NCBI GenBank assembly: GCA_012267435.1
Contig: JAAXGM010000013.1
Coordinates: 1 to 64,000 of the forward strand
Length of the DNA stretch: 64,000 nucleotides
Direction of reading: 5' to 3'
Source: Gemmatimonadota bacterium
Lineage (GTDB): Bacteria > Gemmatimonadota > Gemmatimonadetes > Longimicrobiales > Gaopeijiaceae
The position numbers and the translations under genes were made by a program. Every line of letters begins with the position of its first letter. The first letter of the stretch is position 1. The notes under the pieces were generated by a model that made no database searches, was not told the DNA's origin, and saw nothing but the letters and a program-made list of their open reading frames with translations. This document shows positions 1 through 64,000 of this stretch, one piece after another.

Positions 1-564
1 AGAAGGGGGTGGCGGAGTAGGGGGTCAGGTTTCCCCAGCGGGGGATCCGGAGGAGGATGCTATTCGAAGGTTGTCCGCCACATCAGGGGCGAAATGGCGA
101 ACAAGCCGCTCGCCCGCGCCGTGGGAGTAGAAATCCCCGATTCCGCCGGATCTGGCTTGGCGGATACTGAGGGAGAAGGGGGGGATGAGGAGGGGGGCCG
201 GAGCGATTGCGCTGGACACCTTCGTGATCGCGGTGCGGACGCCTGATCTGGAGATCCTGATATGATCTGCCGAAACCTCCGATGGCACCCACGGAATCGG
301 TGGCCGGCATCGTTGAAATACGCAAGGTGCACGGCACCGCGGGTCTGCTCAACCGGTTGCCGAGGAGCGAAGGACCCGCGCGCCAACCACCGGGAGGAGG
401 ACCCACATGGTCTTGGCCGAGCCGGGATAGATTGCCCCCCGCCCTCCGCTCAGCTCATACGCGTCACGCCGCCCGTTTCATGCCGGGCCAACGATAAACG
501 GCTTCGCGCACGCACATCATCACGACACTCGATCCCACATCACCAAGACACGCGATTAGAGAGT
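1..564. other. No supported gene; upstream region of the ATPase-PRTase gene
   Basis: I see no recognisable gene here. Minus-strand ORFs are short and rich in R, P and S, as expected of chance frames in GC-rich DNA. The plus-strand frame leading into the next gene is open from an ATG at 262 with a GGAG eight bases upstream, but residues 1-101 of that extension are Arg/Pro/Cys/His-rich and do not resemble the protein that follows. I therefore treat 262-564 as untranslated leader. No clear -35/-10 pair was found. Confidence 0.4.
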
Positions 565-3500
565 ATGGCCAGTCAGCCCGAAATCAGTTCCCAGTATACG
601 GCATCCCAAGAGATTGATCGACTCCTTGACTCAGAACAACGGCCCAGAGATAGACTTGGCAATCTGTGTCGGGCGATGCTTGCGCACCAGGGCGCTGATG
701 TCAGTAACATCAGCAATTCCGACGCCGTATCGCACGTTCTTTCCTCTCGTTCCTCTGGTCGTGACCAGCGCTTCTTCGCCGCCGTCTTCCTGCGCCTTTT
801 GTCCGTTCTCCCCAACGAAATCCACGATCTTGACATCGGGAAACATGTAGGTGTCACCAAACTGCTGGCCAAGCTCCCTCAGGTCTCAAAGGCGCTTAGC
901 GTCGACAGGAATTCCCAAGGGTATGAGCGCCTTCGCGCCTTGGAGATGGCCGCTGACAGGGCAGATCAATATCTCCGTGAAGCGCTAACGGTTCCCACCT
1001 CCCTCGCAGCTTTTGACCAGGTTTATCACCGCGTCATGCGCCTTTACCGGAACCCCTTGGTTCGCGCTATCAGCGGACCGTTTCTACCCGATTTCTTGTC
1101 GAAGTCTGCTGTAAGTGCCATTCTCACCACTGTCCAGAAATACGTTGCCGCCCCACCGCGTGATACAATGGCCACATACACCGATGCCGAGGCAACCCTC
1201 GAAGCTGTATTGGCCGAATGCATCCGTTACGATACACGCTTCGTGACACATTTTTACCAACCGTTTTTCCGAGCACTTCTGCACCGCCTGACGACCGATT
1301 ACAAGTCTAATCCCGCCAATTTGCCAGGCTGCCTATCCTTAACGAGCCTCGGTAAAAGATATCCATTCTCCGTCTCCGACGCCCAGTTGCGAGTCGCTTT
1401 CGCCGTCGAGAATCAGGGTCAAGGCATCGCATTCGACGTCGAGTTGACGCTTGATCCAGATCATTACTTGTCATTCGCCTCCCCGTCCCAGTTTTTCGAG
1501 CAAGTTCTTCCAGGAGAGCGCTTCGCGCCCATCGAGTTTCCTGCGATTGTTGACAGAGCAACCGATCAGCCCGTACTTGTTGTCTATAAGCTCACGTGGA
1601 GAAACGGTAATGGGTCCGCGAGAACTATCGAAGATTTTCTCGAACTTCCAACTCAACCAAGCGACATACCTTGGGATGAACTAACATATACCGATCCCTA
1701 TAGTCTCGAACCAGTACGCACCGCCGACGATCTCATCGGACGATCCGAGCATACGAGACGATTGATTTCAAAACTACGAGCCCAAAGCGTCGGATCGTTT
1801 TGCATCTCTGGACAGCGACGAGTAGGGAAAACTTCCGTCGTATTCACGTTGGCCCATCTTCCGGTCCTCAAGGACATTACAATACTTTATCTAGAAACCG
1901 GAATGTTTATCGACCCCGACGCCCAAGAGACCATTAACCGCCTTGGCAACAAGATCTGTAGGATCCTCCTTGAACGGCGGCCGATGCTTGCCGGATTGAC
2001 CACGCCCAACTTCACCGGCGCTCTCGCGCCACTCGATGGCTTTCTCTCGACCGCATTCGTCCGCGACCCGGACCTGCGTCTGGTCGTCGTCCTTGACGAA
2101 TTCGACGCTCTTCCCCCCGAACTTTATCGACGGAATAAGATCAGTCATGCCTTCTTTCTGACTCTTCGATCCCTGAGCGCCCAGCAACCGCTCGGATTTA
2201 TCTTGGTCGGGGGCGAAAGGATGGCCGAAATACTGAGTACACAGGGCGAAGTTCTCAACAAGTTTCGTCGTCTTCAAATTGACTATCTAGACAGCCACTC
2301 TCACTGGGCCGATTTTGTGGCGTTAGTTCGTCGTCCCGTAGAGGCTTGGGCTCAGATCAACGATGACGCTATCACGAAACTCTATGAAGTGACCGCCGGC
2401 AATCCCTTTTTTACAAAGTTTGTCTGTGCGGAATTAGTCGAAGACATGAAACGGCGGCAGGACGCAGATGTAACGGCCGTCGAGATGGATCGTGCAATCA
2501 AGACAGCCGTCAACGAAGCCAGCATCAATAACTTTCAACATTTCTGGGATGATGGTGTAGTGGCGAGCACCGATGAGAGAATTGATCAAGAGCGAGCATT
2601 GCGACGGCGAGTCTTGGTTGCACTCGGTGAAGTCCTTCGATCTAACCGTTCTAGTACTACAGAAAACATCGCGGAGAAGGCCTCTCGATTCGGCCTTTCT
2701 GAAACTGAAGTTCAGCGAATGCTTGGCGAATTCGAGAAAAGAATGGTCTTGGTTCAAGCAGACGGGCAGTATTCCTGTAAAGTGGGGCTCTTCGAGCGGT
2801 GGCTGGTCGACCAGGGCGTGAGTGAACTGGATCTATCGTTAGTGGAGGAGGAACACTTGCGGAGAATAAAGGAGGCTGAAGAGCGTAAGCGCATAAAGAT
2901 CGGAGAGATCAGTACTCTCGTGAATAGATGGGAAAACTATCGTGGAAGGCAAATCACCGACGGCGACTTGAAATCGTGGCTAGATCAATTTGCCAACATC
3001 GACGAACAAAGAATGATGTTTGAATTGCTCAAAAAGCTTCGGTTTTATTCTGGCGGTCTGATTCGAGAGAAATTGAGAAACGGTCACGGATTCGTTCGTC
3101 GTGAACTCGCTGGACGTGGTGTGGTTCGTCGTGCAGCTGGGGAGGGTGCAAGGAAAGTCACTGACAATATTTTGATTAGCTACTACGGCGGAGAGGAGAG
3201 ACGAGGACCGACCTACGCCAAGATCTATGCCGATGAGAATAAGATTTATCGTTCCCGCATCGCCGCCCCGGAGCGCCTTACCGAGAGGCTGGCAGAGTTG
3301 ATAGACGTTGCAGGTATTGTATTTGTCGACGACTTCATTGGCACAGGCCGAACGGCGGTGAGAACGCTGAAAGACTCCTTGTCGCCGATGGCAGAACTCC
3401 TCAAGCAACGTGAGGTCGATGTATTTCTGATTTCGGTTTCCGGTTTTGCGCGGGCAGCGAGGAAAATCAAGCGCGCGCTTTCCAGTGTGATTCACAGTTT

Positions 3501-3765
3501 TGAAGTGTCGATCGCAGATCCACTGGACGACACCGACAAGTGTTTTGCCGATAAATCGGCGATTCTGCCGGATCCGGCAAAGCGAGCGCGAGCCAAGGAA
3601 ATCGCAGAGAAGTATGGCAAGAGAATCGTCAAGAGGAGTCCCTTGGGTTTTGGCAACTGTCAAGCGCTTATTGTATTTGAAAACACGTGTCCAAACAACA
3701 GCTTGCCGATACTTTGGGGCCTGGGAGCGGACAACAGCTGGCGGCCCTTGTTCTCTAGGCCGTAA
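565..3765 (+). CDS. STAND/AAA-type ATPase fused to a phosphoribosyltransferase domain (putative defence or signalling protein)
   Basis: This is a 1,066-residue protein starting at ATG 565; the longer frame from 262 has an uncharacteristic N-terminus. Residues 1-255 are a mostly helical region with no recognised domain. Residues about 258-366 look like a beta-sandwich of CARDB/Ig type (LRVAFAVENQGQG). An AAA_16/STAND-like ATPase follows, with LIGRSEHT, Walker A GQRRVGKTS (K422) and Walker B VVVLDEFDAL (D511, E512). After a helical linker, the C-terminal 200 residues hold a type I phosphoribosyltransferase signature, VFVDDFIGTGRT (922-930), and end in CPNNSLPILWG, a tail I associate with conflict-linked PRTase-like proteins. 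No signal peptide is seen, so it is probably cytosolic. It stands alone without a co-oriented partner. Base composition is visibly AT-richer than its surroundings, which suggests transfer. Sensing by the N-terminus, ATP-driven switching and a PRPP- or nucleotide-linked effector are inferences from architecture only. Confidence 0.8.
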   Translation: MASQPEISSQYTASQEIDRLLDSEQRPRDRLGNLCRAMLAHQGADVSNISNSDAVSHVLSSRSSGRDQRFFAAVFLRLLSVLPNEIHDLDIGKHVGVTKLLAKLPQVSKALSVDRNSQGYERLRALEMAADRADQYLREALTVPTSLAAFDQVYHRVMRLYRNPLVRAISGPFLPDFLSKSAVSAILTTVQKYVAAPPRDTMATYTDAEATLEAVLAECIRYDTRFVTHFYQPFFRALLHRLTTDYKSNPANLPGCLSLTSLGKRYPFSVSDAQLRVAFAVENQGQGIAFDVELTLDPDHYLSFASPSQFFEQVLPGERFAPIEFPAIVDRATDQPVLVVYKLTWRNGNGSARTIEDFLELPTQPSDIPWDELTYTDPYSLEPVRTADDLIGRSEHTRRLISKLRAQSVGSFCISGQRRVGKTSVVFTLAHLPVLKDITILYLETGMFIDPDAQETINRLGNKICRILLERRPMLAGLTTPNFTGALAPLDGFLSTAFVRDPDLRLVVVLDEFDALPPELYRRNKISHAFFLTLRSLSAQQPLGFILVGGERMAEILSTQGEVLNKFRRLQIDYLDSHSHWADFVALVRRPVEAWAQINDDAITKLYEVTAGNPFFTKFVCAELVEDMKRRQDADVTAVEMDRAIKTAVNEASINNFQHFWDDGVVASTDERIDQERALRRRVLVALGEVLRSNRSSTTENIAEKASRFGLSETEVQRMLGEFEKRMVLVQADGQYSCKVGLFERWLVDQGVSELDLSLVEEEHLRRIKEAEERKRIKIGEISTLVNRWENYRGRQITDGDLKSWLDQFANIDEQRMMFELLKKLRFYSGGLIREKLRNGHGFVRRELAGRGVVRRAAGEGARKVTDNILISYYGGEERRGPTYAKIYADENKIYRSRIAAPERLTERLAELIDVAGIVFVDDFIGTGRTAVRTLKDSLSPMAELLKQREVDVFLISVSGFARAARKIKRALSSVIHSFEVSIADPLDDTDKCFADKSAILPDPAKRARAKEIAEKYGKRIVKRSPLGFGNCQALIVFENTCPNNSLPILWGLGADNSWRPLFSRP

Positions 3766-4059
3766 CAGGCCGGAGAGAGGAGGGGAACTTCGGTGCCGTC
3801 GAGCAAGGAAGTTTTGTTGCAACTGTGGTCACGGACAACCTCTGGCCCCCACTGTTTTGCCGATGACTCCACTTGTCGTGACGACCTCAGCTGTACGGAC
3901 AATATAGAGATCCACTTCGGATCGGACATGTGCTCGATCATTTCGTCGGCGCTTGCGCGGGGGCAAAGGGTCCGCTGCGAGAAACTGCGGGTACAAAGCC
4001 GCGACGACGACTCAGCACTCGCTCAGGGTCACCTCGCGAATCCAGCGTTAGAGGCCGTC
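3766..4059. other. No supported gene
   Basis: This is the stretch after the ATPase-PRTase gene. Short ORFs on both strands lack recognisable sequence. The right-hand end probably contains the frameshifted tail of the minus-strand regulator remnant that begins near 4390. Confidence 0.3.
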
Positions 4060-4388
4060 GGCGTCCATCGTGTTGAAGCCCGTCCATCCTGGTCACCAGT
4101 TGTATTGCATCCAGCTCCACAAGGCCAGCCGACCGCGTGCGCACGGAACGCGTGAAGCGACCGATCTGTTCCGCAATCTCAAGGGTGCCACTCCCCTTAC
4201 CATCCTAGAGCACATCCAGGATCGTTCGGTCCTTTGGGTCGACCCTCTGCGGCCGAACCTGTTCCGTGCGCAGAGTGTGCCGCAACCGAACCCCGATCTC
4301 CTCCCAAACCGGCGCGGGTAACCCGTTGTCCCGGCATTCCGCGATCATCCTTTGCGCTCCACTTCCCCACTGGAACGAACGACTCGGA
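4060..4388 (-). pseudogene. Remnant 1 of an AlbA_2/HATPase_4-type ATP-binding regulator (C-terminal part)
   Basis: I found this by translating the minus strand; it is not in the ORF track. Reading down from about 4388 gives WGSGAQRMIAECRDNGLPAP, then a stretch ending RTILDVL, an in-frame TAG at 4207-4205, and on the same frame GSGTLEIAEQIGRFTRSVRT followed by AGLVELDAIQLV before the similarity fades. The order GSGxxRM helix, DxAIL linker and winged helix matches the C-terminus of RecG-like regulators with AlbA_2 and HATPase_4 domains. The N-terminal two thirds are missing, the internal stop is real as given, and the 3' end seems shifted. It abuts the Big2 fragment without a gap, so both are probably debris of rearrangements. 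Confidence 0.6.
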
Positions 4389-4390
4389 AG

Positions 4391-4741
4391 CTAGTCGGAA
4401 GTCCAGCGCACCGCCGTCCCGTTGTTCCGAGCCGTCACCAAGCCGACCGAATCCACCGCCGCCACGCCGGGCTGATCCACGGACCACGCGACGGGGACCG
4501 TCAGGGCTTGCCCGTATTGGTCGGTCACGCGGGCCGTCAGGCGGAGCGTGTCCCCGACGGCAGAGAGGGTCGCCGTCAACGGGCCGACGGTGACGGCCAC
4601 CGGACGCGGGTTGGCCTCCCATTGGCCGGGAGGCGGCAGGGGATCGGGTTCGACGGCGACGTTTCCGGCGTCGCATCCCGCCGCCAGCGCAAGCAGCAGG
4701 TACCAGACGGGGAACTTCCGTCGTCTCGCCCCGACGTTCAC
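4391..4741 (-). pseudogene. Truncated Big2 (bacterial Ig-like) lipoprotein
   Basis: This is a 116-residue frame from GTG 4741 with a lipoprotein signal (lipobox LALAAGC), then one Big2-like unit: TVGPLTATLSAVGDTLRLTA and AAVDSVGLVTARNNGTAV. The same wording recurs in the three Big2 units of the large lipoprotein at 20222-24541 (ALGDTIRLAA, GLVTAVGNGSAVV). Here the frame ends in TSD just where the repeat should continue with VVTA. It therefore looks like the 5' end of a similar LRR/Big2 surface protein cut off by rearrangement. The first base of its GTG start overlaps the TGA of a possible 18-codon leader. Confidence 0.6.
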
Positions 4742-4794
4742 GGTCTACCGCCGATCACCCGGGTCTCGACAAGTGTCTTCCGGTTGATTGCCAT
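4738..4794 (-). CDS. Possible 18-residue leader peptide before the truncated lipoprotein
   Basis: ATG 4794 opens a frame of 18 codons (MAINRKTLVETR...) ending in TGA at 4740-4738, which overlaps the GTG start of the lipoprotein fragment in a GTGA arrangement. An AGGAAAGGGA stretch lies about seven bases upstream. The overlap suggests translational coupling, but a chance frame of this length is quite possible and no family is recognised. Confidence 0.25.
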   Translation of the reverse strand: MAINRKTLVETRVIGGRP

Positions 4795-4926
4795 GTCGTG
4801 TCCCTTTCCTGATGGGCGGTACCCTGAAGGTGGGTGGGAGTCGACGATCCCAACAAATCCGTTGCCAACGGATCCGTTGTGGATGCCCCTGCGCCGCGCT
4901 AATCGAATGCGGGACCGACGAGGAGT

Positions 4927-5215
4927 TCATCGTTCGGGGGCAACGTCGGGCTCGCCAGCAGATTCGCCCAGCACCCTCCAGTAGCCGCCCTTGTCGGGAC
5001 CTACTCGCTCGATCTTCCCGGCCGCGCGCAACTTGTCCAGCCGATACCGGACGATGGATCGCGTGGTGCCGAGCGTGGCGGCGATTTCGCGTCGGCCGCA
5101 GCTTCTCGACGGTCAGCGCAGGCGGCAGCCGGCCGGAGTTCATGACTTCCAGGCGATCCGCGAAGAGCATGACCTGAACGCGCCAGATGGAACCGGTGAG
5201 GAACTGCTGCGTCAC
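4927..5215 (-). pseudogene. Remnant 2 of an AlbA_2/HATPase_4-type regulator, internally deleted and frameshifted
   Basis: From GTG 5215 the frame gives RVQVMLFADRLEVMNSGRLP and PALTVEKLR, the typical HATPase_4 segment of AlbA_2/RecG-like regulators. After that the similarity jumps to another minus frame, which reads EIAATLGTTRSIVRYRLDKL followed by RAAGKIERVGPDKGGYWRVL, the C-terminal winged helix, ending at TGA 4929-4927. The whole central part, including the GSGxxRM helix present in remnant 1, is missing. Both remnants retain a winged helix, so they are two separate copies rather than halves of one gene. The GTG overlaps the stop of the DUF1016 frame by four bases. Confidence 0.6.
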
Positions 5216-6363
5216 CCATCCCCCCTACCTCCCCACCCCTCAATCTCCCGCCGAACTCTCGCCACCTGATCGGCAAGCTCGTCTCTCGACGGCAGATACA
5301 GCTGGTACTTCGACGCGTAGATGTTGGCGTCCTCGGGGAGCGTCAGCTCAACCACGGCGTCGTTTGTCCGGTCGCAGAGCAGGATCCCGACGGTCGGCAG
5401 CTCGTCATCGGTCTTCACGTAGCGGTCGAAGTAGTTCACGTTACATCTGCATCTGGCCGAGATCCTGATGGGTCAGCTTCCCGGTCTTGAGGTCGATCAG
5501 CACGTAGCAGCGCAGCAGGCGGTTGTAGAATACGAGATCGACGAAGAAGTGACTGTCATCGAAGCTGAAGCGCTTCTGGCGCGCCTCGAACAGGAAGCCC
5601 TTGCCAAGCTCCAGCAGGAACTGTTGGAGCCGGTCGATGATGGCGATCTCCAGGTCGCTCTCGGAATACGCAGGCGTCTCCTCCAGACCGAGGAACTCCA
5701 GCACCACCGGATCCTTGATCAGGTCCGACGCCTTTTCGACCACCTGTCCCTCGCGGGCGAGGCGGCGAACCTCGTGCTTGTCGCGACTGAGCGCGAGCCG
5801 CTCGTACAGGGAGCTGTCCAGCTGCCGTTTGAGTTCGCGGACGCTCCAGCCGTTGTCCGCGGCCTCGATCTCGTAGAAACGGCGGGCTTCGGGGTCGGTT
5901 ACCGACAGCAGGGTGACGTAGTGGGACCAGCCGAGCGGGAACCGCTGCAGAAGGAGGACGGGCACTGAAGCCCCAGACTCCTCGCCATGCGAAACGGGCA
6001 ATTCGGAAAACAGTGTCTGCCGAATCTTCTCGGTGACGGAAACGGAAAACGCCGTCCGCCGCTTCTCGAACTCCGGCACGACCTCCTTGAACTCCACGTA
6101 GAAACGCCGGAACTGCCTCAGGTATCGCACGGAGAACCCCCGTCCGATCCTCTCCTGCAGCGCCGCCGAGAGCTTCCTGAGCGCCTGCGCGCCGTACTCG
6201 GCCCGGTCTGCGCCCCTCTGCTCGTACTCCACGATGTACCATCCGAACAGCCAATCCGCACGACCAGCGAGCGATCCACGGCGCGGGCAGCCGAACGCCG
6301 CGTCTCCTCATGCGTGTGCCGACACAACTCGACGAGGCGTTCGAAATCGAATGGCTGGCTCAC
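5212..6363 (-). pseudogene. DUF1016 (YhcG-like, PD-(D/E)XK) nuclease broken by two one-base frameshifts
   Basis: Three adjacent minus frames together spell one DUF1016 protein of about 380 residues. Frame 1 (GTG 6363) gives the N-terminus MSQPFDFERLVELCRHTHEE. Near 6262, CGGATTGGCTGTTC replaces the expected CGGAATTGGCTGTTC (one A lost), and the sequence resumes as NWLFGWYIVEYEQ in frame 2. Frame 2 carries the nuclease core, with SDLEIAIIDRLQQFLLELG, FVDLVFYNRLLRCYVLIDLK and HQDLGQMQM. Near 5443, ATGTAACGTGAAC has one extra A, giving a stop. Frame 3 resumes with NYFDRYVKTDDELPT and ELTLPEDANIYASKYQLYLP. DUF1016 proteins are PD-(D/E)XK-superfamily nucleases often found near restriction or defence genes. 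All catalytic segments survive, so the lesions are recent or are assembly errors. Confidence 0.8.
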
Positions 6364-6818
6364 GCCGGCAGCCCCATCCGCCTAAGGTGGAACTCGACTC
6401 TGGCGGGATCGCGTGCCATGACCCGCTGCAGATTCTCCGGCCTGGGTTTTCGCTCCACTATCGCGAGCGAGTCACGAGATCCCGCAGGTTGCGGTCCTGC
6501 TCGCCGATCCGGCTGTAAGAGGAGCAGGAGATGCCTGTCGTCCTTTCGATCCAATCCGGACTCCGGCCAGGGGGCTCGCTTGGCGGCAGAGGGGCATCGT
6601 GCGAGGCTGTGAGCCCGGTGCCGCCGGTAAGTATCGGATCGCTGGCTGGGCGAATACATGGCGGAATGAGACGGATTGCTCAGGCCGTCGAAATCAGGCT
6701 GTTGCTTTGCCGCGGCGAGGGACCCTGGAGCGGCCCAACTCGGGTGGACGACCTCTTTCAGCGGTCGGAATCAGGACGCTTCCGCCTAGTTTCGTGGAGA
6801 GCAGCCTTCCCCGTCGGC
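6364..6818. other. Degraded stretch; trace of a C-terminal peptide on the minus strand
   Basis: There is no intact gene. A minus frame ending at TAG near 6472 reads SYSRIGEQDRNLRDLVTRSR, which looks like a genuine protein C-terminus, possibly from a restriction-associated gene once located before DUF1016, but I cannot name it. A 99-codon minus ORF (6360-6659) whose stop overlaps the DUF1016 GTG has low-complexity composition and is probably chance. Confidence 0.3.
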
Positions 6819-6898
6819 TCCACTGCGGTTCCCGGAACGATCCGCAGCGAATGGGGAATGGTCGAAGGCGGGACGATCCGGGCGTGCCATTGGATCAA
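6819..6898 (+). repeat. Direct repeat A, copy 1 (about 80 bp)
   Basis: This begins CCACTGCGGTTCCCGGAACG and ends GCCATTGGATCAAG. The same block recurs at 7526-7603 with only scattered differences. In both places it is followed by an Rpn-like C-terminal domain relic, so it marks the 5' part of a tandemly duplicated unit of roughly 700 bp spacing. Confidence 0.7.
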
Positions 6899-6918
6899 GC
6901 AAACGGTGAACGTGGGAG

Positions 6919-7193
6919 GTGGTGGTGGGCAAGTTCGAGCGCAGTCTGGATGAGTTGTTCGACCGGGGAGCGCGGCAGGGCGCCCGGCAGGTTCTGGGCC
7001 AACTGGCGACCCGAAGATTCGGCGAGGAGACGGCCGGACGTTTGGTCCGGCTGCTGGAGGAGCTGTCCGAACCCGAAGACATCGACAGGGTGAGCGAGCG
7101 CTGCTGGATTGCGGCACCGGCGAGGAGTTCATCGAGCGGGTGCGGTCGACCTGGGCCAGCCAAGCGCGCCAGCGCGAGCACGAGATCATCTAA
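6919..7193 (+). pseudogene. Rpn-like C-terminal domain relic, copy 1
   Basis: The frame reads FERSLDELFDRGARQGARQV and LATRRFGEETAGRLVRLLEE. After RVSE it must shift frame to continue LLDCGTGEEFIERVR and end in ...REHEII. The pattern (helical GxxQG repeat, RRFG-ETA-RL-LL, a final CGTGEEFI-RVR) matches the C-terminal segment of Rpn/transposase_31-like PD-(D/E)XK nucleases, as seen in longer form at 9764-10249. The nuclease domain itself is absent, so this is a fragment. Confidence 0.55.
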
Positions 7194-7217
7194 CCGACGA
7201 CTAGCCGGGAGAAGGCC

Positions 7218-7490
7218 ATGTCTGAGATACCAGAGAGGATTCAGCGCAATCTGGACGAAATGATCCACACGGGGCAGATCCAGGGAATTCACGTGGGAGT
7301 CAGACAGGGGCGGCAGGAGGGGCAGGTAGCTGCTCCTGCGACGACAGATCGCCCGGAAGTTCGGCGACGAGACGGCGCGCCAGTTGTACGAACTTCTTGA
7401 TGACCTGAACAGCCTGGACGACATCGACTGGGTCACCGACGCGCTACTGACATGCGGAACCGGCGAAGAGTTCATCGAGTGGGTGCAATT
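7218..7490 (+). pseudogene. Rpn-like C-terminal domain relic, copy 2 (frameshifted)
   Basis: ATG 7218 has a good ribosome site (GGGAGAAGG) and opens MSEIPERIQRNLDEMIHTGQ, followed by a glycine/glutamine-rich helix. Around 7330 the reading must shift to continue LLLRRQIARKFGDETARQLY and ...WVTDALLTCGTGEEFIEWVQ. The family is as for copy 1, with clear divergence, so the copies are not all recent duplications. Confidence 0.5.
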
Positions 7491-7525
7491 CCGGGATGCG
7501 GACGCGCGCGCCCTCCCAGTCGACC

Positions 7526-7603
7526 CCACTGCGGTTCCCGGACCGGTCCGCAGCGAATGGGGAACGGTCAAAGGCAGGACCATCTGGGCATGCTACTGGA
7601 TCA
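7526..7603 (+). repeat. Direct repeat A, copy 2
   Basis: This begins CCACTGCGGTTCCCGGACCG and ends GCTACTGGATCAAG. It is near-identical to 6819-6898 and, like it, sits just upstream of an Rpn-like C-terminal relic. The shared AGCGCAGTCTGGATGAGTTG tract further on shows the duplication continues into the coding relic. Confidence 0.7.
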
Positions 7604-7620
7604 AGGAAAATCCGGAAACG

Positions 7621-7863
7621 ATGGCGGAGCTGGTGGACACGTTTCAGCGCAGTCTGGATGAGTTGTTCGACCGGGGAGCGCGGGAGGGCACCCGGCGGAT
7701 TCTGCGCCGGCTGGTAACCCGCAGATTCGGCGAGGAGACGGCAGGGCGTTTGTCCAGGCTGCTTAAGGAGCTGTCCGACCCTGAAGACATCGGCAAGGTG
7801 AGCGACGCGCTGCTGGAATGCGGCACCGGCGAGGAGTTCATCGAGCGGGTGCGGACGGCCTGA
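7621..7863 (+). CDS. Small protein: Rpn-like C-terminal domain only (copy 3, open frame)
   Basis: This is the one copy in the cluster with an uninterrupted frame: 80 residues from ATG 7621 to TGA, containing FQRSLDELFDRGAREGTRRI, RRFGEETAGRLSRLLKEL and ALLECGTGEEFIERVRTA. The frame is also open further upstream through repeat A to 7384, but only from a TTG inside copy 2. The N-terminal nuclease domain of the family is missing. It may be an untranslated relic or a free-standing C-terminal module; nothing nearby decides between them. Confidence 0.4.
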   Translation: MAELVDTFQRSLDELFDRGAREGTRRILRRLVTRRFGEETAGRLSRLLKELSDPEDIGKVSDALLECGTGEEFIERVRTA

Positions 7864-7974
7864 GTCGCTACGAACGCCCGCAGGCAAACAACTCCGCTCC
7901 GCTGTTGTGGCCCGGACCCCTGCGCCTTACCATTGGCAGCTTCCCAGGTCTCCCGAGCACGCGGAGTCGTCGCA

Positions 7975-9144
7975 ATGAGGTCTTTCGTTCTGGCAGCCGC
8001 GTTGTCGGCGCTGGCACTGGCCACGGCAAGTCAGTTCATCGCCGCGCAGTCCATTCAGGCGCGACCCGCCGCTGAAGTGCGCCTGTCGGCCGATCCAGTG
8101 CTGTCTGTCGGGATGCTCGACGGGCCTGACGAATATCTCTTCGGCGAAATCAACGCCGGCTCGCTGCTCGCCGATGGCAGCGTGGTAGTGTCCGACCGGA
8201 TGAACTTCCGCATCCAGCGTTTCGGCGCGGACGGCGAACATCTGTGGAGCCGCGGCCGCGAAGGCGAGGGTCCCGGGGAATTCGAGAACGTCCAGATCGT
8301 CCACGGGTGCGTGAGCGCGGACCGGATCGTCGTCTACGACATCTGGACCCAACGGGTCTCGGTGTTCAACGACGAAGGGGATCTCGTCGACGACTACCGT
8401 CTCCTGTACAACGGACTGCCGATCCGGCGGTTTGGGTGCGCACCGAACGGGCGCCTGGGCTTCACGGGATACAGCGACCAAACCGTCGAGGGTCTCGCGT
8501 CCGAAGAACTCTACCGTGAGTTGATGACGCTTGGCTGGGTGGAGTTGGGCGACACCGCCGCCACCACGGTGCGCCAGCGGATTCCGGGCTCGGAAGCGAG
8601 ATATCTCGGACCCGGGAACGCCATGCCCGGAAGCATCTGGGCGCACAACGTAGCGATTGCTGCGGCCACCGAGGGCATCTGGTTTGGAAGCAGCGAGGAC
8701 TACGAGGTGGAACTGATTGGGTGGACGGGCGAGACGATTCGGCGGATCCGCTGGCAGGGGCCGGATCTGAACGTGACACAGAGGGATGTCGACCGATACC
8801 GTGACGCGCTTGAGGGAAGCTACCGGCGTGGCGGCAATCCCGACTGGCGCGCACGCTTCGAGCGCCGGTGGGCATGGGAAAGCGAGAACGTGCCCGATGT
8901 CTTTCCCGCTTACGACAGGCTCATGATCGGAGACGACGGCGTACTATGGGTGCACGACTACGTTCGCCCGGGAGAGCCAAGTGAGTGGTTCGCCTTCGCT
9001 GCGGATGGTACATGGATCCGTACGCTCGTGCCGCCTCCCCGCACGCTCCTGCTGGACATCGGCCGGGACTGGGCGCTGGTACGAACACTGGATGACGTGG
9101 ATGTCCAGCGGGTCGCGGTGCACGCGTTAGTGGAGAATCGGTAA
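7975..9144 (+). CDS. Secreted 6-bladed beta-propeller protein (paralogue 1)
   Basis: This is 389 residues from ATG 7975, chosen over an upstream in-frame TTG (7933) because a signal peptide starts exactly there (MRSFVLAAALSALAL...AAQS). The mature part has repeated beta-propeller strands, such as GSLLADGSVVVSDRMNFRIQ, followed by the signature GREGEGPGEFENV shared with four other proteins in this window. It is related to the 6-bladed beta-propeller/NHL-like family common in Gemmatimonadota; the ligand is unknown. It is probably periplasmic or secreted. It is monocistronic, flanked on both sides by Rpn-like relics. Confidence 0.8.
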   Translation: MRSFVLAAALSALALATASQFIAAQSIQARPAAEVRLSADPVLSVGMLDGPDEYLFGEINAGSLLADGSVVVSDRMNFRIQRFGADGEHLWSRGREGEGPGEFENVQIVHGCVSADRIVVYDIWTQRVSVFNDEGDLVDDYRLLYNGLPIRRFGCAPNGRLGFTGYSDQTVEGLASEELYRELMTLGWVELGDTAATTVRQRIPGSEARYLGPGNAMPGSIWAHNVAIAAATEGIWFGSSEDYEVELIGWTGETIRRIRWQGPDLNVTQRDVDRYRDALEGSYRRGGNPDWRARFERRWAWESENVPDVFPAYDRLMIGDDGVLWVHDYVRPGEPSEWFAFAADGTWIRTLVPPPRTLLLDIGRDWALVRTLDDVDVQRVAVHALVENR

Positions 9145-9189
9145 GACACTTCCGAGTCGAACTTCAGAGCCAGGTCGCCGCCTCACCAC

Positions 9190-9331
9190 CTCCGAACGTG
9201 CTACGGCGACCGCGGTGAGTTGGCTGGGCGCGAGAGATTCGACGGACAGCGTGTGTTGAATCGTGTGACCGACGCGCGTTGTTCGAGTGCGGCACGGGCA
9301 AGGAGTTCATCCAGCGGGTGCGGACGACCTG
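9190..9331 (+). pseudogene. Rpn-like C-terminal domain relic, copy 4
   Basis: Only the last few dozen codons are recognisable: RVLNRVTDA in one frame and then LFECGTGKEFIQRVRTT to a TGA in the next. The nucleotide sequence is close to the ends of copies 1 and 3 (GCGGCACNGGCNAGGAGTTC). It lies just downstream of the propeller gene, so that gene has the same kind of relic on both sides. Confidence 0.5.
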
Positions 9332-9358
9332 AATCCACTCGCCCCGGGGCTATCGAGC

Positions 9359-9580
9359 CTACCCAACCGCGACCTCGACCTGGGTCACATAGACTTCGCT
9401 GCGCCAGCGTCTTTCGATCTCTTCGGCGGACGCCGTTTCGAGGAAGAGCGTGATCGCTTCCTGGAGATTTGCTCGCGCCTCGGCCACGGAGTCTCCCTGG
9501 CTGGCAACCTCCACCTCCGGGCATAGGGCTACGTATCCGTTGCCTTCACGTTCGATGATCGCCGTCAAGTGCCTTCTCAC
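9359..9580 (-). CDS. HicB-family antitoxin (orphan)
   Basis: 73 residues from GTG 9580, with GGGAG eight bases upstream. The sequence MRRHLTAIIEREGNGYVALC, then PEVEVASQGDSVAEARANLQ and EAITLFLE, is the standard HicB partial RNase H-like fold, ending VYVTQVEVAVG. HicB normally neutralises the HicA mRNA interferase encoded next to it. No HicA-like frame (a short basic dsRBD-fold protein with GSHxxM) is present on either side, so this is an orphan or the partner has been lost. It has no added DNA-binding domain. Confidence 0.75.
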   Translation of the reverse strand: MRRHLTAIIEREGNGYVALCPEVEVASQGDSVAEARANLQEAITLFLETASAEEIERRWRSEVYVTQVEVAVG

Positions 9581-9763
9581 CTCAAGTCTCCCTTCAAGCT
9601 GTCCCGGCTGTACGAGCTCTCAGCGGGTGAGCGATTCGCACGAAAGGCCAACGGTGGATCGCCTTGGCTGAGAGGTAGGCGCCAATCAGGGTGCGGCAGG
9701 GTCTCCGCGTACGCGCCGGGGCGCATGCGGACGAGTTGCCGGGCTTGGGGGGTTGGTTGGCCG

Positions 9764-10249
9764 CTACGCCCGCACGCGAGCGAACAACTCCGCTCCGCTG
9801 TCACAATCGACGATCGCATCGAAGACCTCGTCGATCCGATCCGCGTCCGCCAGGTCCTCCAGGATCCGCGACAGGCGCTCGGCGGTCTCCGCTCCGAATT
9901 TCCTGGTCGCGAGACGCCGCACTAGATGCGCCCGCTCCCTGATGCGGCCCGCCTCCAGCCCCTGCTCAAGGCCCGCCTCCAGACCTTGCCGCACCCCGTC
10001 GCGGTGGACCTGATCCCTCAACTCCTTCGCTCTCTCGTACATATCCTCGTCCTCCGTGAACGACATCATTTCCGCCAGGTCCGCTTCGGAAATCTGCCAC
10101 GCCTCCGCAGCGCCCGCTACGCCGGCCCTCGTCACTGAGCGGATGCAGACGGCTTGAGCTTGTCCCCCAAACCGGATTCCGACATCTTCACTCGCCATGA
10201 TCCACGCAACCGACATCCGATCCGCCCGCGCCCGCGGGGCGACCTGCAC
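9764..10249 (-). pseudogene. Rpn-like nuclease, C-terminal fragment (copy 5, opposite strand)
   Basis: The frame is open for 161 codons, but only from about VAGAAEAWQISEADLAEMMS onward does it look like a real protein. It continues with an acidic FTEDEDMYERAKELRDQVHR, a GLEAGLEQGLEAG linker, RRLATRKFGAETAERLSRIL and DAIVDCDSGAELFARVRA. This is the usual end of Rpn/PD-(D/E)XK transposase-like nucleases. The N-terminal catalytic domain is absent and the first 50 codons are unrelated sequence. It provides the longest reference for the four plus-strand relics. Confidence 0.55.
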
Positions 10250-10328
10250 CTGTAGCTGCTCGTGTCCATGCTCCGCCTGGATCCGGGTGTGTTGATGCGC
10301 TGAGTCCCGAGCTCAAGCCGCTTCCGAG

Positions 10329-10360
10329 CCGCCCCGGTCAGCCGATCCGGGCGGTTTTTT
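10329..10360 (+). terminator. Rho-independent terminator-like hairpin in the leader of the ATP-grasp gene
   Basis: CCGCCCCGG, a nine-base loop, CCGGGCGG, then TTTTTT. The stem is eight base pairs with one bulged C, followed directly by six T. No complete plus-strand gene precedes it after 9144, and the ATP-grasp start codon is 49 bases downstream. It could end a small leader transcript, act as an attenuator, or be left over from a lost gene. Confidence 0.55.
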
Positions 10361-10408
10361 CGTGCTCCGATCCGCCGTTCGACCCTGCCCAAACCTCAGA
10401 GAAAAGCC

Positions 10409-11395
10409 ATGATCAGCCCTGTGCTACCGACAATAAATGTCCTCTACGAGAATCCTGTCTGGACTCCGCCCCTCCGGGAGGCCCTCGAGAGGGAAGGCTT
10501 CCGGGTCCGCTTCGTGCACGTGAACGAGGGGATCGTCGACCCGGCGACGTCTCCTCCCGAGGGCATCTGGATGAACCGCATCAGCCCGTCCTCGCACACC
10601 CGGGGTCACGTCCACACGGTGGAGCTGGCTCGCCAGCTCCTGTACTGGCTGGAGTCCCGCGGCCGTCGAGTGATCAACGGGCTGCGCGCCTTCGAGCTGG
10701 AGATGAGCAAGCTTCGCCAGGACCTCGTCCTGCGGCGGCACGGGATCAGGACGCCGCGCACGGTGCTGGCCGTCGGGAGGGAGCATCTGCGCGCAGCGGC
10801 CGCAACCTTCGATGGCCCGTTCATCACGAAGCACGACCAGGGGGGCAAGGGCTTGGGCATCCGGCTTTTCCGCGACCCCGGGAAGCTCGAAGAGCATCTT
10901 GACGACGGGAGCTTCGACGCCGGACCCGGCGCAAGGGTGATCCTCCAGCGCTACATCCCCGCACCCGAACCGTTCATCACCAGGGTGGAGATCGTTGGCG
11001 GCCGCTTCGTGTTCGCGATGCGGAGCTCCACCGCCGGGGGGTTCGAACTCTGCCCCTCGGACGCGTGCAATCCGACGCCTCCGAACCGGGAGAGCCTCTG
11101 GGCGGGTGCGAGCGGCACGGGCGCGGCCGGCCTCTTCAGCCCGTCGCCGATCACGGGCGGCGACCCGTTGGTCCGGAAGTACATCCGGCTCTGCATCGAG
11201 GAAGGGATAGAGATCGCCGGGATCGAATTCGTGGAGGACGCGCGCGGCAACCGTTATACATATGACATCAACGGCACGACCAACTACAATCAGGCCTTCG
11301 GCGCCCGGATCGGCGTCGACGGCATGCGCGCGTTGGCCCGGTATGTACGCAGGGCGGTAATGCCGAGTCGCCAGCCGCGGCGCATCGCGTGTTGA
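10409..11395 (+). CDS. RimK-like ATP-grasp ligase
   Basis: 328 residues from ATG 10409. The N-terminal pre-ATP-grasp part includes ARQLLYWLESRGRRVINGLR. A SKLRQDLVLRRHGIRTPRT segment typical of RimK/glutathione-synthase-like ATP-grasp enzymes follows, then the glycine-rich loop KHDQGGKGLGIRLF and the metal-binding end GIEFVEDARGNRYTYDINGT. Such enzymes join a carboxylate to an amine via an acylphosphate. The substrate is not apparent: no RiPP precursor, peptide carrier or amino-group carrier protein is adjacent. It is probably cytosolic. The following propeller gene starts 87 bases later on the same strand. Confidence 0.8.
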   Translation: MISPVLPTINVLYENPVWTPPLREALEREGFRVRFVHVNEGIVDPATSPPEGIWMNRISPSSHTRGHVHTVELARQLLYWLESRGRRVINGLRAFELEMSKLRQDLVLRRHGIRTPRTVLAVGREHLRAAAATFDGPFITKHDQGGKGLGIRLFRDPGKLEEHLDDGSFDAGPGARVILQRYIPAPEPFITRVEIVGGRFVFAMRSSTAGGFELCPSDACNPTPPNRESLWAGASGTGAAGLFSPSPITGGDPLVRKYIRLCIEEGIEIAGIEFVEDARGNRYTYDINGTTNYNQAFGARIGVDGMRALARYVRRAVMPSRQPRRIAC

Positions 11396-11482
11396 GCGGG
11401 GATGCCGCCGAAGCGCAGCGAGACCGATCGATCCCTCGCGACACCGGGACAACCATCGCGGCAGCGCCGCCGGAGACGAACG

Positions 11483-12718
11483 ATGCTTGGGAAGACGACG
11501 GATGAGGGGACGAGGTGTGCGACGGCCGTCGCAATGGCCACGCTGTCCATCACGACACTCGCAGAGCTCGCCCACCCACTCGCCGCGCAGGAGGTAATCG
11601 AACTGCCGGCGGAAGACCGGCCCCTCGACGCCGACTTCGAGGACATCTACCGGGTGGGCTCGCTGGATGGGGATGGCTGGGACACCTTCGGCCGCGTCGC
11701 GGGGGTCGGGTTCGACGGTGCCGGCAACCTCTACATCCTCGACACGGAGGCGGTGCGGATTAGTGTCGTCGACCTGCAAGCCAACCTGGTTCGGCAGTTC
11801 ATTCGAGAAGGACAAGGCCCCGGAGAGTTTGGAAGCGACACCGCGCCAGTGCTCGAGTTCGCCGTCATGGGGGACGGGCGGGTGATCGTCTACGACCTGG
11901 GACAAATGGGATTCACCCTCTTTGATGCCGACGGCCAATTCGAACGCATGGCCCGGTTTCCAGGTGCGCAGATGAGCCCTGCGATGATTGGCGGCATTCA
12001 GGCCTTCCCGGGCATGGATCGAGTCCTCGCGACATCCGAGGTCCGCTACCTGAGAATGACCGCGCCCGGTCCGGACGACGAGCCGTCGGAATCCTCGTTC
12101 CGGCATGTCCTGAGCTATGATCTGAGTGGCGACGAGGTCCGCATCGACTCGGTTGCCGCGGGGTGGCGGCCTCCTGGTGATGCGGAGGGATTCAGGCCGG
12201 TGCTCAGGGCGGGCGTGCTGCCCAGCGGAGCGTTCGTGTACACCGACTCTTCCACGTATGCGATCAAGTCTGCCGTGCCGGGCGGCCTCGTGACTCGGGT
12301 CCTGACCCGTCCGTTCCAGCCCCGCCCCGTGACGGGCCGCATCAGGGCCGACGAGATCGAGCGGCGCCTGGAAGCACTCGCGCCCGTTCGCGGCGGCAAC
12401 TCGTTTCAACAGCAAATGAGAGAAATGCGCCGTGGCCAGATCGAGGCGATGGAGTTCTTCGACGAGATCCCCGTCGTGGTTGACCTGACCACGAGTTGGG
12501 AAGGCACGATCTGGGTCCTTCACCGGGGTGGCGGGGGCGCGGAGGGCAACCGGATCGACCTCATTTCGTCGGACGGACGCTACCTGGGCACCTTCCCGCC
12601 CGGCTCCACCGCGATGCCTTCCGCCTTCGGCCCGGACGGCCTCGTCGCCTTCGTGGAGACGGACGACCTGGACGTGCCCTATGTGGCCGTGAGGCGGCTG
12701 CCGGAGGGGATGCGCTGA
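11483..12718 (+). CDS. Secreted 6-bladed beta-propeller protein (paralogue 2)
   Basis: 411 residues from ATG 11483, preferred to ATG 11402 because GGAG lies seven bases upstream and the signal peptide (hydrophobic stretch ending LAAQE) follows. It shows propeller strands VAGVGFDGAGNLYILDTEAV and the family signature REGQGPGEFGSD. A basic, methionine-rich helical insertion (QQQMREMRRGQIEAMEFFDE) precedes the last blades. Probably periplasmic; function unknown. Confidence 0.8.
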   Translation: MLGKTTDEGTRCATAVAMATLSITTLAELAHPLAAQEVIELPAEDRPLDADFEDIYRVGSLDGDGWDTFGRVAGVGFDGAGNLYILDTEAVRISVVDLQANLVRQFIREGQGPGEFGSDTAPVLEFAVMGDGRVIVYDLGQMGFTLFDADGQFERMARFPGAQMSPAMIGGIQAFPGMDRVLATSEVRYLRMTAPGPDDEPSESSFRHVLSYDLSGDEVRIDSVAAGWRPPGDAEGFRPVLRAGVLPSGAFVYTDSSTYAIKSAVPGGLVTRVLTRPFQPRPVTGRIRADEIERRLEALAPVRGGNSFQQQMREMRRGQIEAMEFFDEIPVVVDLTTSWEGTIWVLHRGGGGAEGNRIDLISSDGRYLGTFPPGSTAMPSAFGPDGLVAFVETDDLDVPYVAVRRLPEGMR

Positions 12719-13041
12719 TTCAACTGGCGCGAAACCCTGGCGGGCAGGATCCGATTCGTTCGAATGGGCGGGTTCTCACTGCCCGAGGCAGGGTCCGGAG
12801 GCGGCGAGCGGCTATGGCTGCGGGGCGGATTTCCGCGTGCGTTCCTGGCGGACTCGCCTGCCGGCGCGCTCGGAAGTGTCCCATCACGGGCGGGCCGGCG
12901 GCGATCAGGCGCCAGAGCGACCACCGCGCGGGTTGAGCCGGGATCCAACTCACGCGCGCGGCTTCAGCCTGCGAGCACAGGGTCGGACGACGGCTGGCGT
13001 AGATCGGATCGGGACGGGGTGGGCGTTCGCGATGATCGCCC
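12719..13041. other. No supported gene
   Basis: Convergent spacer between the propeller gene and the VapC-type gene. The plus-strand ORF beginning at 12764 is low-complexity and antisense to the toxin gene at its end. I see no terminator with a T tract. Confidence 0.4.
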
Positions 13042-13437
13042 TCAAGCTCCGCGCAGCACTCTGATGTCGGGGCACTCCAGAAGCGACCCGTCCGCCGTGA
13101 CCAGGGTGAGTCCGTGCACTACGGCGGTGGCCGCGATGAAACGGTCCGCCGGATCATCGTGACCAAGCCGGATGGTGCGACTCCCCAGCGCGATGTCGAA
13201 TGTCACCGGGAACTCACGCAGGGGTCGGACGTTGAGGGCGCTACGGATCCAGCTCCACGGATCGGGGCGGAGCAGCACACGTCCCTTCTCGGCCAGCACC
13301 AGCGCCTCCCAGACGCTGACGGGGGACAGCGCGAGGGTGTTCGCAGTGTCGGTCAGTTCGCGACGCGCCCGGTCGGAGAGCCGGTGGGGATCCAGCAGGC
13401 TCCAGAGCCAGATGTGGGTATCGAGGAGCAGATTCAC
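13042..13437 (-). CDS. PIN-domain RNase toxin (VapC/FitB type)
   Basis: 131 residues from GTG 13437, whose first bases overlap the antitoxin stop (GTGA). The longer ORF start is out of character. PIN-domain acidic residues are in place: D6 in LLLDTHIWLW, E44 in SVWEALVLAEKG, D98 in DDPADRFIAATAV and D116 in LVTADGSLL. PIN toxins of this type cut RNA in a Mg2+-dependent way when their antitoxin is degraded. It is translationally coupled to the ribbon-helix-helix protein upstream, forming a complete type II module. Confidence 0.88.
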   Translation of the reverse strand: MNLLLDTHIWLWSLLDPHRLSDRARRELTDTANTLALSPVSVWEALVLAEKGRVLLRPDPWSWIRSALNVRPLREFPVTFDIALGSRTIRLGHDDPADRFIAATAVVHGLTLVTADGSLLECPDIRVLRGA

Positions 13438-13847
13438 GGCTTCTCGATGTCGTTCAGCTCGCCGATCTCCGGGCGCAGCGCGGCCCAGTCGTAGGGCTCG
13501 GTGGCCGGGTCCACGATGTCGCCGACGATCTCGCCGATGTCGCTCATGGCCCCCATCCACTCTCCGCTGCCGGCCTCGACCCCGGGACCCGCGCCGGGGA
13601 CTGGCCCGGCCGCCTCGGCCTCGATGGTCCGGCCGTCGCGCGTGGTGGTCGAAACGGTCGAATCAGCCCGGTATCGGGCAGCCATCCGGGCCCGCTCGCG
13701 CACCATGCCGAGCGCGGACCTCGGGGTCGCGGAGCGCTCGAGCAGATAGCGCAATTCACCCTCGAGCGAGCGATGATTGGCCCTGGCTCGTGCCTTGAGC
13801 GCGGCGATCACATCGTCGTCCACGTTGCGAATGGTGACTACGCCCAT
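13434..13847 (-). CDS. Ribbon-helix-helix antitoxin (FitA/VapB type)
   Basis: 137 residues from ATG 13847, with GGAGGACGC upstream. Residues 1-40 (MGVVTIRNVDDDVIAALKAR...SLEGELRYLL) are an Arc/FitA-like ribbon-helix-helix DNA-binding domain. The C-terminal half is acidic and probably disordered; in this class it wraps the PIN toxin. It is longer than the usual 75-90 residues. It presumably autorepresses its own promoter in the gap beyond 13847. Confidence 0.8.
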   Translation of the reverse strand: MGVVTIRNVDDDVIAALKARARANHRSLEGELRYLLERSATPRSALGMVRERARMAARYRADSTVSTTTRDGRTIEAEAAGPVPGAGPGVEAGSGEWMGAMSDIGEIVGDIVDPATEPYDWAALRPEIGELNDIEKP

Positions 13848-14317
13848 GCGTCCTCCGGGTGCGTCGGCGATGTTGCCGGCGCCGTCAGCTTGGCGGTGAC
13901 AGCGTAATGTAGTGTATTTGCCTTCATAAGGCCATCATCACGACGATGAGGAGCCGGAGCTCGACTCCAGCGTCATGGAGGATCTCGTCGACCTGTTCGA
14001 GCGCGCCGTCGCGTACGGGGCGAACCCATCGACTTCAGACGACCCGACCGCTCCCTTCGAAGCGAACACGTGGGGCGGCGAGGCCGTCCTGCTCGACGCG
14101 CTCCACCCGGCGCTCGGCGGAGAGATGCCCCGTCTTCTTCTCGGTGGACACGGCTTGGGAGATCCGCACCCTGTTCGTCTTCCGAAGCGAGACGCTCGTT
14201 CAATCACTACGGGAGCATTCCGCACGGCTGGCGATTCCGGAAGGTGAAGGGTTGAAGGACACGCCGGCAGGCCACGCACCCCTCTTGTTGGTTTGCGCGG
14301 AATGAGGTAGCATTACG
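13848..14317. other. Gap between two toxin-antitoxin modules; possible unrecognised remnant
   Basis: This holds the promoter side of both modules. Plus-strand frames contain two protein-like pieces in different phases: MEDLVDLFERAVAYGANPST at 13975 and, after a shift near 14150, EIRTLFVFRSETLVQSLREH running to TGA at 14305. Together they may be a decayed gene, but I recognise no family. Confidence 0.25.
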
Positions 14318-14338
14318 GTGCTACTAGGAGGAGGTTCA

Positions 14339-14566
14339 TTGGTTCGAAGTGTGAAGCTGCGGCAAATGGGCGGATCGGTCGGGGCGACGCTGCCGAAGGA
14401 CATGGCGGAGCGTCTCCGCCTCTCGGCCGGCGACGAAGTGTTCGCCGTCGAGACGGCGAACGGGATCCTGCTGAGTCCCTATGACGCTGACGTTGAGGAG
14501 GGACTGGCCATCGCCGCCGAGGCTCAGAAACGGTACCGGAGAGCCCTTAGAGAACTCGCGAAGTGA
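14339..14566 (+). CDS. AbrB/MazE-type antitoxin
   Basis: 75 residues from TTG 14339, chosen because AGGAGGAGG sits four bases upstream; the track's GTG 14318 precedes that site. SVKLRQMGGSVGATLPKDMA, then ERLRLSAGDEVFAVETANGI, is the swapped-hairpin AbrB/SpoVT fold, with an acidic helical tail that would bind the toxin. Its stop overlaps the GTG of the Doc gene (GTGA), so the two are coupled. Confidence 0.8.
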   Translation: MVRSVKLRQMGGSVGATLPKDMAERLRLSAGDEVFAVETANGILLSPYDADVEEGLAIAAEAQKRYRRALRELAK

Positions 14567-14967
14567 CGCCGCCGGAACCACGCTGGGTTCCCCGCCTCGT
14601 GATCGAAGCCGTCCACCTCGACCAGCTCCGCGAACACGGGGGCCTGCTCGGCGTCCGGGACGAGAACGCCCTCGAATCGGCGCTGGCCAGAGCGAGGCAG
14701 AGATGGGTGTATGAGCCTGAATCGGATCTCCCTCGGCTCGTGGCCGATTATGTCTGGGGTATCTGTACCAACCATCCGTTCCGCGATGGAAACAAGCGGA
14801 TCTCGTTCCTGGCCGCAGTGGTCTTCCTGGGCCTCAATGGATTCGACCTCGTCGCAGAGGACAGTGAGGTCGTCGAGATGATGTTGGCCGTTGCGTCCGG
14901 GAAGCTGGACGAGGAAGCGATTGCGGGCTGGATCCGTTCGCGGACCCGGCCTCGAGCGGGTATCTGA
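14563..14967 (+). CDS. doc: Doc-family (Fic fold) toxin
   Basis: 134 residues from GTG 14563. The Doc signature HPFRDGNKR (H71-R79) is intact, after the conserved LREHGGLLGVRDENALESAL stretch. Doc proteins phosphorylate elongation factor Tu and stop translation; the lysine of GNK(R) and the histidine are the key residues. The classical partner is Phd; here it is an AbrB-type protein, a pairing also known in other genomes. Residue order and length are normal, so the toxin should be active if unrestrained. Confidence 0.9.
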   Translation: MTPPEPRWVPRLVIEAVHLDQLREHGGLLGVRDENALESALARARQRWVYEPESDLPRLVADYVWGICTNHPFRDGNKRISFLAAVVFLGLNGFDLVAEDSEVVEMMLAVASGKLDEEAIAGWIRSRTRPRAGI

Positions 14968-14998
14968 TGGAGGCGATCCGACGAACGCGGGGAACCCC

Positions 14999-16339
14999 AT
15001 GAACACCAGTCGACGCGGCTTTCTTCGCCGGTCGGCGGGCGCGCTGGCTCTGGCTCCGGTGGTTCCCGTAGGGCGGCTCGCCCTCCTCGGCGGGAGGGAT
15101 GGCGCGGGCACTGAACCCACGACCCGCCCGGCGGCCGACGCGACCTTTCGGCCGGCCGGCCAGACGGCGCCCCAGGAGGCCTGGGTAGCCCGCGCCCGCG
15201 CCCAGATCCCCGCCTCGACCGGCAGGCTCTACTTCCAGACGGGCGGGATCGGCCCCTCCCCCGAAGCGGTCATCGACCACGTCCGGGAACGCCTCGCCTT
15301 TCAGAACGAAAGCCCTGCCGAGCCCCGCATTGCGACCGACATGGCCCGCATCGAACCCGGCCTGCGGGCGCGGTTGGGGCGGGTATTCGGTGCCGGGGCG
15401 GACGAGGTCGCGCTCACCCACAGCACCTCGGAGGGAATCTCGATCGCCGCCTGGAGTCAGAACTGGAAGGAGGGCGACGAGGTCGTGATCTCCAACGTGG
15501 AGCATCCCGCGAACGTCATTCCGTGGTACGTCCTGCGGGACCGATTCGGGATCGTGATCCGCGAGATCGACCTCGGCACGGGAACGGGGCTTCTCGACGA
15601 GGTCCGCGGCCAGCTCTCGGACCGCACGCGCATGGTGAGCATCAGCCACGTGTCCCGGAACAACGGGCGGACGCTGCGCACCGGCGAATCCGCCGAGCTG
15701 GGCGCGCTTCTCCGCTCCCGCGGCGTGCGCTACCACCTGGACGGCGCGCAGGGCCCCGGCTGCGTCCCCACCGACTTCCACGCCCTCGGCTGCGACTGCT
15801 ATTCCACCTGCGGCCACAAGTGGCTGCTGGGACCCAAGGGGACGGGTGCGCTCTTCGTCCGCCGGGAAGCGCTCGACGACGTGCGGCTCAGCTGGGCCGG
15901 CTCCCACAGCCACGCGACCATGGACTACGAGGGCGCGTACACCCTGCTCCCGAGCGCCGCCCGCTACGAATTCGGCACACGCGCCCTGGCGGACTTCGCC
16001 GGCTTCGCGCGTGCCGTGGAGTGGATGGAGGACGTCGGCCTAGCGCGGGTCGAGGAGCGGATCCAGTCCCTGGTCGACCACGCGATCGAGGCGGTCGACG
16101 GCACGGACGGGCTGGACGTGTCGTCGCCGCGCACGCGGCCGGACCGGTCGGGCGTGTTCGTCCTCGAACTGCCCGCGGGGTGCGACGCCACGGAGCTCTA
16201 CACCGATCTGCGTGAAGGCGACGGCGTTCTCGCCTCGCCGGTCCGGCAGCCGCGCGATTTCCGTCTTTCGATCCACTTCTTCAACACCCGCGACGAGATC
16301 GACGCGGCGGTTGCGGCGATTGGGGCGCGGTGCGGGTGA
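14999..16339 (+). CDS. Tat-exported class V (PLP) aminotransferase (paralogue 1)
   Basis: 446 residues from ATG 14999; the longer ORF start at 14891 is out of character. The twin-arginine signal SRRGFLRRSAGALALAPV is clear. The fold is class V aminotransferase/cysteine-desulfurase-like: THSTSEGISIAAWSQNW, SNVEHPANVIPWY, VRYHLDGAQGPGCVPTDF, and the PLP lysine in CGHKWLLGPKGTGALF. It is related to isopenicillin-N epimerase and SufS-like proteins without the SufS cysteine loop, so amino-acid epimerase or lyase activity is possible. The Tat signal implies folding with PLP before export. It is followed by a symporter and a peptidase gene on the same strand. Confidence 0.82.
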   Translation: MNTSRRGFLRRSAGALALAPVVPVGRLALLGGRDGAGTEPTTRPAADATFRPAGQTAPQEAWVARARAQIPASTGRLYFQTGGIGPSPEAVIDHVRERLAFQNESPAEPRIATDMARIEPGLRARLGRVFGAGADEVALTHSTSEGISIAAWSQNWKEGDEVVISNVEHPANVIPWYVLRDRFGIVIREIDLGTGTGLLDEVRGQLSDRTRMVSISHVSRNNGRTLRTGESAELGALLRSRGVRYHLDGAQGPGCVPTDFHALGCDCYSTCGHKWLLGPKGTGALFVRREALDDVRLSWAGSHSHATMDYEGAYTLLPSAARYEFGTRALADFAGFARAVEWMEDVGLARVEERIQSLVDHAIEAVDGTDGLDVSSPRTRPDRSGVFVLELPAGCDATELYTDLREGDGVLASPVRQPRDFRLSIHFFNTRDEIDAAVAAIGARCG

Positions 16340-16386
16340 GGTTTCCGTGGCTATGATATGCGCGTCCGAACCGGAAGGAGATAAAG

Positions 16387-17583
16387 TTGCCGGCGCCCCG
16401 TAGGATCCCCACATATGCGTGGACGTTTCTGGCTCTGCTGGCGGGCTTGGCGGCAGGCGGTCTCCTGCCCGGGCGGCTTGCGCCGGTGGCCGATGCGACC
16501 GCCACGCTCATCGCCTGGGTTGTCGCCATCGTCCCGCTCCTGATCCTAGCCGCCCTGAGCCCGGCCATCGCCACCCTGGTGCGGCGCGGGCTGGCCGGGC
16601 GCTTCGCCGGCGCGGTGGTTCTCTGGTACGTGTTCACGTCGACCGTGGCGGGGCTCATCGCCCTGGTCACCTCCGCGGTCATCTTCCGCATCCCGCCGAC
16701 CACGGGCGGCCGGGGCGTGTGGACCGAAGTCGCCACGATGCTCGAGAGCCTCGAGGCGGGCGGCGCCTCCCTGCCGCTCCTAGCGATCCTCGCGGACGTC
16801 CTGCTCGGGCTCCTCGGCGCCCGCCACGACCCGACGTACCGGGTGCTCAAGCGCGTCGCCGACGCCATCGAGGGCGCGGGAAGCGGGCTCGCCTACGTGA
16901 TGCTGCCGCTCATACTCGCCTTCGGCATCACCCTGGGCGTGCGCTTCGGCGCGAGGCTGGGGCTCTCCCACTACCTCACCATGACCGCCTACACGGGCGT
17001 GCTCGTGCTCGTCTGGTGGGCGTTCTACACGTTCGTGCTCGTGCGCAGGATCGGGGGCCGGCCCGTGGGACCCGTCCTGAGCGGCTACTACCTGCCCACC
17101 GCCGTGTTCGCCGCAGGCACGTGCTCGTCGCTGGCGACGCTCCCCGTCAACCTCGCCAACGCCAAGCGGGTCGGCGTCCGCGACGAGGTGGCCGACTTCG
17201 TGCTGCCGTTCGGCGCGGTCGTGAACCTCGACGCCAGCGCGCTGGCCTACCTCGCGTACGGGCCCTTCGTCGTGAACCACGTCTTCGGTCTGGAGCTCAG
17301 TTGGATGATGATGCTGGCCGCGTGGCCCGCGGTCGTGCTCTTCACGATCGCCGCCCCGGGGCTGCCCGCCGGGATGGGCACGGCGCTCTGGAGCGCCACC
17401 CTCTTCGCGAGCATCCTGGGGATCGAGGGCCCGGCGCAGGGCGAGTTCATCGCGAGCTGGATCGCCCTCTCCGGAGGCATCCCCGACATGCTGCGCACCG
17501 CGACCAACTGTACCGGGGACGGCTACGCCGCGATCATCTTCGATGGCCGGTTCGACGAGTTCTTCGGGAGGAGACGTGGCTGA
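16387..17583 (+). CDS. Dicarboxylate/amino acid:cation symporter (DAACS family)
   Basis: 398 residues from TTG 16387, with GGAAGGAG six bases upstream. About eight hydrophobic segments plus re-entrant loops are visible. Conserved family parts are VNLDASALAYLAYGPFVVNH, IAAPGLPAGMGTALW (hairpin region) and GGIPDMLRTATNCTGDGYAA, which matches the substrate/Na+ site of GltPh-like carriers. It probably imports an acidic or neutral amino acid. It lies 47 bases after the exported aminotransferase and 38 bases before an aminopeptidase, suggesting uptake of a product released outside the membrane. Confidence 0.85.
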   Translation: MPAPRRIPTYAWTFLALLAGLAAGGLLPGRLAPVADATATLIAWVVAIVPLLILAALSPAIATLVRRGLAGRFAGAVVLWYVFTSTVAGLIALVTSAVIFRIPPTTGGRGVWTEVATMLESLEAGGASLPLLAILADVLLGLLGARHDPTYRVLKRVADAIEGAGSGLAYVMLPLILAFGITLGVRFGARLGLSHYLTMTAYTGVLVLVWWAFYTFVLVRRIGGRPVGPVLSGYYLPTAVFAAGTCSSLATLPVNLANAKRVGVRDEVADFVLPFGAVVNLDASALAYLAYGPFVVNHVFGLELSWMMMLAAWPAVVLFTIAAPGLPAGMGTALWSATLFASILGIEGPAQGEFIASWIALSGGIPDMLRTATNCTGDGYAAIIFDGRFDEFFGRRRG

Positions 17584-17621
17584 GACAGGCGCGACCGCGC
17601 GGGGCACTGGAGGAGACGGGA

Positions 17622-18599
17622 ATGTCTGAGACGGGCGTGGACCTGTCCCCCGGCGCGCGGCGGCTCGTGCGCGTGAACGGACGCGTCCGGCCGGGCGAGG
17701 CGGTGCTGGTGGTGAGCGACCCGACCATGCAGCGCTACGCGGATGCCGTCGCCGGGGCCGCACGCGAGGCCGGAGCGACCGTGACGGTCAGGGTCATTCG
17801 GGTGCGGGACCAGGACGGGCAGGAGCCGCCTCCTCCGGTCGCGCGCGCCATGACCGAGGCGGCCGTGATCTTCTCGCCGGTGCGTGTCTCGATCACGCAC
17901 ACGCGCGCGATGCGGGCGGCGCTCGAGGCGGGGGCGCGGGTGTGCATGATGACCGCGTACACCGACGCGATCATGACCGGCCCCGCCCTGCTCGAGACCG
18001 ACTTCGAGGCGCAGGCCGACGTCTGCCGCCGCCTGGGCGCGGCGTTCACGGAGGGCCGGTCGGTGCGCCTCACCTCCCCGCGCGGCACCGATCTCCGCTT
18101 CGGCATCGAGGACCGCGTCGCCAACGTGCTGACCAACATCCCGGATCCCGGGCAGTTGGCCCCCGTCCCGGACATCGAGGTCAACGTGGTGCCGGTCACG
18201 GGTTCCGCCGAGGGCACGATCATCGCCGACGCGTCGGTGCCCTATCTCGGCATCGGCATCCTGGAAGAACCCATCATGTGCGCGGTGCGCGCGGGATACA
18301 TCGTGGAGATGACCGGGGGCGCGCAGGCCGACGTCCTGCGCGAGCATCTGGAGTCGTTCGGCGACCGGAACTGCTTCAACGTCGCGGAGCTGGGCGTCGG
18401 CCTGAACCCGAACGCGCGCCTCACCGGCGAGATGCTCGAGGACGAGGGCGTGATGGGCACGATCCACGTCGGCATCGGCACCAGCCACACCCTCGGAGGG
18501 GAGATCGTCGCCCCCACGCACTACGACCTGCTCATGTGGGAGCCGACCATAGCCGTCGACGGCCGCATCGTGCAGCGGGACAGGGAGGTGCTGGTGTAA
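17622..18599 (+). CDS. M29-like (leucyl) aminopeptidase family protein
   Basis: 325 residues from ATG 17622 (GGAGGAGACGGG upstream). The ORF track's 726-codon frame is this gene plus an out-of-frame read through the symporter. The C-terminal ELGVGLNPNARLTGEMLEDE and GTIHVGIGTSHTLGGEIVAP correspond to the M29 thermophilic metallopeptidase fold, also shared by NicX-type dioxygenases. An acidic pair in ILEEPIMCAVRAGYIVE and histidines H in GTSH and PTHYD could bind metal. Its place after the symporter suggests handling of the imported compound. Confidence 0.7.
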   Translation: MSETGVDLSPGARRLVRVNGRVRPGEAVLVVSDPTMQRYADAVAGAAREAGATVTVRVIRVRDQDGQEPPPPVARAMTEAAVIFSPVRVSITHTRAMRAALEAGARVCMMTAYTDAIMTGPALLETDFEAQADVCRRLGAAFTEGRSVRLTSPRGTDLRFGIEDRVANVLTNIPDPGQLAPVPDIEVNVVPVTGSAEGTIIADASVPYLGIGILEEPIMCAVRAGYIVEMTGGAQADVLREHLESFGDRNCFNVAELGVGLNPNARLTGEMLEDEGVMGTIHVGIGTSHTLGGEIVAPTHYDLLMWEPTIAVDGRIVQRDREVLV

Positions 18600-18766
18600 G
18601 GCGGTCGCAGGCGATGGGAACGCCCGGGATCGGTCTCCGCTGGAGAGGGTCGCCGACAGGTTGGAAAACCGGTTGCCCGTTAGGAGTTAGGTCGGTCGCC
18701 GGGAGCACCGTGGTCCCATCCGGCCAACGCCTCCCGGCCCGCATGAGGAACGACCCGACATTCGCC

Positions 18767-20128
18767 TCATCCTCCCAGATCCACCACTTGGATGTTGCGC
18801 CAACGCACCTTGATCCCGCCGCCATCGTGGATCTGGAGCGCGATCGAGCCCTCGGCTTCGCCGATCTTCTCGTCCTCGAAATCCACCATGCGCGTCCCGT
18901 TGAGCCAGGTCGTGACCCGGTCGCCCACCGACCGGACCCGCAGCGTGTTCCAGTCGCCCATCTCCAGCGCGGCGTCGAGCGCCGCATCGGGCCGCCCCAG
19001 CCATCCGCGCCCATAGGACTCGTAGATCCCGCCGGTGGAGAGTCCCGGCGGCGCCACCTCCGCCTGCCAGCCGCTCACGACCGTGCCCTCGACGCTGGAC
19101 CGGAAGAAGACACCGCTGTTGCCGTCCGCCTCCTGCTTGAAATCGACGGTCAGGTCGAAGTCTCCGAAGATCTGCTCCGTCGCCAGATAACCGTATTCGG
19201 CGTCAAGGCCGCTCTCACACACCAGTTCCCCGTTCTCGACATACCAGCGCTCGGTTCCGTGCACCCGCCAACCGTCGAGATCCTCGCCGTTGAAGAGCGA
19301 AACCGGCCCCAGCGGCAGGATCCTGATGTTCCGGTAGAAGACGTTGCGCCCGTGGTCCTGGAGCCCGATGGGGCCGGACGCCGCGCGCCCGTAGCGCGGA
19401 TGGGGCGCGAACTTGCTGGCGGCAACCAGCGCCTCCCACTCCCGCGAGCCCAGGTCGTACTCCACCGTCTTGACGCCGTTCAGCCAGTGCTCCACGTGGT
19501 CGTTCGCGATGCGGATGCGGCCCTCGTTCCACTCGCCGGGTCCGTGCAGGGTCTTCTGGCCCGCGGCGTGCAGGTCGTAGTTGTCGCCGGTGAGGTGGGT
19601 GCGCATGTCCATCGTGCCCATCTCGATGTACGCGGTGTCGTCGAGCACCTGGTACTCGGGCGCGTTGAACCAGATCTCGGCTCCCTCCTCCTCGATCACG
19701 CGGTAGAGGACGCCGCTGTTGGCCACCTCGGAGAGCATGAACTCGAACCTGAGGTCGAAGTCCGAGAAGGAGTCGGTGGTGACGATGTCGCCGCCCACGG
19801 GGACATCCGGATCCACGGCGGTCGCGCCGACGACCAGCATGCCGTCGATCACCGCCCATCCGGTGTCGGGGAAGGACTCGCGGTTGTAGCCGCGCCATCC
19901 CTCCGTGGTCTCGCCGTCGAAGAGGAGGCGCCAGCCGGCGGCGCGCTCGGCTTCGGTGAGGGTGTTGGGCGGTGCGGCCCGCCGCTCGCCAGGGGCGTCC
20001 ACGTCGGAGTCGGGGGCGGTCTGCCGCGGGGCGTCGGCGGCATCCGCGCACGCTGCGCACAGCGCCACCGCGAGAAGTCCGTTTACTCGCGACGCCACTC
20101 TTCCTCCGATCACCACGCCACGCCTCAT
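18767..20128 (-). CDS. Lipoprotein with two DUF1080 (3-keto-disaccharide hydrolase-like) domains
   Basis: 453 residues from ATG 20128; the upstream ATGs at 20167 and 20164 would add an odd MKIHKMRKMRKT prefix encoded by an AT-rich repeat. The lipobox is ALCAAC. Domain 1 (WRLLFDGETTEGWRGYNRES) and domain 2 (VSLFNGEDLDGWRVHGTERW) are both DUF1080, concanavalin-like jelly rolls with NSGVLYR or NSGVFFR cores and PEYQVLDD. DUF1080 proteins include 3-ketoglucoside hydrolases acting on sugars oxidised by MocA-type enzymes; a MocA-type oxidoreductase is encoded nearby on the same strand (24541-25980). The two-domain arrangement suggests duplication. Confidence 0.82.
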   Translation of the reverse strand: MRRGVVIGGRVASRVNGLLAVALCAACADAADAPRQTAPDSDVDAPGERRAAPPNTLTEAERAAGWRLLFDGETTEGWRGYNRESFPDTGWAVIDGMLVVGATAVDPDVPVGGDIVTTDSFSDFDLRFEFMLSEVANSGVLYRVIEEEGAEIWFNAPEYQVLDDTAYIEMGTMDMRTHLTGDNYDLHAAGQKTLHGPGEWNEGRIRIANDHVEHWLNGVKTVEYDLGSREWEALVAASKFAPHPRYGRAASGPIGLQDHGRNVFYRNIRILPLGPVSLFNGEDLDGWRVHGTERWYVENGELVCESGLDAEYGYLATEQIFGDFDLTVDFKQEADGNSGVFFRSSVEGTVVSGWQAEVAPPGLSTGGIYESYGRGWLGRPDAALDAALEMGDWNTLRVRSVGDRVTTWLNGTRMVDFEDEKIGEAEGSIALQIHDGGGIKVRWRNIQVVDLGG

Positions 20129-20130
20129 CG

Positions 20131-20163
20131 TTTTACGCATTTTACGCATTTTGTGTATTTTCA
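20131..20163. repeat. AT-rich short direct repeats upstream of the DUF1080 gene
   Basis: TTTTACGCA occurs twice in a row, followed by TTTTGTGTATTTT, an unusual AT-rich island in GC-rich surroundings. On the minus strand it is just before ATG 20128 and could hold the promoter or untranslated leader; if translated it would encode the repetitive MRKMRK prefix. Confidence 0.5.
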
Positions 20164-20221
20164 TCATGTGAGTCCGCCTTGGCCCACCGGAGCCGGAGTG
20201 CGCCGGGCATGCCCCGCTGTC

Positions 20222-23200
20222 CTAAGGCACCGGATCCGGCAATCCATAGCTGACCAGCACGCGCTCGCGAGGCACGGGCCCGGAACGCGCGTCCGCCGCC
20301 ACCGGCGCGCCGGCCGCTTCGGCGGCCTCGCCCCGCAGGATGGATCGGATCCGCCCGGTCGCCCGGTCCAGGACGATGGCCACCGGCGACGCGCGCGTTT
20401 CCCGCTCGAGCGCCGTGGCGCCCTCCGGTCCGGAAAGCACGATGCGCTCCAGCGAGGCGACGCGATCCTCGGCGAACGGCAGGAGGAAGAGGAAGCTGCC
20501 GCCGCCCTCCGACACCACCTCCATGTCGAAGTCCAGCGCGAACGCGCTGCCGCCGTCCCCTTCAATGCCCTCGACGCGGTACGGGCCCGGGCGCGACGGC
20601 AGCTGTGCCGGGGCGTCGAGCGCGAACGCGGGGTCAAGGTGCAGCTCACCCTCCGCGCTCACGTGGCCCCACAGCAGCAGCCGGCTGCCCCGGGGTTCGT
20701 CCCGGGCGGCCAGGGCGCGTGAGCTCGTCTCCGTCCGAAGCCGGTACTCGAGCGCCTTCCTGAAGTTGTAGTCGCTGATCCATTGCGGATGGCAGTAGGA
20801 CATCAGGTCGTGCGTCGAGGAGTCCACCAGCTCCTCGGATCGGACGTCGTAGCCGAGGACGCCGATACTGCCGTCCGGATAGGGGTAGTCCGGATCGATC
20901 TGCCATGGATTCCCGCAGGGCGAGTGCGTGAGGCTCATGCCGTGACCCAGCTCGTGCGCGAAGACCTCGGCGTCGGGGACGCCGAGGGCGACCCGGCCCT
21001 CCACCAGGGCGATCCCTCGGATGCCTTCGTCTCCGTCGCGGTTCACCACCCCATACCAGTATCCGCTGCCGCCCTCGGTCTTCCGGACCAGTTCGATGTC
21101 CTCGAGGATGACGATCCATTCGGTGCCCCTCGAGGCATCCGGAGCCGAAGCGATGGTGAGCGGCTCGCGAACGGTCAGATCGAGTTCGCCGACCGGCAGC
21201 ACCGCCCGCATGAATTCCACCGGGGGATCGTCGGCGTCCCGGACCCACTCCAGCACATCGGCGTCCTCGCTGGATCCGGTAACCAGGGGCACGATCGTGA
21301 GCTCCAGGGGCGGCATCTCGCGCACGTCGAGGGGAAGCCGCACTTCATCCAGCGTCGCTCTGGGTATGGTGCTGTCGGGGTCGATCCGCACGGTCATCTC
21401 GACTCCGGGACGCAGGGCAGCCGCCGGAATCGCCGCCCGGTACCATTGGTCCAGCCGTCCCGGAAGGTTCTCGGCAAGGCCGCGGGACGACCCGAGCGCC
21501 ATCTCGGCCGCGTGGGCCTCCCGGCCATCCACGACGAACGCGGCACGAGCACTCGGCTTGAAGTCGTTGGCCCGGTCCGCGGTGGCCAGAACCCGCACAA
21601 GCCCGGGGCGCCCGGCGATGAGCGGAACCGCGCCTCCGACGCCCTGGGTGGCCTGCGACAGGTGCGCCTCCGCAACCGACACCGAGAAGATCCCGTCGCA
21701 GGTCGGCCCGGAGCGGGCCTTCACCGACTCGAGCCAGGTCTGGAACCATGCCACCTCGGGGGCGCAGACGCCGCTCTCGCTCCAGTTGAAGTCCGAAAGC
21801 GAGCGCAGGCGGGTCAGGATGCCGGGGAGTGCTCCTCCCAGTTCGTTGTTGGACAGGTCCAGGCGCTCCAGCCCGCCGAGCAGCGCGAGATCGCGCGGGA
21901 CCGGTCCTGAAAACGCGTTGCCCGAAAGGTCGAGGACTTCGAGTTCCGTCAGGTTCCCGAGGTCCGGGGGCAGATGGCGCGTGAGCGTGTTGCCCGCCAG
22001 GTCCAGATGCTTCAGGTCCAGGAAATCGCCCACCGCGGGGGGGAGCGTGCCCGCAAGACCGTTGTCGGGAAGCTCCAGCGCAGTGAGCAGACTGTCCTCC
22101 ACGGTCACGCCGAACCACGAAGCCACGGGTGCATCCCTCAGCCAGTTCGTGTTGTCGGTCCAGCCCGCACCGCCGGTCGCCTCGAAGAACGCGGTGAAGA
22201 TTTCGCGCGGCGGGAGGGTGCAGCCGGGGCCTCCCTGGTGGTTGAGGATGCTTTCCAGCCAGGACTGGAATACACGATCGCGCGGGGCGCACAGGCCGGT
22301 GGCCTGCCAATTGAAGTCGTCCAACGGGGCCCGCATGAGTTCGCGGGGAAGCGCCCCGGTGAGACCGGCGTTCCTGAACACCGAGAGGAACTCCAGGTTC
22401 GGCAGATTCCCGAGGTGGGGCGGAAGCGCGCCGGTCAACAGGTTGTTGCCCACCGCCAGGGATTCCAGGTTCGTCAGGCGGCCGAGTCGCGGCGGGATCA
22501 GGCCGAAGAGCCGGTTGGTCCCGAGACTCAGCCTGACCAGCCCGGTCATCCGGGTGACGCTCGTCGGTATGGGCCCGGTCAGAAAGTAGTTGCTGGCCAG
22601 ATCGAGGAATTCGAGGTCGGCCAGCTCATCCAGCCACGCGGGGATTCCTCCTTCGAACTGGTTGCCGGACAGATCCAGGTGGCGCAGCTGGCGGAGCTGT
22701 CGGAGTACCGAAGGAATCGGGCCGTCGAGCGAGTTGCAGGTCAGCGACAGGTATTCGAGCTGCGAGAGCCTGGCGAATGCCGACGGGACCGTGCCCGTGA
22801 ACTTATGCCCCCTGAGATCCAGCTCCTTGAGGTTGATCAGGTTCCCGAGTTGCGGCGGGAGCCGTCCCGAGAGCACATACCGCGGGCGCGGGGGCGTGAG
22901 CGTGAGATCGTAGCTCACCGCGAGGTTCAGGCTCTCGAGTCGGATCAGGTTGCCCAGCTCGGGCGGGAGCGTGCCCGTGAGCCGGTTTCGCGAGAGTGAC
23001 AGCGTCTTCAGATTCGCGAGCTTTCCCAGTTCGGGCGGGATTGTCCCGGACAGCTCGTGCAGATCGAGGGAGAGCGTCTCGAGGTTGGCCAGCTCGCCGA
23101 GTTCGGGCGGAATGGGCCCCGCCAACCGGTTGCCACCGTTCCGCAGGCCGGAGCTGAGCGGCGCGCCCACCGGGACGTCGGTCGCGAGGTCGGCTCCGTG

Positions 23201-24541
23201 TACCCGGCCCGCGCCGGAGTGCCTCACCCACGAGAGCCAATGGAGGCTTTCGCCTTCGCCCGCGGAGCCGGACCAGCCGATGTCTCTTCCGTTCCGCGCA
23301 CTTGACTCGGGAGGACTGGACGGCCGGTAGCACCAGGTCCGGGGGCTCGACGCGGCGTCGAGCCGGAGCTCCCTGAGCGCATCGAGCCGGCCGAGTTCGG
23401 GCGGGATACGCCCTTCCAGATTGTTGGCGACCAGGTTGAGCCCGACGACCCGTCCCTCAACGTCGGTATCGACCCCGTGCCACTCCTCCAGCGGCGCGTC
23501 GCCGAGCCAGTTGCGGTTGTTCCTCCAGAAGCGGCCTTCCGTCGCATCGTACACGGCTTCCAGGATCGCGCGGTCCTTGGCGGCGCCCGCGAGCAGACTC
23601 ACCGTCACCGCCGCGCTCCCCGAGACCGCTGCGGTCGTGGCCGTCACCACTCCGGTCCCTTCGCGTACCGCGGTCACCAGGCCCGAGGCGCTCACGCGCG
23701 CCGCCCCGCGGTCGTTCGACCACTCGAATTCGGTGTCGGACACCTCCACCCCGTTCGCGTCCAGCGCTCTGGCGTCGAGCTGGGCCGTGGTGCCGATGGA
23801 GAAGAGCGTCACCCAGCCGGGCAACACCCGAACTTCCGCCACGGCCTGTTCCACGTTCACCGTCGCGCCGCCCGACACCGTCCCGGTCGTGGCCGTCACC
23901 ACCGCGCTCCCGTTCCTCACCGCCGTCACCAAGCCGTCCTTGTCCACCGCAGCCACCGAGTCGTCGCTCGACCACTCGAACACGTACGTCCCCGGCACCG
24001 CGCGACCTTGCGAGTCGAGCGCCTCGGCCCTCAGCCGCACCGTGTCCGCGATCGCCACCAGCGTCGCCGAGTCGGGCGACACCCGCACCTGCGACACCGT
24101 CTGCTCGACGGTCACGGTCGCGACCCCCGTCGCCGCGCCGCTCGCGGCCGTCACCACCGCGCTCCCGTTCCCCACCGCCGTCACCAGGCCAAAACCGTCC
24201 ACCCGCACCACCGACGCGTCGGTGGACGTGTACCCGATCGGGACCCCGGTCATCGCCTCACCGTTCTGATTGCGCACCGTGGCGGCGAGTCGAATCGTGT
24301 CGCCCAGCGCGGCGAGCGTCACCGACGAGGGTTCCAGGGCGACGGTCGTGGCGACCAGCCCGGGCGAGGGAGGGGGAGCCAGTACCGCGGGCGCTTCGTC
24401 TCCGCAGTTGACGACCAGGCACAGGACGGCTGCCAAGGAGAGGATACTCGAGCGGCGGCGGTTCGCGGCCAGGGCCGTCCCCTTCACCGATTCGAGCCTG
24501 GACCGACGGCCCGCGGCGCGGGTCGCCGGAGCGACGCCCAT
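20222..24541 (-). CDS. Giant surface lipoprotein: three Big2 domains, leucine-rich repeats and a zinc metallopeptidase
   Basis: 1,439 residues from ATG 24541, whose first base is the last of the upstream stop (TGATG). An N-terminal hydrophobic stretch ends VVNCGDE, a probable but atypical lipobox. Residues about 45-315 are three Big2 Ig-like units (GLVTAVGNGSAVV, GLVTAVRNGSAVV, GLVTAVREGTGVV). About 330-920 are plant-type LRRs (GPIPPELGELANLETLSL). Near 1196 is the zinc site HELGHGMSLTH (H1196, E1197, H1200, H1206) with THDLMSYCHPQWISDYNF after it, as in M66/StcE-like peptidases. It is probably an outer-membrane, surface-exposed protease. Its start overlaps the MocA gene, so the two are co-translated. 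Confidence 0.82.
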   Translation of the reverse strand: MGVAPATRAAGRRSRLESVKGTALAANRRRSSILSLAAVLCLVVNCGDEAPAVLAPPPSPGLVATTVALEPSSVTLAALGDTIRLAATVRNQNGEAMTGVPIGYTSTDASVVRVDGFGLVTAVGNGSAVVTAASGAATGVATVTVEQTVSQVRVSPDSATLVAIADTVRLRAEALDSQGRAVPGTYVFEWSSDDSVAAVDKDGLVTAVRNGSAVVTATTGTVSGGATVNVEQAVAEVRVLPGWVTLFSIGTTAQLDARALDANGVEVSDTEFEWSNDRGAARVSASGLVTAVREGTGVVTATTAAVSGSAAVTVSLLAGAAKDRAILEAVYDATEGRFWRNNRNWLGDAPLEEWHGVDTDVEGRVVGLNLVANNLEGRIPPELGRLDALRELRLDAASSPRTWCYRPSSPPESSARNGRDIGWSGSAGEGESLHWLSWVRHSGAGRVHGADLATDVPVGAPLSSGLRNGGNRLAGPIPPELGELANLETLSLDLHELSGTIPPELGKLANLKTLSLSRNRLTGTLPPELGNLIRLESLNLAVSYDLTLTPPRPRYVLSGRLPPQLGNLINLKELDLRGHKFTGTVPSAFARLSQLEYLSLTCNSLDGPIPSVLRQLRQLRHLDLSGNQFEGGIPAWLDELADLEFLDLASNYFLTGPIPTSVTRMTGLVRLSLGTNRLFGLIPPRLGRLTNLESLAVGNNLLTGALPPHLGNLPNLEFLSVFRNAGLTGALPRELMRAPLDDFNWQATGLCAPRDRVFQSWLESILNHQGGPGCTLPPREIFTAFFEATGGAGWTDNTNWLRDAPVASWFGVTVEDSLLTALELPDNGLAGTLPPAVGDFLDLKHLDLAGNTLTRHLPPDLGNLTELEVLDLSGNAFSGPVPRDLALLGGLERLDLSNNELGGALPGILTRLRSLSDFNWSESGVCAPEVAWFQTWLESVKARSGPTCDGIFSVSVAEAHLSQATQGVGGAVPLIAGRPGLVRVLATADRANDFKPSARAAFVVDGREAHAAEMALGSSRGLAENLPGRLDQWYRAAIPAAALRPGVEMTVRIDPDSTIPRATLDEVRLPLDVREMPPLELTIVPLVTGSSEDADVLEWVRDADDPPVEFMRAVLPVGELDLTVREPLTIASAPDASRGTEWIVILEDIELVRKTEGGSGYWYGVVNRDGDEGIRGIALVEGRVALGVPDAEVFAHELGHGMSLTHSPCGNPWQIDPDYPYPDGSIGVLGYDVRSEELVDSSTHDLMSYCHPQWISDYNFRKALEYRLRTETSSRALAARDEPRGSRLLLWGHVSAEGELHLDPAFALDAPAQLPSRPGPYRVEGIEGDGGSAFALDFDMEVVSEGGGSFLFLLPFAEDRVASLERIVLSGPEGATALERETRASPVAIVLDRATGRIRSILRGEAAEAAGAPVAADARSGPVPRERVLVSYGLPDPVP

Positions 24542-25980
24542 CAGATGAGCCTCATCGCGTCGGGATCCCAGCGCACGATCCGGTCCTCGAAATAGCTGAG
24601 GTTGCAGGCCAGCGCCGGAGCCGCGGCGCGCAGGCCGAAGACCGCATCCTCGATGACCGGCGGGCCCCCGCGGATCGCCTGGAAGAAGTTGAAGAAGTGA
24701 TCGACGTGCGCGCCCCGGTAGCCGCGCTCGACCTCGTAGCGGGCCTCCGCGGGCGGAAGCATGCGCGCGCGCGCGGGGAGACCGCCCTCGTCGGCGGCCG
24801 CTTCGGCCATCTTCTCCTGCGAGAAGGCGTCCATGGGGTCGACCGCGACGTTCTTGCGCAGCACCACCTCGGTCCAGGTCACGTCCATGGCGCCCTCGCT
24901 TCCCACCAGCCGCAGGAAGGTGCTGCCCGAGGTGCCATCCACGAAGTTGACGCGCAGCGAGAGATTGAACCCCGGATGCGCGTCCGTCTCGGGATAGTCG
25001 AAGACGCCGAGGAGGACGTCCGGCACCTCCCGCCCGTCCTTCCAGTGGCGCAGGCCGCCCGCGGCCTGGATGCGCGTGGGTCCGCGCGAACCGACCACGA
25101 AATGAAGGCTCGAGAAGAGATGGACGAAGAGGTCGCCGGCCACACCCGTGCCATAGTCGCGATAGTTGCGCCAGCGGAAGACCCGCAGGGGGTCGTATGG
25201 ACGTTCGGGGGCCGGACCCAGGAAGCGCTCCCAGTCGACGCTCTCCTCCGAGGCTTCGGGCGGGATCGGGTACTGCCATGCCCCGATGGGATCGTTTCGC
25301 GCCCAGAAGCCCTCCGCGTAGTTGAGCTGCCCGATGGCGCCCTGCTCGTACAGCTCCTTCGCCTTCTCGTTGCCGAGCGAACTCATCCCCTGGCTGCCCA
25401 CCTGGAATACGCGTCCCGATTCCTCCTGGGCACGGATCAGATCGTGGCCTTCGGCAATGTCGTGCACCATCGGCTTCTCGCAGTAGACCGCCTTCCCCGC
25501 CCTGAGCGCGTCAATCGAGATCGGCTGATGCCAGTGATCCGGCGTGCCCACGATGACCGCGTCGATGTCGTCGCGGGCGAGGATTTCCCGGTAGTCGCGG
25601 GTGGTGGGGATGTCGCCGTGGCGCTCGCGGGCGGCGTCGAGGCGGCCGTCGAAGATGTCGCACGCGGCCACGAGTTCGACGCCGGGGATGCGCAGCGCGG
25701 TGTCCGCGTCGGCCATGCCCATCCCACCCGCGCCGATGACGGCCAGGCCGACGCGGTCGGATGGTGCGACCCGGCCGGAGCGGGCATCGCCCGCGGACGT
25801 GGGCCCGTACCGCCGGGACATCGGGTGAACGGTGCGCGCTTCCTCCGCTGCCAGCAGGGTCGGCAGGCCCGCGGCCACCACCGATCCGGCCGCGACCGAC
25901 TTCACGAAGTTCCGGCGGCTGCGGTCGGAGGATTCGGGTCTCGATTGGGGCCCGGGCCTCGATTTTCCTGTTTCGATCAT
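24541..25980 (-). CDS. Tat-exported Gfo/Idh/MocA family oxidoreductase
   Basis: 479 residues from ATG 25980. The twin-arginine signal is DRSRRNFVKSVAAGSVVAAG. The Rossmann part begins VGLAVIGAGGMGMADADTAL; the family markers VGTPDHWHQPISIDALRAGK and YCEKPMVHDIAEG (the EKP motif) are intact. It probably oxidises or reduces a sugar or glycoside with NAD(P) carried through Tat export. DUF1080 proteins often act after such enzymes in 3-keto sugar metabolism, and one is encoded downstream (18767-20128). The start of the Big2-LRR-protease overlaps its stop. Confidence 0.85.
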   Translation of the reverse strand: MIETGKSRPGPQSRPESSDRSRRNFVKSVAAGSVVAAGLPTLLAAEEARTVHPMSRRYGPTSAGDARSGRVAPSDRVGLAVIGAGGMGMADADTALRIPGVELVAACDIFDGRLDAARERHGDIPTTRDYREILARDDIDAVIVGTPDHWHQPISIDALRAGKAVYCEKPMVHDIAEGHDLIRAQEESGRVFQVGSQGMSSLGNEKAKELYEQGAIGQLNYAEGFWARNDPIGAWQYPIPPEASEESVDWERFLGPAPERPYDPLRVFRWRNYRDYGTGVAGDLFVHLFSSLHFVVGSRGPTRIQAAGGLRHWKDGREVPDVLLGVFDYPETDAHPGFNLSLRVNFVDGTSGSTFLRLVGSEGAMDVTWTEVVLRKNVAVDPMDAFSQEKMAEAAADEGGLPARARMLPPAEARYEVERGYRGAHVDHFFNFFQAIRGGPPVIEDAVFGLRAAAPALACNLSYFEDRIVRWDPDAMRLI

Positions 25981-26238
25981 GGTGAGAACGCGTGTGGAAG
26001 TCCGTGTGATACCGCTGCTCGCCAACGCTGGCGTCCGACAACCTAATTGCACGCCGATCCGGTCAGCAAAGGTTGGGGCCGTCGTTGGCGTTGCCGGGCC
26101 AATGCGATGCGGGAGCCGCCTCCCTCCGCGCACATGACAGAGCCGGCATCCCGGCCGACTCTGAACATTCCCGCTCGACAATAGTACCTGCCAACGGCTA
26201 TCGAAATCACCTAAAGCCCCTTCAACAGGAGCCGATAC

Positions 26239-27177
26239 GTGAACGAAACAGCAGTCCGGCTGTCGGGCGTCACCAAGTCGTTCGGGGCGCACACCGCGGT
26301 TTCCGACTTCGATCTCGACATCCCTCGAGGCGCCATCCTTGGGTTGCTGGGCCCGAACGGGTCGGGCAAGACGACGACGATCCGCATGATCATGGCCATC
26401 CTCCTGCCGGATGAGGGCTCCGTCGAACTGCTCGGCGGCTCACCCGACATGAAGCGCAGGAGCAGAGTGGGGTATCTCCCCGAGGAACGGGGCGTCTACC
26501 CGAAGATGAAGGTGATCGAACAGCTCGTCTTCCTCGGTGAACTTCGGGGTCTGGCGCGGCGCGATGCCGAGCGGCGGGCGGCAGGGTGGCTGGATCGGCT
26601 GGGTCTCGAGGGCTGGGCGGCCAGGAGAGTGCAGGATCTCTCGAAGGGGATGCAGCAGAAGGTCCAGTTCATCGGGACGATCCTTCACGACCCGGATCTC
26701 CTCATTCTCGACGAGCCCTTCAGCGGGCTTGACCCGATCAACCAGGACGTGCTGGAGTCGATCGTCCGCGAGGAGAGGGCACGCGGCAAGACCATCCTCT
26801 TCTCCACCCACCTCATGGAACAGGCGGAGCGGCTGTGCGACCGCGTCTGCATGATCTCCAGGTCCCGCAAGGTGCTCGACGGCGACCTCAGGGAGCTCAA
26901 GCGGCGGGAGAGAACCGGCGCGATGGCCGTCGAATTCGAAGGCGATCCCGGCTGGCTCACCCGGGCAGGCGTCGTCGATGCCGAGAAAGTGGACGGCGCC
27001 TGGCACATTCCGCCGAGTCGGATCTCCCACCACGAGCTGCTCGGCGCCGCCCTGCGCGAAGGGGTGAACCTGAGCCGCTTCGAGGTGCTTGAGCCCCGCC
27101 TGCACGAAATCTTCGTGCGCCGCGCAGGGGAGGAATCGACCGAACCGGCGATGCGGCCGAAGGGAGGCGCGCGGTGA
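26239..27177 (+). CDS. ABC transporter ATP-binding protein (NatA-like)
   Basis: 312 residues from GTG 26239 with AGGAG seven bases upstream. Walker A is LGPNGSGKTTT, the signature region LSKGMQQKVQFIG, Walker B LLILDEPFSGLDP and H-loop STHLMEQAE. The C-terminal domain of about 80 residues is the one seen in NatA/DrrA-type exporters. It powers the permease encoded next, which starts inside its stop codon. Confidence 0.88.
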   Translation: MNETAVRLSGVTKSFGAHTAVSDFDLDIPRGAILGLLGPNGSGKTTTIRMIMAILLPDEGSVELLGGSPDMKRRSRVGYLPEERGVYPKMKVIEQLVFLGELRGLARRDAERRAAGWLDRLGLEGWAARRVQDLSKGMQQKVQFIGTILHDPDLLILDEPFSGLDPINQDVLESIVREERARGKTILFSTHLMEQAERLCDRVCMISRSRKVLDGDLRELKRRERTGAMAVEFEGDPGWLTRAGVVDAEKVDGAWHIPPSRISHHELLGAALREGVNLSRFEVLEPRLHEIFVRRAGEESTEPAMRPKGGAR

Positions 27178-28433
27178 GGCAGGTCTGGGTGGTGCTGCGG
27201 CGGGAATACCTGGAGCGGGTCAGGACGAAGGGATTCATCATCGGCACGATCGCCCTTCCGCTCTTCATGATCGGGATAATGGGGCTCAACGTCTTTATTG
27301 CGGTACGGGCCGCGGGCTCCGACCGGGAACTGGCCTTGGTGGACTTCACGGGAAGCATCGGCGAGGAAGTGGCCGAGCGGCTCGACGGACTGGGCTACGA
27401 CGTCGAGGTAGTGGGCCGGGAGGCCAGCCTGGAAGAGCTGGATCGTCAGGTCATCGACGACGAACTGGAAGCCTACCTGGTGCTCGACGACCTCACGCTT
27501 TCGGAGGGGGTGTTCGCCTACCATGGCAAGGATTCGCCGGGCAGGACGCGGGTGGCCCTCTTCGAGTCCGCGGTGAACGATGTCGCGCTCGAAAGCTACT
27601 TGGCGACGACCGGTGCCGGGGAAGGCCTGCGGTCGCTCATCGAAGGCGGACGGCTGGAATTCGAGTCGGTGGTCGAAGTGGAAGACCAGGCGGAGGCCGA
27701 GGCGGCCCGGGTGTCGGGGATGGCCTTCGGCTTCGGAGGAGCCTTCTTCCTGTACATGGCCATGCTGCTCTACGGGGCCTTCGTGCTCCGGTCCGTCCTC
27801 GACGAGAAGCGGAACCGGGTGGTGGAGGTGGTGATCTCGTCGGTTACTCCGTGGCGGCTCCTGCTGGGCAAGGTGCTCGGAGTGGGGTCGATGGGGCTGA
27901 CCCAGATGGCGATCTGGGCGACGTGCGCGGGCATCCTGCTCCTCGTCGCTGCGCCGATGATAGCGGCCCGGATCCCGGGCGCGGACCTCGCCCTCTTCGC
28001 GCAGGCCCTGCCGGGGCCGGGCGTTCTGCCGCTCCTCATCGTCTTCTTCCTTCTCGGCTACTTCCTCTATGCGTCCCTGTTCGCCGCGGTCGGGGCCATG
28101 TGCGCCACGGAGGAGGAGGCCGGCCACGCCCAGTTCCCGGTGATCATGCTGCTCATCATCCCGTTGATCCTGCAGTCGGCCACTCTCGGGGGAGGCACGA
28201 TGCCGTGGATGGACTGGGTGGCGCTCTTTCCGTTCTTCAGCCCGATCATGATGTTCCCGCGGGCATTGCAGGGAGCGGTGCCCTGGTGGATGACCGGGCT
28301 GTCGCTCGTCTTCATGGCCGGCGCAGTGGTGGGCACGTCGTGGGTGGCCGGGAGGATCTATCGTGTCGGGATTCTCATGCAGGGGAAGCGGCCCACGCTG
28401 CGCGAGCTGGCGAGGTGGGTGAAGGAGGCCTGA
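27174..28433 (+). CDS. ABC-2 type permease (NatB-like)
   Basis: 419 residues from GTG 27174, overlapping the ATPase stop by four bases. One N-terminal membrane helix (GFIIGTIALPLFMIGIMGLN) and a large extracytoplasmic domain come first. Then about five C-terminal helices begin with FVLRSVLDEKRNRVVEVVIS, the hallmark of NatB-like ABC-2 permeases that usually extrude Na+ or small toxic compounds. The substrate cannot be read from sequence. It is convergent with the SDR gene with only seven bases between. Confidence 0.85.
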   Translation: MRQVWVVLRREYLERVRTKGFIIGTIALPLFMIGIMGLNVFIAVRAAGSDRELALVDFTGSIGEEVAERLDGLGYDVEVVGREASLEELDRQVIDDELEAYLVLDDLTLSEGVFAYHGKDSPGRTRVALFESAVNDVALESYLATTGAGEGLRSLIEGGRLEFESVVEVEDQAEAEAARVSGMAFGFGGAFFLYMAMLLYGAFVLRSVLDEKRNRVVEVVISSVTPWRLLLGKVLGVGSMGLTQMAIWATCAGILLLVAAPMIAARIPGADLALFAQALPGPGVLPLLIVFFLLGYFLYASLFAAVGAMCATEEEAGHAQFPVIMLLIIPLILQSATLGGGTMPWMDWVALFPFFSPIMMFPRALQGAVPWWMTGLSLVFMAGAVVGTSWVAGRIYRVGILMQGKRPTLRELARWVKEA

Positions 28434-28440
28434 CCGGGGT

Positions 28441-29448
28441 TCACTCGTGCCGCGCGAGCCAGGCGCGCAGGCGCTCGGCCTCTCGGGTGGCGGACGGGTC
28501 GAGTTCCGCCTGGTAGAGCCGGATGCGAACGACGAACAGGTCCATCTCGCCGGGCGGGGCGTCCCGGTCGACGATTCCCTGCACCTTGCCGAGGAAGAAG
28601 CTGCCCCAGTCCGGCCTGCGCCCGTCGACGTCGGTGAAGCCGTACTCCTTCGCCAGCTCCCAGCTCGAGTAGAGCCCGCCGCTCTTCCGGGCAACCTCGG
28701 GGTCGGCGGCGAGCGCCGCGATCGCACGGCCGACGAAGCACGGTGTCTCGGACTCGGCGAAGTACTCGTCCTTCTCGATGGCGTCGCGCCAGTTGCCCTC
28801 GGAGACCCCGAAGTGGTCGAGCACCGCCTCCGAGCGCAGGAAGCCGGGGGTGACCGCAAGCGCCGTCACCGCATGGGCATGGAGGTCGGCGGCCATGGCG
28901 TAGGCGAGCCGGATCACCGCGTTCTTCGCGAGGTCGTAGAAGAGGTTGCCGCGGTAGCCGAAGGTGTCGCCGTCCGTGACCTCGACGATGAGCCCGGCGT
29001 CGCGTTCGACCATCGCCGGCACGCCGTGGCGGCTGGTGATGATGTGCGTGTGGACGGCGCGCTCGAGCAGCTCCAGCCCCTTGGCGGTGGAGAGCTCCCA
29101 GAAGGGTGTTCCCCACTCGGTGAGCGCGTCGCCGCCCCAGATGTCGTTGACCAGGATGTCCAGACGGCCCGCTTCAGCGCGGATGCGCGCGAAGAGCCGC
29201 TCGACTTCCGACTCGATGGTGTGGTCGGCGCGGACGGCGATGCCCCGGCCTCCTTCCGCCGTGACGAGCTCCGCCGTTTCCTCGAGCGTCTCGGGGCGCC
29301 CGGGGGTGGCGGGGCGGCCCTGGATACTGCGGCCCGTGCAGTAGACGGTCGCCCCCGCCGCGCCCAGCATGCGCGCGATGCCGCGGCCGGCGCCGCGCGT
29401 GGCGCCGGCTACGACGGCCACCCGGTCCTGGAGCGGAAGGTCCGGCAA
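28441..29448 (-). CDS. Short-chain dehydrogenase/reductase (DHRS1-like)
   Basis: 335 residues from TTG 29448 with AGGAG six bases before it; the ORF track extends to an unsupported start at 29583. The cofactor loop GATRGAGRGIARMLGAAGA is near the N-terminus and the catalytic YxxxK is in FYDLAKNAVIRLAYAMA. The NDIWGGDALTEWGTPFWE segment matches DHRS1-type SDRs. The SDR serine position is replaced in the VEVTDGDT region, so activity may differ from the classic mechanism. An extra C-terminal tail of about 60 residues is present. Cytosolic; substrate unknown. Confidence 0.8.
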   Translation of the reverse strand: MPDLPLQDRVAVVAGATRGAGRGIARMLGAAGATVYCTGRSIQGRPATPGRPETLEETAELVTAEGGRGIAVRADHTIESEVERLFARIRAEAGRLDILVNDIWGGDALTEWGTPFWELSTAKGLELLERAVHTHIITSRHGVPAMVERDAGLIVEVTDGDTFGYRGNLFYDLAKNAVIRLAYAMAADLHAHAVTALAVTPGFLRSEAVLDHFGVSEGNWRDAIEKDEYFAESETPCFVGRAIAALAADPEVARKSGGLYSSWELAKEYGFTDVDGRRPDWGSFFLGKVQGIVDRDAPPGEMDLFVVRIRLYQAELDPSATREAERLRAWLARHE

Positions 29449-29619
29449 TGCTGTCTCCTGCGATGTGGAGGATGAGGAGTTGGTTGTCTTCGCTCGAAGA
29501 TACAGCGACTTGCAGGTACGGCACCCCGCGACCATGGTACGCCGATGCCGACGCAAAGCGAGATGGATCGAAGCGATGGGCACCCCGGGGCAACCCGATG
29601 GAGCCGCGAGAGCACGGCC

Positions 29620-30858
29620 ATGGGCCGCGTAGAAGGAATGAAGCGACTCATCGCCGTAGTGATGGTCTCAGCGGCCGCGTTTGGCTGCAGCGCGGATTCG
29701 CGCGTCGCCCGCGAGTGGGCGGGCACCGTCTACGACAGCGCCGGGGTGACCGTCGTCGCCAACCCCGTAGCCGGCCTGTGGACGGAGGCCTCGGCCTGGA
29801 CGCTCGAGGAGGATCTGCGCATCGGCGTGGTGGACGGCGATCCGATGCGGGAGTTCGGGTTCATCGCGGATCTGGCGGTTGACGACGCCGGTCGGATCTA
29901 CGTGCTCGATTCGATGGCGCGCGAAATCCGGGTCTTCGGCCCCGACGGCCAGTTCGCCAGCGCATTCGGGCAATCGGGAAGCGGGCCGGGCGAGCTGAAC
30001 TCGCCGTCAGCAGTATTGCTCGGCAGGGGAGACACGATCCTGGTACCGGACGTGCCCAACGGACGGGTGCAGCGGTTCCTGACAGCCGGCTCGCCAGCCG
30101 GCCAGTTTCCGCTTCAACTGGCCCGTGGCTTTCCCGTGAGTTGGGCCACTCGCGATGGGCTGCTTCTGGAAGAGCTCAGGCCACATCCCTCGTCAACCAG
30201 CGGCGAAGCACCCCCGGCTCTGGTGCTGCTCCGGGACGGTGGCGGCCTGGTCGTCGACACGCTGCTCGAAATGGAGGAGAGCGGGGCGCTCGAGTATCGC
30301 AACGGCATGGCGCGCATGGTGGCATTCTCGCCCGAGCCGCGTTGGACATTGCTCGAAGATGGTCGCCTGGCCAGCGGGCGTCTTTCGGCCTACCGGCTGG
30401 AGATTCGGGATCGGAATGGCTGCCTGGAACGCGTCGTGACGAAGTCGTTCGAGCGCAGGCCTCTACGCGACTCCGACCGCCGGGCGCTGCGCGAGCGCAT
30501 ACGAGAGTCCTACGGGCGCGGACCTCTGTCCGCCGAAAGGGAACACATGATCCACACCATGGAGTTCGGCACTCACTTTCCGGCGTTTGCCTCGCTGTTC
30601 GGTGGCCCGGACGGAACGCTGTGGGTGCAGCAGGCGCTCCAGGTCTCATCATTTGAGCCGGACGAAATGGCAGGCTTCGGTCTCCACGCCATCGCCGCCC
30701 CGGAGTACGACATCTTAGACCGCGAAGGACGCTACCTGGGCACGATGACACCACCCAGGGGCTTCGATCCGATGATGGCCCGGGGGGAGCATCTCTACGG
30801 CGTGCAGCGCGACGATCTCGAGGTGCAGTACGTCGTGCGGTTGCGGGTCGTGCGGTGA
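29620..30858 (+). CDS. 6-bladed beta-propeller lipoprotein (paralogue 3)
   Basis: 412 residues from ATG 29620; ATG 29638 is also possible but its purine-rich site is too close. The lipobox is AAFGC after MKRLIAVVMVSA. It has propeller blades (FIADLAVDDAGRIYVLDSMA) and the signature GQSGSGPGELNSP. A helical, basic insertion lies around RALRERIRESYGRGPLSAER. The next propeller gene follows with stop and start frames nearly touching, so the two form an operon. Confidence 0.8.
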   Translation: MGRVEGMKRLIAVVMVSAAAFGCSADSRVAREWAGTVYDSAGVTVVANPVAGLWTEASAWTLEEDLRIGVVDGDPMREFGFIADLAVDDAGRIYVLDSMAREIRVFGPDGQFASAFGQSGSGPGELNSPSAVLLGRGDTILVPDVPNGRVQRFLTAGSPAGQFPLQLARGFPVSWATRDGLLLEELRPHPSSTSGEAPPALVLLRDGGGLVVDTLLEMEESGALEYRNGMARMVAFSPEPRWTLLEDGRLASGRLSAYRLEIRDRNGCLERVVTKSFERRPLRDSDRRALRERIRESYGRGPLSAEREHMIHTMEFGTHFPAFASLFGGPDGTLWVQQALQVSSFEPDEMAGFGLHAIAAPEYDILDREGRYLGTMTPPRGFDPMMARGEHLYGVQRDDLEVQYVVRLRVVR

Positions 30859-30911
30859 AGCGCCGCTTGCAACCGTCCGCACGACGAGGCGTGACGACGG
30901 CTTCACCGGGG

Positions 30912-32198
30912 ATGGACATGAGGACCGGTGAGTCTCCCGCGACCCGCCTGGCCGCGATGGCGATCTGCATCATCGTCGCCGGCTGCGACTCCGCGTCTCC
31001 TCCTGTACACACCATATACACCGACTCGGCCGGCATCCCCATCGCCACGGCCGTCGAGCCACTGTGGGGGCCCGATGAGGGCTGGACCGTCGAGTCCGAG
31101 CCTCTTCTCGACATCGGCACGGTCACCGGCGCAGCCGAATACCTGTTCACCGATGTGGTCGCGGCCGTTCGCCTGAGCAATGGCGACATCGTGGTTGCAG
31201 AGCGCGCCGCATCGGAGCTTCGCGGCTATGACGCAGCAGGAAACTTCCGGTGGCGGGCGGGGAGGTCCGGGGAAGGACCAGGTGAGTTCAGGAGTCTCGA
31301 CTTCGTCGGAACCACGGCCGGTGATTCACTGGTGACCTACGACGGAGCTCTGCTGCGGGCCCAGCTCTTCGACCCGCAGGGCCGCCTGGCGCGAAGCTAC
31401 CGGGTGGCGATCACCGAGGGCGAGGGCGCCAACAGGGCGGCGGTGGCCGACAAGGCGGTGGGCGTCGTGGACGGTCTGCTCATCGTTCGCTTCGCCGAGT
31501 ACGGTGACGAGGTTCCCAACGGCGTCGTCCGATGGCCCCTGGAGCGCTTGGCGACGGTCGACCTTGATGACGGCGCCGGGAGGTCGCTGATCGTGCTGCC
31601 GGGGAACGAAGCGTCTGCGCGGGTCCGGGAGGACGGAGGCTGGTCCCTCAGCACTTATGTCTTCGCCAGGGGGCCGGAGTTCGGTGCCGCGGACGGGCGC
31701 CTTGCGGTGATCGACACGGAGGCCTGGTCGGTGCGCCTGCTTTCACCCCGCGATGGCGCGGCCACGGCCGTTTTTCGCCGCGATGTGGCGCCCCGCGAGG
31801 CGACCACCGCCCTCTTCGACCTCCATCTGGACGGCATCGTAGAGATCGCCTTTCCGGATCCGGACCAGGCCGCTGCGGAACGCGTTGCGGGGTTGCGGCG
31901 GATGTGGCGGGGAATGCCGCGGGCGCCGCATCTCCCCGTTCTCCGGTCCGTTCACGTGGATGAGACCGGGCACCTGTGGCTCCAGCCGTACTACGTGGCC
32001 GGCGCCGACCCCCCGCCCTTCGAGATCCTCGCCCCGGACGGCACCTGGCTCGGCAGCGTTTCGCTGCCCCCCGGCCTCCACCGGGCCTTCATCCAGTACC
32101 AGGCGCCCTACATGGAGATCGGCGACGACTACGTTCTCGGCGTCTGGACCGACGAACTGGACGTTCAGTACGTCCGCATGTACCGGATCGATAAATAG
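30912..32198 (+). CDS. 6-bladed beta-propeller lipoprotein (paralogue 4)
   Basis: 428 residues from ATG 30912. The track's GTG 30855 overlaps the upstream stop in a GTGA arrangement but adds an odd basic prefix, and ATG 30918 is equally close to GGGG. The lipobox is IIVAGC. It contains VVAAVRLSNGDIVVAERAAS and the signature GRSGEGPGEFRSL. It is probably co-transcribed with paralogue 3 and convergent with glnB. Confidence 0.8.
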   Translation: MDMRTGESPATRLAAMAICIIVAGCDSASPPVHTIYTDSAGIPIATAVEPLWGPDEGWTVESEPLLDIGTVTGAAEYLFTDVVAAVRLSNGDIVVAERAASELRGYDAAGNFRWRAGRSGEGPGEFRSLDFVGTTAGDSLVTYDGALLRAQLFDPQGRLARSYRVAITEGEGANRAAVADKAVGVVDGLLIVRFAEYGDEVPNGVVRWPLERLATVDLDDGAGRSLIVLPGNEASARVREDGGWSLSTYVFARGPEFGAADGRLAVIDTEAWSVRLLSPRDGAATAVFRRDVAPREATTALFDLHLDGIVEIAFPDPDQAAAERVAGLRRMWRGMPRAPHLPVLRSVHVDETGHLWLQPYYVAGADPPPFEILAPDGTWLGSVSLPPGLHRAFIQYQAPYMEIGDDYVLGVWTDELDVQYVRMYRIDK

Positions 32199-32204
32199 TC
32201 GAGG

Positions 32205-32547
32205 TCAGCCGATCGCGGGGGAGCCCTCCTCGCCCGTCCGGATCCGGTAGCACTCCGCGAGTTCCAGCACGAAGATCACACCGTCGCCGATGTTCCCCGT
32301 GCGCGCTCCCTTGATGATCGCCTGCCTGGTCCGTTCCAGGAAATTGTCGTTCACGGCGATCTCGAAGCGCACCTTCTTGCGGAGCCTCACCTCGAAGTCC
32401 GCTCCCCGGTAGGTCTCCGTGAACCCTCCCTGCTGCCCCGCAGCCGAGGGCGTGGGTCACCGACATCCGTCCCACTTCCACTTCGGCCAGCGCTTCCTTG
32501 ACGCTGTGCAGCCGATCAGGCTGAACGTACGCAATCACGAGTTTCAT
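32205..32547 (-). pseudogene. glnB: PII nitrogen regulatory protein with a one-base frameshift
   Basis: Start ATG 32547 (GGGAG six bases upstream) gives MKLVIAYVQPDRLHSVKEAL and VTHALGCG. Then TGCGGGGCAGCAGG has four G where three would keep frame (LGCG-QQGG), and the rest lies in the next frame: [27 protein letters not shown] and [20 protein letters not shown]. The T-loop region and the C-terminal signature are otherwise perfect. PII proteins sense 2-oxoglutarate and ATP/ADP and regulate AmtB, whose gene lies just upstream. The lesion sits in a G run, so it may be a sequencing error, a true null allele or phase variation. Confidence 0.85.
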
Positions 32548-32575
32548 CATGCACTCCCGTCTCGGGTGGGTGGTC

Positions 32576-33877
32576 TCAGCGAGCCGTGAAGATGGTGTAA
32601 TCCGGGTAGGCTTCCATGTTGTGCTCCGCGAGGTCCAGACCCCGCCGTTCCTCCTCGGGGCTCACCCGGAGGCCGATGGTACTCCTCAGGACGAGGAAGA
32701 TGAGCGCGGCGGCCGGGAAGGCGATGGCCCCGCACGCCGCCACGCCCACCAACTGGGTCAGGAGGCTGTGATCCGCGCTGAAGATCCCCACGGCGAGCGT
32801 CCCCCAGACGCCGCAGGTCAGGTGCACGGAGATCGCCCCGACGGGATCGTCGAGCTTCGCGCGGTCGAATGTCTCGACGGAGATGACGACGATCACCCCC
32901 GCGACGAGGCCGATGATGACCGCGGCCGTAACGCTCACCACGTCCGCGCCGGCGGTCACCCCCACGAGCCCGGCGAGCGCCCCGTTCAGGACCATCGAGG
33001 CGTCAGGGTGTTTGTGGATCACCCAGGTCGTCGCCATGGCTCCGACGATGCCGGCGGCGGCCGCAATCGAGGTGGTGACGAGCACGTAGGAGACCAGGCC
33101 GGGGTCGGCGCTCAGCACCGAACCTCCGTTGAAGCCGAACCACCCCAGCCAGAGGAGGAACATCCCCATGACGGCGAGCGGGAGGTTGTGGCCGAGGATC
33201 GGGCGGATCTCGCCGTTCACGTATTTCCCCAGCCGGGGACCGAGGAAGATCACGCCCGCGAGCGCGGCCCAGCCGCCCACAGAGTGGACGATCGTCGAAC
33301 CGGCGAAATCGTAGAACCCCAGCCCGTCCAGCCAGCCCCCGCCCCACTTCCACGACCCCACCACGGGATAGACGAACATGACGTAGATCGTCGCGAAGAG
33401 GAGGAACGAACCGAGCTTCACCCGCTCCGCCACGGCGCCCGACACGATCGTTGCCGCCGTGGCCGCGAACATCGCCTGGAAGAGGAAGTCGGTCCAGTAG
33501 GTGTAGCCCGGATTGTACTCGGCCGTCACCCCGGCGGCGTCCGTCCCGATGCCCATCCCGGTGAAGCCGAGGAACCCGCCGAGCGCGAACTCGTCCGGAT
33601 ACATCAGGTTGAACCCCACCAGGGTGTAGGTGAGCAGCCCGATGGCGATGATCCCCATGTTCTTGAAGAGGATGTTGACCGTGTTCTTCGACTGGGTCAG
33701 CCCGGACTCCAGGGTGGCGAACCCCAGGTGCATGACGAAGACGAGGAAGGTCGCCACCATCACCCAGGTGTTGTTGACCGCGAAGAGCGCGTCGGCCGCC
33801 GACGCCGTCTGTGCGGCGGCCCCATCGGGGAAGGCGGCGAGGAGCACGACTGACGCAAGCGTCATGAGGAACCGCAT
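32576..33877 (-). CDS. amtB: Ammonium transporter AmtB
   Basis: 433 residues from ATG 33877 with GGGAGGTGAACC before it. A cleavable signal peptide (MRFLMTLASVVLLAAFPDGAAAQ) is followed by about eleven membrane helices. Family landmarks are MHLGFATLESGLTQSKN, the pore histidines in GSTIVHSVGGWAALAG and GAISVHLTCGVWGTLAVGI, and GWFGFNGGSVLS. It conducts ammonium across the inner membrane, gated by PII. glnB follows 28 bases later. A sigma-54 promoter-like site and two palindromes lie upstream, next to a NifA-like regulator. Confidence 0.93.
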   Translation of the reverse strand: MRFLMTLASVVLLAAFPDGAAAQTASAADALFAVNNTWVMVATFLVFVMHLGFATLESGLTQSKNTVNILFKNMGIIAIGLLTYTLVGFNLMYPDEFALGGFLGFTGMGIGTDAAGVTAEYNPGYTYWTDFLFQAMFAATAATIVSGAVAERVKLGSFLLFATIYVMFVYPVVGSWKWGGGWLDGLGFYDFAGSTIVHSVGGWAALAGVIFLGPRLGKYVNGEIRPILGHNLPLAVMGMFLLWLGWFGFNGGSVLSADPGLVSYVLVTTSIAAAAGIVGAMATTWVIHKHPDASMVLNGALAGLVGVTAGADVVSVTAAVIIGLVAGVIVVISVETFDRAKLDDPVGAISVHLTCGVWGTLAVGIFSADHSLLTQLVGVAACGAIAFPAAALIFLVLRSTIGLRVSPEEERRGLDLAEHNMEAYPDYTIFTAR

Positions 33878-33969
33878 GGTTCACCTCCCGGGAGTCGGTC
33901 CAGCGTGGGCGCGGGCGCGCGGATTTGTCCGCGGGCTGCTCGGTCCGCGACCGGTTCGGGGCGGTGCAG

Positions 33970-33985
33970 GGCAAGCGGCGTGCCG
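33970..33985 (-). promoter_or_regulatory. Sigma-54 (RpoN) -24/-12 promoter for amtB-glnB
   Basis: The minus strand reads CGGCACGCCGCTTGCC. Against TGGCACG-N4-TTGCW it has the invariant GG and GC ten bases apart and differs only at the edge bases. It would start transcription near 33958, about 80 bases before the amtB ATG. A sigma-54 activator gene lies immediately upstream, which supports the call. Confidence 0.75.
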
Positions 33986-34074
33986 GGGAGGTGCCGGGTG
34001 CGCAACCTGTTGCCGCGTCTGCTCTTGCGGGACAGGACGCCGGTAGATGGCGACGGGGCCGGAGGAGGGTGTGC

Positions 34075-34088
34075 CTACATTTTGGTAG
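34075..34088. promoter_or_regulatory. Putative enhancer palindrome, site 1
   Basis: CTACATTTTGGTAG, an imperfect palindrome of pattern CTACA-N4-GGTAG. It is about 97 bases upstream of the -24 element of the amtB promoter and 28 bases (centre to centre) from site 2. The position suits an activator binding site for a sigma-54 promoter. Confidence 0.55.
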
Positions 34089-34102
34089 GATCGGGAACGG
34101 AG

Positions 34103-34116
34103 CTACAGAATTGTAG
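34103..34116. promoter_or_regulatory. Putative enhancer palindrome, site 2
   Basis: CTACAGAATTGTAG, with perfect CTACA/TGTAG arms around GAAT. It lies between the end of the NifA-like gene and the amtB promoter, about 125 bases upstream of the -24 element. Together with site 1 it forms a tandem pair, as is common for NtrC/NifA-class enhancers, though the motif differs from both the NtrC and the NifA (TGT-N10-ACA) consensus. Confidence 0.6.
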
Positions 34117-34127
34117 GTCGCGGGAGA

Positions 34128-35633
34128 TCAGCGTCCGGCGAGGCCGTACTTGGCGACGCGGAGTCCCATCACCCGCTCGGTGATGCCGAGTTGCCGGGCG
34201 GCGGCGGCGCGATTGCCGCGGCTCACCTTGAGGGCGTCGACGATCAGCTCCTTCTCGAGCGCATCCAACTGGACCTTGAGCGGCCCCGAACGCCCGGCGC
34301 CCGGGGTGGCCATCTGGAGGCTGGGCGGGAGGATGCGGGCGTGGATCACGTCGCCGTCGGCCAGAAGCACGGCTCGCTCGATGGCGTTCTCAAGCTCCCG
34401 CACGTTGCCTGGCCAGTGATAGGCCATGAGGAGATCGATGGCGGGGGTGGAGAGGCGGACGATCGCGCGCCCGTGCCGCCGGTTGTACATCTCGACGAAG
34501 TGGTCCGCGAGCAGGATGATGTCGGTCCGGCGGTCGCGCAGCGGCGGCACGTGGATCGGGAAGACGTTCAGCCGATAGTAGAGGTCCGTCCGGAAGCGGC
34601 CGTCCTCGATGTCCGCCTCGAGATCCCGGTTGGTTGCGGCGACGACCCGGACATCGGTCTTGAGCATCCTGTTGCCGCCAACCCGCTCGAACTCGCGTTC
34701 CTGCAGCACGCGAAGAAGGCGGATCTGCACGGACGGGGGAAGATCGCCGATCTCGTCCAAGAAGATCGTCCCGCCCGAAGCGCGCTCGAAGCGGCCCGCC
34801 CGCTGCTGGAGCGCACCCGTGAAGGCGCCGCGCTCATGGCCGAACAGCTCGCTTTCGACGAGCCCCTCGGGGAGCGCCGCGCAGTTGACGCGGACGAAGG
34901 GCCCCTCGGACCGCCGGCTCCCGTAGTGCACGGCCTGGGCGATCAGCTCCTTCCCGGTGCCGCTCTCGCCGCGGATGAGCACGGTGGCATCGCTCCCCGC
35001 AACCTGGCCGATCATCTCGAACACCGGGACCATCTCCCGCGAGTTGCCGACGATGTTGTCGGGCCGGTACCTGTCGGCCAGCTCTCGCCGAAGGCGCCGG
35101 TTCTCGGCAACCAGCGCCTTCTCTTCCTCCGCGAACTGCCGGAGGCGCACCGCGTGGGCGATGAGGGAGGCCAGCACCGAGAGGATCTGGATGTCTTCGT
35201 CGAAGGAGGCCGCCTCGCCGCAGGGGCGTTCGGCGCTCAGTGCTCCGATCGTCTCGTTGCCGTGCCGCACCGGGACGCACACGAAGCCGGTCCCGTCACG
35301 CTCCTCCAGCGGGCGAGCCCGGCTCAGAAAGCGCGGTTCGGTGGCAACGGACGGTATGACGACCGGGACGCCGGTCTCGACCACGCGTCCCGTGATGCCC
35401 TCGCCGAGCCGGTAGCGGGCGCGCTCGCGCTGGTCGTCGGTCAGGCCCACCGCCTCGTGTAGCAGGATTTCGGACGTCTGGCGGTTCAGAACGGTGAGCG
35501 TCGCGCACTCGAGCTCCATGCGCCGCGACAGGGCTCCGAGGATCGGCCGCACCGACGACCCAAGGTCGGCCGTCTCGTCCAGGATGGTGCTGACCTCGCG
35601 GAGGAGCGCGAGCGGGTGTGACGCGGCCGTCAT
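34128..35633 (-). CDS. NifA-like sigma-54-dependent transcriptional activator
   Basis: 501 residues from ATG 35633, overlapping the amidohydrolase stop (ATGA). A GAF domain (about 15-170) comes first. The AAA+ domain follows, with Walker A GESGTGKE (222-229), the sigma-54 contact loop GAFTGA (about 269-274), Walker [14 protein letters not shown] and the arginine region [16 protein letters not shown]. The C-terminal helix-turn-helix reads [20 protein letters not shown], closest in style to NifA/AnfA. No nif genes are present. With amtB, glnB, a sigma-54 promoter and palindromes directly downstream, it most likely controls ammonium uptake; the GAF ligand is unknown. Confidence 0.88.
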
Positions 35634-37099
35634 CGTCCCGGTGGCCCTGCCCGCGGCGCTCCGAGTACGAAGTCGCGCCGGTAGTACGGCGTACCGCGCT
35701 TCACCGTGAGTTCCACCGAACGCAGACTCTCCGGCCCGGCCAGCGGATCCTCCTGGAGAAAGACGATGTCGGCGTGCTTGCCGGGCTCGATCGTGCCGAT
35801 CGAGTCCTCCAGCCCAAGTGCGACCGCGCCGTGATGGCTGGCAGCCTTGAGCACGTCCAGCATCGGCATGCCCACGTCGTCGTGCAGGTGGCGGATTTCG
35901 TCGAAGAGGGCCGGGAAGTCGGAGGTGGGCGGAGTCATGCCGTCGGTTCCAGTTGCTACCATCACGCCCGCTTCCCACGCCCGGCGGGTGAGCGCGATCG
36001 CGTCGGCCGTCTCGCACCCGGCACGCACGCCGCGCCGGCGCCGGTCGATGGGCGGTCGGCGGGGCCCCGGCCCTGCCCGCGCGCTGTCTGCCGCTTCACC
36101 GGGAAGGGGCGCGTTGACCGTGTCGATCGCCGCCATGCGCCTCAGTCCGACCTCGACGACGACCCGGATGGTCGCATCCAGCACCGTGCCGTTTTGCTTC
36201 ATGAGCGTGAACACCGAATCGACCGCCGGGTGGTTCAGGTCGACATCGACGAACCCGGAGCGGCGCCCCTCCTGCCCCTCGCGAAAGACATCGTCCGGGA
36301 TCGCCGCGCTGCCGACGCTGCACACGTGGGACATCGAGCGGACGCCCGTTCCGGCGACCTCGAGCGCACGCGCCGGCCCGACGTGCGTGTGCGACCACAC
36401 CGGGATTCCCTGCCTGCCGGCTTCGGCGGTGATCGCGGCCAGCAGGTCTCCGTCAATCGCCGCATAGGTCTTGATGCCGGTGGCCCACGTGCCTCGCGCC
36501 AGCGCCACGGCCTGCGCCAGATCCGTCTCCTCCGTGACGGCCTGCATCCACGACACCTCACCGGGCGTTTCGCCCGCCGCCGACGAGACCGTGCGCGGAT
36601 CGGTGAAGAACACCGGTCCCGCCATGAGGGCCGAGAAGTACAGGTCGGGCGCGGCGATCTCCTTGACCAGGGAGGCGCGCTGCAGGTCCATGAGCGAGCG
36701 CACGTCGCCCGCCATGTCACGCGCCGTCGTGATCCCCGCGTACAACTGGCGGTTGAGGATGAACTCGGCCCGAGCGCGGTTGGCCATCGTAGCCACGTGG
36801 GTATGCGACTCCACCAGACCGGGGATGGCGAACCACCCGCTCGCGTCGATGACCTCGGCGCCCTCGCGTAGCTCGTCGGTCAGGTCCACAGCCGGGACGA
36901 CTGAGGCGATGCCTTCCCCTTCGACCACGATGGCCACGCCGGTCCTGGCCGGAGCCCCGGTGCCGTCGATCACCGTCGTCCCGTCGAAGATGGTTCTGGC
37001 CGGGGCGGAGTCCTGCCCTCGGGGGCCGGCCTGGGCTTCGAGCGTTGCCGGCGACGCCAGCGCCATGGCGATCAGGATGGGGATGAGACGGCCGGTCAT
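35630..37099 (-). CDS. Secreted amidohydrolase family protein
   Basis: 489 residues from ATG 37099 with AGGAG upstream; signal peptide [24 protein letters not shown]. It has the metal-dependent hydrolase pattern: the first HxH in [12 protein letters not shown], further histidines in [10 protein letters not shown] and SMSHVC, the late aspartate in [12 protein letters not shown] and the C-terminal [19 protein letters not shown]. It resembles imidazolonepropionase/prolidase-like exported amidohydrolases, and the substrate is uncertain. Residues near [20 protein letters not shown] are unusually basic compared with the family and may hide a pair of compensating frameshifts. It overlaps both neighbours by four bases. 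Confidence 0.8.
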
Positions 37100-38220
37100 T
37101 TCGCACTCCTCTCCGAGACGGCAATGACATCCACTTTCGGCCACGGATCGTTCGCGAACAATGCCATGCGTCCGCCGTGCCAATCGATCAGACCCGCATA
37201 TGGAAAGTCGATCTCGCCAACCGCGCCCGAGGCCGGGTCGATGACATAGCTGTGAATCGCCTTCGGGGCATCCGCATCGACGGCTTCCTGGTCGTACAGA
37301 CTCAATTGCACCAGAAAATGCGAAGCGACCGGCGCCACCGCGTACAGCATGTGCATCTCGCTGCGCCCGGGGGTCAACCCCATGGCCACGGAACCCGATT
37401 CCGCATTCTCGACGATTCCCATCGGCCAGTGGCCCGGCAGCCGGGTAATCCAGCGAAGCGCACCATCCGTTCCATACATGTGGACCTCGTTCAGGCGCGT
37501 CGGCACCCACGCGATGCCACCGATCTCTGGAAGACAGGCGAGCCGCCCCTCCGTTGTCGCGTAGCGGATGAGCGGGTTGTCCCAGCTGTAGGAGATGCCG
37601 AACGACGCAACCACGTCGTCCTGTTCCAGCCGATGAATGAAGCCGGACGCCTCATCGCTTAAGGCAAGCAGGTACAGGCCATCGTCCATGAAGCAAATGT
37701 CCATGGGGAAGAACGGGACGGGGATATCCCGCATCCACGACCACTGTCCGTCCATTCGGGCGAACACATGGATGTTCTGCCGCTCATCGGCCACGTAGAT
37801 GCGATCCTCGGCCAGCGCGAGGGCCCGCGGAAAGGTCAAATCCCCCGGGCCCTGGCCCGGCCTCCCGACCCGGACGTGCGATCGCGCCGGGATGTTCAGC
37901 AAGTGCACCACGTTCAACTGCTCGTCGAGGACGAAGATCTCGTCGCCCCGGACCTTCGCCATCGCGATCCTGCCGATGAGTCCGGCTTCCGGCGTTTCCC
38001 GGGCGCCGAAGGTAGCGATGAGCGAGTCTGGGCCCGTCTCGGGATTCACCCATAACGGGGCATCTCGCACGTCTGAAGCGAGGTTCGGATGAAGCGCGCT
38101 CGCCAGGCTGTCCGGCAGCGGATGTTCGATGCGCGGGGTCTCGAGCGTGCAGGCGGAGGCGGGCCCGCTCATCGCCAGGACCATCAGCAGCCGCGTCTGC
38201 ACCCTCCGGCTAAACCTCAT
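37096..38220 (-). CDS. 6-bladed beta-propeller protein (paralogue 5)
   Basis: 374 residues from ATG 38220, overlapping the upstream stop and the downstream start (ATGA on both sides). The N-terminal signal may be a lipoprotein type (MSGPASAC). It contains LIGRIAMAKVRGDEIFVLDE and the signature GRPGQGPGDLTFP with D in place of E. It is the only propeller paralogue locked into an operon with an amidohydrolase and a sigma-54 activator, which hints at a sensing or substrate-binding role. Confidence 0.78.
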   Translation of the reverse strand: MRFSRRVQTRLLMVLAMSGPASACTLETPRIEHPLPDSLASALHPNLASDVRDAPLWVNPETGPDSLIATFGARETPEAGLIGRIAMAKVRGDEIFVLDEQLNVVHLLNIPARSHVRVGRPGQGPGDLTFPRALALAEDRIYVADERQNIHVFARMDGQWSWMRDIPVPFFPMDICFMDDGLYLLALSDEASGFIHRLEQDDVVASFGISYSWDNPLIRYATTEGRLACLPEIGGIAWVPTRLNEVHMYGTDGALRWITRLPGHWPMGIVENAESGSVAMGLTPGRSEMHMLYAVAPVASHFLVQLSLYDQEAVDADAPKAIHSYVIDPASGAVGEIDFPYAGLIDWHGGRMALFANDPWPKVDVIAVSERSAK

Positions 38221-38618
38221 CCCGAGACGCGGGCCTCCGCCGACTCGCGCAATCGCGCGGCCCGGATGAACAGCCGCGCCGACACCAGCCAGAGCACGAC
38301 GAAGAACCCGTTCAGGCCCAGGATCTCGACCACGGAACTGACCGGGGAGTGCTGCTTGCCGATGATCAGGGCGATTCCGGCCACCAGCGCTTGGGCGAGC
38401 GCCGCCGCGATCATCGCGCGCGCCAATCCGCGCGGCCGGAAGCGGGCGATCAGGGCCCCGATCATGCCGACGGCGAGCACGCCCCCGTAGGAGCGGTCGA
38501 AGGGATCGCCCTCGACGCCGATGAGCCCGACCGCACCGATGACCCAGAGCAGGACGAGCCCCGTCGCGAGCGCGGCAACGATGGCGAGTCGGTACGCCGA
38601 CCTGGGTTCGGACTTCAT
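38217..38618 (-). CDS. Small integral membrane protein, unknown function
   Basis: 133 residues from ATG 38618, chosen for GGAGGA five bases upstream. Four hydrophobic segments are visible: LAIVAALATGLVLLWVIGAV, GGVLAVGMIGALIARF, MIAAALAQALVAGIALIIG and VVEILGLNGFFVVLWLVSA. The ends are basic. I recognise no family. It is the first gene of the four-gene overlapping operon that ends with the sigma-54 activator. Confidence 0.7.
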   Translation of the reverse strand: MKSEPRSAYRLAIVAALATGLVLLWVIGAVGLIGVEGDPFDRSYGGVLAVGMIGALIARFRPRGLARAMIAAALAQALVAGIALIIGKQHSPVSSVVEILGLNGFFVVLWLVSARLFIRAARLRESAEARVSG

Positions 38619-38729
38619 GGCTTCCTCCGGCTGGGGCGACCGTCTCGGGCGATCTTTCCGGCGACTCGACAACAGAAGTATTATGCCCGCCGGAGGAAAA
38701 GCGATCCCGGTCGACAAGTGGGGGTGGTC

Positions 38730-39794
38730 ATGGACAGGCGCGATTTCGTGAAATCCTCAGCCGCGGCGCTCGGGGCCCTACCCGTCCTGGCAACACCGCT
38801 TTCCGTGCAAGGCGGACCCTTCCGCGCACGCACGGCCGCTTCCGTGTTGAGCCACGAACGCCCGTCCACGGCGCCCGGACAGGCCGCCGGAACCGCCCTC
38901 ATCCACGATCCGCGCTACCTCGATCACGTGCTCATTCGACCGAACGGCTCCCGCCCGCCGGAGATCCCGGAGCGGCTGGTGCGCATGCGGGCCGAGTTGG
39001 AGGCGCGCGGGCTCACCGAGGCGACCGTGCCCGTCGCGCCCACCGTCGATCCCCTGCTCCGCATTCGTGCCCACCACACCGGCGAACACGTGGACTCGGT
39101 GCGCCAACTGGGTGTTAGCGCAACCGTGGCCGAACTCGCTGTGTCCGGCGCCCTCACCGGCGTGGACGTGGTCGCCGAGGGGCGGGTACGCAACGTCTTC
39201 TGCGCCATCCGGCCTCCCGGGCACCACGCCAACAACACCGGCGCCGAAGAGGGCTTCTGCTACTACAGCAACGCGGCCATCGCGGCGAAGTACGCGCAGG
39301 AGATTCACGGCCACGAGAAGGTCTTGGTCATCGACTGGGACTACCACCACGGAAACGCCACCCAGAACGCCTTCTACGACGATCCCTCGGTGCTCTTCTT
39401 CTCATCCCACGACTGGAACGCGTATCCGGGGACCGGCGATCCTTCGCTCAGCGGCGAGGGAGAGGGCGCGGGTCTGAACATCAACGTGCACCTGGACTGC
39501 GGGTCGAGCGATGCCGACATGCTGCGCTACTGGGATAACGCGCTCTCGCCCGCGGTGGCCGCCTTCGACCCCGATTTCGTGATCTTGTCGGCCGGCTTCG
39601 ACAGCCGCCGCGACGACCTGCTGGGATGCTTCGACCTCACCGACGACGCCTTCCGGCGCATGACGCGGATGGCGATGGACTACGCCGACAGCTGCTGCGA
39701 CGGGCGACTGGTGTCGCTGCTGGAGGGCGGGTACAACCTGGACGGGACGGCGCTCGCCGCGGCGGCGCACGTGGAGACGCTGCTGGAGCACTGA
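38730..39794 (+). CDS. Tat-exported histone-deacetylase-family protein
   Basis: 354 residues from ATG 38730. The signal DRRDFVKSSAAALGALPVLA is twin-arginine. The arginase/HDAC fold landmarks are complete: AIRPPGHHANN, VLVIDWDYHHGNATQNAFYD (zinc-binding D and H), ILSAGFDSRRDDLLGCFD and SLLEGGYNLDG. Bacterial members act on acetylpolyamines or other acyl-amides. Export is unusual, since most relatives are cytosolic. It is divergent from the membrane-protein operon; a TATTAT box at 38679 may be its -10 element. Confidence 0.88.
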   Translation: MDRRDFVKSSAAALGALPVLATPLSVQGGPFRARTAASVLSHERPSTAPGQAAGTALIHDPRYLDHVLIRPNGSRPPEIPERLVRMRAELEARGLTEATVPVAPTVDPLLRIRAHHTGEHVDSVRQLGVSATVAELAVSGALTGVDVVAEGRVRNVFCAIRPPGHHANNTGAEEGFCYYSNAAIAAKYAQEIHGHEKVLVIDWDYHHGNATQNAFYDDPSVLFFSSHDWNAYPGTGDPSLSGEGEGAGLNINVHLDCGSSDADMLRYWDNALSPAVAAFDPDFVILSAGFDSRRDDLLGCFDLTDDAFRRMTRMAMDYADSCCDGRLVSLLEGGYNLDGTALAAAAHVETLLEH

Positions 39795-39850
39795 CCCTCC
39801 GGCGCCAAGTCGCGCCCCGTCCGGCGCCCGCGCGGGCTTTGGCGGGCGTC

Positions 39851-41098
39851 CTAGACCATACGCGCCAACACCCCAAGCAGACGGTCCACGTCCTCGCGGT
39901 TGTTGAACATCGCCACGGCAGCGCGCAGGAGCCTGCCTTCCTCCTGGAAGGTGATGGCGATGCCCTCGTCGGCGAGCGCCTTCGCCAGCGCTTCATGTTC
40001 CAGGCCGTGGTAGAAGCTGACGATGGGAGACGGATTGCGGGGAGGGGTGAACAACTGCATCCCCAGCGCTTCCGCTCCGTCGCGCAGTTCGCCAGCCAGC
40101 GCGTGGGTGTGTCCGGCGATGCGATCCAGCCCCACCCCGGCGAGGAAGTCGAGCGCCGCCGCCATGGCGGCCACCGGACCGTTGGCCAGGCTCGCGTACT
40201 CGAACCTGGCGGCGCTGCTCCTCAGGCGGTAACGATGCCCGGGCAGGGTCTCGGCCACCTGCCGATGCCCGTAGCGGTCGGGCGTCATCCACTCCAGGTG
40301 CTCGCGGCGGACGAAGAGGGGCGCGCATCCGAAGTCCGCGTGCAGCCACTTGTAGCCGTTTGCGCCGGCGAAGTCGACGCCCTCCTCCCGCAGGTTCACC
40401 GGGAAGGTGCCCAGCGCCTGGACGGCATCGGCGTAGAGGTAGGCTCCGTGCGCGTGTGCCAGCTCGGCGAGCGCGGGCAGGTCGTGGCGGAAGCCGTTCC
40501 GGTTGGACACCCAGGCCACGCTGACGAGCCGGGTGCGTCCGTCCGTCCGGTGCTCGAAGTCCTCGGTGGTGACCACGCCGTCGCGCGACGGCACCACCCG
40601 CAGCTCGACCCCCATCCGCTGCTCCAGCTGCCGGTGGAGCACATAGGTGGAGACGAAGTGCAGTTCATCGACCACGATGTTGTCGCCCTCGCGCCAATCC
40701 AGCGCGCTCGCGACGATGTTCTCCGCGTCGGTCGTGGAATAGAGGAGGGCGATCTCGTCCTCGTCGGTCCCGAACAACCCGGCGAATCCGGCGACGGCCC
40801 TCTGCCGCGGGGAGGGGCCGGAGGCTCCACCCTGTCTCCGCATCTTGCCGTCCGCGTACGTGTACAGCGCATCGCGCACGGGGATCGGGATGGGCCCGAC
40901 GGAAGCCGTGTTGAGGTACGCGAGTTCCTCGGTCACCGGGAAGCTGGCGCGGACGCCGAGCGGGTCGTCGAGGGAGGGTTTCGCGAGCGCAGGCTCGGAC
41001 CCCTCCGCGATGCGGGCCGCCAGCCCTCCGGCGGGAAGCGCGGCCAGACCGGCGGCCGCGGTGGTTCGGATGAAGTTGCGGCGGTCGAGCGGCGTCAT
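39851..41098 (-). CDS. Tat-exported class V (PLP) aminotransferase (paralogue 2)
   Basis: 415 residues from ATG 41098 with GGAGGAG before it. Tat signal DRRNFIRTTAAAGLAALPAG. It has class V features: YLNTASVGPIPIPVRDAL, LLYSTTDAENIVASALDWRE, YLYADAVQALGTFPVNLREE and the PLP lysine in GANGYKWLHADFG. It is only moderately similar to the paralogue at 14999 and was probably not recently duplicated. Convergent with the HDAC-like gene. Confidence 0.82.
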   Translation of the reverse strand: MTPLDRRNFIRTTAAAGLAALPAGGLAARIAEGSEPALAKPSLDDPLGVRASFPVTEELAYLNTASVGPIPIPVRDALYTYADGKMRRQGGASGPSPRQRAVAGFAGLFGTDEDEIALLYSTTDAENIVASALDWREGDNIVVDELHFVSTYVLHRQLEQRMGVELRVVPSRDGVVTTEDFEHRTDGRTRLVSVAWVSNRNGFRHDLPALAELAHAHGAYLYADAVQALGTFPVNLREEGVDFAGANGYKWLHADFGCAPLFVRREHLEWMTPDRYGHRQVAETLPGHRYRLRSSAARFEYASLANGPVAAMAAALDFLAGVGLDRIAGHTHALAGELRDGAEALGMQLFTPPRNPSPIVSFYHGLEHEALAKALADEGIAITFQEEGRLLRAAVAMFNNREDVDRLLGVLARMV

Positions 41099-41217
41099 GC
41101 GGCTCCTCCCCTGAAGCGGTCGCCCGCGTCATTCGGACGATGGCTGACTGCGACCCGCAAATCGGGCGCGGACAGGCTAATCGTATGGTGGGGGAGCAGC
41201 CGAGGCCAGCCGCCAGC

Positions 41218-41664
41218 CTACTTGGTCACGAACATCTTGATGACGCTCGAGCGACCGTTCACCTCCAGTACGAGGAGATAGATCCCGGACGCAACCTGGT
41301 TGCCTTCGAGGTCGCGTCCGTCCCAGTAGGCTTCGTAGTCCCCCGGTGTTTCGTACTCCATGTCGGAAACGGGGAAGCCGTCGCTGCCCGGGTTGTGCAG
41401 GGCGGTGGGGGAGGCGACCAGCTGCTGGAGCACGTTGTAGATGCGAATCGACACGACGACCGGCTCCCCGCCCGAAAACAACTCCTCATCCAGCGAGAAG
41501 GGGATGCGGGTCTCCGGGTTGAACGGATTCGGATAGTTCTGACGCAACTCGAATCCGGGATTCTGCTGGCGTCCCCGATCACCCGCTTCCTGGGCCGAAG
41601 TAGGATCCAGACCAGCGAGCGGGATGAGGAGGAGGCCCGTCAAGACGCGTGGGAAGCGTCTCAT
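41218..41664 (-). CDS. Secreted protein with FlgD-Ig/T9SS-like C-terminal domain
   Basis: 148 residues from ATG 41664 with GGAGGG five bases upstream; the ORF track's 41757 start is longer. Signal peptide MRRFPRVLTGLLLIPLAGLD...AQE. The rest is one FlgD Ig-like unit: the QNYPNPFNPETRIPFSL motif, then YNVLQQLVAS and VASGIYLLVLEVNGRSSVIK MFVTK. Such modules usually close much larger secreted proteins, so this is an unusually short stand-alone version. A perfect hairpin lies directly before its ribosome site. Confidence 0.75.
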   Translation of the reverse strand: MRRFPRVLTGLLLIPLAGLDPTSAQEAGDRGRQQNPGFELRQNYPNPFNPETRIPFSLDEELFSGGEPVVVSIRIYNVLQQLVASPTALHNPGSDGFPVSDMEYETPGDYEAYWDGRDLEGNQVASGIYLLVLEVNGRSSVIKMFVTK

Positions 41665-41675
41665 ATCAACCCTCC

Positions 41676-41693
41676 GCACAGTTTTTTCTGTGC
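41676..41693 (-). promoter_or_regulatory. Six-base-pair hairpin touching the ribosome binding site
   Basis: The minus-strand transcript reads GCACAG-AAAAAA-CTGTGC followed at once by GGAGGG and then ATG. The stem is perfect and the loop is six A. The arrangement could affect ribosome access or mRNA stability. It has no T tract on the transcript side, so it is not a terminator for this strand. Confidence 0.5.
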
Positions 41694-41908
41694 AGTAGCT
41701 TAGGAACGATAGCCCTCCCAGGCATCCTGGAAAAATGAGTCTGCACCACCAAGGCATCGTACGAGGGCCCCACCCTCTTTGTCAACATGGAGGGGCGCCA
41801 TCGTGGGCTTGCTGCTTCGATAGGACACCGTTCGAGCTCGAAATGTTCACTCCGATCAGGCCGCGACGCCCGTGCCGACCGCCTCGCGATCACTGGGAGC
41901 GCGGGACC

Positions 41909-43813
<1,905 letters not shown>

Positions 43814-43900
43814 GAGCCCTCCCGCGCGAAGCGAGCCGGTGCCGGGAGGGAGCGTCCGACGAAGCGCCGCACCGTCCGGTTCCAAGCCGGGGCATCGGGT

Positions 43901-44641
43901 TCAGACGACTTCGCCAACGACGCTCTCGAGAAAGGGAAAGGAGGGCAGGGGACGGGACCCCGAAATGTGATGATGCACGTAGTTGCGGAGCACCTTGAGG
44001 TGCTGGGAAACGTGATCGAGCCCCTCCACCGGTTCTCCCAGGAGAAGCGCCCCCAGCTGTGCCCGCGCGCGCGGCCCGATGCGGGGCGCCTCGGAGGCGG
44101 ACCCCGCGCAACGCGGGCAGCGCAGCCCCCCCGCCGCATGGTCCAGGCGGCCCACAGTGTCGTCCAGCTCGTCCCCGCACTCCACGCACACGCCGAGTTC
44201 AGGAGCGTACCCCATCAACGATACCAACGCCCAGGCGCTGGACAGGATGAGGACCGCGATCACCTCCGGGGGAGCCTCGGCCAAGCGTCCCAGCGACGTG
44301 TCGAGTCCGGCGAAAAGGGCTGCGCTCGGCTCCTCGCCGGCATGGTGCAGCACCAGGTCCGCGAGCAGCGACGCGCCCGCGAAACGCCGGACGTCGCCGG
44401 CCAGAGCCCGGTGCGCGTGCATGATCGAGAACTCGCGATAGTTCTGGAGGTCCCGGTTGCTGCGGTAGTGGAGCACGAGGACCCCCGAGGAGAAGATCTC
44501 GGGAGGGGTTCCGCGCCTGCGCACGCCCCGCGCCATCACGCTCACCAAGCCTCGCTCGCGGGTGAAGAAGCGGAGGATCAGGCTGGTTTCGCTGAAGGGG
44601 TGGGCCTTGAGCAGTATGGCGCGCGTCGAGAGGAGCGACAT
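43901..44641 (-). CDS. recO: DNA repair protein RecO
   Basis: 246 residues from ATG 44641. The N-terminal OB fold ([20 protein letters not shown]), helical middle and the zinc site [10 protein letters not shown]...GLRCPRC are typical. RecO works with RecR to load RecA at single-strand gaps. The start lies three bases after the stop of the upstream membrane-anchored protein gene. Confidence 0.9.
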
Positions 44642-44644
44642 TCT

Positions 44645-45868
44645 CTACATCCGGGGATCATCGGCGAGCGCAATGCGCTCCAGCAACCGCTCGCGCCTGC
44701 GCCGATACGCCTTGCGGGCCTTGCTCCCCATCCTTCCCTCGCGCGCATGGGCTTCGTCCAGAATGGCCACTTCGCGCAGCAGCCTGCGGCGTTCCCCGGC
44801 GGCGGAAGCCGTCGCCCCCGCAGGTTCGCGGTATACCGCGAAAAGCCCGAGCCAGGCGAGAACGATGGTCAGGATCACCGCCATCCATTCCAGCGGCAGC
44901 TCCGCGGGCTCCTCCGCCAGGAGCAGGCCCACCGCGTCGTCGACGATGTCTTCGGCTGCGTAACGGCGATAGGTCACGCCCTCCTCCACCTCGATCGGCA
45001 GCTGCTGCTGGAGTCCGGTGACGGCGACGGGCGGGGAGGGTTCCAGCACCAACAGCTCCATGGTCTCGGTGCGCCCAGGGAGCGGTGCGACGAACTGGTG
45101 GCCGGGGACCGTGTAGCGGACCGCGTACAGGCGCTCGCCGGGCGGCACCGGAGCCGCGATGTACATGCGTCCATCGGCGAAACGCACCGCGTCCTCCGCG
45201 AGGTCGCTTTCGCCCACTTCGAAGTCCTGCGCGCCGCCCAGCAGCGGATACGACCACACCGGCTCGCCGTTCGCCGGTATCAGGGTCCGGAAGCCGTCGT
45301 TCCGGATCTGGATGAGGTCGACCACGCTCCACCCCGTGCCCACGTCCTGCAGGAACAGGTTGCGCACGGAGACCGTGAAATCCCCGCCGGTCGGCGGGGC
45401 GGGTTCGGTCTCGTACACCCGGATGACGTAGGTGCTGTCGAGCTGGATGACGCTGTTTACGGGGATGCCGAAGTAGAGAATGTCCTCGTGGAGCGTCGAG
45501 GCGAAGAAGACGGTACCCGATTCCGGGTCCGGGACGCGGGGCAGATCGAAGGCGAAGGATCCGTCGTCCGCGACCTCGACGGAGTCGATTTCGCTTCCTC
45601 CTCCGAGCGCCACCTCGTGCAGCGTCACCAGCCCGGATCCGACTCCGGCCTCTCCAAGCACTACCCTGCCCCGGAGCGTCGCGGTCGCCTGCTCGCTGGT
45701 CGCGGCGTCGGTGGCGACCGCCTCCTGCGACGACGGATTCGTCCCCGAAGGCGGGCGTGCATCATGCGTCGACGCGAGCGCCGCGTGGACCGGGACGGCT
45801 CCGATGCCCGGCGCGGAAAGGAACGCGGCCAACAGGAGCGCCCGGGAGTCAGGGCGTAAAGCGACCAA
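44645..45868 (-). CDS. Membrane-anchored extracytoplasmic protein, unknown function
   Basis: 407 residues from TTG 45868, which lies 20 bases inside the end of the DUF151 gene (GAGGA just upstream). Signal sequence RALLLAAFLSAPGIGAVPVH. Residues about 60-170 resemble a carboxypeptidase-regulatory/transthyretin-like beta fold (ATLRGRVVLGEAGVGSGLVT). Beta-rich repeats follow, then one membrane helix (LEWMAVILTIVLAWLGLFAV) and a basic helical tail (RKAYRRRRERLLERI) likely in the cytoplasm. I do not recognise the family; its fixed place beside recO suggests an envelope role conserved in the lineage. Confidence 0.65.
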   Translation of the reverse strand: MVALRPDSRALLLAAFLSAPGIGAVPVHAALASTHDARPPSGTNPSSQEAVATDAATSEQATATLRGRVVLGEAGVGSGLVTLHEVALGGGSEIDSVEVADDGSFAFDLPRVPDPESGTVFFASTLHEDILYFGIPVNSVIQLDSTYVIRVYETEPAPPTGGDFTVSVRNLFLQDVGTGWSVVDLIQIRNDGFRTLIPANGEPVWSYPLLGGAQDFEVGESDLAEDAVRFADGRMYIAAPVPPGERLYAVRYTVPGHQFVAPLPGRTETMELLVLEPSPPVAVTGLQQQLPIEVEEGVTYRRYAAEDIVDDAVGLLLAEEPAELPLEWMAVILTIVLAWLGLFAVYREPAGATASAAGERRRLLREVAILDEAHAREGRMGSKARKAYRRRRERLLERIALADDPRM

Positions 45869-46370
45869 AATCCTCGGGATGCAGCTTGCGCAGGTGTTCC
45901 TTCAGCTCCTCCGCGTCCATTCCCGGCGGAGATTCCTCCCCACCCTCCGCCGCGGCCGCCTCTTCCTCGTCCGCCACTTCGACCGAGGTCTTGTGGAGGA
46001 GATCCTCCTGGGCGAAGATGCGCGCCCGGGTCCGGAGCGCGACCGCGATCGAGTCCGAGGGCCTCGCGTCGATGGAGACGACATCGCCGTCCCGCTGCAC
46101 GATCAGCTCGGCGTAGAAGGTGTTGTCGAGGACGCGCGTGATGAGCACCCGCTTGAGGGTGCCGCCGAGCCCGCCGATTACCGAGACGATGAGGTCGTGG
46201 GTAAGCGGTCGGCTGAACTTCATGCTGGCCAGTTCCATCGCGATCGAGCTGGCCTCGCCCGGACCGATCCAGATCGGAAGCACCCGTTCGCCCTCCACTT
46301 CCCGCAGGATGACCACCGGCGTGTTGGATGAGGGGTCAAGCCCCAGGCTCTGTACCCTGACCTCGACCAA
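45849..46370 (-). CDS. Bifunctional nuclease family protein (DUF151)
   Basis: 173 residues from TTG 46370 with AGGAGG four bases before it. MVEVRVQSLGLD, ILREVEGERVLPIWIGPGEA, SIAMELASMKFSRPLTHDLI and VVSIDARPSDSIAVALRTRA are the DUF151/bifunctional-nuclease core. The acidic C-terminal extension is like that in other phyla. The biochemical role in bacteria is unclear; plant homologues have RNase and DNase activity. Confidence 0.87.
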   Translation of the reverse strand: MVEVRVQSLGLDPSSNTPVVILREVEGERVLPIWIGPGEASSIAMELASMKFSRPLTHDLIVSVIGGLGGTLKRVLITRVLDNTFYAELIVQRDGDVVSIDARPSDSIAVALRTRARIFAQEDLLHKTSVEVADEEEAAAAEGGEESPPGMDAEELKEHLRKLHPEDFGRFTP

Positions 46371-46439
46371 TGGTCCTCCTCGCGGGACGCTACCCCGCCG
46401 GCCGTCCCGGACGACCGCAGCAGTAATGCGCGTTGGCGC

Positions 46440-47882
46440 TCAGTAGCGGTAATGGTCGGGCTTGTACGGGCCGCCGACCGGCACGTCGATGTATTTCGCC
46501 TGCTCGGCGGTGAGCGTAGTCAGCAGCGCTCCGAGTTTGTCCAGATGCAGGCGCGCGACCTTCTCGTCCAGGATCTTTGGAAGGGTATGGACTCGTTTCG
46601 CGTACTCGTCGCGCCTTCGCCAGAGTTCGATCTGCGCCATGCACTGGTTGGTGAAGCTCGTGCTCATGACGAAGCTCGGGTGGCCCGTGGCGCAGCCGAG
46701 GTTGACCAGCCGGCCGCGCGCGAGAAGCACGATGCTCTTGCCGTCCGGCCAGGTGATCCTGTCGACCTGCGGCTTGATCTCGGTCCACTCCAGGCCCGCC
46801 AGCCCGGCCACTTCGATCTCGGAGTCGAAATGGCCGATGTTGCAGACGATGGCCCCGTCCTTCATGCGGTCCATGTGCTCGCGGGTGACTACGGAGACGT
46901 TGCCCGTGGCGGTGACGAAGATGTCGCCGAAGACACAGGCATCGTCCATGGTCACCACCTGGTGGCCCTCCATGGCGGCCTGCAGCGCGTTGATGGGGTC
47001 GATTTCCGTGACGTAGAGGGTGGCGCCGAGCCCGGCGAAGGCCTGCACGCAGCCCTTGCCGACGTCGCCGTAACCCAGCACGACGCACTTCTTGCCCGCC
47101 ACCATGATGTCGGTTGCGCGCTTGATGCCGTCGACCAGCGACTCGCGGCAGCCGTACAGGTTGTCGAACTTGGACTTGGTGACCGAATCGTTGACGTTGA
47201 TGGCGGGGAACAGAAGGGTGCCTTCCTCGGCCATGCGGTAAAGCCGGTGCACGCCGGTGGTGGTCTCCTCGCTTACACCGCGCACATCCGCCGCGAGCGA
47301 CCTCCAGAAGCGCGGATCCTCGTCCAGCACCCTCTCGAGCAGTCGGCCGATCTCCTGCTCTTCGTCGGAGGCTCCGGGCGCGCGCGCAACTCCGGCTTCC
47401 GCCCGCAGCTCGCGTTCGACCCCTTGGTGGACCAGGAGCGTGGCGTCCCCGCCGTCGTCAACGATCAGGTCGGGGCCGCCTTCGGGGTGCGCGAGGGCCA
47501 TCCAGGTGCACCACCAGTACTCCTCCAGCGTCTCTCCCTTCCATGCGAAGACGGGAACGCCGGCATCGGCCATGGCGGCCGCGGCGTGGTCCTGGGTGGA
47601 GAAGATGTTGCAGGATGCCCAGCGCACCTCCGCCCCAAGTTCCACGAGGGTCTCGATGAGCACGGCGGTCTGAATGGTCATGTGCAGGGAGCCCGAGATG
47701 CGGGCGCCCGCGAGGGGCCTCTCGCCGGCGTATTCCTCCCGGAGCGCCATCAGCCCCGGCATCTCCCCGCGGGCGAGCTCGATCTCCTGTCGGCCCCACT
47801 CGGCGAGGCCCAGGTCCTTGACCTTGAAGGGCGGCCGCGAGACGGCCGTCCGGGCCGGTCGGGCTTTGGCAAGCGTAGACAT
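46440..47882 (-). CDS. ahcY: Adenosylhomocysteinase
   Basis: 480 residues from ATG 47882; the ORF track adds an unrelated prefix. NAD site [20 protein letters not shown], active-site parts [16 protein letters not shown] and [16 protein letters not shown], and the C-terminal PDHYRY are all conserved. It splits S-adenosylhomocysteine to adenosine and homocysteine, downstream of SAM use; metK is the next gene upstream. A large central insertion (about 150-210, [20 protein letters not shown]) is like that in many bacterial homologues. Confidence 0.94.
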
Positions 47883-48097
47883 TCTTGCTGGGCAGTCTTC
47901 CCGAAGAATCGGAATATGGGGTGGATTGCGCGCGGCACATGGCGTGTCACGCACCCTGGAGCCTGGCGGTCGGTGGACGAATCCGCGCGGGCGCCGAGAG
48001 CGCGAGCGGCGCCGGGCCTGAGTCCACCGGCTGCTAGACCCCCGCTTGTGGTTGAAGTTCCGGCCGGATGAGGAAGGGTGGCGCGAAGCCCTCCGGG

Positions 48098-49285
48098 TTA
48101 CATCCCCAGCGCCCGCCTCAGCTCTTCGACCCGATCGGTCCTCTCCCAGCGAAACAGCGCGACCCTGGCGCCGTCCTTCCAACGCGCGCACTCGGGGGTG
48201 CGGCCGAAATGGCCGTGGACGGCGGTGGGAGTGAAGACGGGGCGCCGCAGGCCCAGGCGGTCGATGATGGCCGCGGGACGAAAGTCGAACACCTCTTGAA
48301 CGGCAGCCGCGATGTGTTCGTCGGCCGTGCCGCAGGCGGCCGTGCCGAAAGTATCGACCGCCACCGAGACCGGCCGCGCCCTGCCGATGGCATAGGCCAG
48401 CTGGATCTCGCAGCTGCGCGCGATCCCGGCGGCGACGACGTTTTTGGCCGCCCAGCGCGCGGCGTAGGCGCCGGAGCGGTCGACCTTGGTGGAGTCCTTG
48501 CCGCTGAACGCGCCACCTCCGTGGCGGGCGGCGCCTCCGTAGGTGTCGACGATGATCTTGCGGCCGGTCAGGCCCACGTCCCCATTCGGCCCGCCGATCA
48601 CGAATCGGTCGGAGGGGTTGATGTGACGGATGCACCCCCGCCACTCGAAACCGGACGCGGAAAACACGGGGGCGATGACCTTCTCCGCGATTCCCTCGCG
48701 GATCTCCGCGTCGGTGGCCTCATCGTCGTGCTGCGCGCTGACAACGACGGTGTGCACGCGCACGGGACGATCACCGTCGTACTCCATGGTGACCTGGGTT
48801 TTGCCGTCCGGCCGCAGCCACGACAGCAACCCCGACGTGCGAACGAGGGTGAGGCGGTGGGCGAGCTGATGGGCCAGCAGGATGGGGGCGGGCATCAACT
48901 CTTTGGTCTCGTCGGTGGCGTAGCCGAACATTAGCCCTTGGTCACCCGCGCCGCCGTCGTCCACGGCAGCTCCGATGTCCGGTGATTGCGGGTGGATCCT
49001 CGACTCCACCTGGCAGTTTTTGCCGTCGATGCCGTACTCGTCGCGGGTGTAGCCGGCGGCAAGGATGGTCTCGCGGACGACCCGCGTGTAGTCGAGTTCG
49101 GGGGCCGCCGTCGTGATCTCGCCCGCGACCAGGGCAAAGTCCGTCGAGACCAGGGTTTCGCACGCCACCCGGGCCCGCGGATCCTCCGCCAGGATGTGGT
49201 CGAGGATGGCGTCGGAGATCTGGTCGGCGAGCTTGTCCGGATGTCCTCCGGTGACCGACTCGGAGGTGAAGAGTCTCGTGCTCAC
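48098..49285 (-). CDS. metK: S-adenosylmethionine synthase
   Basis: 395 residues from GTG 49285, giving [20 protein letters not shown] as in known MetK proteins and overlapping the hpf stop by four bases; the track start at 49297 adds four residues. ATP-binding [15 protein letters not shown] and the signature [16 protein letters not shown] are intact. It makes SAM from methionine and ATP. It lies 215 bases before ahcY; no known SAM or SAH riboswitch pattern was recognised there. Confidence 0.94.
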
Positions 49286-49584
49286 CGGCCGGCCCACTGC
49301 TCCACCTGTTGGGTCCGGCCGCGGCGCAGGATCCTGCTCAGGCGATCGGCCACCTGGTCGAGCGCGGTCGGGAAGTCACGCGCCTCGCCACGGGCGACGA
49401 CCGGCTCGTGTCCGTCGAGGGAAAGGATGGCTTCCACGCGGTGAACGTGCCGCTCGATCCGGAACACGACTTCGGCGGAGATCAGGCGCGGGTCGAAACG
49501 GACCAGCTTCCCGATCTTCCGGTTGGCCCGTTCGATCACGTATTCGGGCACGTCGCAACGGCGAGCGACGGTGTTCACTTTCAT
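49282..49584 (-). CDS. hpf: Ribosome hibernation-promoting factor, short form
   Basis: 100 residues from ATG 49584 with GGAGGAGAC before it. It has the HPF/RaiA fold: [40 protein letters not shown] and [17 protein letters not shown]. The C-terminal dimerisation domain of long HPF is absent. It would bind the 30S decoding centre under starvation. Upstream of metK and after nusB. Confidence 0.85.
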
Positions 49585-49672
49585 GTCTCCTCCAACCCCG
49601 GTTCCCGCTGGTTTGATTTCGGCCCCGTCGAAGGTAGAAAGGACGGGGGCACAGGTCTACGGGCCACGCCGG

Positions 49673-50116
49673 TCAGCGGTCATCCACGACCGCGCGCGCC
49701 TTCAGCACCGCGTCCAGGACGCCGTTGACGAAGCGGTCCGAATGCTCGCTTCCGTAGCGCTGCGCCAGGCGGACCCCTTCCTGGATCGCGACCGCGGGCG
49801 GCACACCGTCCAGGAAGAGCATCTCGGTCACCGAGAGGAACAGGATGCAGCGGTCCACCCGGGCGAGCCGCTCGATCCGCCAGTTGTCCAGCGCTTCGCT
49901 GACCGCCGCGCGCACCTCTTTCTCGCGCTTGGCAAAGCCGCGCACCACCCGCGCCAGATGAGCTTGGCAGGTGGGCGCCACCCGCCGGTTGGCCAGCGTG
50001 GTCTCAAGGGCATCGAGGACCGACTCGCCGTCCGTCGCCTCCCAACGATAGAGCACTTGGAGCGCCCATGCACGCGCGCGCGTGCGGTTGCGGCGGCGGC
50101 GCTCGTCGAAGGACAT
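49673..50116 (-). CDS. nusB: Transcription antitermination factor NusB
   Basis: 147 residues from ATG 50116 (GAAGGGG upstream). The all-helical NusB fold is clear: RTRARAWALQVLYRWEATDG, RIERLARVDRCILFLSVTEM and AIQEGVRLAQRYGSEHSDRF with VNGVLDAV at the end. It works with NusE at boxA in rRNA operons. It starts seven bases after ribH, the usual rib-nusB arrangement. Confidence 0.92.
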   Translation of the reverse strand: MSFDERRRRNRTRARAWALQVLYRWEATDGESVLDALETTLANRRVAPTCQAHLARVVRGFAKREKEVRAAVSEALDNWRIERLARVDRCILFLSVTEMLFLDGVPPAVAIQEGVRLAQRYGSEHSDRFVNGVLDAVLKARAVVDDR

Positions 50117-50123
50117 GGCCCCT

Positions 50124-50597
50124 TCAGACGAGCCCGTCGAACAGCAGCGCCATCTCGACCGCGGCCGACGCGACCTCTCCACCCTTGTCCATTCCCCTGG
50201 GATCGGCGCGGCGCTCGGCCTGCTCGCGGGTGTCGGTCGTCAGCACGCCGAACACGATGGGGATCGGCGACGAGCGCGCGACCTCGCCCAGCCCGTACGC
50301 AGCCTCGCCCGCAACGTAGTCGAAGTGCGGAGTTTCGCCGCGAATGACGCACCCAAGCGCGATGATGCCGTGATGGGCGGCACGCGTCACCAGGCGCGCC
50401 GCGGTCTGCGGAAGCTCCCAAGCCCCCGGGATCCGGTAGACATCGATGTCCTCCGCCGAGACACCGTGTTCGGCCAGCCGGGCCAAGACCCCGGAGAGCA
50501 GGTTGTCGGTGATCTCCGGGGTGAAGCGGGCCACCGCGACGGCAAACCGCTTTCCCGATCCGTCGAGCGACGCGCTGAAGGCGTTGGAGCCGGTCAT
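50124..50597 (-). CDS. ribH: 6,7-Dimethyl-8-ribityllumazine synthase
   Basis: 157 residues from ATG 50597; the track's longer start is not supported. Active-site segments PGAWELPQTA, LGCVIRGETPHFDYVAGEAA and PIVFGVLTTDTREQAERRAD are conserved. It condenses the pyrimidine from RibD's route with dihydroxybutanone phosphate, probably in a 60-mer shell. Third step of the riboflavin genes clustered here. Confidence 0.94.
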   Translation of the reverse strand: MTGSNAFSASLDGSGKRFAVAVARFTPEITDNLLSGVLARLAEHGVSAEDIDVYRIPGAWELPQTAARLVTRAAHHGIIALGCVIRGETPHFDYVAGEAAYGLGEVARSSPIPIVFGVLTTDTREQAERRADPRGMDKGGEVASAAVEMALLFDGLV

Positions 50598-50659
50598 CTG
50601 CTGTTCCCGGTGCCGTGGAGCCGCGATCCGAAGTCGTTGCGAACGTGCACGGGCCCCGG

Positions 50660-51859
50660 TCAAATGAGATGACCGAGCTTCGCGCGCTTGGTGTCGAGGT
50701 AGTGCTCGTTGAAGTCCGACGGCTCGATCTCGAGCGGCACCCGCCCGGTCACGCGCAAGCCGTATCCCTCCAGGCCGACGATCTTGCGGGGATTGTTGGT
50801 GAGCAGGCGGATCGAGCTGAGGCCCATGTCGAGAAGGATCTGCGCGCCGATGCCGTAGTCGCGCAGATCGGGCTCGAACCCCAGGGTGCGATTGGCCTCG
50901 ACCGTATCCTGCCCGCCGTCCTGAAGCTGATAGGCCTTCAGCTTGTTATGCAGGCCGATCCCCCTGCCCTCCTGCTTCAGATAGACGATGGCGCCGTGCC
51001 CCTCCTCCTGCACCTGGCGCATCGCGGCGCGCAGCTGCTGGCCGCAGTCGCAGCGGACCGAACCAAAGACGTCCCCGGTCAGGCATTCCGAGTGCATGCG
51101 CACCAGCACGTCCGCCCGCCCGTCGATCTCTCCCTTCACCAGCGCCACATGCTCGCGGTCGTCGAGCGGGCTGCGGAAGCCGATGACGTCGAAGGGGCCG
51201 ACGGCGGTGGGAAGCCGGGCGGTCGCCACCCGCTCGACCAGCCGCTCCTTCGCCAACCGATAGGCGACCAACTCGGCCACCGTGATGAAGAGCAGTTCGT
51301 GCTCCCGGGCAAACTCCTCAAGCTGGGGCCGGCGCGCCATGGAGCCGTCCGGGCTGAGGATCTCGCAGATGACGCCGGCGGGTTCGAATCCGGCGAGGCG
51401 GGCCAGGTCCACGGAGGCCTCCGTCTGCCCCACCCGGCGCAGAACCCCGCCGGGGACGGCGCGCAGCGGAAAGATGTGACCGGGGCGGCGCAGGTCCCCC
51501 GGGCGGCTCGCTGGATCGATCAGCACCTCGATGGTCCGGGCGCGGTCGAAGGCGCTGATGCCGGTGGTGACCCCGTACTTGCGGTGCGCGTCCACCGAAA
51601 CCGTGAAGGCGGTGCCTTGGGGATCGGTGTTGTCCTCGGTCATGGGCGGAAGACCGAGTTCGCCGGCCCGCTCGCGCGTCAGGGCCACGCAGATGAGGCC
51701 GCGCGCATGCTTGGTCATGAAGTTGACGACCTCAGGCGTGGCTGCCGCGGCCGCGCACACCAGATCGCCCTCGTTCTCCCGGTCCTCGTCGTCGGCGACG
51801 ATGACCATCCTGCCGTCGCGAATGTCGCGGATGGCAGCTTCCACGCGGGAGTGCGGCAC
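50660..51859 (-). CDS. ribBA: Bifunctional 3,4-dihydroxy-2-butanone-4-phosphate synthase / GTP cyclohydrolase II
   Basis: 399 residues from GTG 51859. The N-terminal RibB half carries DDEDRENEGDL and the FMTKHARGLICVAL region. The C-terminal RibA half has the zinc cysteines in SECLTGDVFGSVRCDCGQQL and LKQEGRGIGLHNKLKAYQLQ, with the catalytic region FEPDLRDYGIGAQIL. Both halves look functional. It starts five bases after ribE. Confidence 0.94.
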   Translation of the reverse strand: MPHSRVEAAIRDIRDGRMVIVADDEDRENEGDLVCAAAAATPEVVNFMTKHARGLICVALTRERAGELGLPPMTEDNTDPQGTAFTVSVDAHRKYGVTTGISAFDRARTIEVLIDPASRPGDLRRPGHIFPLRAVPGGVLRRVGQTEASVDLARLAGFEPAGVICEILSPDGSMARRPQLEEFAREHELLFITVAELVAYRLAKERLVERVATARLPTAVGPFDVIGFRSPLDDREHVALVKGEIDGRADVLVRMHSECLTGDVFGSVRCDCGQQLRAAMRQVQEEGHGAIVYLKQEGRGIGLHNKLKAYQLQDGGQDTVEANRTLGFEPDLRDYGIGAQILLDMGLSSIRLLTNNPRKIVGLEGYGLRVTGRVPLEIEPSDFNEHYLDTKRAKLGHLI

Positions 51860-51864
51860 GGGGC

Positions 51865-52488
51865 TCAGCCTTGCGGAGAATCCGGGGTGTGAACTGACAG
51901 GAGCTTACCCACGTACTTCCCGATCAGGTCCGCTTCGACGTTGACGGGGGCGCCGGGGGTCAGGGCGGCCAGGTTGGTGTGCTCCCAGGTGAAGGGCACG
52001 ATCGCGATCCGCACCAAGTCGGAGCCGGGCAGCTCGCTGACGGTCAGGCTCACGCCGTTGAGGGTAATGGAACCGTGCGGGATGGTGGCGCGGGTCACTT
52101 CGGGGGGGATGCGGAAGGTGAGGAGGCGGGCGCCGTCCTCGGGAGCGGGGTCGGTCCGGGAGACCAGCGATCCGATCCCGTCGACGTGCCCCTGCACCAG
52201 ATGGCCGCCGAGACGGTCGCCTAGGCGGAGAGCTTGCTCCAGGTTGACGCGCGTACCGGTCCCGTAGGCGCTGGCGATGGTGCGCGCCAGCGTGGCGGGC
52301 ACCACGTCCACGGCGAACGTGGCTGCCTCGAGGGCGGCGACGGTCAGGCACGCCCCGTCGACCGCCACCGACGCGCCGTCGTTGAGGTCGGACGCGATGC
52401 CCGGGGCACGAATGGTCATCCGCCGGCCCTCCGGCCGGGTCGCAACCGCCACGACCGTTCCGACTTCCTCCACCAGCCCGGTGAACAT
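51865..52488 (-). CDS. ribE: Riboflavin synthase, alpha chain
   Basis: 207 residues from ATG 52488, sharing one base with the ribD stop (TGATG). It has two lumazine-binding barrels: MFTGLVEEVGTV and GASVAVDGACLTV in the first, GGHLVQGHVDGIGSL and ITLNGVSLTVSE in the second. It dismutates two lumazines to riboflavin and the RibH substrate, as a trimer. Confidence 0.94.
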   Translation of the reverse strand: MFTGLVEEVGTVVAVATRPEGRRMTIRAPGIASDLNDGASVAVDGACLTVAALEAATFAVDVVPATLARTIASAYGTGTRVNLEQALRLGDRLGGHLVQGHVDGIGSLVSRTDPAPEDGARLLTFRIPPEVTRATIPHGSITLNGVSLTVSELPGSDLVRIAIVPFTWEHTNLAALTPGAPVNVEADLIGKYVGKLLSVHTPDSPQG

Positions 52489-53624
52489 CAGCCTTCCCGA
52501 TCCAGGACCCAGAGGAGGTCGCGCCCGAACGCGGCCGGCGGCCCGGCGGGTCGCCACCCCTCCCAGGCCGTGTCGTCCAGCCCCGGGAAGGCCGGGACCG
52601 AGCCGGCTCCCAGCGTGAGCGGGGCCAAGAAGATGTAGAGGCGCTGCACGCGTCCCTCGCGCAGGAGCGACGAGGCGAGCACTCCACCCCCTTCGCACAG
52701 GAGAGAGGCGAGTCCCTCCCGGTGGCAGGTGTCCAGCACCGAACCCACGTCGAGGCCGTCCGCCGAGCGAGGCACGGCGTGCACCGTGGCGCCACGCTGT
52801 CGAAGCACCCGTACCCGGTCCCCGGCCGCGTCGGCGCCGGTGAAGATGCGCACCCGCCCCCCGCCGTCGTCCCGCAGGAGTCGGGCTTCCGGGGACATGC
52901 GGGCGCGGGAATCCAACACGATGCGGTCGGGCGCGCGGCGGGGCTCGGGCCGCCCGCGAGCGGTGAGGCGGGGATCGTCGATCTTCATGGTGTTCGCTCC
53001 CACCATGATCGCGTCGAAGCCGGCGCGCAGGTAGTGCACGTGTTCGCGCGCAGGCGGCCCCGTCAGCCCGGTCTGCTCGCCCACCCGCGAAATGCGTCCG
53101 TCCAGGCTGAGCGCGAGCTTGAGCGCGACGTACGGCGCGGCCGTGCGCGCAACGTGGAAGAAGGCGGGGTTGTGCGACGCGGCCCGGGTGTGCGAAAAGG
53201 CGGGGCCGTCGACGCGCAGCCCGGCGGCGCGCAGCACGGCGGCCCCGCCGGCGCCCGCCCCCGGATCCGCGGCGCCGAAAACCACGCGCGCCACCCCGGC
53301 GTCGAGGAGGGCACGCGCGCATGGAGGAGTGCGGCCCGTGTGCGCGCACGGCTCGAGGCTGGTGTAGGCGGTGGCGCCCCGGGCCCTCTCGCCCGCCTCG
53401 GCGAGCGCGTGCACCTCCGCGTGGGGTCCGCCGAGCTCCCGGTGCCATCCCTCCCCCACCACCTCGCCCTCCCGCACCACCACGCACCCGACCATCGGGT
53501 TGGGCGAGACCCGTCCCCAGCCGCGGCGGCCGAGCCCGACGGCTCGCTCGAGGAAGCTTAGATCCTCGTCCGACACCCGTCCGTCCGGCACCGGCTCGAT
53601 CACGCGTGTCCCCCTCTCGGTCAT
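52488..53624 (-). CDS. ribD: Riboflavin biosynthesis deaminase/reductase RibD
   Basis: 378 residues from ATG 53624. The deaminase zinc site is HAEVHAL plus PCAHTGRTPPC. The reductase half begins YVALKLALSLDGRISRVGEQ and has FDAIMVGANTMKIDDPRLTA and LCEGGGVLASSLL. First gene of the rib cluster. Only 43 bases separate it from the helicase-nuclease stop, too little for an FMN riboswitch. Confidence 0.93.
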   Translation of the reverse strand: MTERGTRVIEPVPDGRVSDEDLSFLERAVGLGRRGWGRVSPNPMVGCVVVREGEVVGEGWHRELGGPHAEVHALAEAGERARGATAYTSLEPCAHTGRTPPCARALLDAGVARVVFGAADPGAGAGGAAVLRAAGLRVDGPAFSHTRAASHNPAFFHVARTAAPYVALKLALSLDGRISRVGEQTGLTGPPAREHVHYLRAGFDAIMVGANTMKIDDPRLTARGRPEPRRAPDRIVLDSRARMSPEARLLRDDGGGRVRIFTGADAAGDRVRVLRQRGATVHAVPRSADGLDVGSVLDTCHREGLASLLCEGGGVLASSLLREGRVQRLYIFLAPLTLGAGSVPAFPGLDDTAWEGWRPAGPPAAFGRDLLWVLDREG

Positions 53625-53667
53625 GGGACAAGTGCCATTCAGTGTGTATCCGCTTGGAGTGGTGTTC

Positions 53668-56600
53668 CTATGGAGGCGAATCTTTCGCTCCAAAACCATG
53701 CGGGAAACGAAGTCTCCTTTGCGCCGTCAGGCGCTGAAGATCAAACGCCTCCAACACTGCCCTAAGATGGTCGTCGGAACCGGGATTGATCGCCCCATCA
53801 TGCGACAATCTGCTTGCCATGAGTTTGAGCTCGCTCAGCGGGATCTCCTCGAACTTTCGCGGACCGCGCTCGCGAAGTACAGTTGCAGAGCTGCCCTTGG
53901 TGCGCACAATCGAGTTGATTAGGCCGCCGCTCCCGGACTCGTCTTCCTTGGCGATTCTCCCCTGTTGAATGGCACGCTGGAGGGCCCTGTTCATGGCCCG
54001 CTTGAGTTGGCGCCCCATTCGGGCGATGCCGATTCCGCTCAGATAGAGATTGTAGGCTCGCCTCGCGAGCATCGGGCCCTCCACATCTATGATTCGACAA
54101 AGCCCTTCCGCCACGCGGCCCGTCGTGGCATTCCGCGGATCTGGACCAGCCCGTCCTTCGAAGACTACGTAAGACGCGATGCCGCTGGAACCAGGATCGA
54201 ACGCAACGGGGTCATGGATGGCGGGATGCACGCTCTCCTCGCGAAGTGTGGGTGGATCTGGTGTTTCCTGGGGCCCCGCCATGTGCTCCTTGGGCACCGG
54301 AACGGCGTCACTGGAGATAGTGGACTCTGGCGTGACCTCCTCGCGGACATGGGTAGCCGGAGGCGGCACCTCCGGGGACGGTGGCTGGCCCGACACGGGT
54401 TCAGCAGGGCCCGTGTTCTCTCGCAGTTCGTGACCTACAGGCTTCGGTGCCGACGGCCCACCAGCCGATTCATCGACGCCGCTTGGCCAGATGCGGAGAC
54501 GATCGAGTTCCGCCCACACGGGCTCCATGGCCTTGTCGCGATCTCGGTAGAAGTCGCTACCTCGAATCCGGACGAAGTGCCAGCCGGCCCGCTCAAGGTC
54601 GCGCTGACGCGCCATATCCCGCTCGTAGCGATCAGGACCATGCCACCTGTCCCCATCGCATTCCACCGCCAATCGGCCCTTCATGCCCTCGACGACTAGG
54701 TCGATCCTGTAGCGGTGATTCACCGGGTCGCCCACCGACACCTGCGTCCTCACATGAAAGCCACGCGCCGTGATGCGCTCGTAGACATGTCGTTCGAACT
54801 TTGACTCAAACCGCTGCTCCTCCGGATCGGTCGGCTCCCGGCCGGGATCAAGCATGTAGCTGAGAAGGCGATGGCGCATGCACCTGTCGCTGAGCAGGTC
54901 GAGCTCAACCGAGTGGAAGAGCCACAGCTGATCCTGGGCGCGACTGGCCGCGACGTTGAAACGCTGTCGGGCCGCCTCGTTTGCGAGCACACCGATCCTG
55001 TGCTCCCCTGGTGCCGCGACCATGCTCAGGAAGATCACGTGGCGCTCGTCGCCCTGGAAGGCGTAGGCATCACCGCAGATCAGCCGCCGCTCCTCAAGCA
55101 CCTCGGGATCGAGCACCTGGAGCAGCATGCTCTCTATCAGCCTCGCCTGCGCCTTGCCTTGGAGACTGATGACGCCCATCGTCATCCCAGCGTACCGCGG
55201 GTCGCCGATGCACCCGCGGATCTGCGCGACGATCGCTTCTGCTTCTGGCGGATTCACTGCGTGCTGGGCACTTCCTTTGCGGTATCCATCATCCACATGC
55301 CGGCGTTTGATTGGCGGAAGCCGATCAGCGGAGTAGACGCGCAATGGATCGAGTGGCGTACCGCTGGAAGCGTAGCAAAGGTTATTCGAGAACTGGATGA
55401 TTTCAGGCATGCACCGGAAGTGCTCGCGCAACACGATGTTCCGGCCAAATCGAATCTTCGCGTTCCCGTAGACGCTACTCTGTGGGTAGAGCGCAACTTT
55501 GTGTGGCACATTACGCAGAAAGGAATGTTGAAGGGCGGCGACATCCTCATCGGCAACACCCACGCCCGCAGGGCTGATCTGTTGATCGTCACCGACGACG
55601 ATGATCTTCTTGCCAATATAGAACAAGAACAGGCTTTCAATGCCTAGCTGGCTCGCCTCGTCGACTATGACCACATCGTAGAGTCCCGGCGAAGGGTCGA
55701 TCATTTCAGCCACAAGATACCGAGGCATGATCCAGATCGGGATCGCCGCGCGGCAATCACGCATGTACTCGCGCGCCTCTCGCTTCAACCGGGCAATCCT
55801 CGCGGACCTCCCGGTGCCCTTGCCCATCGCGCGCACCGCCTCACGCCAGCCCTTCAGCGCATTGCGTTGGGGCGGTGAGAGACGTTGAAAAAAGTGCCTC
55901 CACGCTCGCTGCGCAGCGGCGTCTCCGACGAGTTGTCTCTTCCTCTTCTCTGCCTCGTGGCGTCTTTGCGATAGCTTTCGCTCGTAGTCGAGATCGGATC
56001 GCCGCCTAAGCCATTCGTCAGCCGAAGCCCAGCGCCACGCCTCCTCCCAACGGGACAGCCGATCATCCCAGACAGGTTCGTCGAGGCTCGCCTCGATTTC
56101 CTTGGCCAGGTCGGGAGCATCCAGCCTGATCGCGGCCTCGATTCGATTGCGTCGCGATTGCGCGTCGCGCGCCTGGTCGATTGCGACCACCTTCGCGTGG
56201 CATTTACTGTAGGCAGCCACGTCACGTCCCGCTATCGCTTCCGCGAGCTCGTTCACAACAGGGTGCGCGTCATGCAGGCCGCGAAGGCGTGACAATGGCT
56301 GGGCGCATAGCTCGACTATCCTTCCTGCTTCGGTCAACGCCTTGTCAATGTCCGCCGCGTCCGCCAGATCCACCCACCGCAACGCCTCTCCGTCCATCCA
56401 GTTGGGCGTGGGGATCGGGGGCGACATCCTGGACAGTTGCCTGAATGCCTCGATGCACGCGTCGCCGTATTCGAGCACCCTCCTTAGAGCCTCAATGTGC
56501 GGTTGAAGTTCGGCTGGGCATAATCGCCGGTCGATCGAGATGTCAGTGACTCCCGCCTCCCGCCACCGGCTCCCAAGATCCGAAAGCGCAAACTCAAGGT

Positions 56601-58884
56601 CGAGGTCGTCGCACACCAAGCGTAGTCTCCGCACATCGTCGGCGGGTCGACCGGCGACAAAAACGTCTTTCCTGAAATAGGTTCGTCCCTTGAGCACCTT
56701 CGGCGTGAACAATCCGAATCGCTTCCACTTGCCGCCGCCCCGGAGATGGTGAGCCACGACCGCCGCATCGGAACGTACCCTTCGCGGGTCGAGTCCCTTC
56801 GGTCGAGTCACGGTTCGATTGCCAAGCCTAGCCAGTAGCTGTTCGATCTTCCCGATGCGCTCCTCCGTCAGGTTGAGTAGCCTGCGCCACCTGGTGTCTC
56901 GACCCGTGACCAAGTCTTTCAGCGCCATGGGCAGCCACGCGTTGTGTTGGCCCTGGAGAGCGAGCTCTTTCCGTCGCGCCTCAAGGCTGTTGAGATCGCG
57001 GGCTAGACTGGCTCGTACCTCGCCCGACAACGCCCGAATCGGCGCGTAGGCCGAGTGCGCGTGGAGCACGTCGTCCACTTGGTCACGGCGCCTCCGTGCC
57101 TCAATCTCATTCGATACGATACGCGCGAAGTCCCCCGGCGCGGTAAGAGCAGCAACCTTCGGGGTCTTGAGCAGCGAATCCTCGACATCCCTGTCCGAGT
57201 ACTGCCTCCGAATCTCCAGCCATTGGGCCGCCTCGGCATTGGAAACCGTCGGACGATTCGGCACATCGCGCCCCAACCGAAACCACCCAAACGTCGCGCG
57301 CTCGTCGGCGACCCTCGCTGCGATTGTTGAAGCCGTACCCTGGTATGCTCCATCGAGCAGGACATGTGACAGAGTTTCGTCTTTCCGCAGGCTTTGGATC
57401 TCCGAGTCGATTCGAGCGATGTTCCTTCGAGCCTTGTCAAGCTCACGATCAATCTGCGCGATCCTGTAGCCATAATCGTAGGGCGAGTAGGACGCTTGTC
57501 GGTTCGTGATCCCCTCGACGGCGGCGTTAACCTCTGCGAAAGCGTCGCCGCCGTGCCCGAGCAGGCTGACGCACAGAGGCTGGATCTCAGGTGGGAGCTT
57601 GCGCTTTAGCACTCGGAGGGCGCGTCCCGTTTCCGCTGTGATTAGTACTCGCTTGCCCTTGGCGAGAAGGTGGCACATGAGGTTGGCGATGGTGTGGCTC
57701 TTCCCCGTGCCGGGTGGGCCTTGAACCAGCACCCCTTGGTTGCTGTCGATCGCGTTGACGATACGTCGCTGCTCGCGGTTGGCCGCCAATGGGAAGTAGA
57801 TCTCCGACGGCGAAGGCGTGCCCCTACTACTTGGCCCGCCATTTCGGCCGGGGTCTTTGGACGGTTGTCGCTGTCCGCGAGAGGTGCGCTTTCCATCTCC
57901 ATTTCCCCACTCGTCATCAGTCAGTTGACCCCATCCGCGAGGCACGTCGGCGGCTTCGTTCTCGAGGTTCTGGATCAGTTTCTCGTAGATGCGGACCATG
58001 CCCGTCTGAGGGCGTCTGCGGAGAATCAGTGCGGGTGCAAAGCTCACGACGGGGTCACTACGAGTCGCCCGCTTGGCTCCGAGTCCATCGGACCACACTG
58101 CGCCAGGGCTTAGAGCTCCTGCCCAAGTCCTGAGCGGAGCATGGATTAGAGACCGATCCCAGATCGCGTCTCCCACCTCGTCAAGCTGCGCTTCGACCGC
58201 GTCATAGTATGATCGATCGGGTCGGAGTTCGGCCTCAAGCATGTCGTCTTCGACTCGGAGGTTGGCCCCTTCGCCGGGAGCCTCCACGCGAATGACACTC
58301 TTCTCTGGATCGAAGGTCAACTCGACTTGGCTGACCACCGCGTGTCGGCGAACCCGAACAGGCCCACCCCTGGTCGGTGCCTGCCAGTCCATCAGGCCAA
58401 TTCCCAGGACGACCTCGACGATCTCGCTCTGCTTCTGCAATTGATGGTACAGCGCGAAGAGACGGGCATAGAGATCCTGGACCTGCCTGCGACGGCGATC
58501 TTCCGTCGCCCACGCCTCCCGCCGCGACAGAAAGGCCCCAATAGCCTCGACGTCCTCCGGGAAGTCCGCGAGCTGCCCCTCGTCGATCGCTTCGGAGAGT
58601 TCCTCCAACTTGATTTCCTTCAACCATACCGCTACGATATCGTGTGGTTTCGGCTCGCGCTCGAATTCCTGCTTGCGGACTTCGAGCCACGGACCTGCCT
58701 CATCGTAGTCGTCGTTCCAAGCGCCACTTCGGCAGCCCGCTGCTTGTGGCATCTCGTCGAACCAGAGCACGGAATCGTATTCGGCGACGTCACGCACGGT
58801 CTTGCTGCGAAGGCCAACGAACTCCTTCAAGTAACGAGCAAGCCGTAGCGAACGACTTTCGACTCCACTACGGTCAGCGTTCAA
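53668..58884 (-). CDS. Giant superfamily 1 helicase with C-terminal restriction-like nuclease (defence-type)
   Basis: 1,738 residues if it starts at TTG 58884 (AAGGAG ten bases upstream); the track's TTG 59058 adds a basic, unlikely prefix. Residues 1-380 are an unclassified N-terminal region. Walker A GPPGTGKSHTIANLM (G389-K395) starts the split helicase; Walker B DVVIVDEASQLGIES (D1075, E1076) and motif III KKIIVVGDDQQISP follow, with GDAYAFQGDERHVIFLSMVA as motif V/VI. Near 1360-1460 is a Vsr/DUF559-like nuclease: RFESKFERHVYERI, YRIDLVVEGMKGRLAVECDG and WHFVRIRGSDFYRD. The end resembles DUF3320. The order recalls DUF4011/Hhe-type defence helicases, but no DUF4011 was recognised. It is lower in GC than its neighbours and interrupts a housekeeping run, so likely transferred. 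Confidence 0.85.
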   Translation of the reverse strand: MNADRSGVESRSLRLARYLKEFVGLRSKTVRDVAEYDSVLWFDEMPQAAGCRSGAWNDDYDEAGPWLEVRKQEFEREPKPHDIVAVWLKEIKLEELSEAIDEGQLADFPEDVEAIGAFLSRREAWATEDRRRRQVQDLYARLFALYHQLQKQSEIVEVVLGIGLMDWQAPTRGGPVRVRRHAVVSQVELTFDPEKSVIRVEAPGEGANLRVEDDMLEAELRPDRSYYDAVEAQLDEVGDAIWDRSLIHAPLRTWAGALSPGAVWSDGLGAKRATRSDPVVSFAPALILRRRPQTGMVRIYEKLIQNLENEAADVPRGWGQLTDDEWGNGDGKRTSRGQRQPSKDPGRNGGPSSRGTPSPSEIYFPLAANREQRRIVNAIDSNQGVLVQGPPGTGKSHTIANLMCHLLAKGKRVLITAETGRALRVLKRKLPPEIQPLCVSLLGHGGDAFAEVNAAVEGITNRQASYSPYDYGYRIAQIDRELDKARRNIARIDSEIQSLRKDETLSHVLLDGAYQGTASTIAARVADERATFGWFRLGRDVPNRPTVSNAEAAQWLEIRRQYSDRDVEDSLLKTPKVAALTAPGDFARIVSNEIEARRRRDQVDDVLHAHSAYAPIRALSGEVRASLARDLNSLEARRKELALQGQHNAWLPMALKDLVTGRDTRWRRLLNLTEERIGKIEQLLARLGNRTVTRPKGLDPRRVRSDAAVVAHHLRGGGKWKRFGLFTPKVLKGRTYFRKDVFVAGRPADDVRRLRLVCDDLDLEFALSDLGSRWREAGVTDISIDRRLCPAELQPHIEALRRVLEYGDACIEAFRQLSRMSPPIPTPNWMDGEALRWVDLADAADIDKALTEAGRIVELCAQPLSRLRGLHDAHPVVNELAEAIAGRDVAAYSKCHAKVVAIDQARDAQSRRNRIEAAIRLDAPDLAKEIEASLDEPVWDDRLSRWEEAWRWASADEWLRRRSDLDYERKLSQRRHEAEKRKRQLVGDAAAQRAWRHFFQRLSPPQRNALKGWREAVRAMGKGTGRSARIARLKREAREYMRDCRAAIPIWIMPRYLVAEMIDPSPGLYDVVIVDEASQLGIESLFLFYIGKKIIVVGDDQQISPAGVGVADEDVAALQHSFLRNVPHKVALYPQSSVYGNAKIRFGRNIVLREHFRCMPEIIQFSNNLCYASSGTPLDPLRVYSADRLPPIKRRHVDDGYRKGSAQHAVNPPEAEAIVAQIRGCIGDPRYAGMTMGVISLQGKAQARLIESMLLQVLDPEVLEERRLICGDAYAFQGDERHVIFLSMVAAPGEHRIGVLANEAARQRFNVAASRAQDQLWLFHSVELDLLSDRCMRHRLLSYMLDPGREPTDPEEQRFESKFERHVYERITARGFHVRTQVSVGDPVNHRYRIDLVVEGMKGRLAVECDGDRWHGPDRYERDMARQRDLERAGWHFVRIRGSDFYRDRDKAMEPVWAELDRLRIWPSGVDESAGGPSAPKPVGHELRENTGPAEPVSGQPPSPEVPPPATHVREEVTPESTISSDAVPVPKEHMAGPQETPDPPTLREESVHPAIHDPVAFDPGSSGIASYVVFEGRAGPDPRNATTGRVAEGLCRIIDVEGPMLARRAYNLYLSGIGIARMGRQLKRAMNRALQRAIQQGRIAKEDESGSGGLINSIVRTKGSSATVLRERGPRKFEEIPLSELKLMASRLSHDGAINPGSDDHLRAVLEAFDLQRLTAQRRLRFPHGFGAKDSPP

Positions 58885-59077
58885 TTCAAGCCATCTCCTT
58901 CGACCATCGTGCCGACGGATTCCTCCATGTGGTTTCCAAATAGCGCGTGCTTTCCACCTGCCTGTTCCGCCCAGCCGCGAACCAAGATAACGTGGATGCG
59001 CGGACGGTGCCCTGTGGACACCAAGAGCCCAAAGCGTGAGCCAGAGCGACTTCTCCAAGTAGAGATCAAGCCCTCCG

Positions 59078-60034
59078 TTATCGCGTAATCCGCAGGCTTA
59101 GGGAGCCGAACACGCTGCCGGCGCCCGGGTCGAAGGGCTGCACCGAGAGGTCCGGCAAGCCATCGAACCCCGCGGCCCAACCGATCTCGCCCGCCACCAG
59201 AATCACCTGCCAGGTGCGGGAGATGCCGGCGAAGAGGAGCAGACGATCCAGTGCGGGACCGTCGAGCGTTACGCCGCGCGGCCGACGGCCCGATTCCGGG
59301 CCCTCAATGGTGACGGTTCCCGAGTAGCGGTCCCATCCGACGCCGGCAACGATGCCCGCGGCCCGGAACTCCTTGCCGATCAGGGCGCGGACGGAGGTTG
59401 CCGCCGGTTCGAATCGCACGCTGATCGGTGAGTCCCCGGCGCCCAGCAGGACATCTCCGAAGAAGCGTCTCACGGCGGAGACCGAGACACCCGGAACGTC
59501 GAAGGACTCGCGGAGCAGGCCGAGGCGGGCACCGATTCCGGCCGAGTAGGCGTTGTCCCCGAAGCCGTCCGCCTCCGCAAGCCCGATTACGCCAACGGAA
59601 GCGACCAGATCCAGCGACAGGAAGCCCCCGTACCGCAGTGCCCAGCGGAAGCCGTCGAATAGCCCGACCGCTCCCTCGAGCGATGCTTTGGTGACGGTCG
59701 AGCGGAGTTCGGGAAGGTTGATGGCCAAGGCCTCAGCGAGGTCGGGAAGCGGGATTCGAGTACCCGTGAAGCGGGCGCTCAGCGCCATGCGCGGACCCAG
59801 CCCGCGCCGCCATCCCAGGGTACTCGAAGTCCCCGGGATGTCGCTGCCCGCCGATCCGGCCAGGCCGATGCCCGATGCGGCCGCCTGGTATGCCGTGGCC
59901 CCGGCGGCGCACCATATGGCCCCACCGGACGCGTCGCCGCAGCGGTCGGTGAGTTCCGCGACCGCCTGCGCGCGCGCCGGCGACGCGAGAACCGCAAGGA
60001 CGAGCACCAGTACCGGTCCGGCGGCGACCCTCAC
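59078..60034 (-). CDS. Putative outer-membrane beta-barrel protein
   Basis: 318 residues from GTG 60034, overlapping the purM stop by four bases. Signal peptide RVAAGPVLVLVLAVLASPARAQA. The remainder is a series of alternating hydrophobic strands rich in glycine and aromatic residues (RWALRYGGFLSLDLVASVGV, VILVAGEIGWAAGFDGLPDL), ending SVFGSLSLRITR, which would suit the barrel assembly machinery. No specific family is recognised. A pair of cysteines (RCGD...IWCAAG) lies near the N-terminus. Confidence 0.65.
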   Translation of the reverse strand: MRVAAGPVLVLVLAVLASPARAQAVAELTDRCGDASGGAIWCAAGATAYQAAASGIGLAGSAGSDIPGTSSTLGWRRGLGPRMALSARFTGTRIPLPDLAEALAINLPELRSTVTKASLEGAVGLFDGFRWALRYGGFLSLDLVASVGVIGLAEADGFGDNAYSAGIGARLGLLRESFDVPGVSVSAVRRFFGDVLLGAGDSPISVRFEPAATSVRALIGKEFRAAGIVAGVGWDRYSGTVTIEGPESGRRPRGVTLDGPALDRLLLFAGISRTWQVILVAGEIGWAAGFDGLPDLSVQPFDPGAGSVFGSLSLRITR

Positions 60035-61068
60035 CCCAATTCCACCCCCGACCCGGCGACCACCTCCCCCGCGATCCACGCCTCCTCGCCGCGGGCTCGC
60101 AGGCGGGAGACGAGGCCGTCGGCTTCCGTGGGAGCGACCACCAACAGCATGCCCACGCCCATGTTGAAGACGCGGTACATTTCCTCGCGCGCCACGCCGC
60201 CCGCCCGCGCCAGCACGCCGAAAACGGCGGGAGGCCGCCAACTGGCGGTGTCGACGCGCGCGCCCAGCCCCGGCCCCAGCGAACGGGGCAGGTTTCCGGG
60301 GATGCCCCCGCCGGTGACGTGCGCCAACGCGCGAACGGTGCCGCGTTCAAGCTCGGGGCAGAGCGAGCCCAGATAGCTCCGGTGCACCGCCAGCAGGGTG
60401 TCGGCGACCGATTGTCCGGAATCGGGGAACGGGCTGTCGGCGTCGAGCCCCAGGACGTCGAAGACGATGCGGCGGGCCAGCGTGTACCCGTTGGTGTGTA
60501 GGCCGGTGGAGCCCAGCGCGACCAGCGCGTCGCCGGCTCGCGTGCGCGAACCATCGAGCAGCGCGCCCCGTTCGGCGATGCCGACGATGAACCCCGCCAG
60601 GTCGTATTCACCGGGCGCGTAGAAGTCGGGCATCTGCGCCGTCTCGCCTCCCAGCAGCGCGCAGCCGTTGTCGCGGCACGCATGGGCAACCCCGGAGACC
60701 ACCTGACCCACCACTCCGGCGTCCATGTCGCCGGTGGCGAGATAGTCCATGAAGAAAAGTGGCCGCGCGCCCTGCACCAGGATGTCGTTCACGCAGTGGT
60801 TGACCAGATCCGTCCCCACCGTGTCGTGGCGGCCGGAGAGGAACGCCACCTTGAGCTTGGTGCCCACCCCGTCCGCGCTCGAGACCAGCACCGGCGCCTC
60901 CATTCCGCCCGGCACCGCGTACATGCCCCCGAATGAACCCATTCCCGCAAGGGTGTGGCGGTCGTGGGTGCTCGCAACCAGCGACTTGATCGCCTGTTTC
61001 GCCCGATCGGCCGCGTCCAGGTCGACGCCCGCCGCGCGGTAGTCCAGTCCCGGGGAATCGTCAGACAA
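60031..61068 (-). CDS. purM: Phosphoribosylformylglycinamidine cyclo-ligase
   Basis: 345 residues from TTG 61068 with AAAGGAG six bases upstream; it overlaps the PfkB stop by eight bases. Conserved parts are VLVSSADGVGTKLKVAFLSG, LVNHCVNDILVQGARPLFFM, LLGGETAQMPDFYAPGEYDL and VTGGGIPGNLPRSLGPG. It closes the imidazole ring to AIR in purine synthesis. Confidence 0.94.
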   Translation of the reverse strand: MSDDSPGLDYRAAGVDLDAADRAKQAIKSLVASTHDRHTLAGMGSFGGMYAVPGGMEAPVLVSSADGVGTKLKVAFLSGRHDTVGTDLVNHCVNDILVQGARPLFFMDYLATGDMDAGVVGQVVSGVAHACRDNGCALLGGETAQMPDFYAPGEYDLAGFIVGIAERGALLDGSRTRAGDALVALGSTGLHTNGYTLARRIVFDVLGLDADSPFPDSGQSVADTLLAVHRSYLGSLCPELERGTVRALAHVTGGGIPGNLPRSLGPGLGARVDTASWRPPAVFGVLARAGGVAREEMYRVFNMGVGMLLVVAPTEADGLVSRLRARGEEAWIAGEVVAGSGVELG

Positions 61069-61990
61069 TGCTCGCTCCTTTCGGCGAGGGTTCGAAACCA
61101 GCTTGCTCGCCGAGGACGCGCGCCCGTTCGGCCACCTCCCCGACATCCAGTTTCCGGAGACGGTCGAGGGCGAAGGACTCGACGGCGAAGGAGCCCATGA
61201 CGGAAGCATGCACGAGCGCCTCGCGCAGCGCATCCATGCTGCTTCGGGGCACCCCGGCCAGATATCCGGCGAACCCCCCGGCGAAGGCGTCGCCCGCTCC
61301 CGTGGGGTCCACCACGCGCGGCACGGGATAGGCCGGGCAGCGGAAGGCGGCATCACCGTCGAAAAGCCGCGCGCCCCGCGCACCCTCCTTTACGATCACG
61401 CGCCGGGGTCCGCGTTCGCGTACCCAGCGCGCGGCCCGCACGGGATCGGCAATTCCGGAAAGCTGATGGATCTCGGTGTCGTTCACCATCAGGACATCGA
61501 TACGCTCGAGAAGCGACATGAGTGCTTCCCGCTCCCGCTCGATCCAGTAGTTCATGGTGTCGCACACCACCAGCTCGGGTCTCTCCACCTGGTCCAGCAC
61601 CTCTCCTTGGAGCATCGGGTGGATGTTGCCCAGCGAGACGATGCGCGCCTTGCGGAAGGACGCGGGGATGGCCGGTCTGAAGTCGGCGAAGACGCCGAGG
61701 GTCGTGAAGGTGGTCTCCCGGGCGCTGAAATCCGCGTTGTAGGTCCCCCCCCAGCGAAAACTTTCCCCGGGCGCGACCCGCAGCCCCGAGAAGTCGACGC
61801 CCCGCTCCCGCAGAAAGTCCAGTTCCGCCAGCGGGAAGTCGTCGCCGACCACCGCCACCACCTGGACCGGCTGGTAGAGGCTCGCCGCCGCCGCGAAGAA
61901 CGCCGCCGACCCTCCCAGCACCTCCTCCGCCCGCTCGAACGGGGTTTCGACCGTGTCGAGCGCCATGCTTCCCACAATCAGGGTCGACAT
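61061..61990 (-). CDS. PfkB-family sugar or nucleoside kinase
   Basis: 309 residues from ATG 61990. The N-terminal LGGSAAFFAAAASLYQPVQV and the C-terminal VVDPTGAGDAFAGGFAGYLA (anion hole and catalytic aspartate) define the ribokinase/PfkB fold. DTMNYWIEREREALMSLLER and MVNDTEIHQLSGIADPVRAA are like those of a group of kinases next to purM in several phyla. The exact substrate is open. It starts 12 bases after argS. Confidence 0.85.
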   Translation of the reverse strand: MSTLIVGSMALDTVETPFERAEEVLGGSAAFFAAAASLYQPVQVVAVVGDDFPLAELDFLRERGVDFSGLRVAPGESFRWGGTYNADFSARETTFTTLGVFADFRPAIPASFRKARIVSLGNIHPMLQGEVLDQVERPELVVCDTMNYWIEREREALMSLLERIDVLMVNDTEIHQLSGIADPVRAARWVRERGPRRVIVKEGARGARLFDGDAAFRCPAYPVPRVVDPTGAGDAFAGGFAGYLAGVPRSSMDALREALVHASVMGSFAVESFALDRLRKLDVGEVAERARVLGEQAGFEPSPKGASIV

Positions 61991-62001
61991 GCCCCGCAGC
62001 T

Positions 62002-63699
62002 TCAGTCCTCGCGCCGTGCCATGCGGGTCGGAGCCTCCACGCCCAGCAGGGTGAGCGCATTGCGCAGCACCACGCGCACGGCCCCGCTGAGGGCGAGACG
62101 CGCCGCCCTCAGCGCCGGGTCCCCGGCCAGCACGGCGAGGTCGGGATTGCGGGTGGGATTGCCGGCGTGGTACCACGAGTTGACCGTGCCGGAGGTGTGC
62201 TCCAGGTACTCGCACACCAAGTGCGGCGCCCGCGCGCGCGCCGCCCGGCGCACCAGATCCGGGAACTCGCCCAGCCGCCCCATCAACTCGCGCTCGCGCG
62301 GATGCTCCAGCAAGGACAGGTCGAGACCCTCCGGGGTGAGCTGGTCCGCCGTCATGGAGTCGGGATCCATCCCCGCCTTGCGGAAGATGCTGCACATGCG
62401 CGCGTGCGCGTACTTGCTCTTGTAGACCGGGTTGCGGTCGGAGTGGTCCAAGGCCGCGTCCAGATCGAAGACCAGGTGCGCCTCCGGCTTGCGCATCAGG
62501 AAGAAGTAGCGCGCGACGTCCACGCCGACGGCTCCGACCAGCTCGCGCAGCGTCGTGTAGCCTCCGGAGCGCTTGGAGAGCTTCACATCCACCCCGCCGC
62601 GCTCCACGGTCACCATCTGGTGGAGGAGGTACTCGGGATATCCCGGCGGCCGGCCGAGCGCCCGCAGCCCGGCGCGCACCCGGTCGACGGTGCCGTGATG
62701 GTCCGAGCCCTGCACGTTGACGACCTCGTGGAAGCCGCGCCGCCACTTGCTCATGTGATAGGCGACGTCGGGCAGGAAGTAGGTGGGGCTGCCGTCGCTC
62801 TTGACCATCACCCTGTCCTTCTGGTCGCCGAAGGCCGTAGTGGCGAGCCAGATGGCGCCGTCGCGGTCGTAGACATGCCCGGTCCCGCGAAGCGCCGCGA
62901 TGGTCGCGTCGACCGCGCCGTCCGTGTAGAGCGAGGATTCGAGGAAGTAGCGGTCGAAGCGCACGCCGAAGTCGGCGAGGTCGCGGTCCTGCTCATCGCG
63001 CAGCGCGCGCACCGCGAAACGCCGGCAGGCGGCGAGCCGTTCCTCGGGCGCGGAATCCAGGAGGTGGTCGCCCTCCGCTTGCGCGAGCCGCTCCGCGATC
63101 TCGGAGACGTACGCCCCGTGGTACCCATCCTCCGGGAAATCCGCATCCACGCCAAAGTGGTGCAGATAGCGGCAGGCGACGCTCTCCCCCAGCCGCTCGA
63201 TCTGGCGCCCGGCGTCGTTGTAGTAGTACTCCCGGTAGGCCGCCCATCCGGTCCAGTGCAGCAGGTTTGCCAGCGTGTCGCCGAGCGCGGCCTGGCGTCC
63301 GTGGCCCAGGTGCAGGGGGCCGGTGGGGTTGGCGGAGACGAACTCCACCATGACGGCTCTTCCCTGCCCGTCCCGGGAGCGCCCATAGAGCTCGCCCCGG
63401 CGGAGAATCTCCACGATGACCGAGGATACCCGCGAGGCCGAAAAGCGGAAGTTCAGGAAGCCCGGGCCGGCGACCTCCACCGAGGAGATCCCGGTGCCGC
63501 TCAGCTCGAGCCGCCCCGCGACCTCTTCCGCGATTGCGCGCGGCGGACGGCGGAGCCGGGAGGCGAGGGTGAGCGCCACCGAGGACGCGATGTCGCCGTG
63601 GTCCGGGTCGCGCGGCCGCTCCAGCGGGACTTCGTGTCCCGTCACCCCCATCCCGGCGAGCGCCCGTTCGAGTATGTCGCGCAGCGCCCGCCGGTTCAT
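62002..63699 (-). CDS. argS: Arginyl-tRNA synthetase
   Basis: 565 residues from ATG 63699, overlapping the FmdB-like stop (ATGA). N-terminal Add1 domain, then the HIGH motif in NPTGPLHLGHGRQAALGDTL and the KMSKS equivalent VKLSKRSGGYTTLRELV. The DALR anticodon-binding domain ends the protein (YLEHTSGTVNSWYHAGNPTR). It charges tRNA-Arg. Confidence 0.95.
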   Translation of the reverse strand: MNRRALRDILERALAGMGVTGHEVPLERPRDPDHGDIASSVALTLASRLRRPPRAIAEEVAGRLELSGTGISSVEVAGPGFLNFRFSASRVSSVIVEILRRGELYGRSRDGQGRAVMVEFVSANPTGPLHLGHGRQAALGDTLANLLHWTGWAAYREYYYNDAGRQIERLGESVACRYLHHFGVDADFPEDGYHGAYVSEIAERLAQAEGDHLLDSAPEERLAACRRFAVRALRDEQDRDLADFGVRFDRYFLESSLYTDGAVDATIAALRGTGHVYDRDGAIWLATTAFGDQKDRVMVKSDGSPTYFLPDVAYHMSKWRRGFHEVVNVQGSDHHGTVDRVRAGLRALGRPPGYPEYLLHQMVTVERGGVDVKLSKRSGGYTTLRELVGAVGVDVARYFFLMRKPEAHLVFDLDAALDHSDRNPVYKSKYAHARMCSIFRKAGMDPDSMTADQLTPEGLDLSLLEHPRERELMGRLGEFPDLVRRAARARAPHLVCEYLEHTSGTVNSWYHAGNPTRNPDLAVLAGDPALRAARLALSGAVRVVLRNALTLLGVEAPTRMARRED

Positions 63700-64000
63700 C
63701 GCTCCGAACCGGCTTTCGTCTGACTGCCCGCGCCGCTCACGGAGGGAGACCCGCCCGAATCGGCTTCCTGGGAAGTCTTGCCCGAATTGGAGGACGATGT
63801 CGCCGCCATCCTTGCTTCGCTCTTCTTCGGGGATTCGGTCGAATCGTCGTCGGACGCCTTCGCACCGGATGCGGCAACAGGCTCTTTCCCCGTGTCGGCC
63901 GCGGCCTTGTCCCTGTACTCCTGGCTGCGGTGGTCGGTGATGTAGAAGCCTTCGCCCTTGAAGATGAAGCCGGCCCCGCCGGAGATCCTGCGCCGGGCCG
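63696..64000 (-). CDS. FmdB-family zinc-ribbon regulatory protein (C-terminal part, cut by window edge)
   Basis: This is not in the ORF track because its start lies beyond 64000. The minus frame reads RRISGGAGFIFKGEGFYITD, the usual end of the FmdB putative regulatory domain, followed by an acidic, serine-rich disordered tail of about 75 residues. Its TGA at 63698-63696 overlaps the argS ATG, so the two are co-translated. The zinc-binding CxxC part would be upstream of the window. Confidence 0.8.
   Translation of the reverse strand, partial: ARRRISGGAGFIFKGEGFYITDHRSQEYRDKAAADTGKEPVAASGAKASDDDSTESPKKSEARMAATSSSNSGKTSQEADSGGSPSVSGAGSQTKAGSER

Follow-up and report, generated by a model that had tools for sequence, protein, structure and literature searches.

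A horizontally acquired helicase-nuclease gene with a likely anti-phage role between a beta-barrel-like gene and ribD in a Gemmatimonadota bacterium

Several described defence proteins provide a frame for the gene analysed here. Hhe (NF042953 / PDLC02194) has DUF4011 and consists of an N-terminal domain, a split SF1 helicase and a nuclease, in that order. Mokosh MkoA/MkoC have a related SF1 helicase core, ProA (NF058533) has a comparable helicase, nuclease and C-terminus, and PDC-S37 (PDLC05009) is a candidate family. DUF4011 genes can be part of the core genome, as in P. aeruginosa, where one flanks core defence hotspot 1 in all isolates (PMC10250203). Our search of the literature on PDC-S37, ProA or MTES_1575 found nothing useful, and for PDC-S37 it found no literature at all.

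The gene lies in a 64,000-nucleotide stretch of contig JAAXGM010000013.1 (assembly GCA_012267435.1), referred to as the window. It spans 53668-58884 on the minus strand and encodes 1738 amino acids, with the stop at 53668 in the ORF listing of the window. The best start is the TTG at 58884, which is preceded by a good ribosome-binding site, AAGGAG (58895..58900). The ORF and coordinates of an earlier note on this DNA proved correct. A family alignment of 43 colinear proteins begins at residue ~8-10 of the 1738-residue protein. Therefore, a longer frame from the TTG at 59058 is not a likely start; homology is absent upstream of residue ~8. A scan of the leader for a sigma-70 promoter gave no match.

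Domain architecture of the protein

Pfam recognises AAA_11, AAA_12, MTES_1575 and, more weakly, DUF559 in the window protein. The motor is an SF1 helicase of the UPF1/DNA2-like type with motifs I, II, III and VI all intact. Walker A, GPPGTGKSH (residues 389-397, 57694..57720, minus strand), falls in the AAA_11 match and is (nearly) invariant in the 43 proteins. The second helicase half (54910..55683, minus strand), matched by AAA_12, contains DEAS (II), GDDQQ (III), QGDER and RFNVAASRA (VI). About 620 residues separate Walker A from motifs II, III and VI, which bears out the split helicase proposed in the earlier note. The conservation profile shows a long, poorly conserved insertion between the motifs (residues ~450-1060, 55705..57537, minus strand).

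The proposed Vsr/DUF559-like nuclease was also found. MTES_1575 (PF18741) matches residues 1363-1460 (54505..54798, minus strand) with an E-value of 7e-30 and 103.4 bits against a cut-off of 38.2, and DUF559 matches at 9e-5. The active site is intact: D1395, E1408-C-D1410, H1415, R1426 and R1428 are invariant in the 43 proteins, and Q1427 is kept in 42 of them. The signature residues of helicase and nuclease are all present in the window protein and nearly invariant across the alignment. The stretch that follows the nuclease varies from 0 to 444 residues within the family. A DUF3320-like end, claimed previously, appears here only as a sub-threshold stretch (54001..54123, minus strand; 14.9 bits against the Pfam cut-off of 25).

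The N-terminal domain (residues 9-325, 57910..58860, minus strand) is family-specific and conserved among the relatives. In the window protein it has no match in Pfam or PADLOC; neither its family profile nor a Foldseek search with its model matched the PDB, and it was sought in phage records with no result. AlphaFold models it with a pLDDT of 92.8. Pfam does not detect DUF4011 in the window protein at threshold, in agreement with the earlier claim, and the proposal of a new variant with an N-terminus unlike DUF4011 is upheld. However, a very remote relationship can be detected with profiles. DUF4011 matches one of the 43 family members (1.2e-4), and in an hhalign comparison of the domain with DUF4011 nothing beyond the GLGLLxW hairpin aligned (P 0.0015, probability 17%). 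Reciprocal HMM searches recovered the same GLGLLxW register with up to 14.9 and 11.5 bits, compared with at most 4.5 and 2.2 bits for 20 shuffles each and below 0 for reversed sequences. In a DUF4011 model (pLDDT 74.8), helices and strands follow one another in a similar order, and the two models share a top viral neighbour, A0A8S5P0T8 (E 7e-3 and 3e-3, with low TM-scores). Because several weak profile and model lines converge, the domain is likely to be a strongly diverged DUF4011 counterpart rather than a wholly new domain.

A clean insertion at the ribD junction

The gene is surrounded by housekeeping genes, outside any defence island. One flank is ribD (52488..53624, minus strand), present in 11/11 genus genomes and 77/78 family genomes. 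The other is a conserved gene for a beta-barrel-like protein with no Pfam match (59078..60115, minus strand), present in 11/11 and 74/78, respectively. The barrel gene adjoins ribD in 10/10 other genus genomes and in all 69 comparable family genomes, that is, the others in which a single contig holds both genes. The gap between them is -19 to 249 bp in those 69 genomes, as opposed to 5456 bp in the window only. In all ten genus-mates, the empty site reads CGGAG-ATGGCCG-C or a close variant between the barrel stop codon and the ribD ATG. Alignment to these ten sites, which the earlier note had suggested as a way to find the insertion points, located them: a segment of 5447 bp (53626..59072) sits exactly at the short barrel-ribD spacer and replaces 7 bp (consensus ATGGCCG). 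The segment consists of the helicase-nuclease gene flanked by 188 bp on its upstream and 42 bp on its downstream side, consistent with the close fit of the flanks described before. The reported difference in composition is also real, with GC 0.615 and GC3 0.70 for the gene as opposed to GC 0.68-0.75 and GC3 0.79-0.91 for the flanking genes (GC3 from ribD, the barrel gene, argS, ribBA, metK and a sugar kinase). The gene is a horizontal acquisition, as the earlier note had supposed, and it entered recently and alone, by a clean insertion.

Such a precise single-gene insertion, together with the plasmid and integrase context of some relatives, could also be expected of a mobile or selfish element, a self-moving gene that resembles defence proteins only by chance. 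We looked for transposon signatures and found none: the empty-site alignment and repeats scan revealed neither target duplication nor terminal repeats, and the insert contains no recombinase. There is one occupied site, and the insert has little beyond the gene itself, which makes a selfish element improbable. The genome is metagenome-derived and fragmented (236 contigs, 68% complete), which speaks for an assembly chimera, but both junctions lie exactly in the narrow space between two genes, and the sequence on either side matches the same genus at 71-90%. A chimera is therefore hardly credible. The earlier idea of an insertion hotspot found no support, since the junction is empty in 69/69 other family genomes and no second cargo was found there. 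The site is thus an insertion point and not a demonstrated hotspot.

The insertion leaves the original GGAG of ribD beside the barrel gene (53622-53699 and 59073-59076), and ribD is therefore without its ribosome-binding site. Its start may now lie inside the 3' end of the inserted gene (ATG 53699), or it may be translationally coupled.

Relatives, genomic context and probable function

We retrieved 64 related loci; 42 intact, full-length relatives are colinear with the window protein from the N-terminal domain through the helicase to the nuclease. They originate from Pseudomonadota, Chlorobiota, Acidobacteriota, Chloroflexota, Bacillota, Planctomycetota, an Aenigmatarchaeote and others. In the tree, the window protein is nested with strong support among Pseudomonadota, Chlorobiota and Acidobacteriota. 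Together with the window protein, they form a coherent, widespread and unnamed family that includes archaea. The annotation of the plasmid relatives goes no further than 'AAA domain-containing' or 'DUF3320 domain-containing', and our search for a subfamily member with a tested phenotype returned none. Four relatives (L004, L042, L050 and L066) are split into two ORFs, possibly by frameshifts, decay or assembly errors.

The earlier note had considered that the gene might occupy this place across the phylum. Instead, none of the ten genus-mates carries it, and of 394 other genomes in the phylum, just 5 have a relative, in each case a distant N-terminal one.

Relatives adjoin diverse defence genes, which were listed without a matched background rate. 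One on an A. pittii plasmid directly follows the BREX gene brxL, and one in Sphingobium is preceded by an R-M pair and followed by AbiE genes; the N-terminal profile recognises these BREX-linked and R-M-linked proteins at 2e-21 and 1e-23, respectively. A Streptomyces relative is near Wadjet-like TIGR02679/TIGR02680 genes. Other neighbours are type III R-M, type IV restriction, AbiU, PsyrT, pAgo and phage-type integrases. McrBC-like pairs at L036, L038 and L054 are a reading of the sequences rather than a family match and were not counted. An obligate partner gene was considered and rejected, as no gene recurs beyond a few loci. The brxL-linked relative (L127:7263-12002) has an extra N-terminal HTH-like segment and may represent a BREX accessory gene that has gone unrecognised; the same match occurs on several further A. 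pittii plasmids.

Two other genes in the window deserve mention. A 1167-aa ORF in a low-GC region (0.52) at 262-3765 (plus strand) combines an AAA/STAND-like ATPase with PRTase-CE (Pfam 4e-45), is of a conflict-system type and is probably another acquired gene. A YhcG/DUF1016 PDDEXK nuclease (Pfam 8e-34) is encoded at 5441-6232 (minus strand).

The gene most likely encodes a stand-alone effector directed against phages (or mobile DNA), a one-gene system that arrived by horizontal transfer. We infer this defence role, and with it support the earlier description of a defence-type helicase-nuclease, because 43 proteins from many phyla conserve all of the helicase and nuclease motifs in intact form, and because a recent insertion of foreign GC and GC3 stands at a junction empty in every comparable relative. 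The patchy distribution, the defence proteins among the best profile matches, and the defence neighbours of relatives with no constant partner point the same way. The housekeeping surroundings of the gene in the window, and the fact that DUF4011 genes can belong to the core genome, speak against it. The UPF1/DNA2-type motor would load on invading or aberrant nucleic acid and travel along it. The DUF4011-like N-terminal domain, fused just before Walker A, would serve as a substrate-recognition or gating module, and the motor would feed the strand to the C-terminal Vsr-like nuclease for cutting. Phage DNA is the presumed substrate, and the order of loading, translocation and cutting is likewise presumed. 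A broader and more tentative proposal is that this is a widespread, unnamed family of single-gene anti-phage systems, present in bacteria and archaea and also on plasmids beside BREX, whose defining, conserved ~320-residue N-terminal domain senses a feature of invading DNA different from that sensed by Hhe/ProA.

A host helicase-nuclease for DNA repair or RNA processing would account for some of the same features. Vsr itself is a repair nuclease, and the motor falls within the UPF1/SMUBP2/DNA2-like SF1 group, with weak PDB matches to SEN1, NAM7 and SMUBP-2. However, a host function agrees poorly with a gene of foreign composition that is missing from all genus-mates, patchy across phyla and next to defence genes in relatives, and we consider it unlikely.

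Comparison with known defence systems

The best profile matches of the protein are defence proteins: PDC-S37 (2e-66), ProA (1e-66), MkoC (2e-33) and Hhe (1e-29). For PDC-S37, ProA, Hhe and Mokosh alike, most or all of the profile alignment lies in the helicase and what follows it. A PADLOC search, recommended in the earlier note, gave PDC-S37 as the best match, from the helicase core to the C-terminus. This alignment covers positions 771-1523 of 1550 in the profile and falls short of full length. In five further relatives, the PDC-S37 match starts at or after the helicase (profile position 282 at the earliest), and the first ~280 profile positions are matched in none of them. ProA shares the helicase, nuclease and C-terminus (1.4e-66), but the window protein reaches 224.9 bits and the relatives 174-257 bits against a cut-off of 1500, and the first ~600 profile positions are never matched. 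The Hhe trait of an SF1 helicase followed by a Vsr/MTES_1575 nuclease is present, whereas the score for the Hhe equivalog NF042953 is 134.8 bits against 2000. The Mokosh alignment is essentially limited to the helicase, while the window protein has an MTES_1575 nuclease after it.

The same genome encodes a canonical DUF4011 helicase-nuclease on another contig (C74, loci L002/L003), a full ORF of 2021 aa with a clear DUF4011 (1e-47). It shares 38% identity with the window protein across the second half of the helicase and the nuclease, and its detection shows that a DUF4011 domain would not have escaped the search. This separate protein bears on the possibility that the window protein belongs to the Hhe/ProA (DUF4011) group proper, with an N-terminus too diverged for Pfam to recognise, a question of classification that is compatible with defence. 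The profile links in one register, the similar element order and the shared nearest viral model favour membership. In contrast, the coexistence of both proteins, the NCBIfam scores (225 and 135 bits against cut-offs of 1500 and 2000), and the failure of known profiles ever to align across the N-terminal domain weigh against it. Membership is possible but rather doubtful.

The defence profile libraries searched cover this sharply bounded family of 42 intact relatives only from the helicase onward. The exact empty site and the confidently modelled N-terminal domain make the role of the DUF4011-type module testable by domain swap. The window protein is best read as a stand-alone helicase-nuclease with an anti-phage role, uncharacterised so far and a sister of Hhe/ProA.
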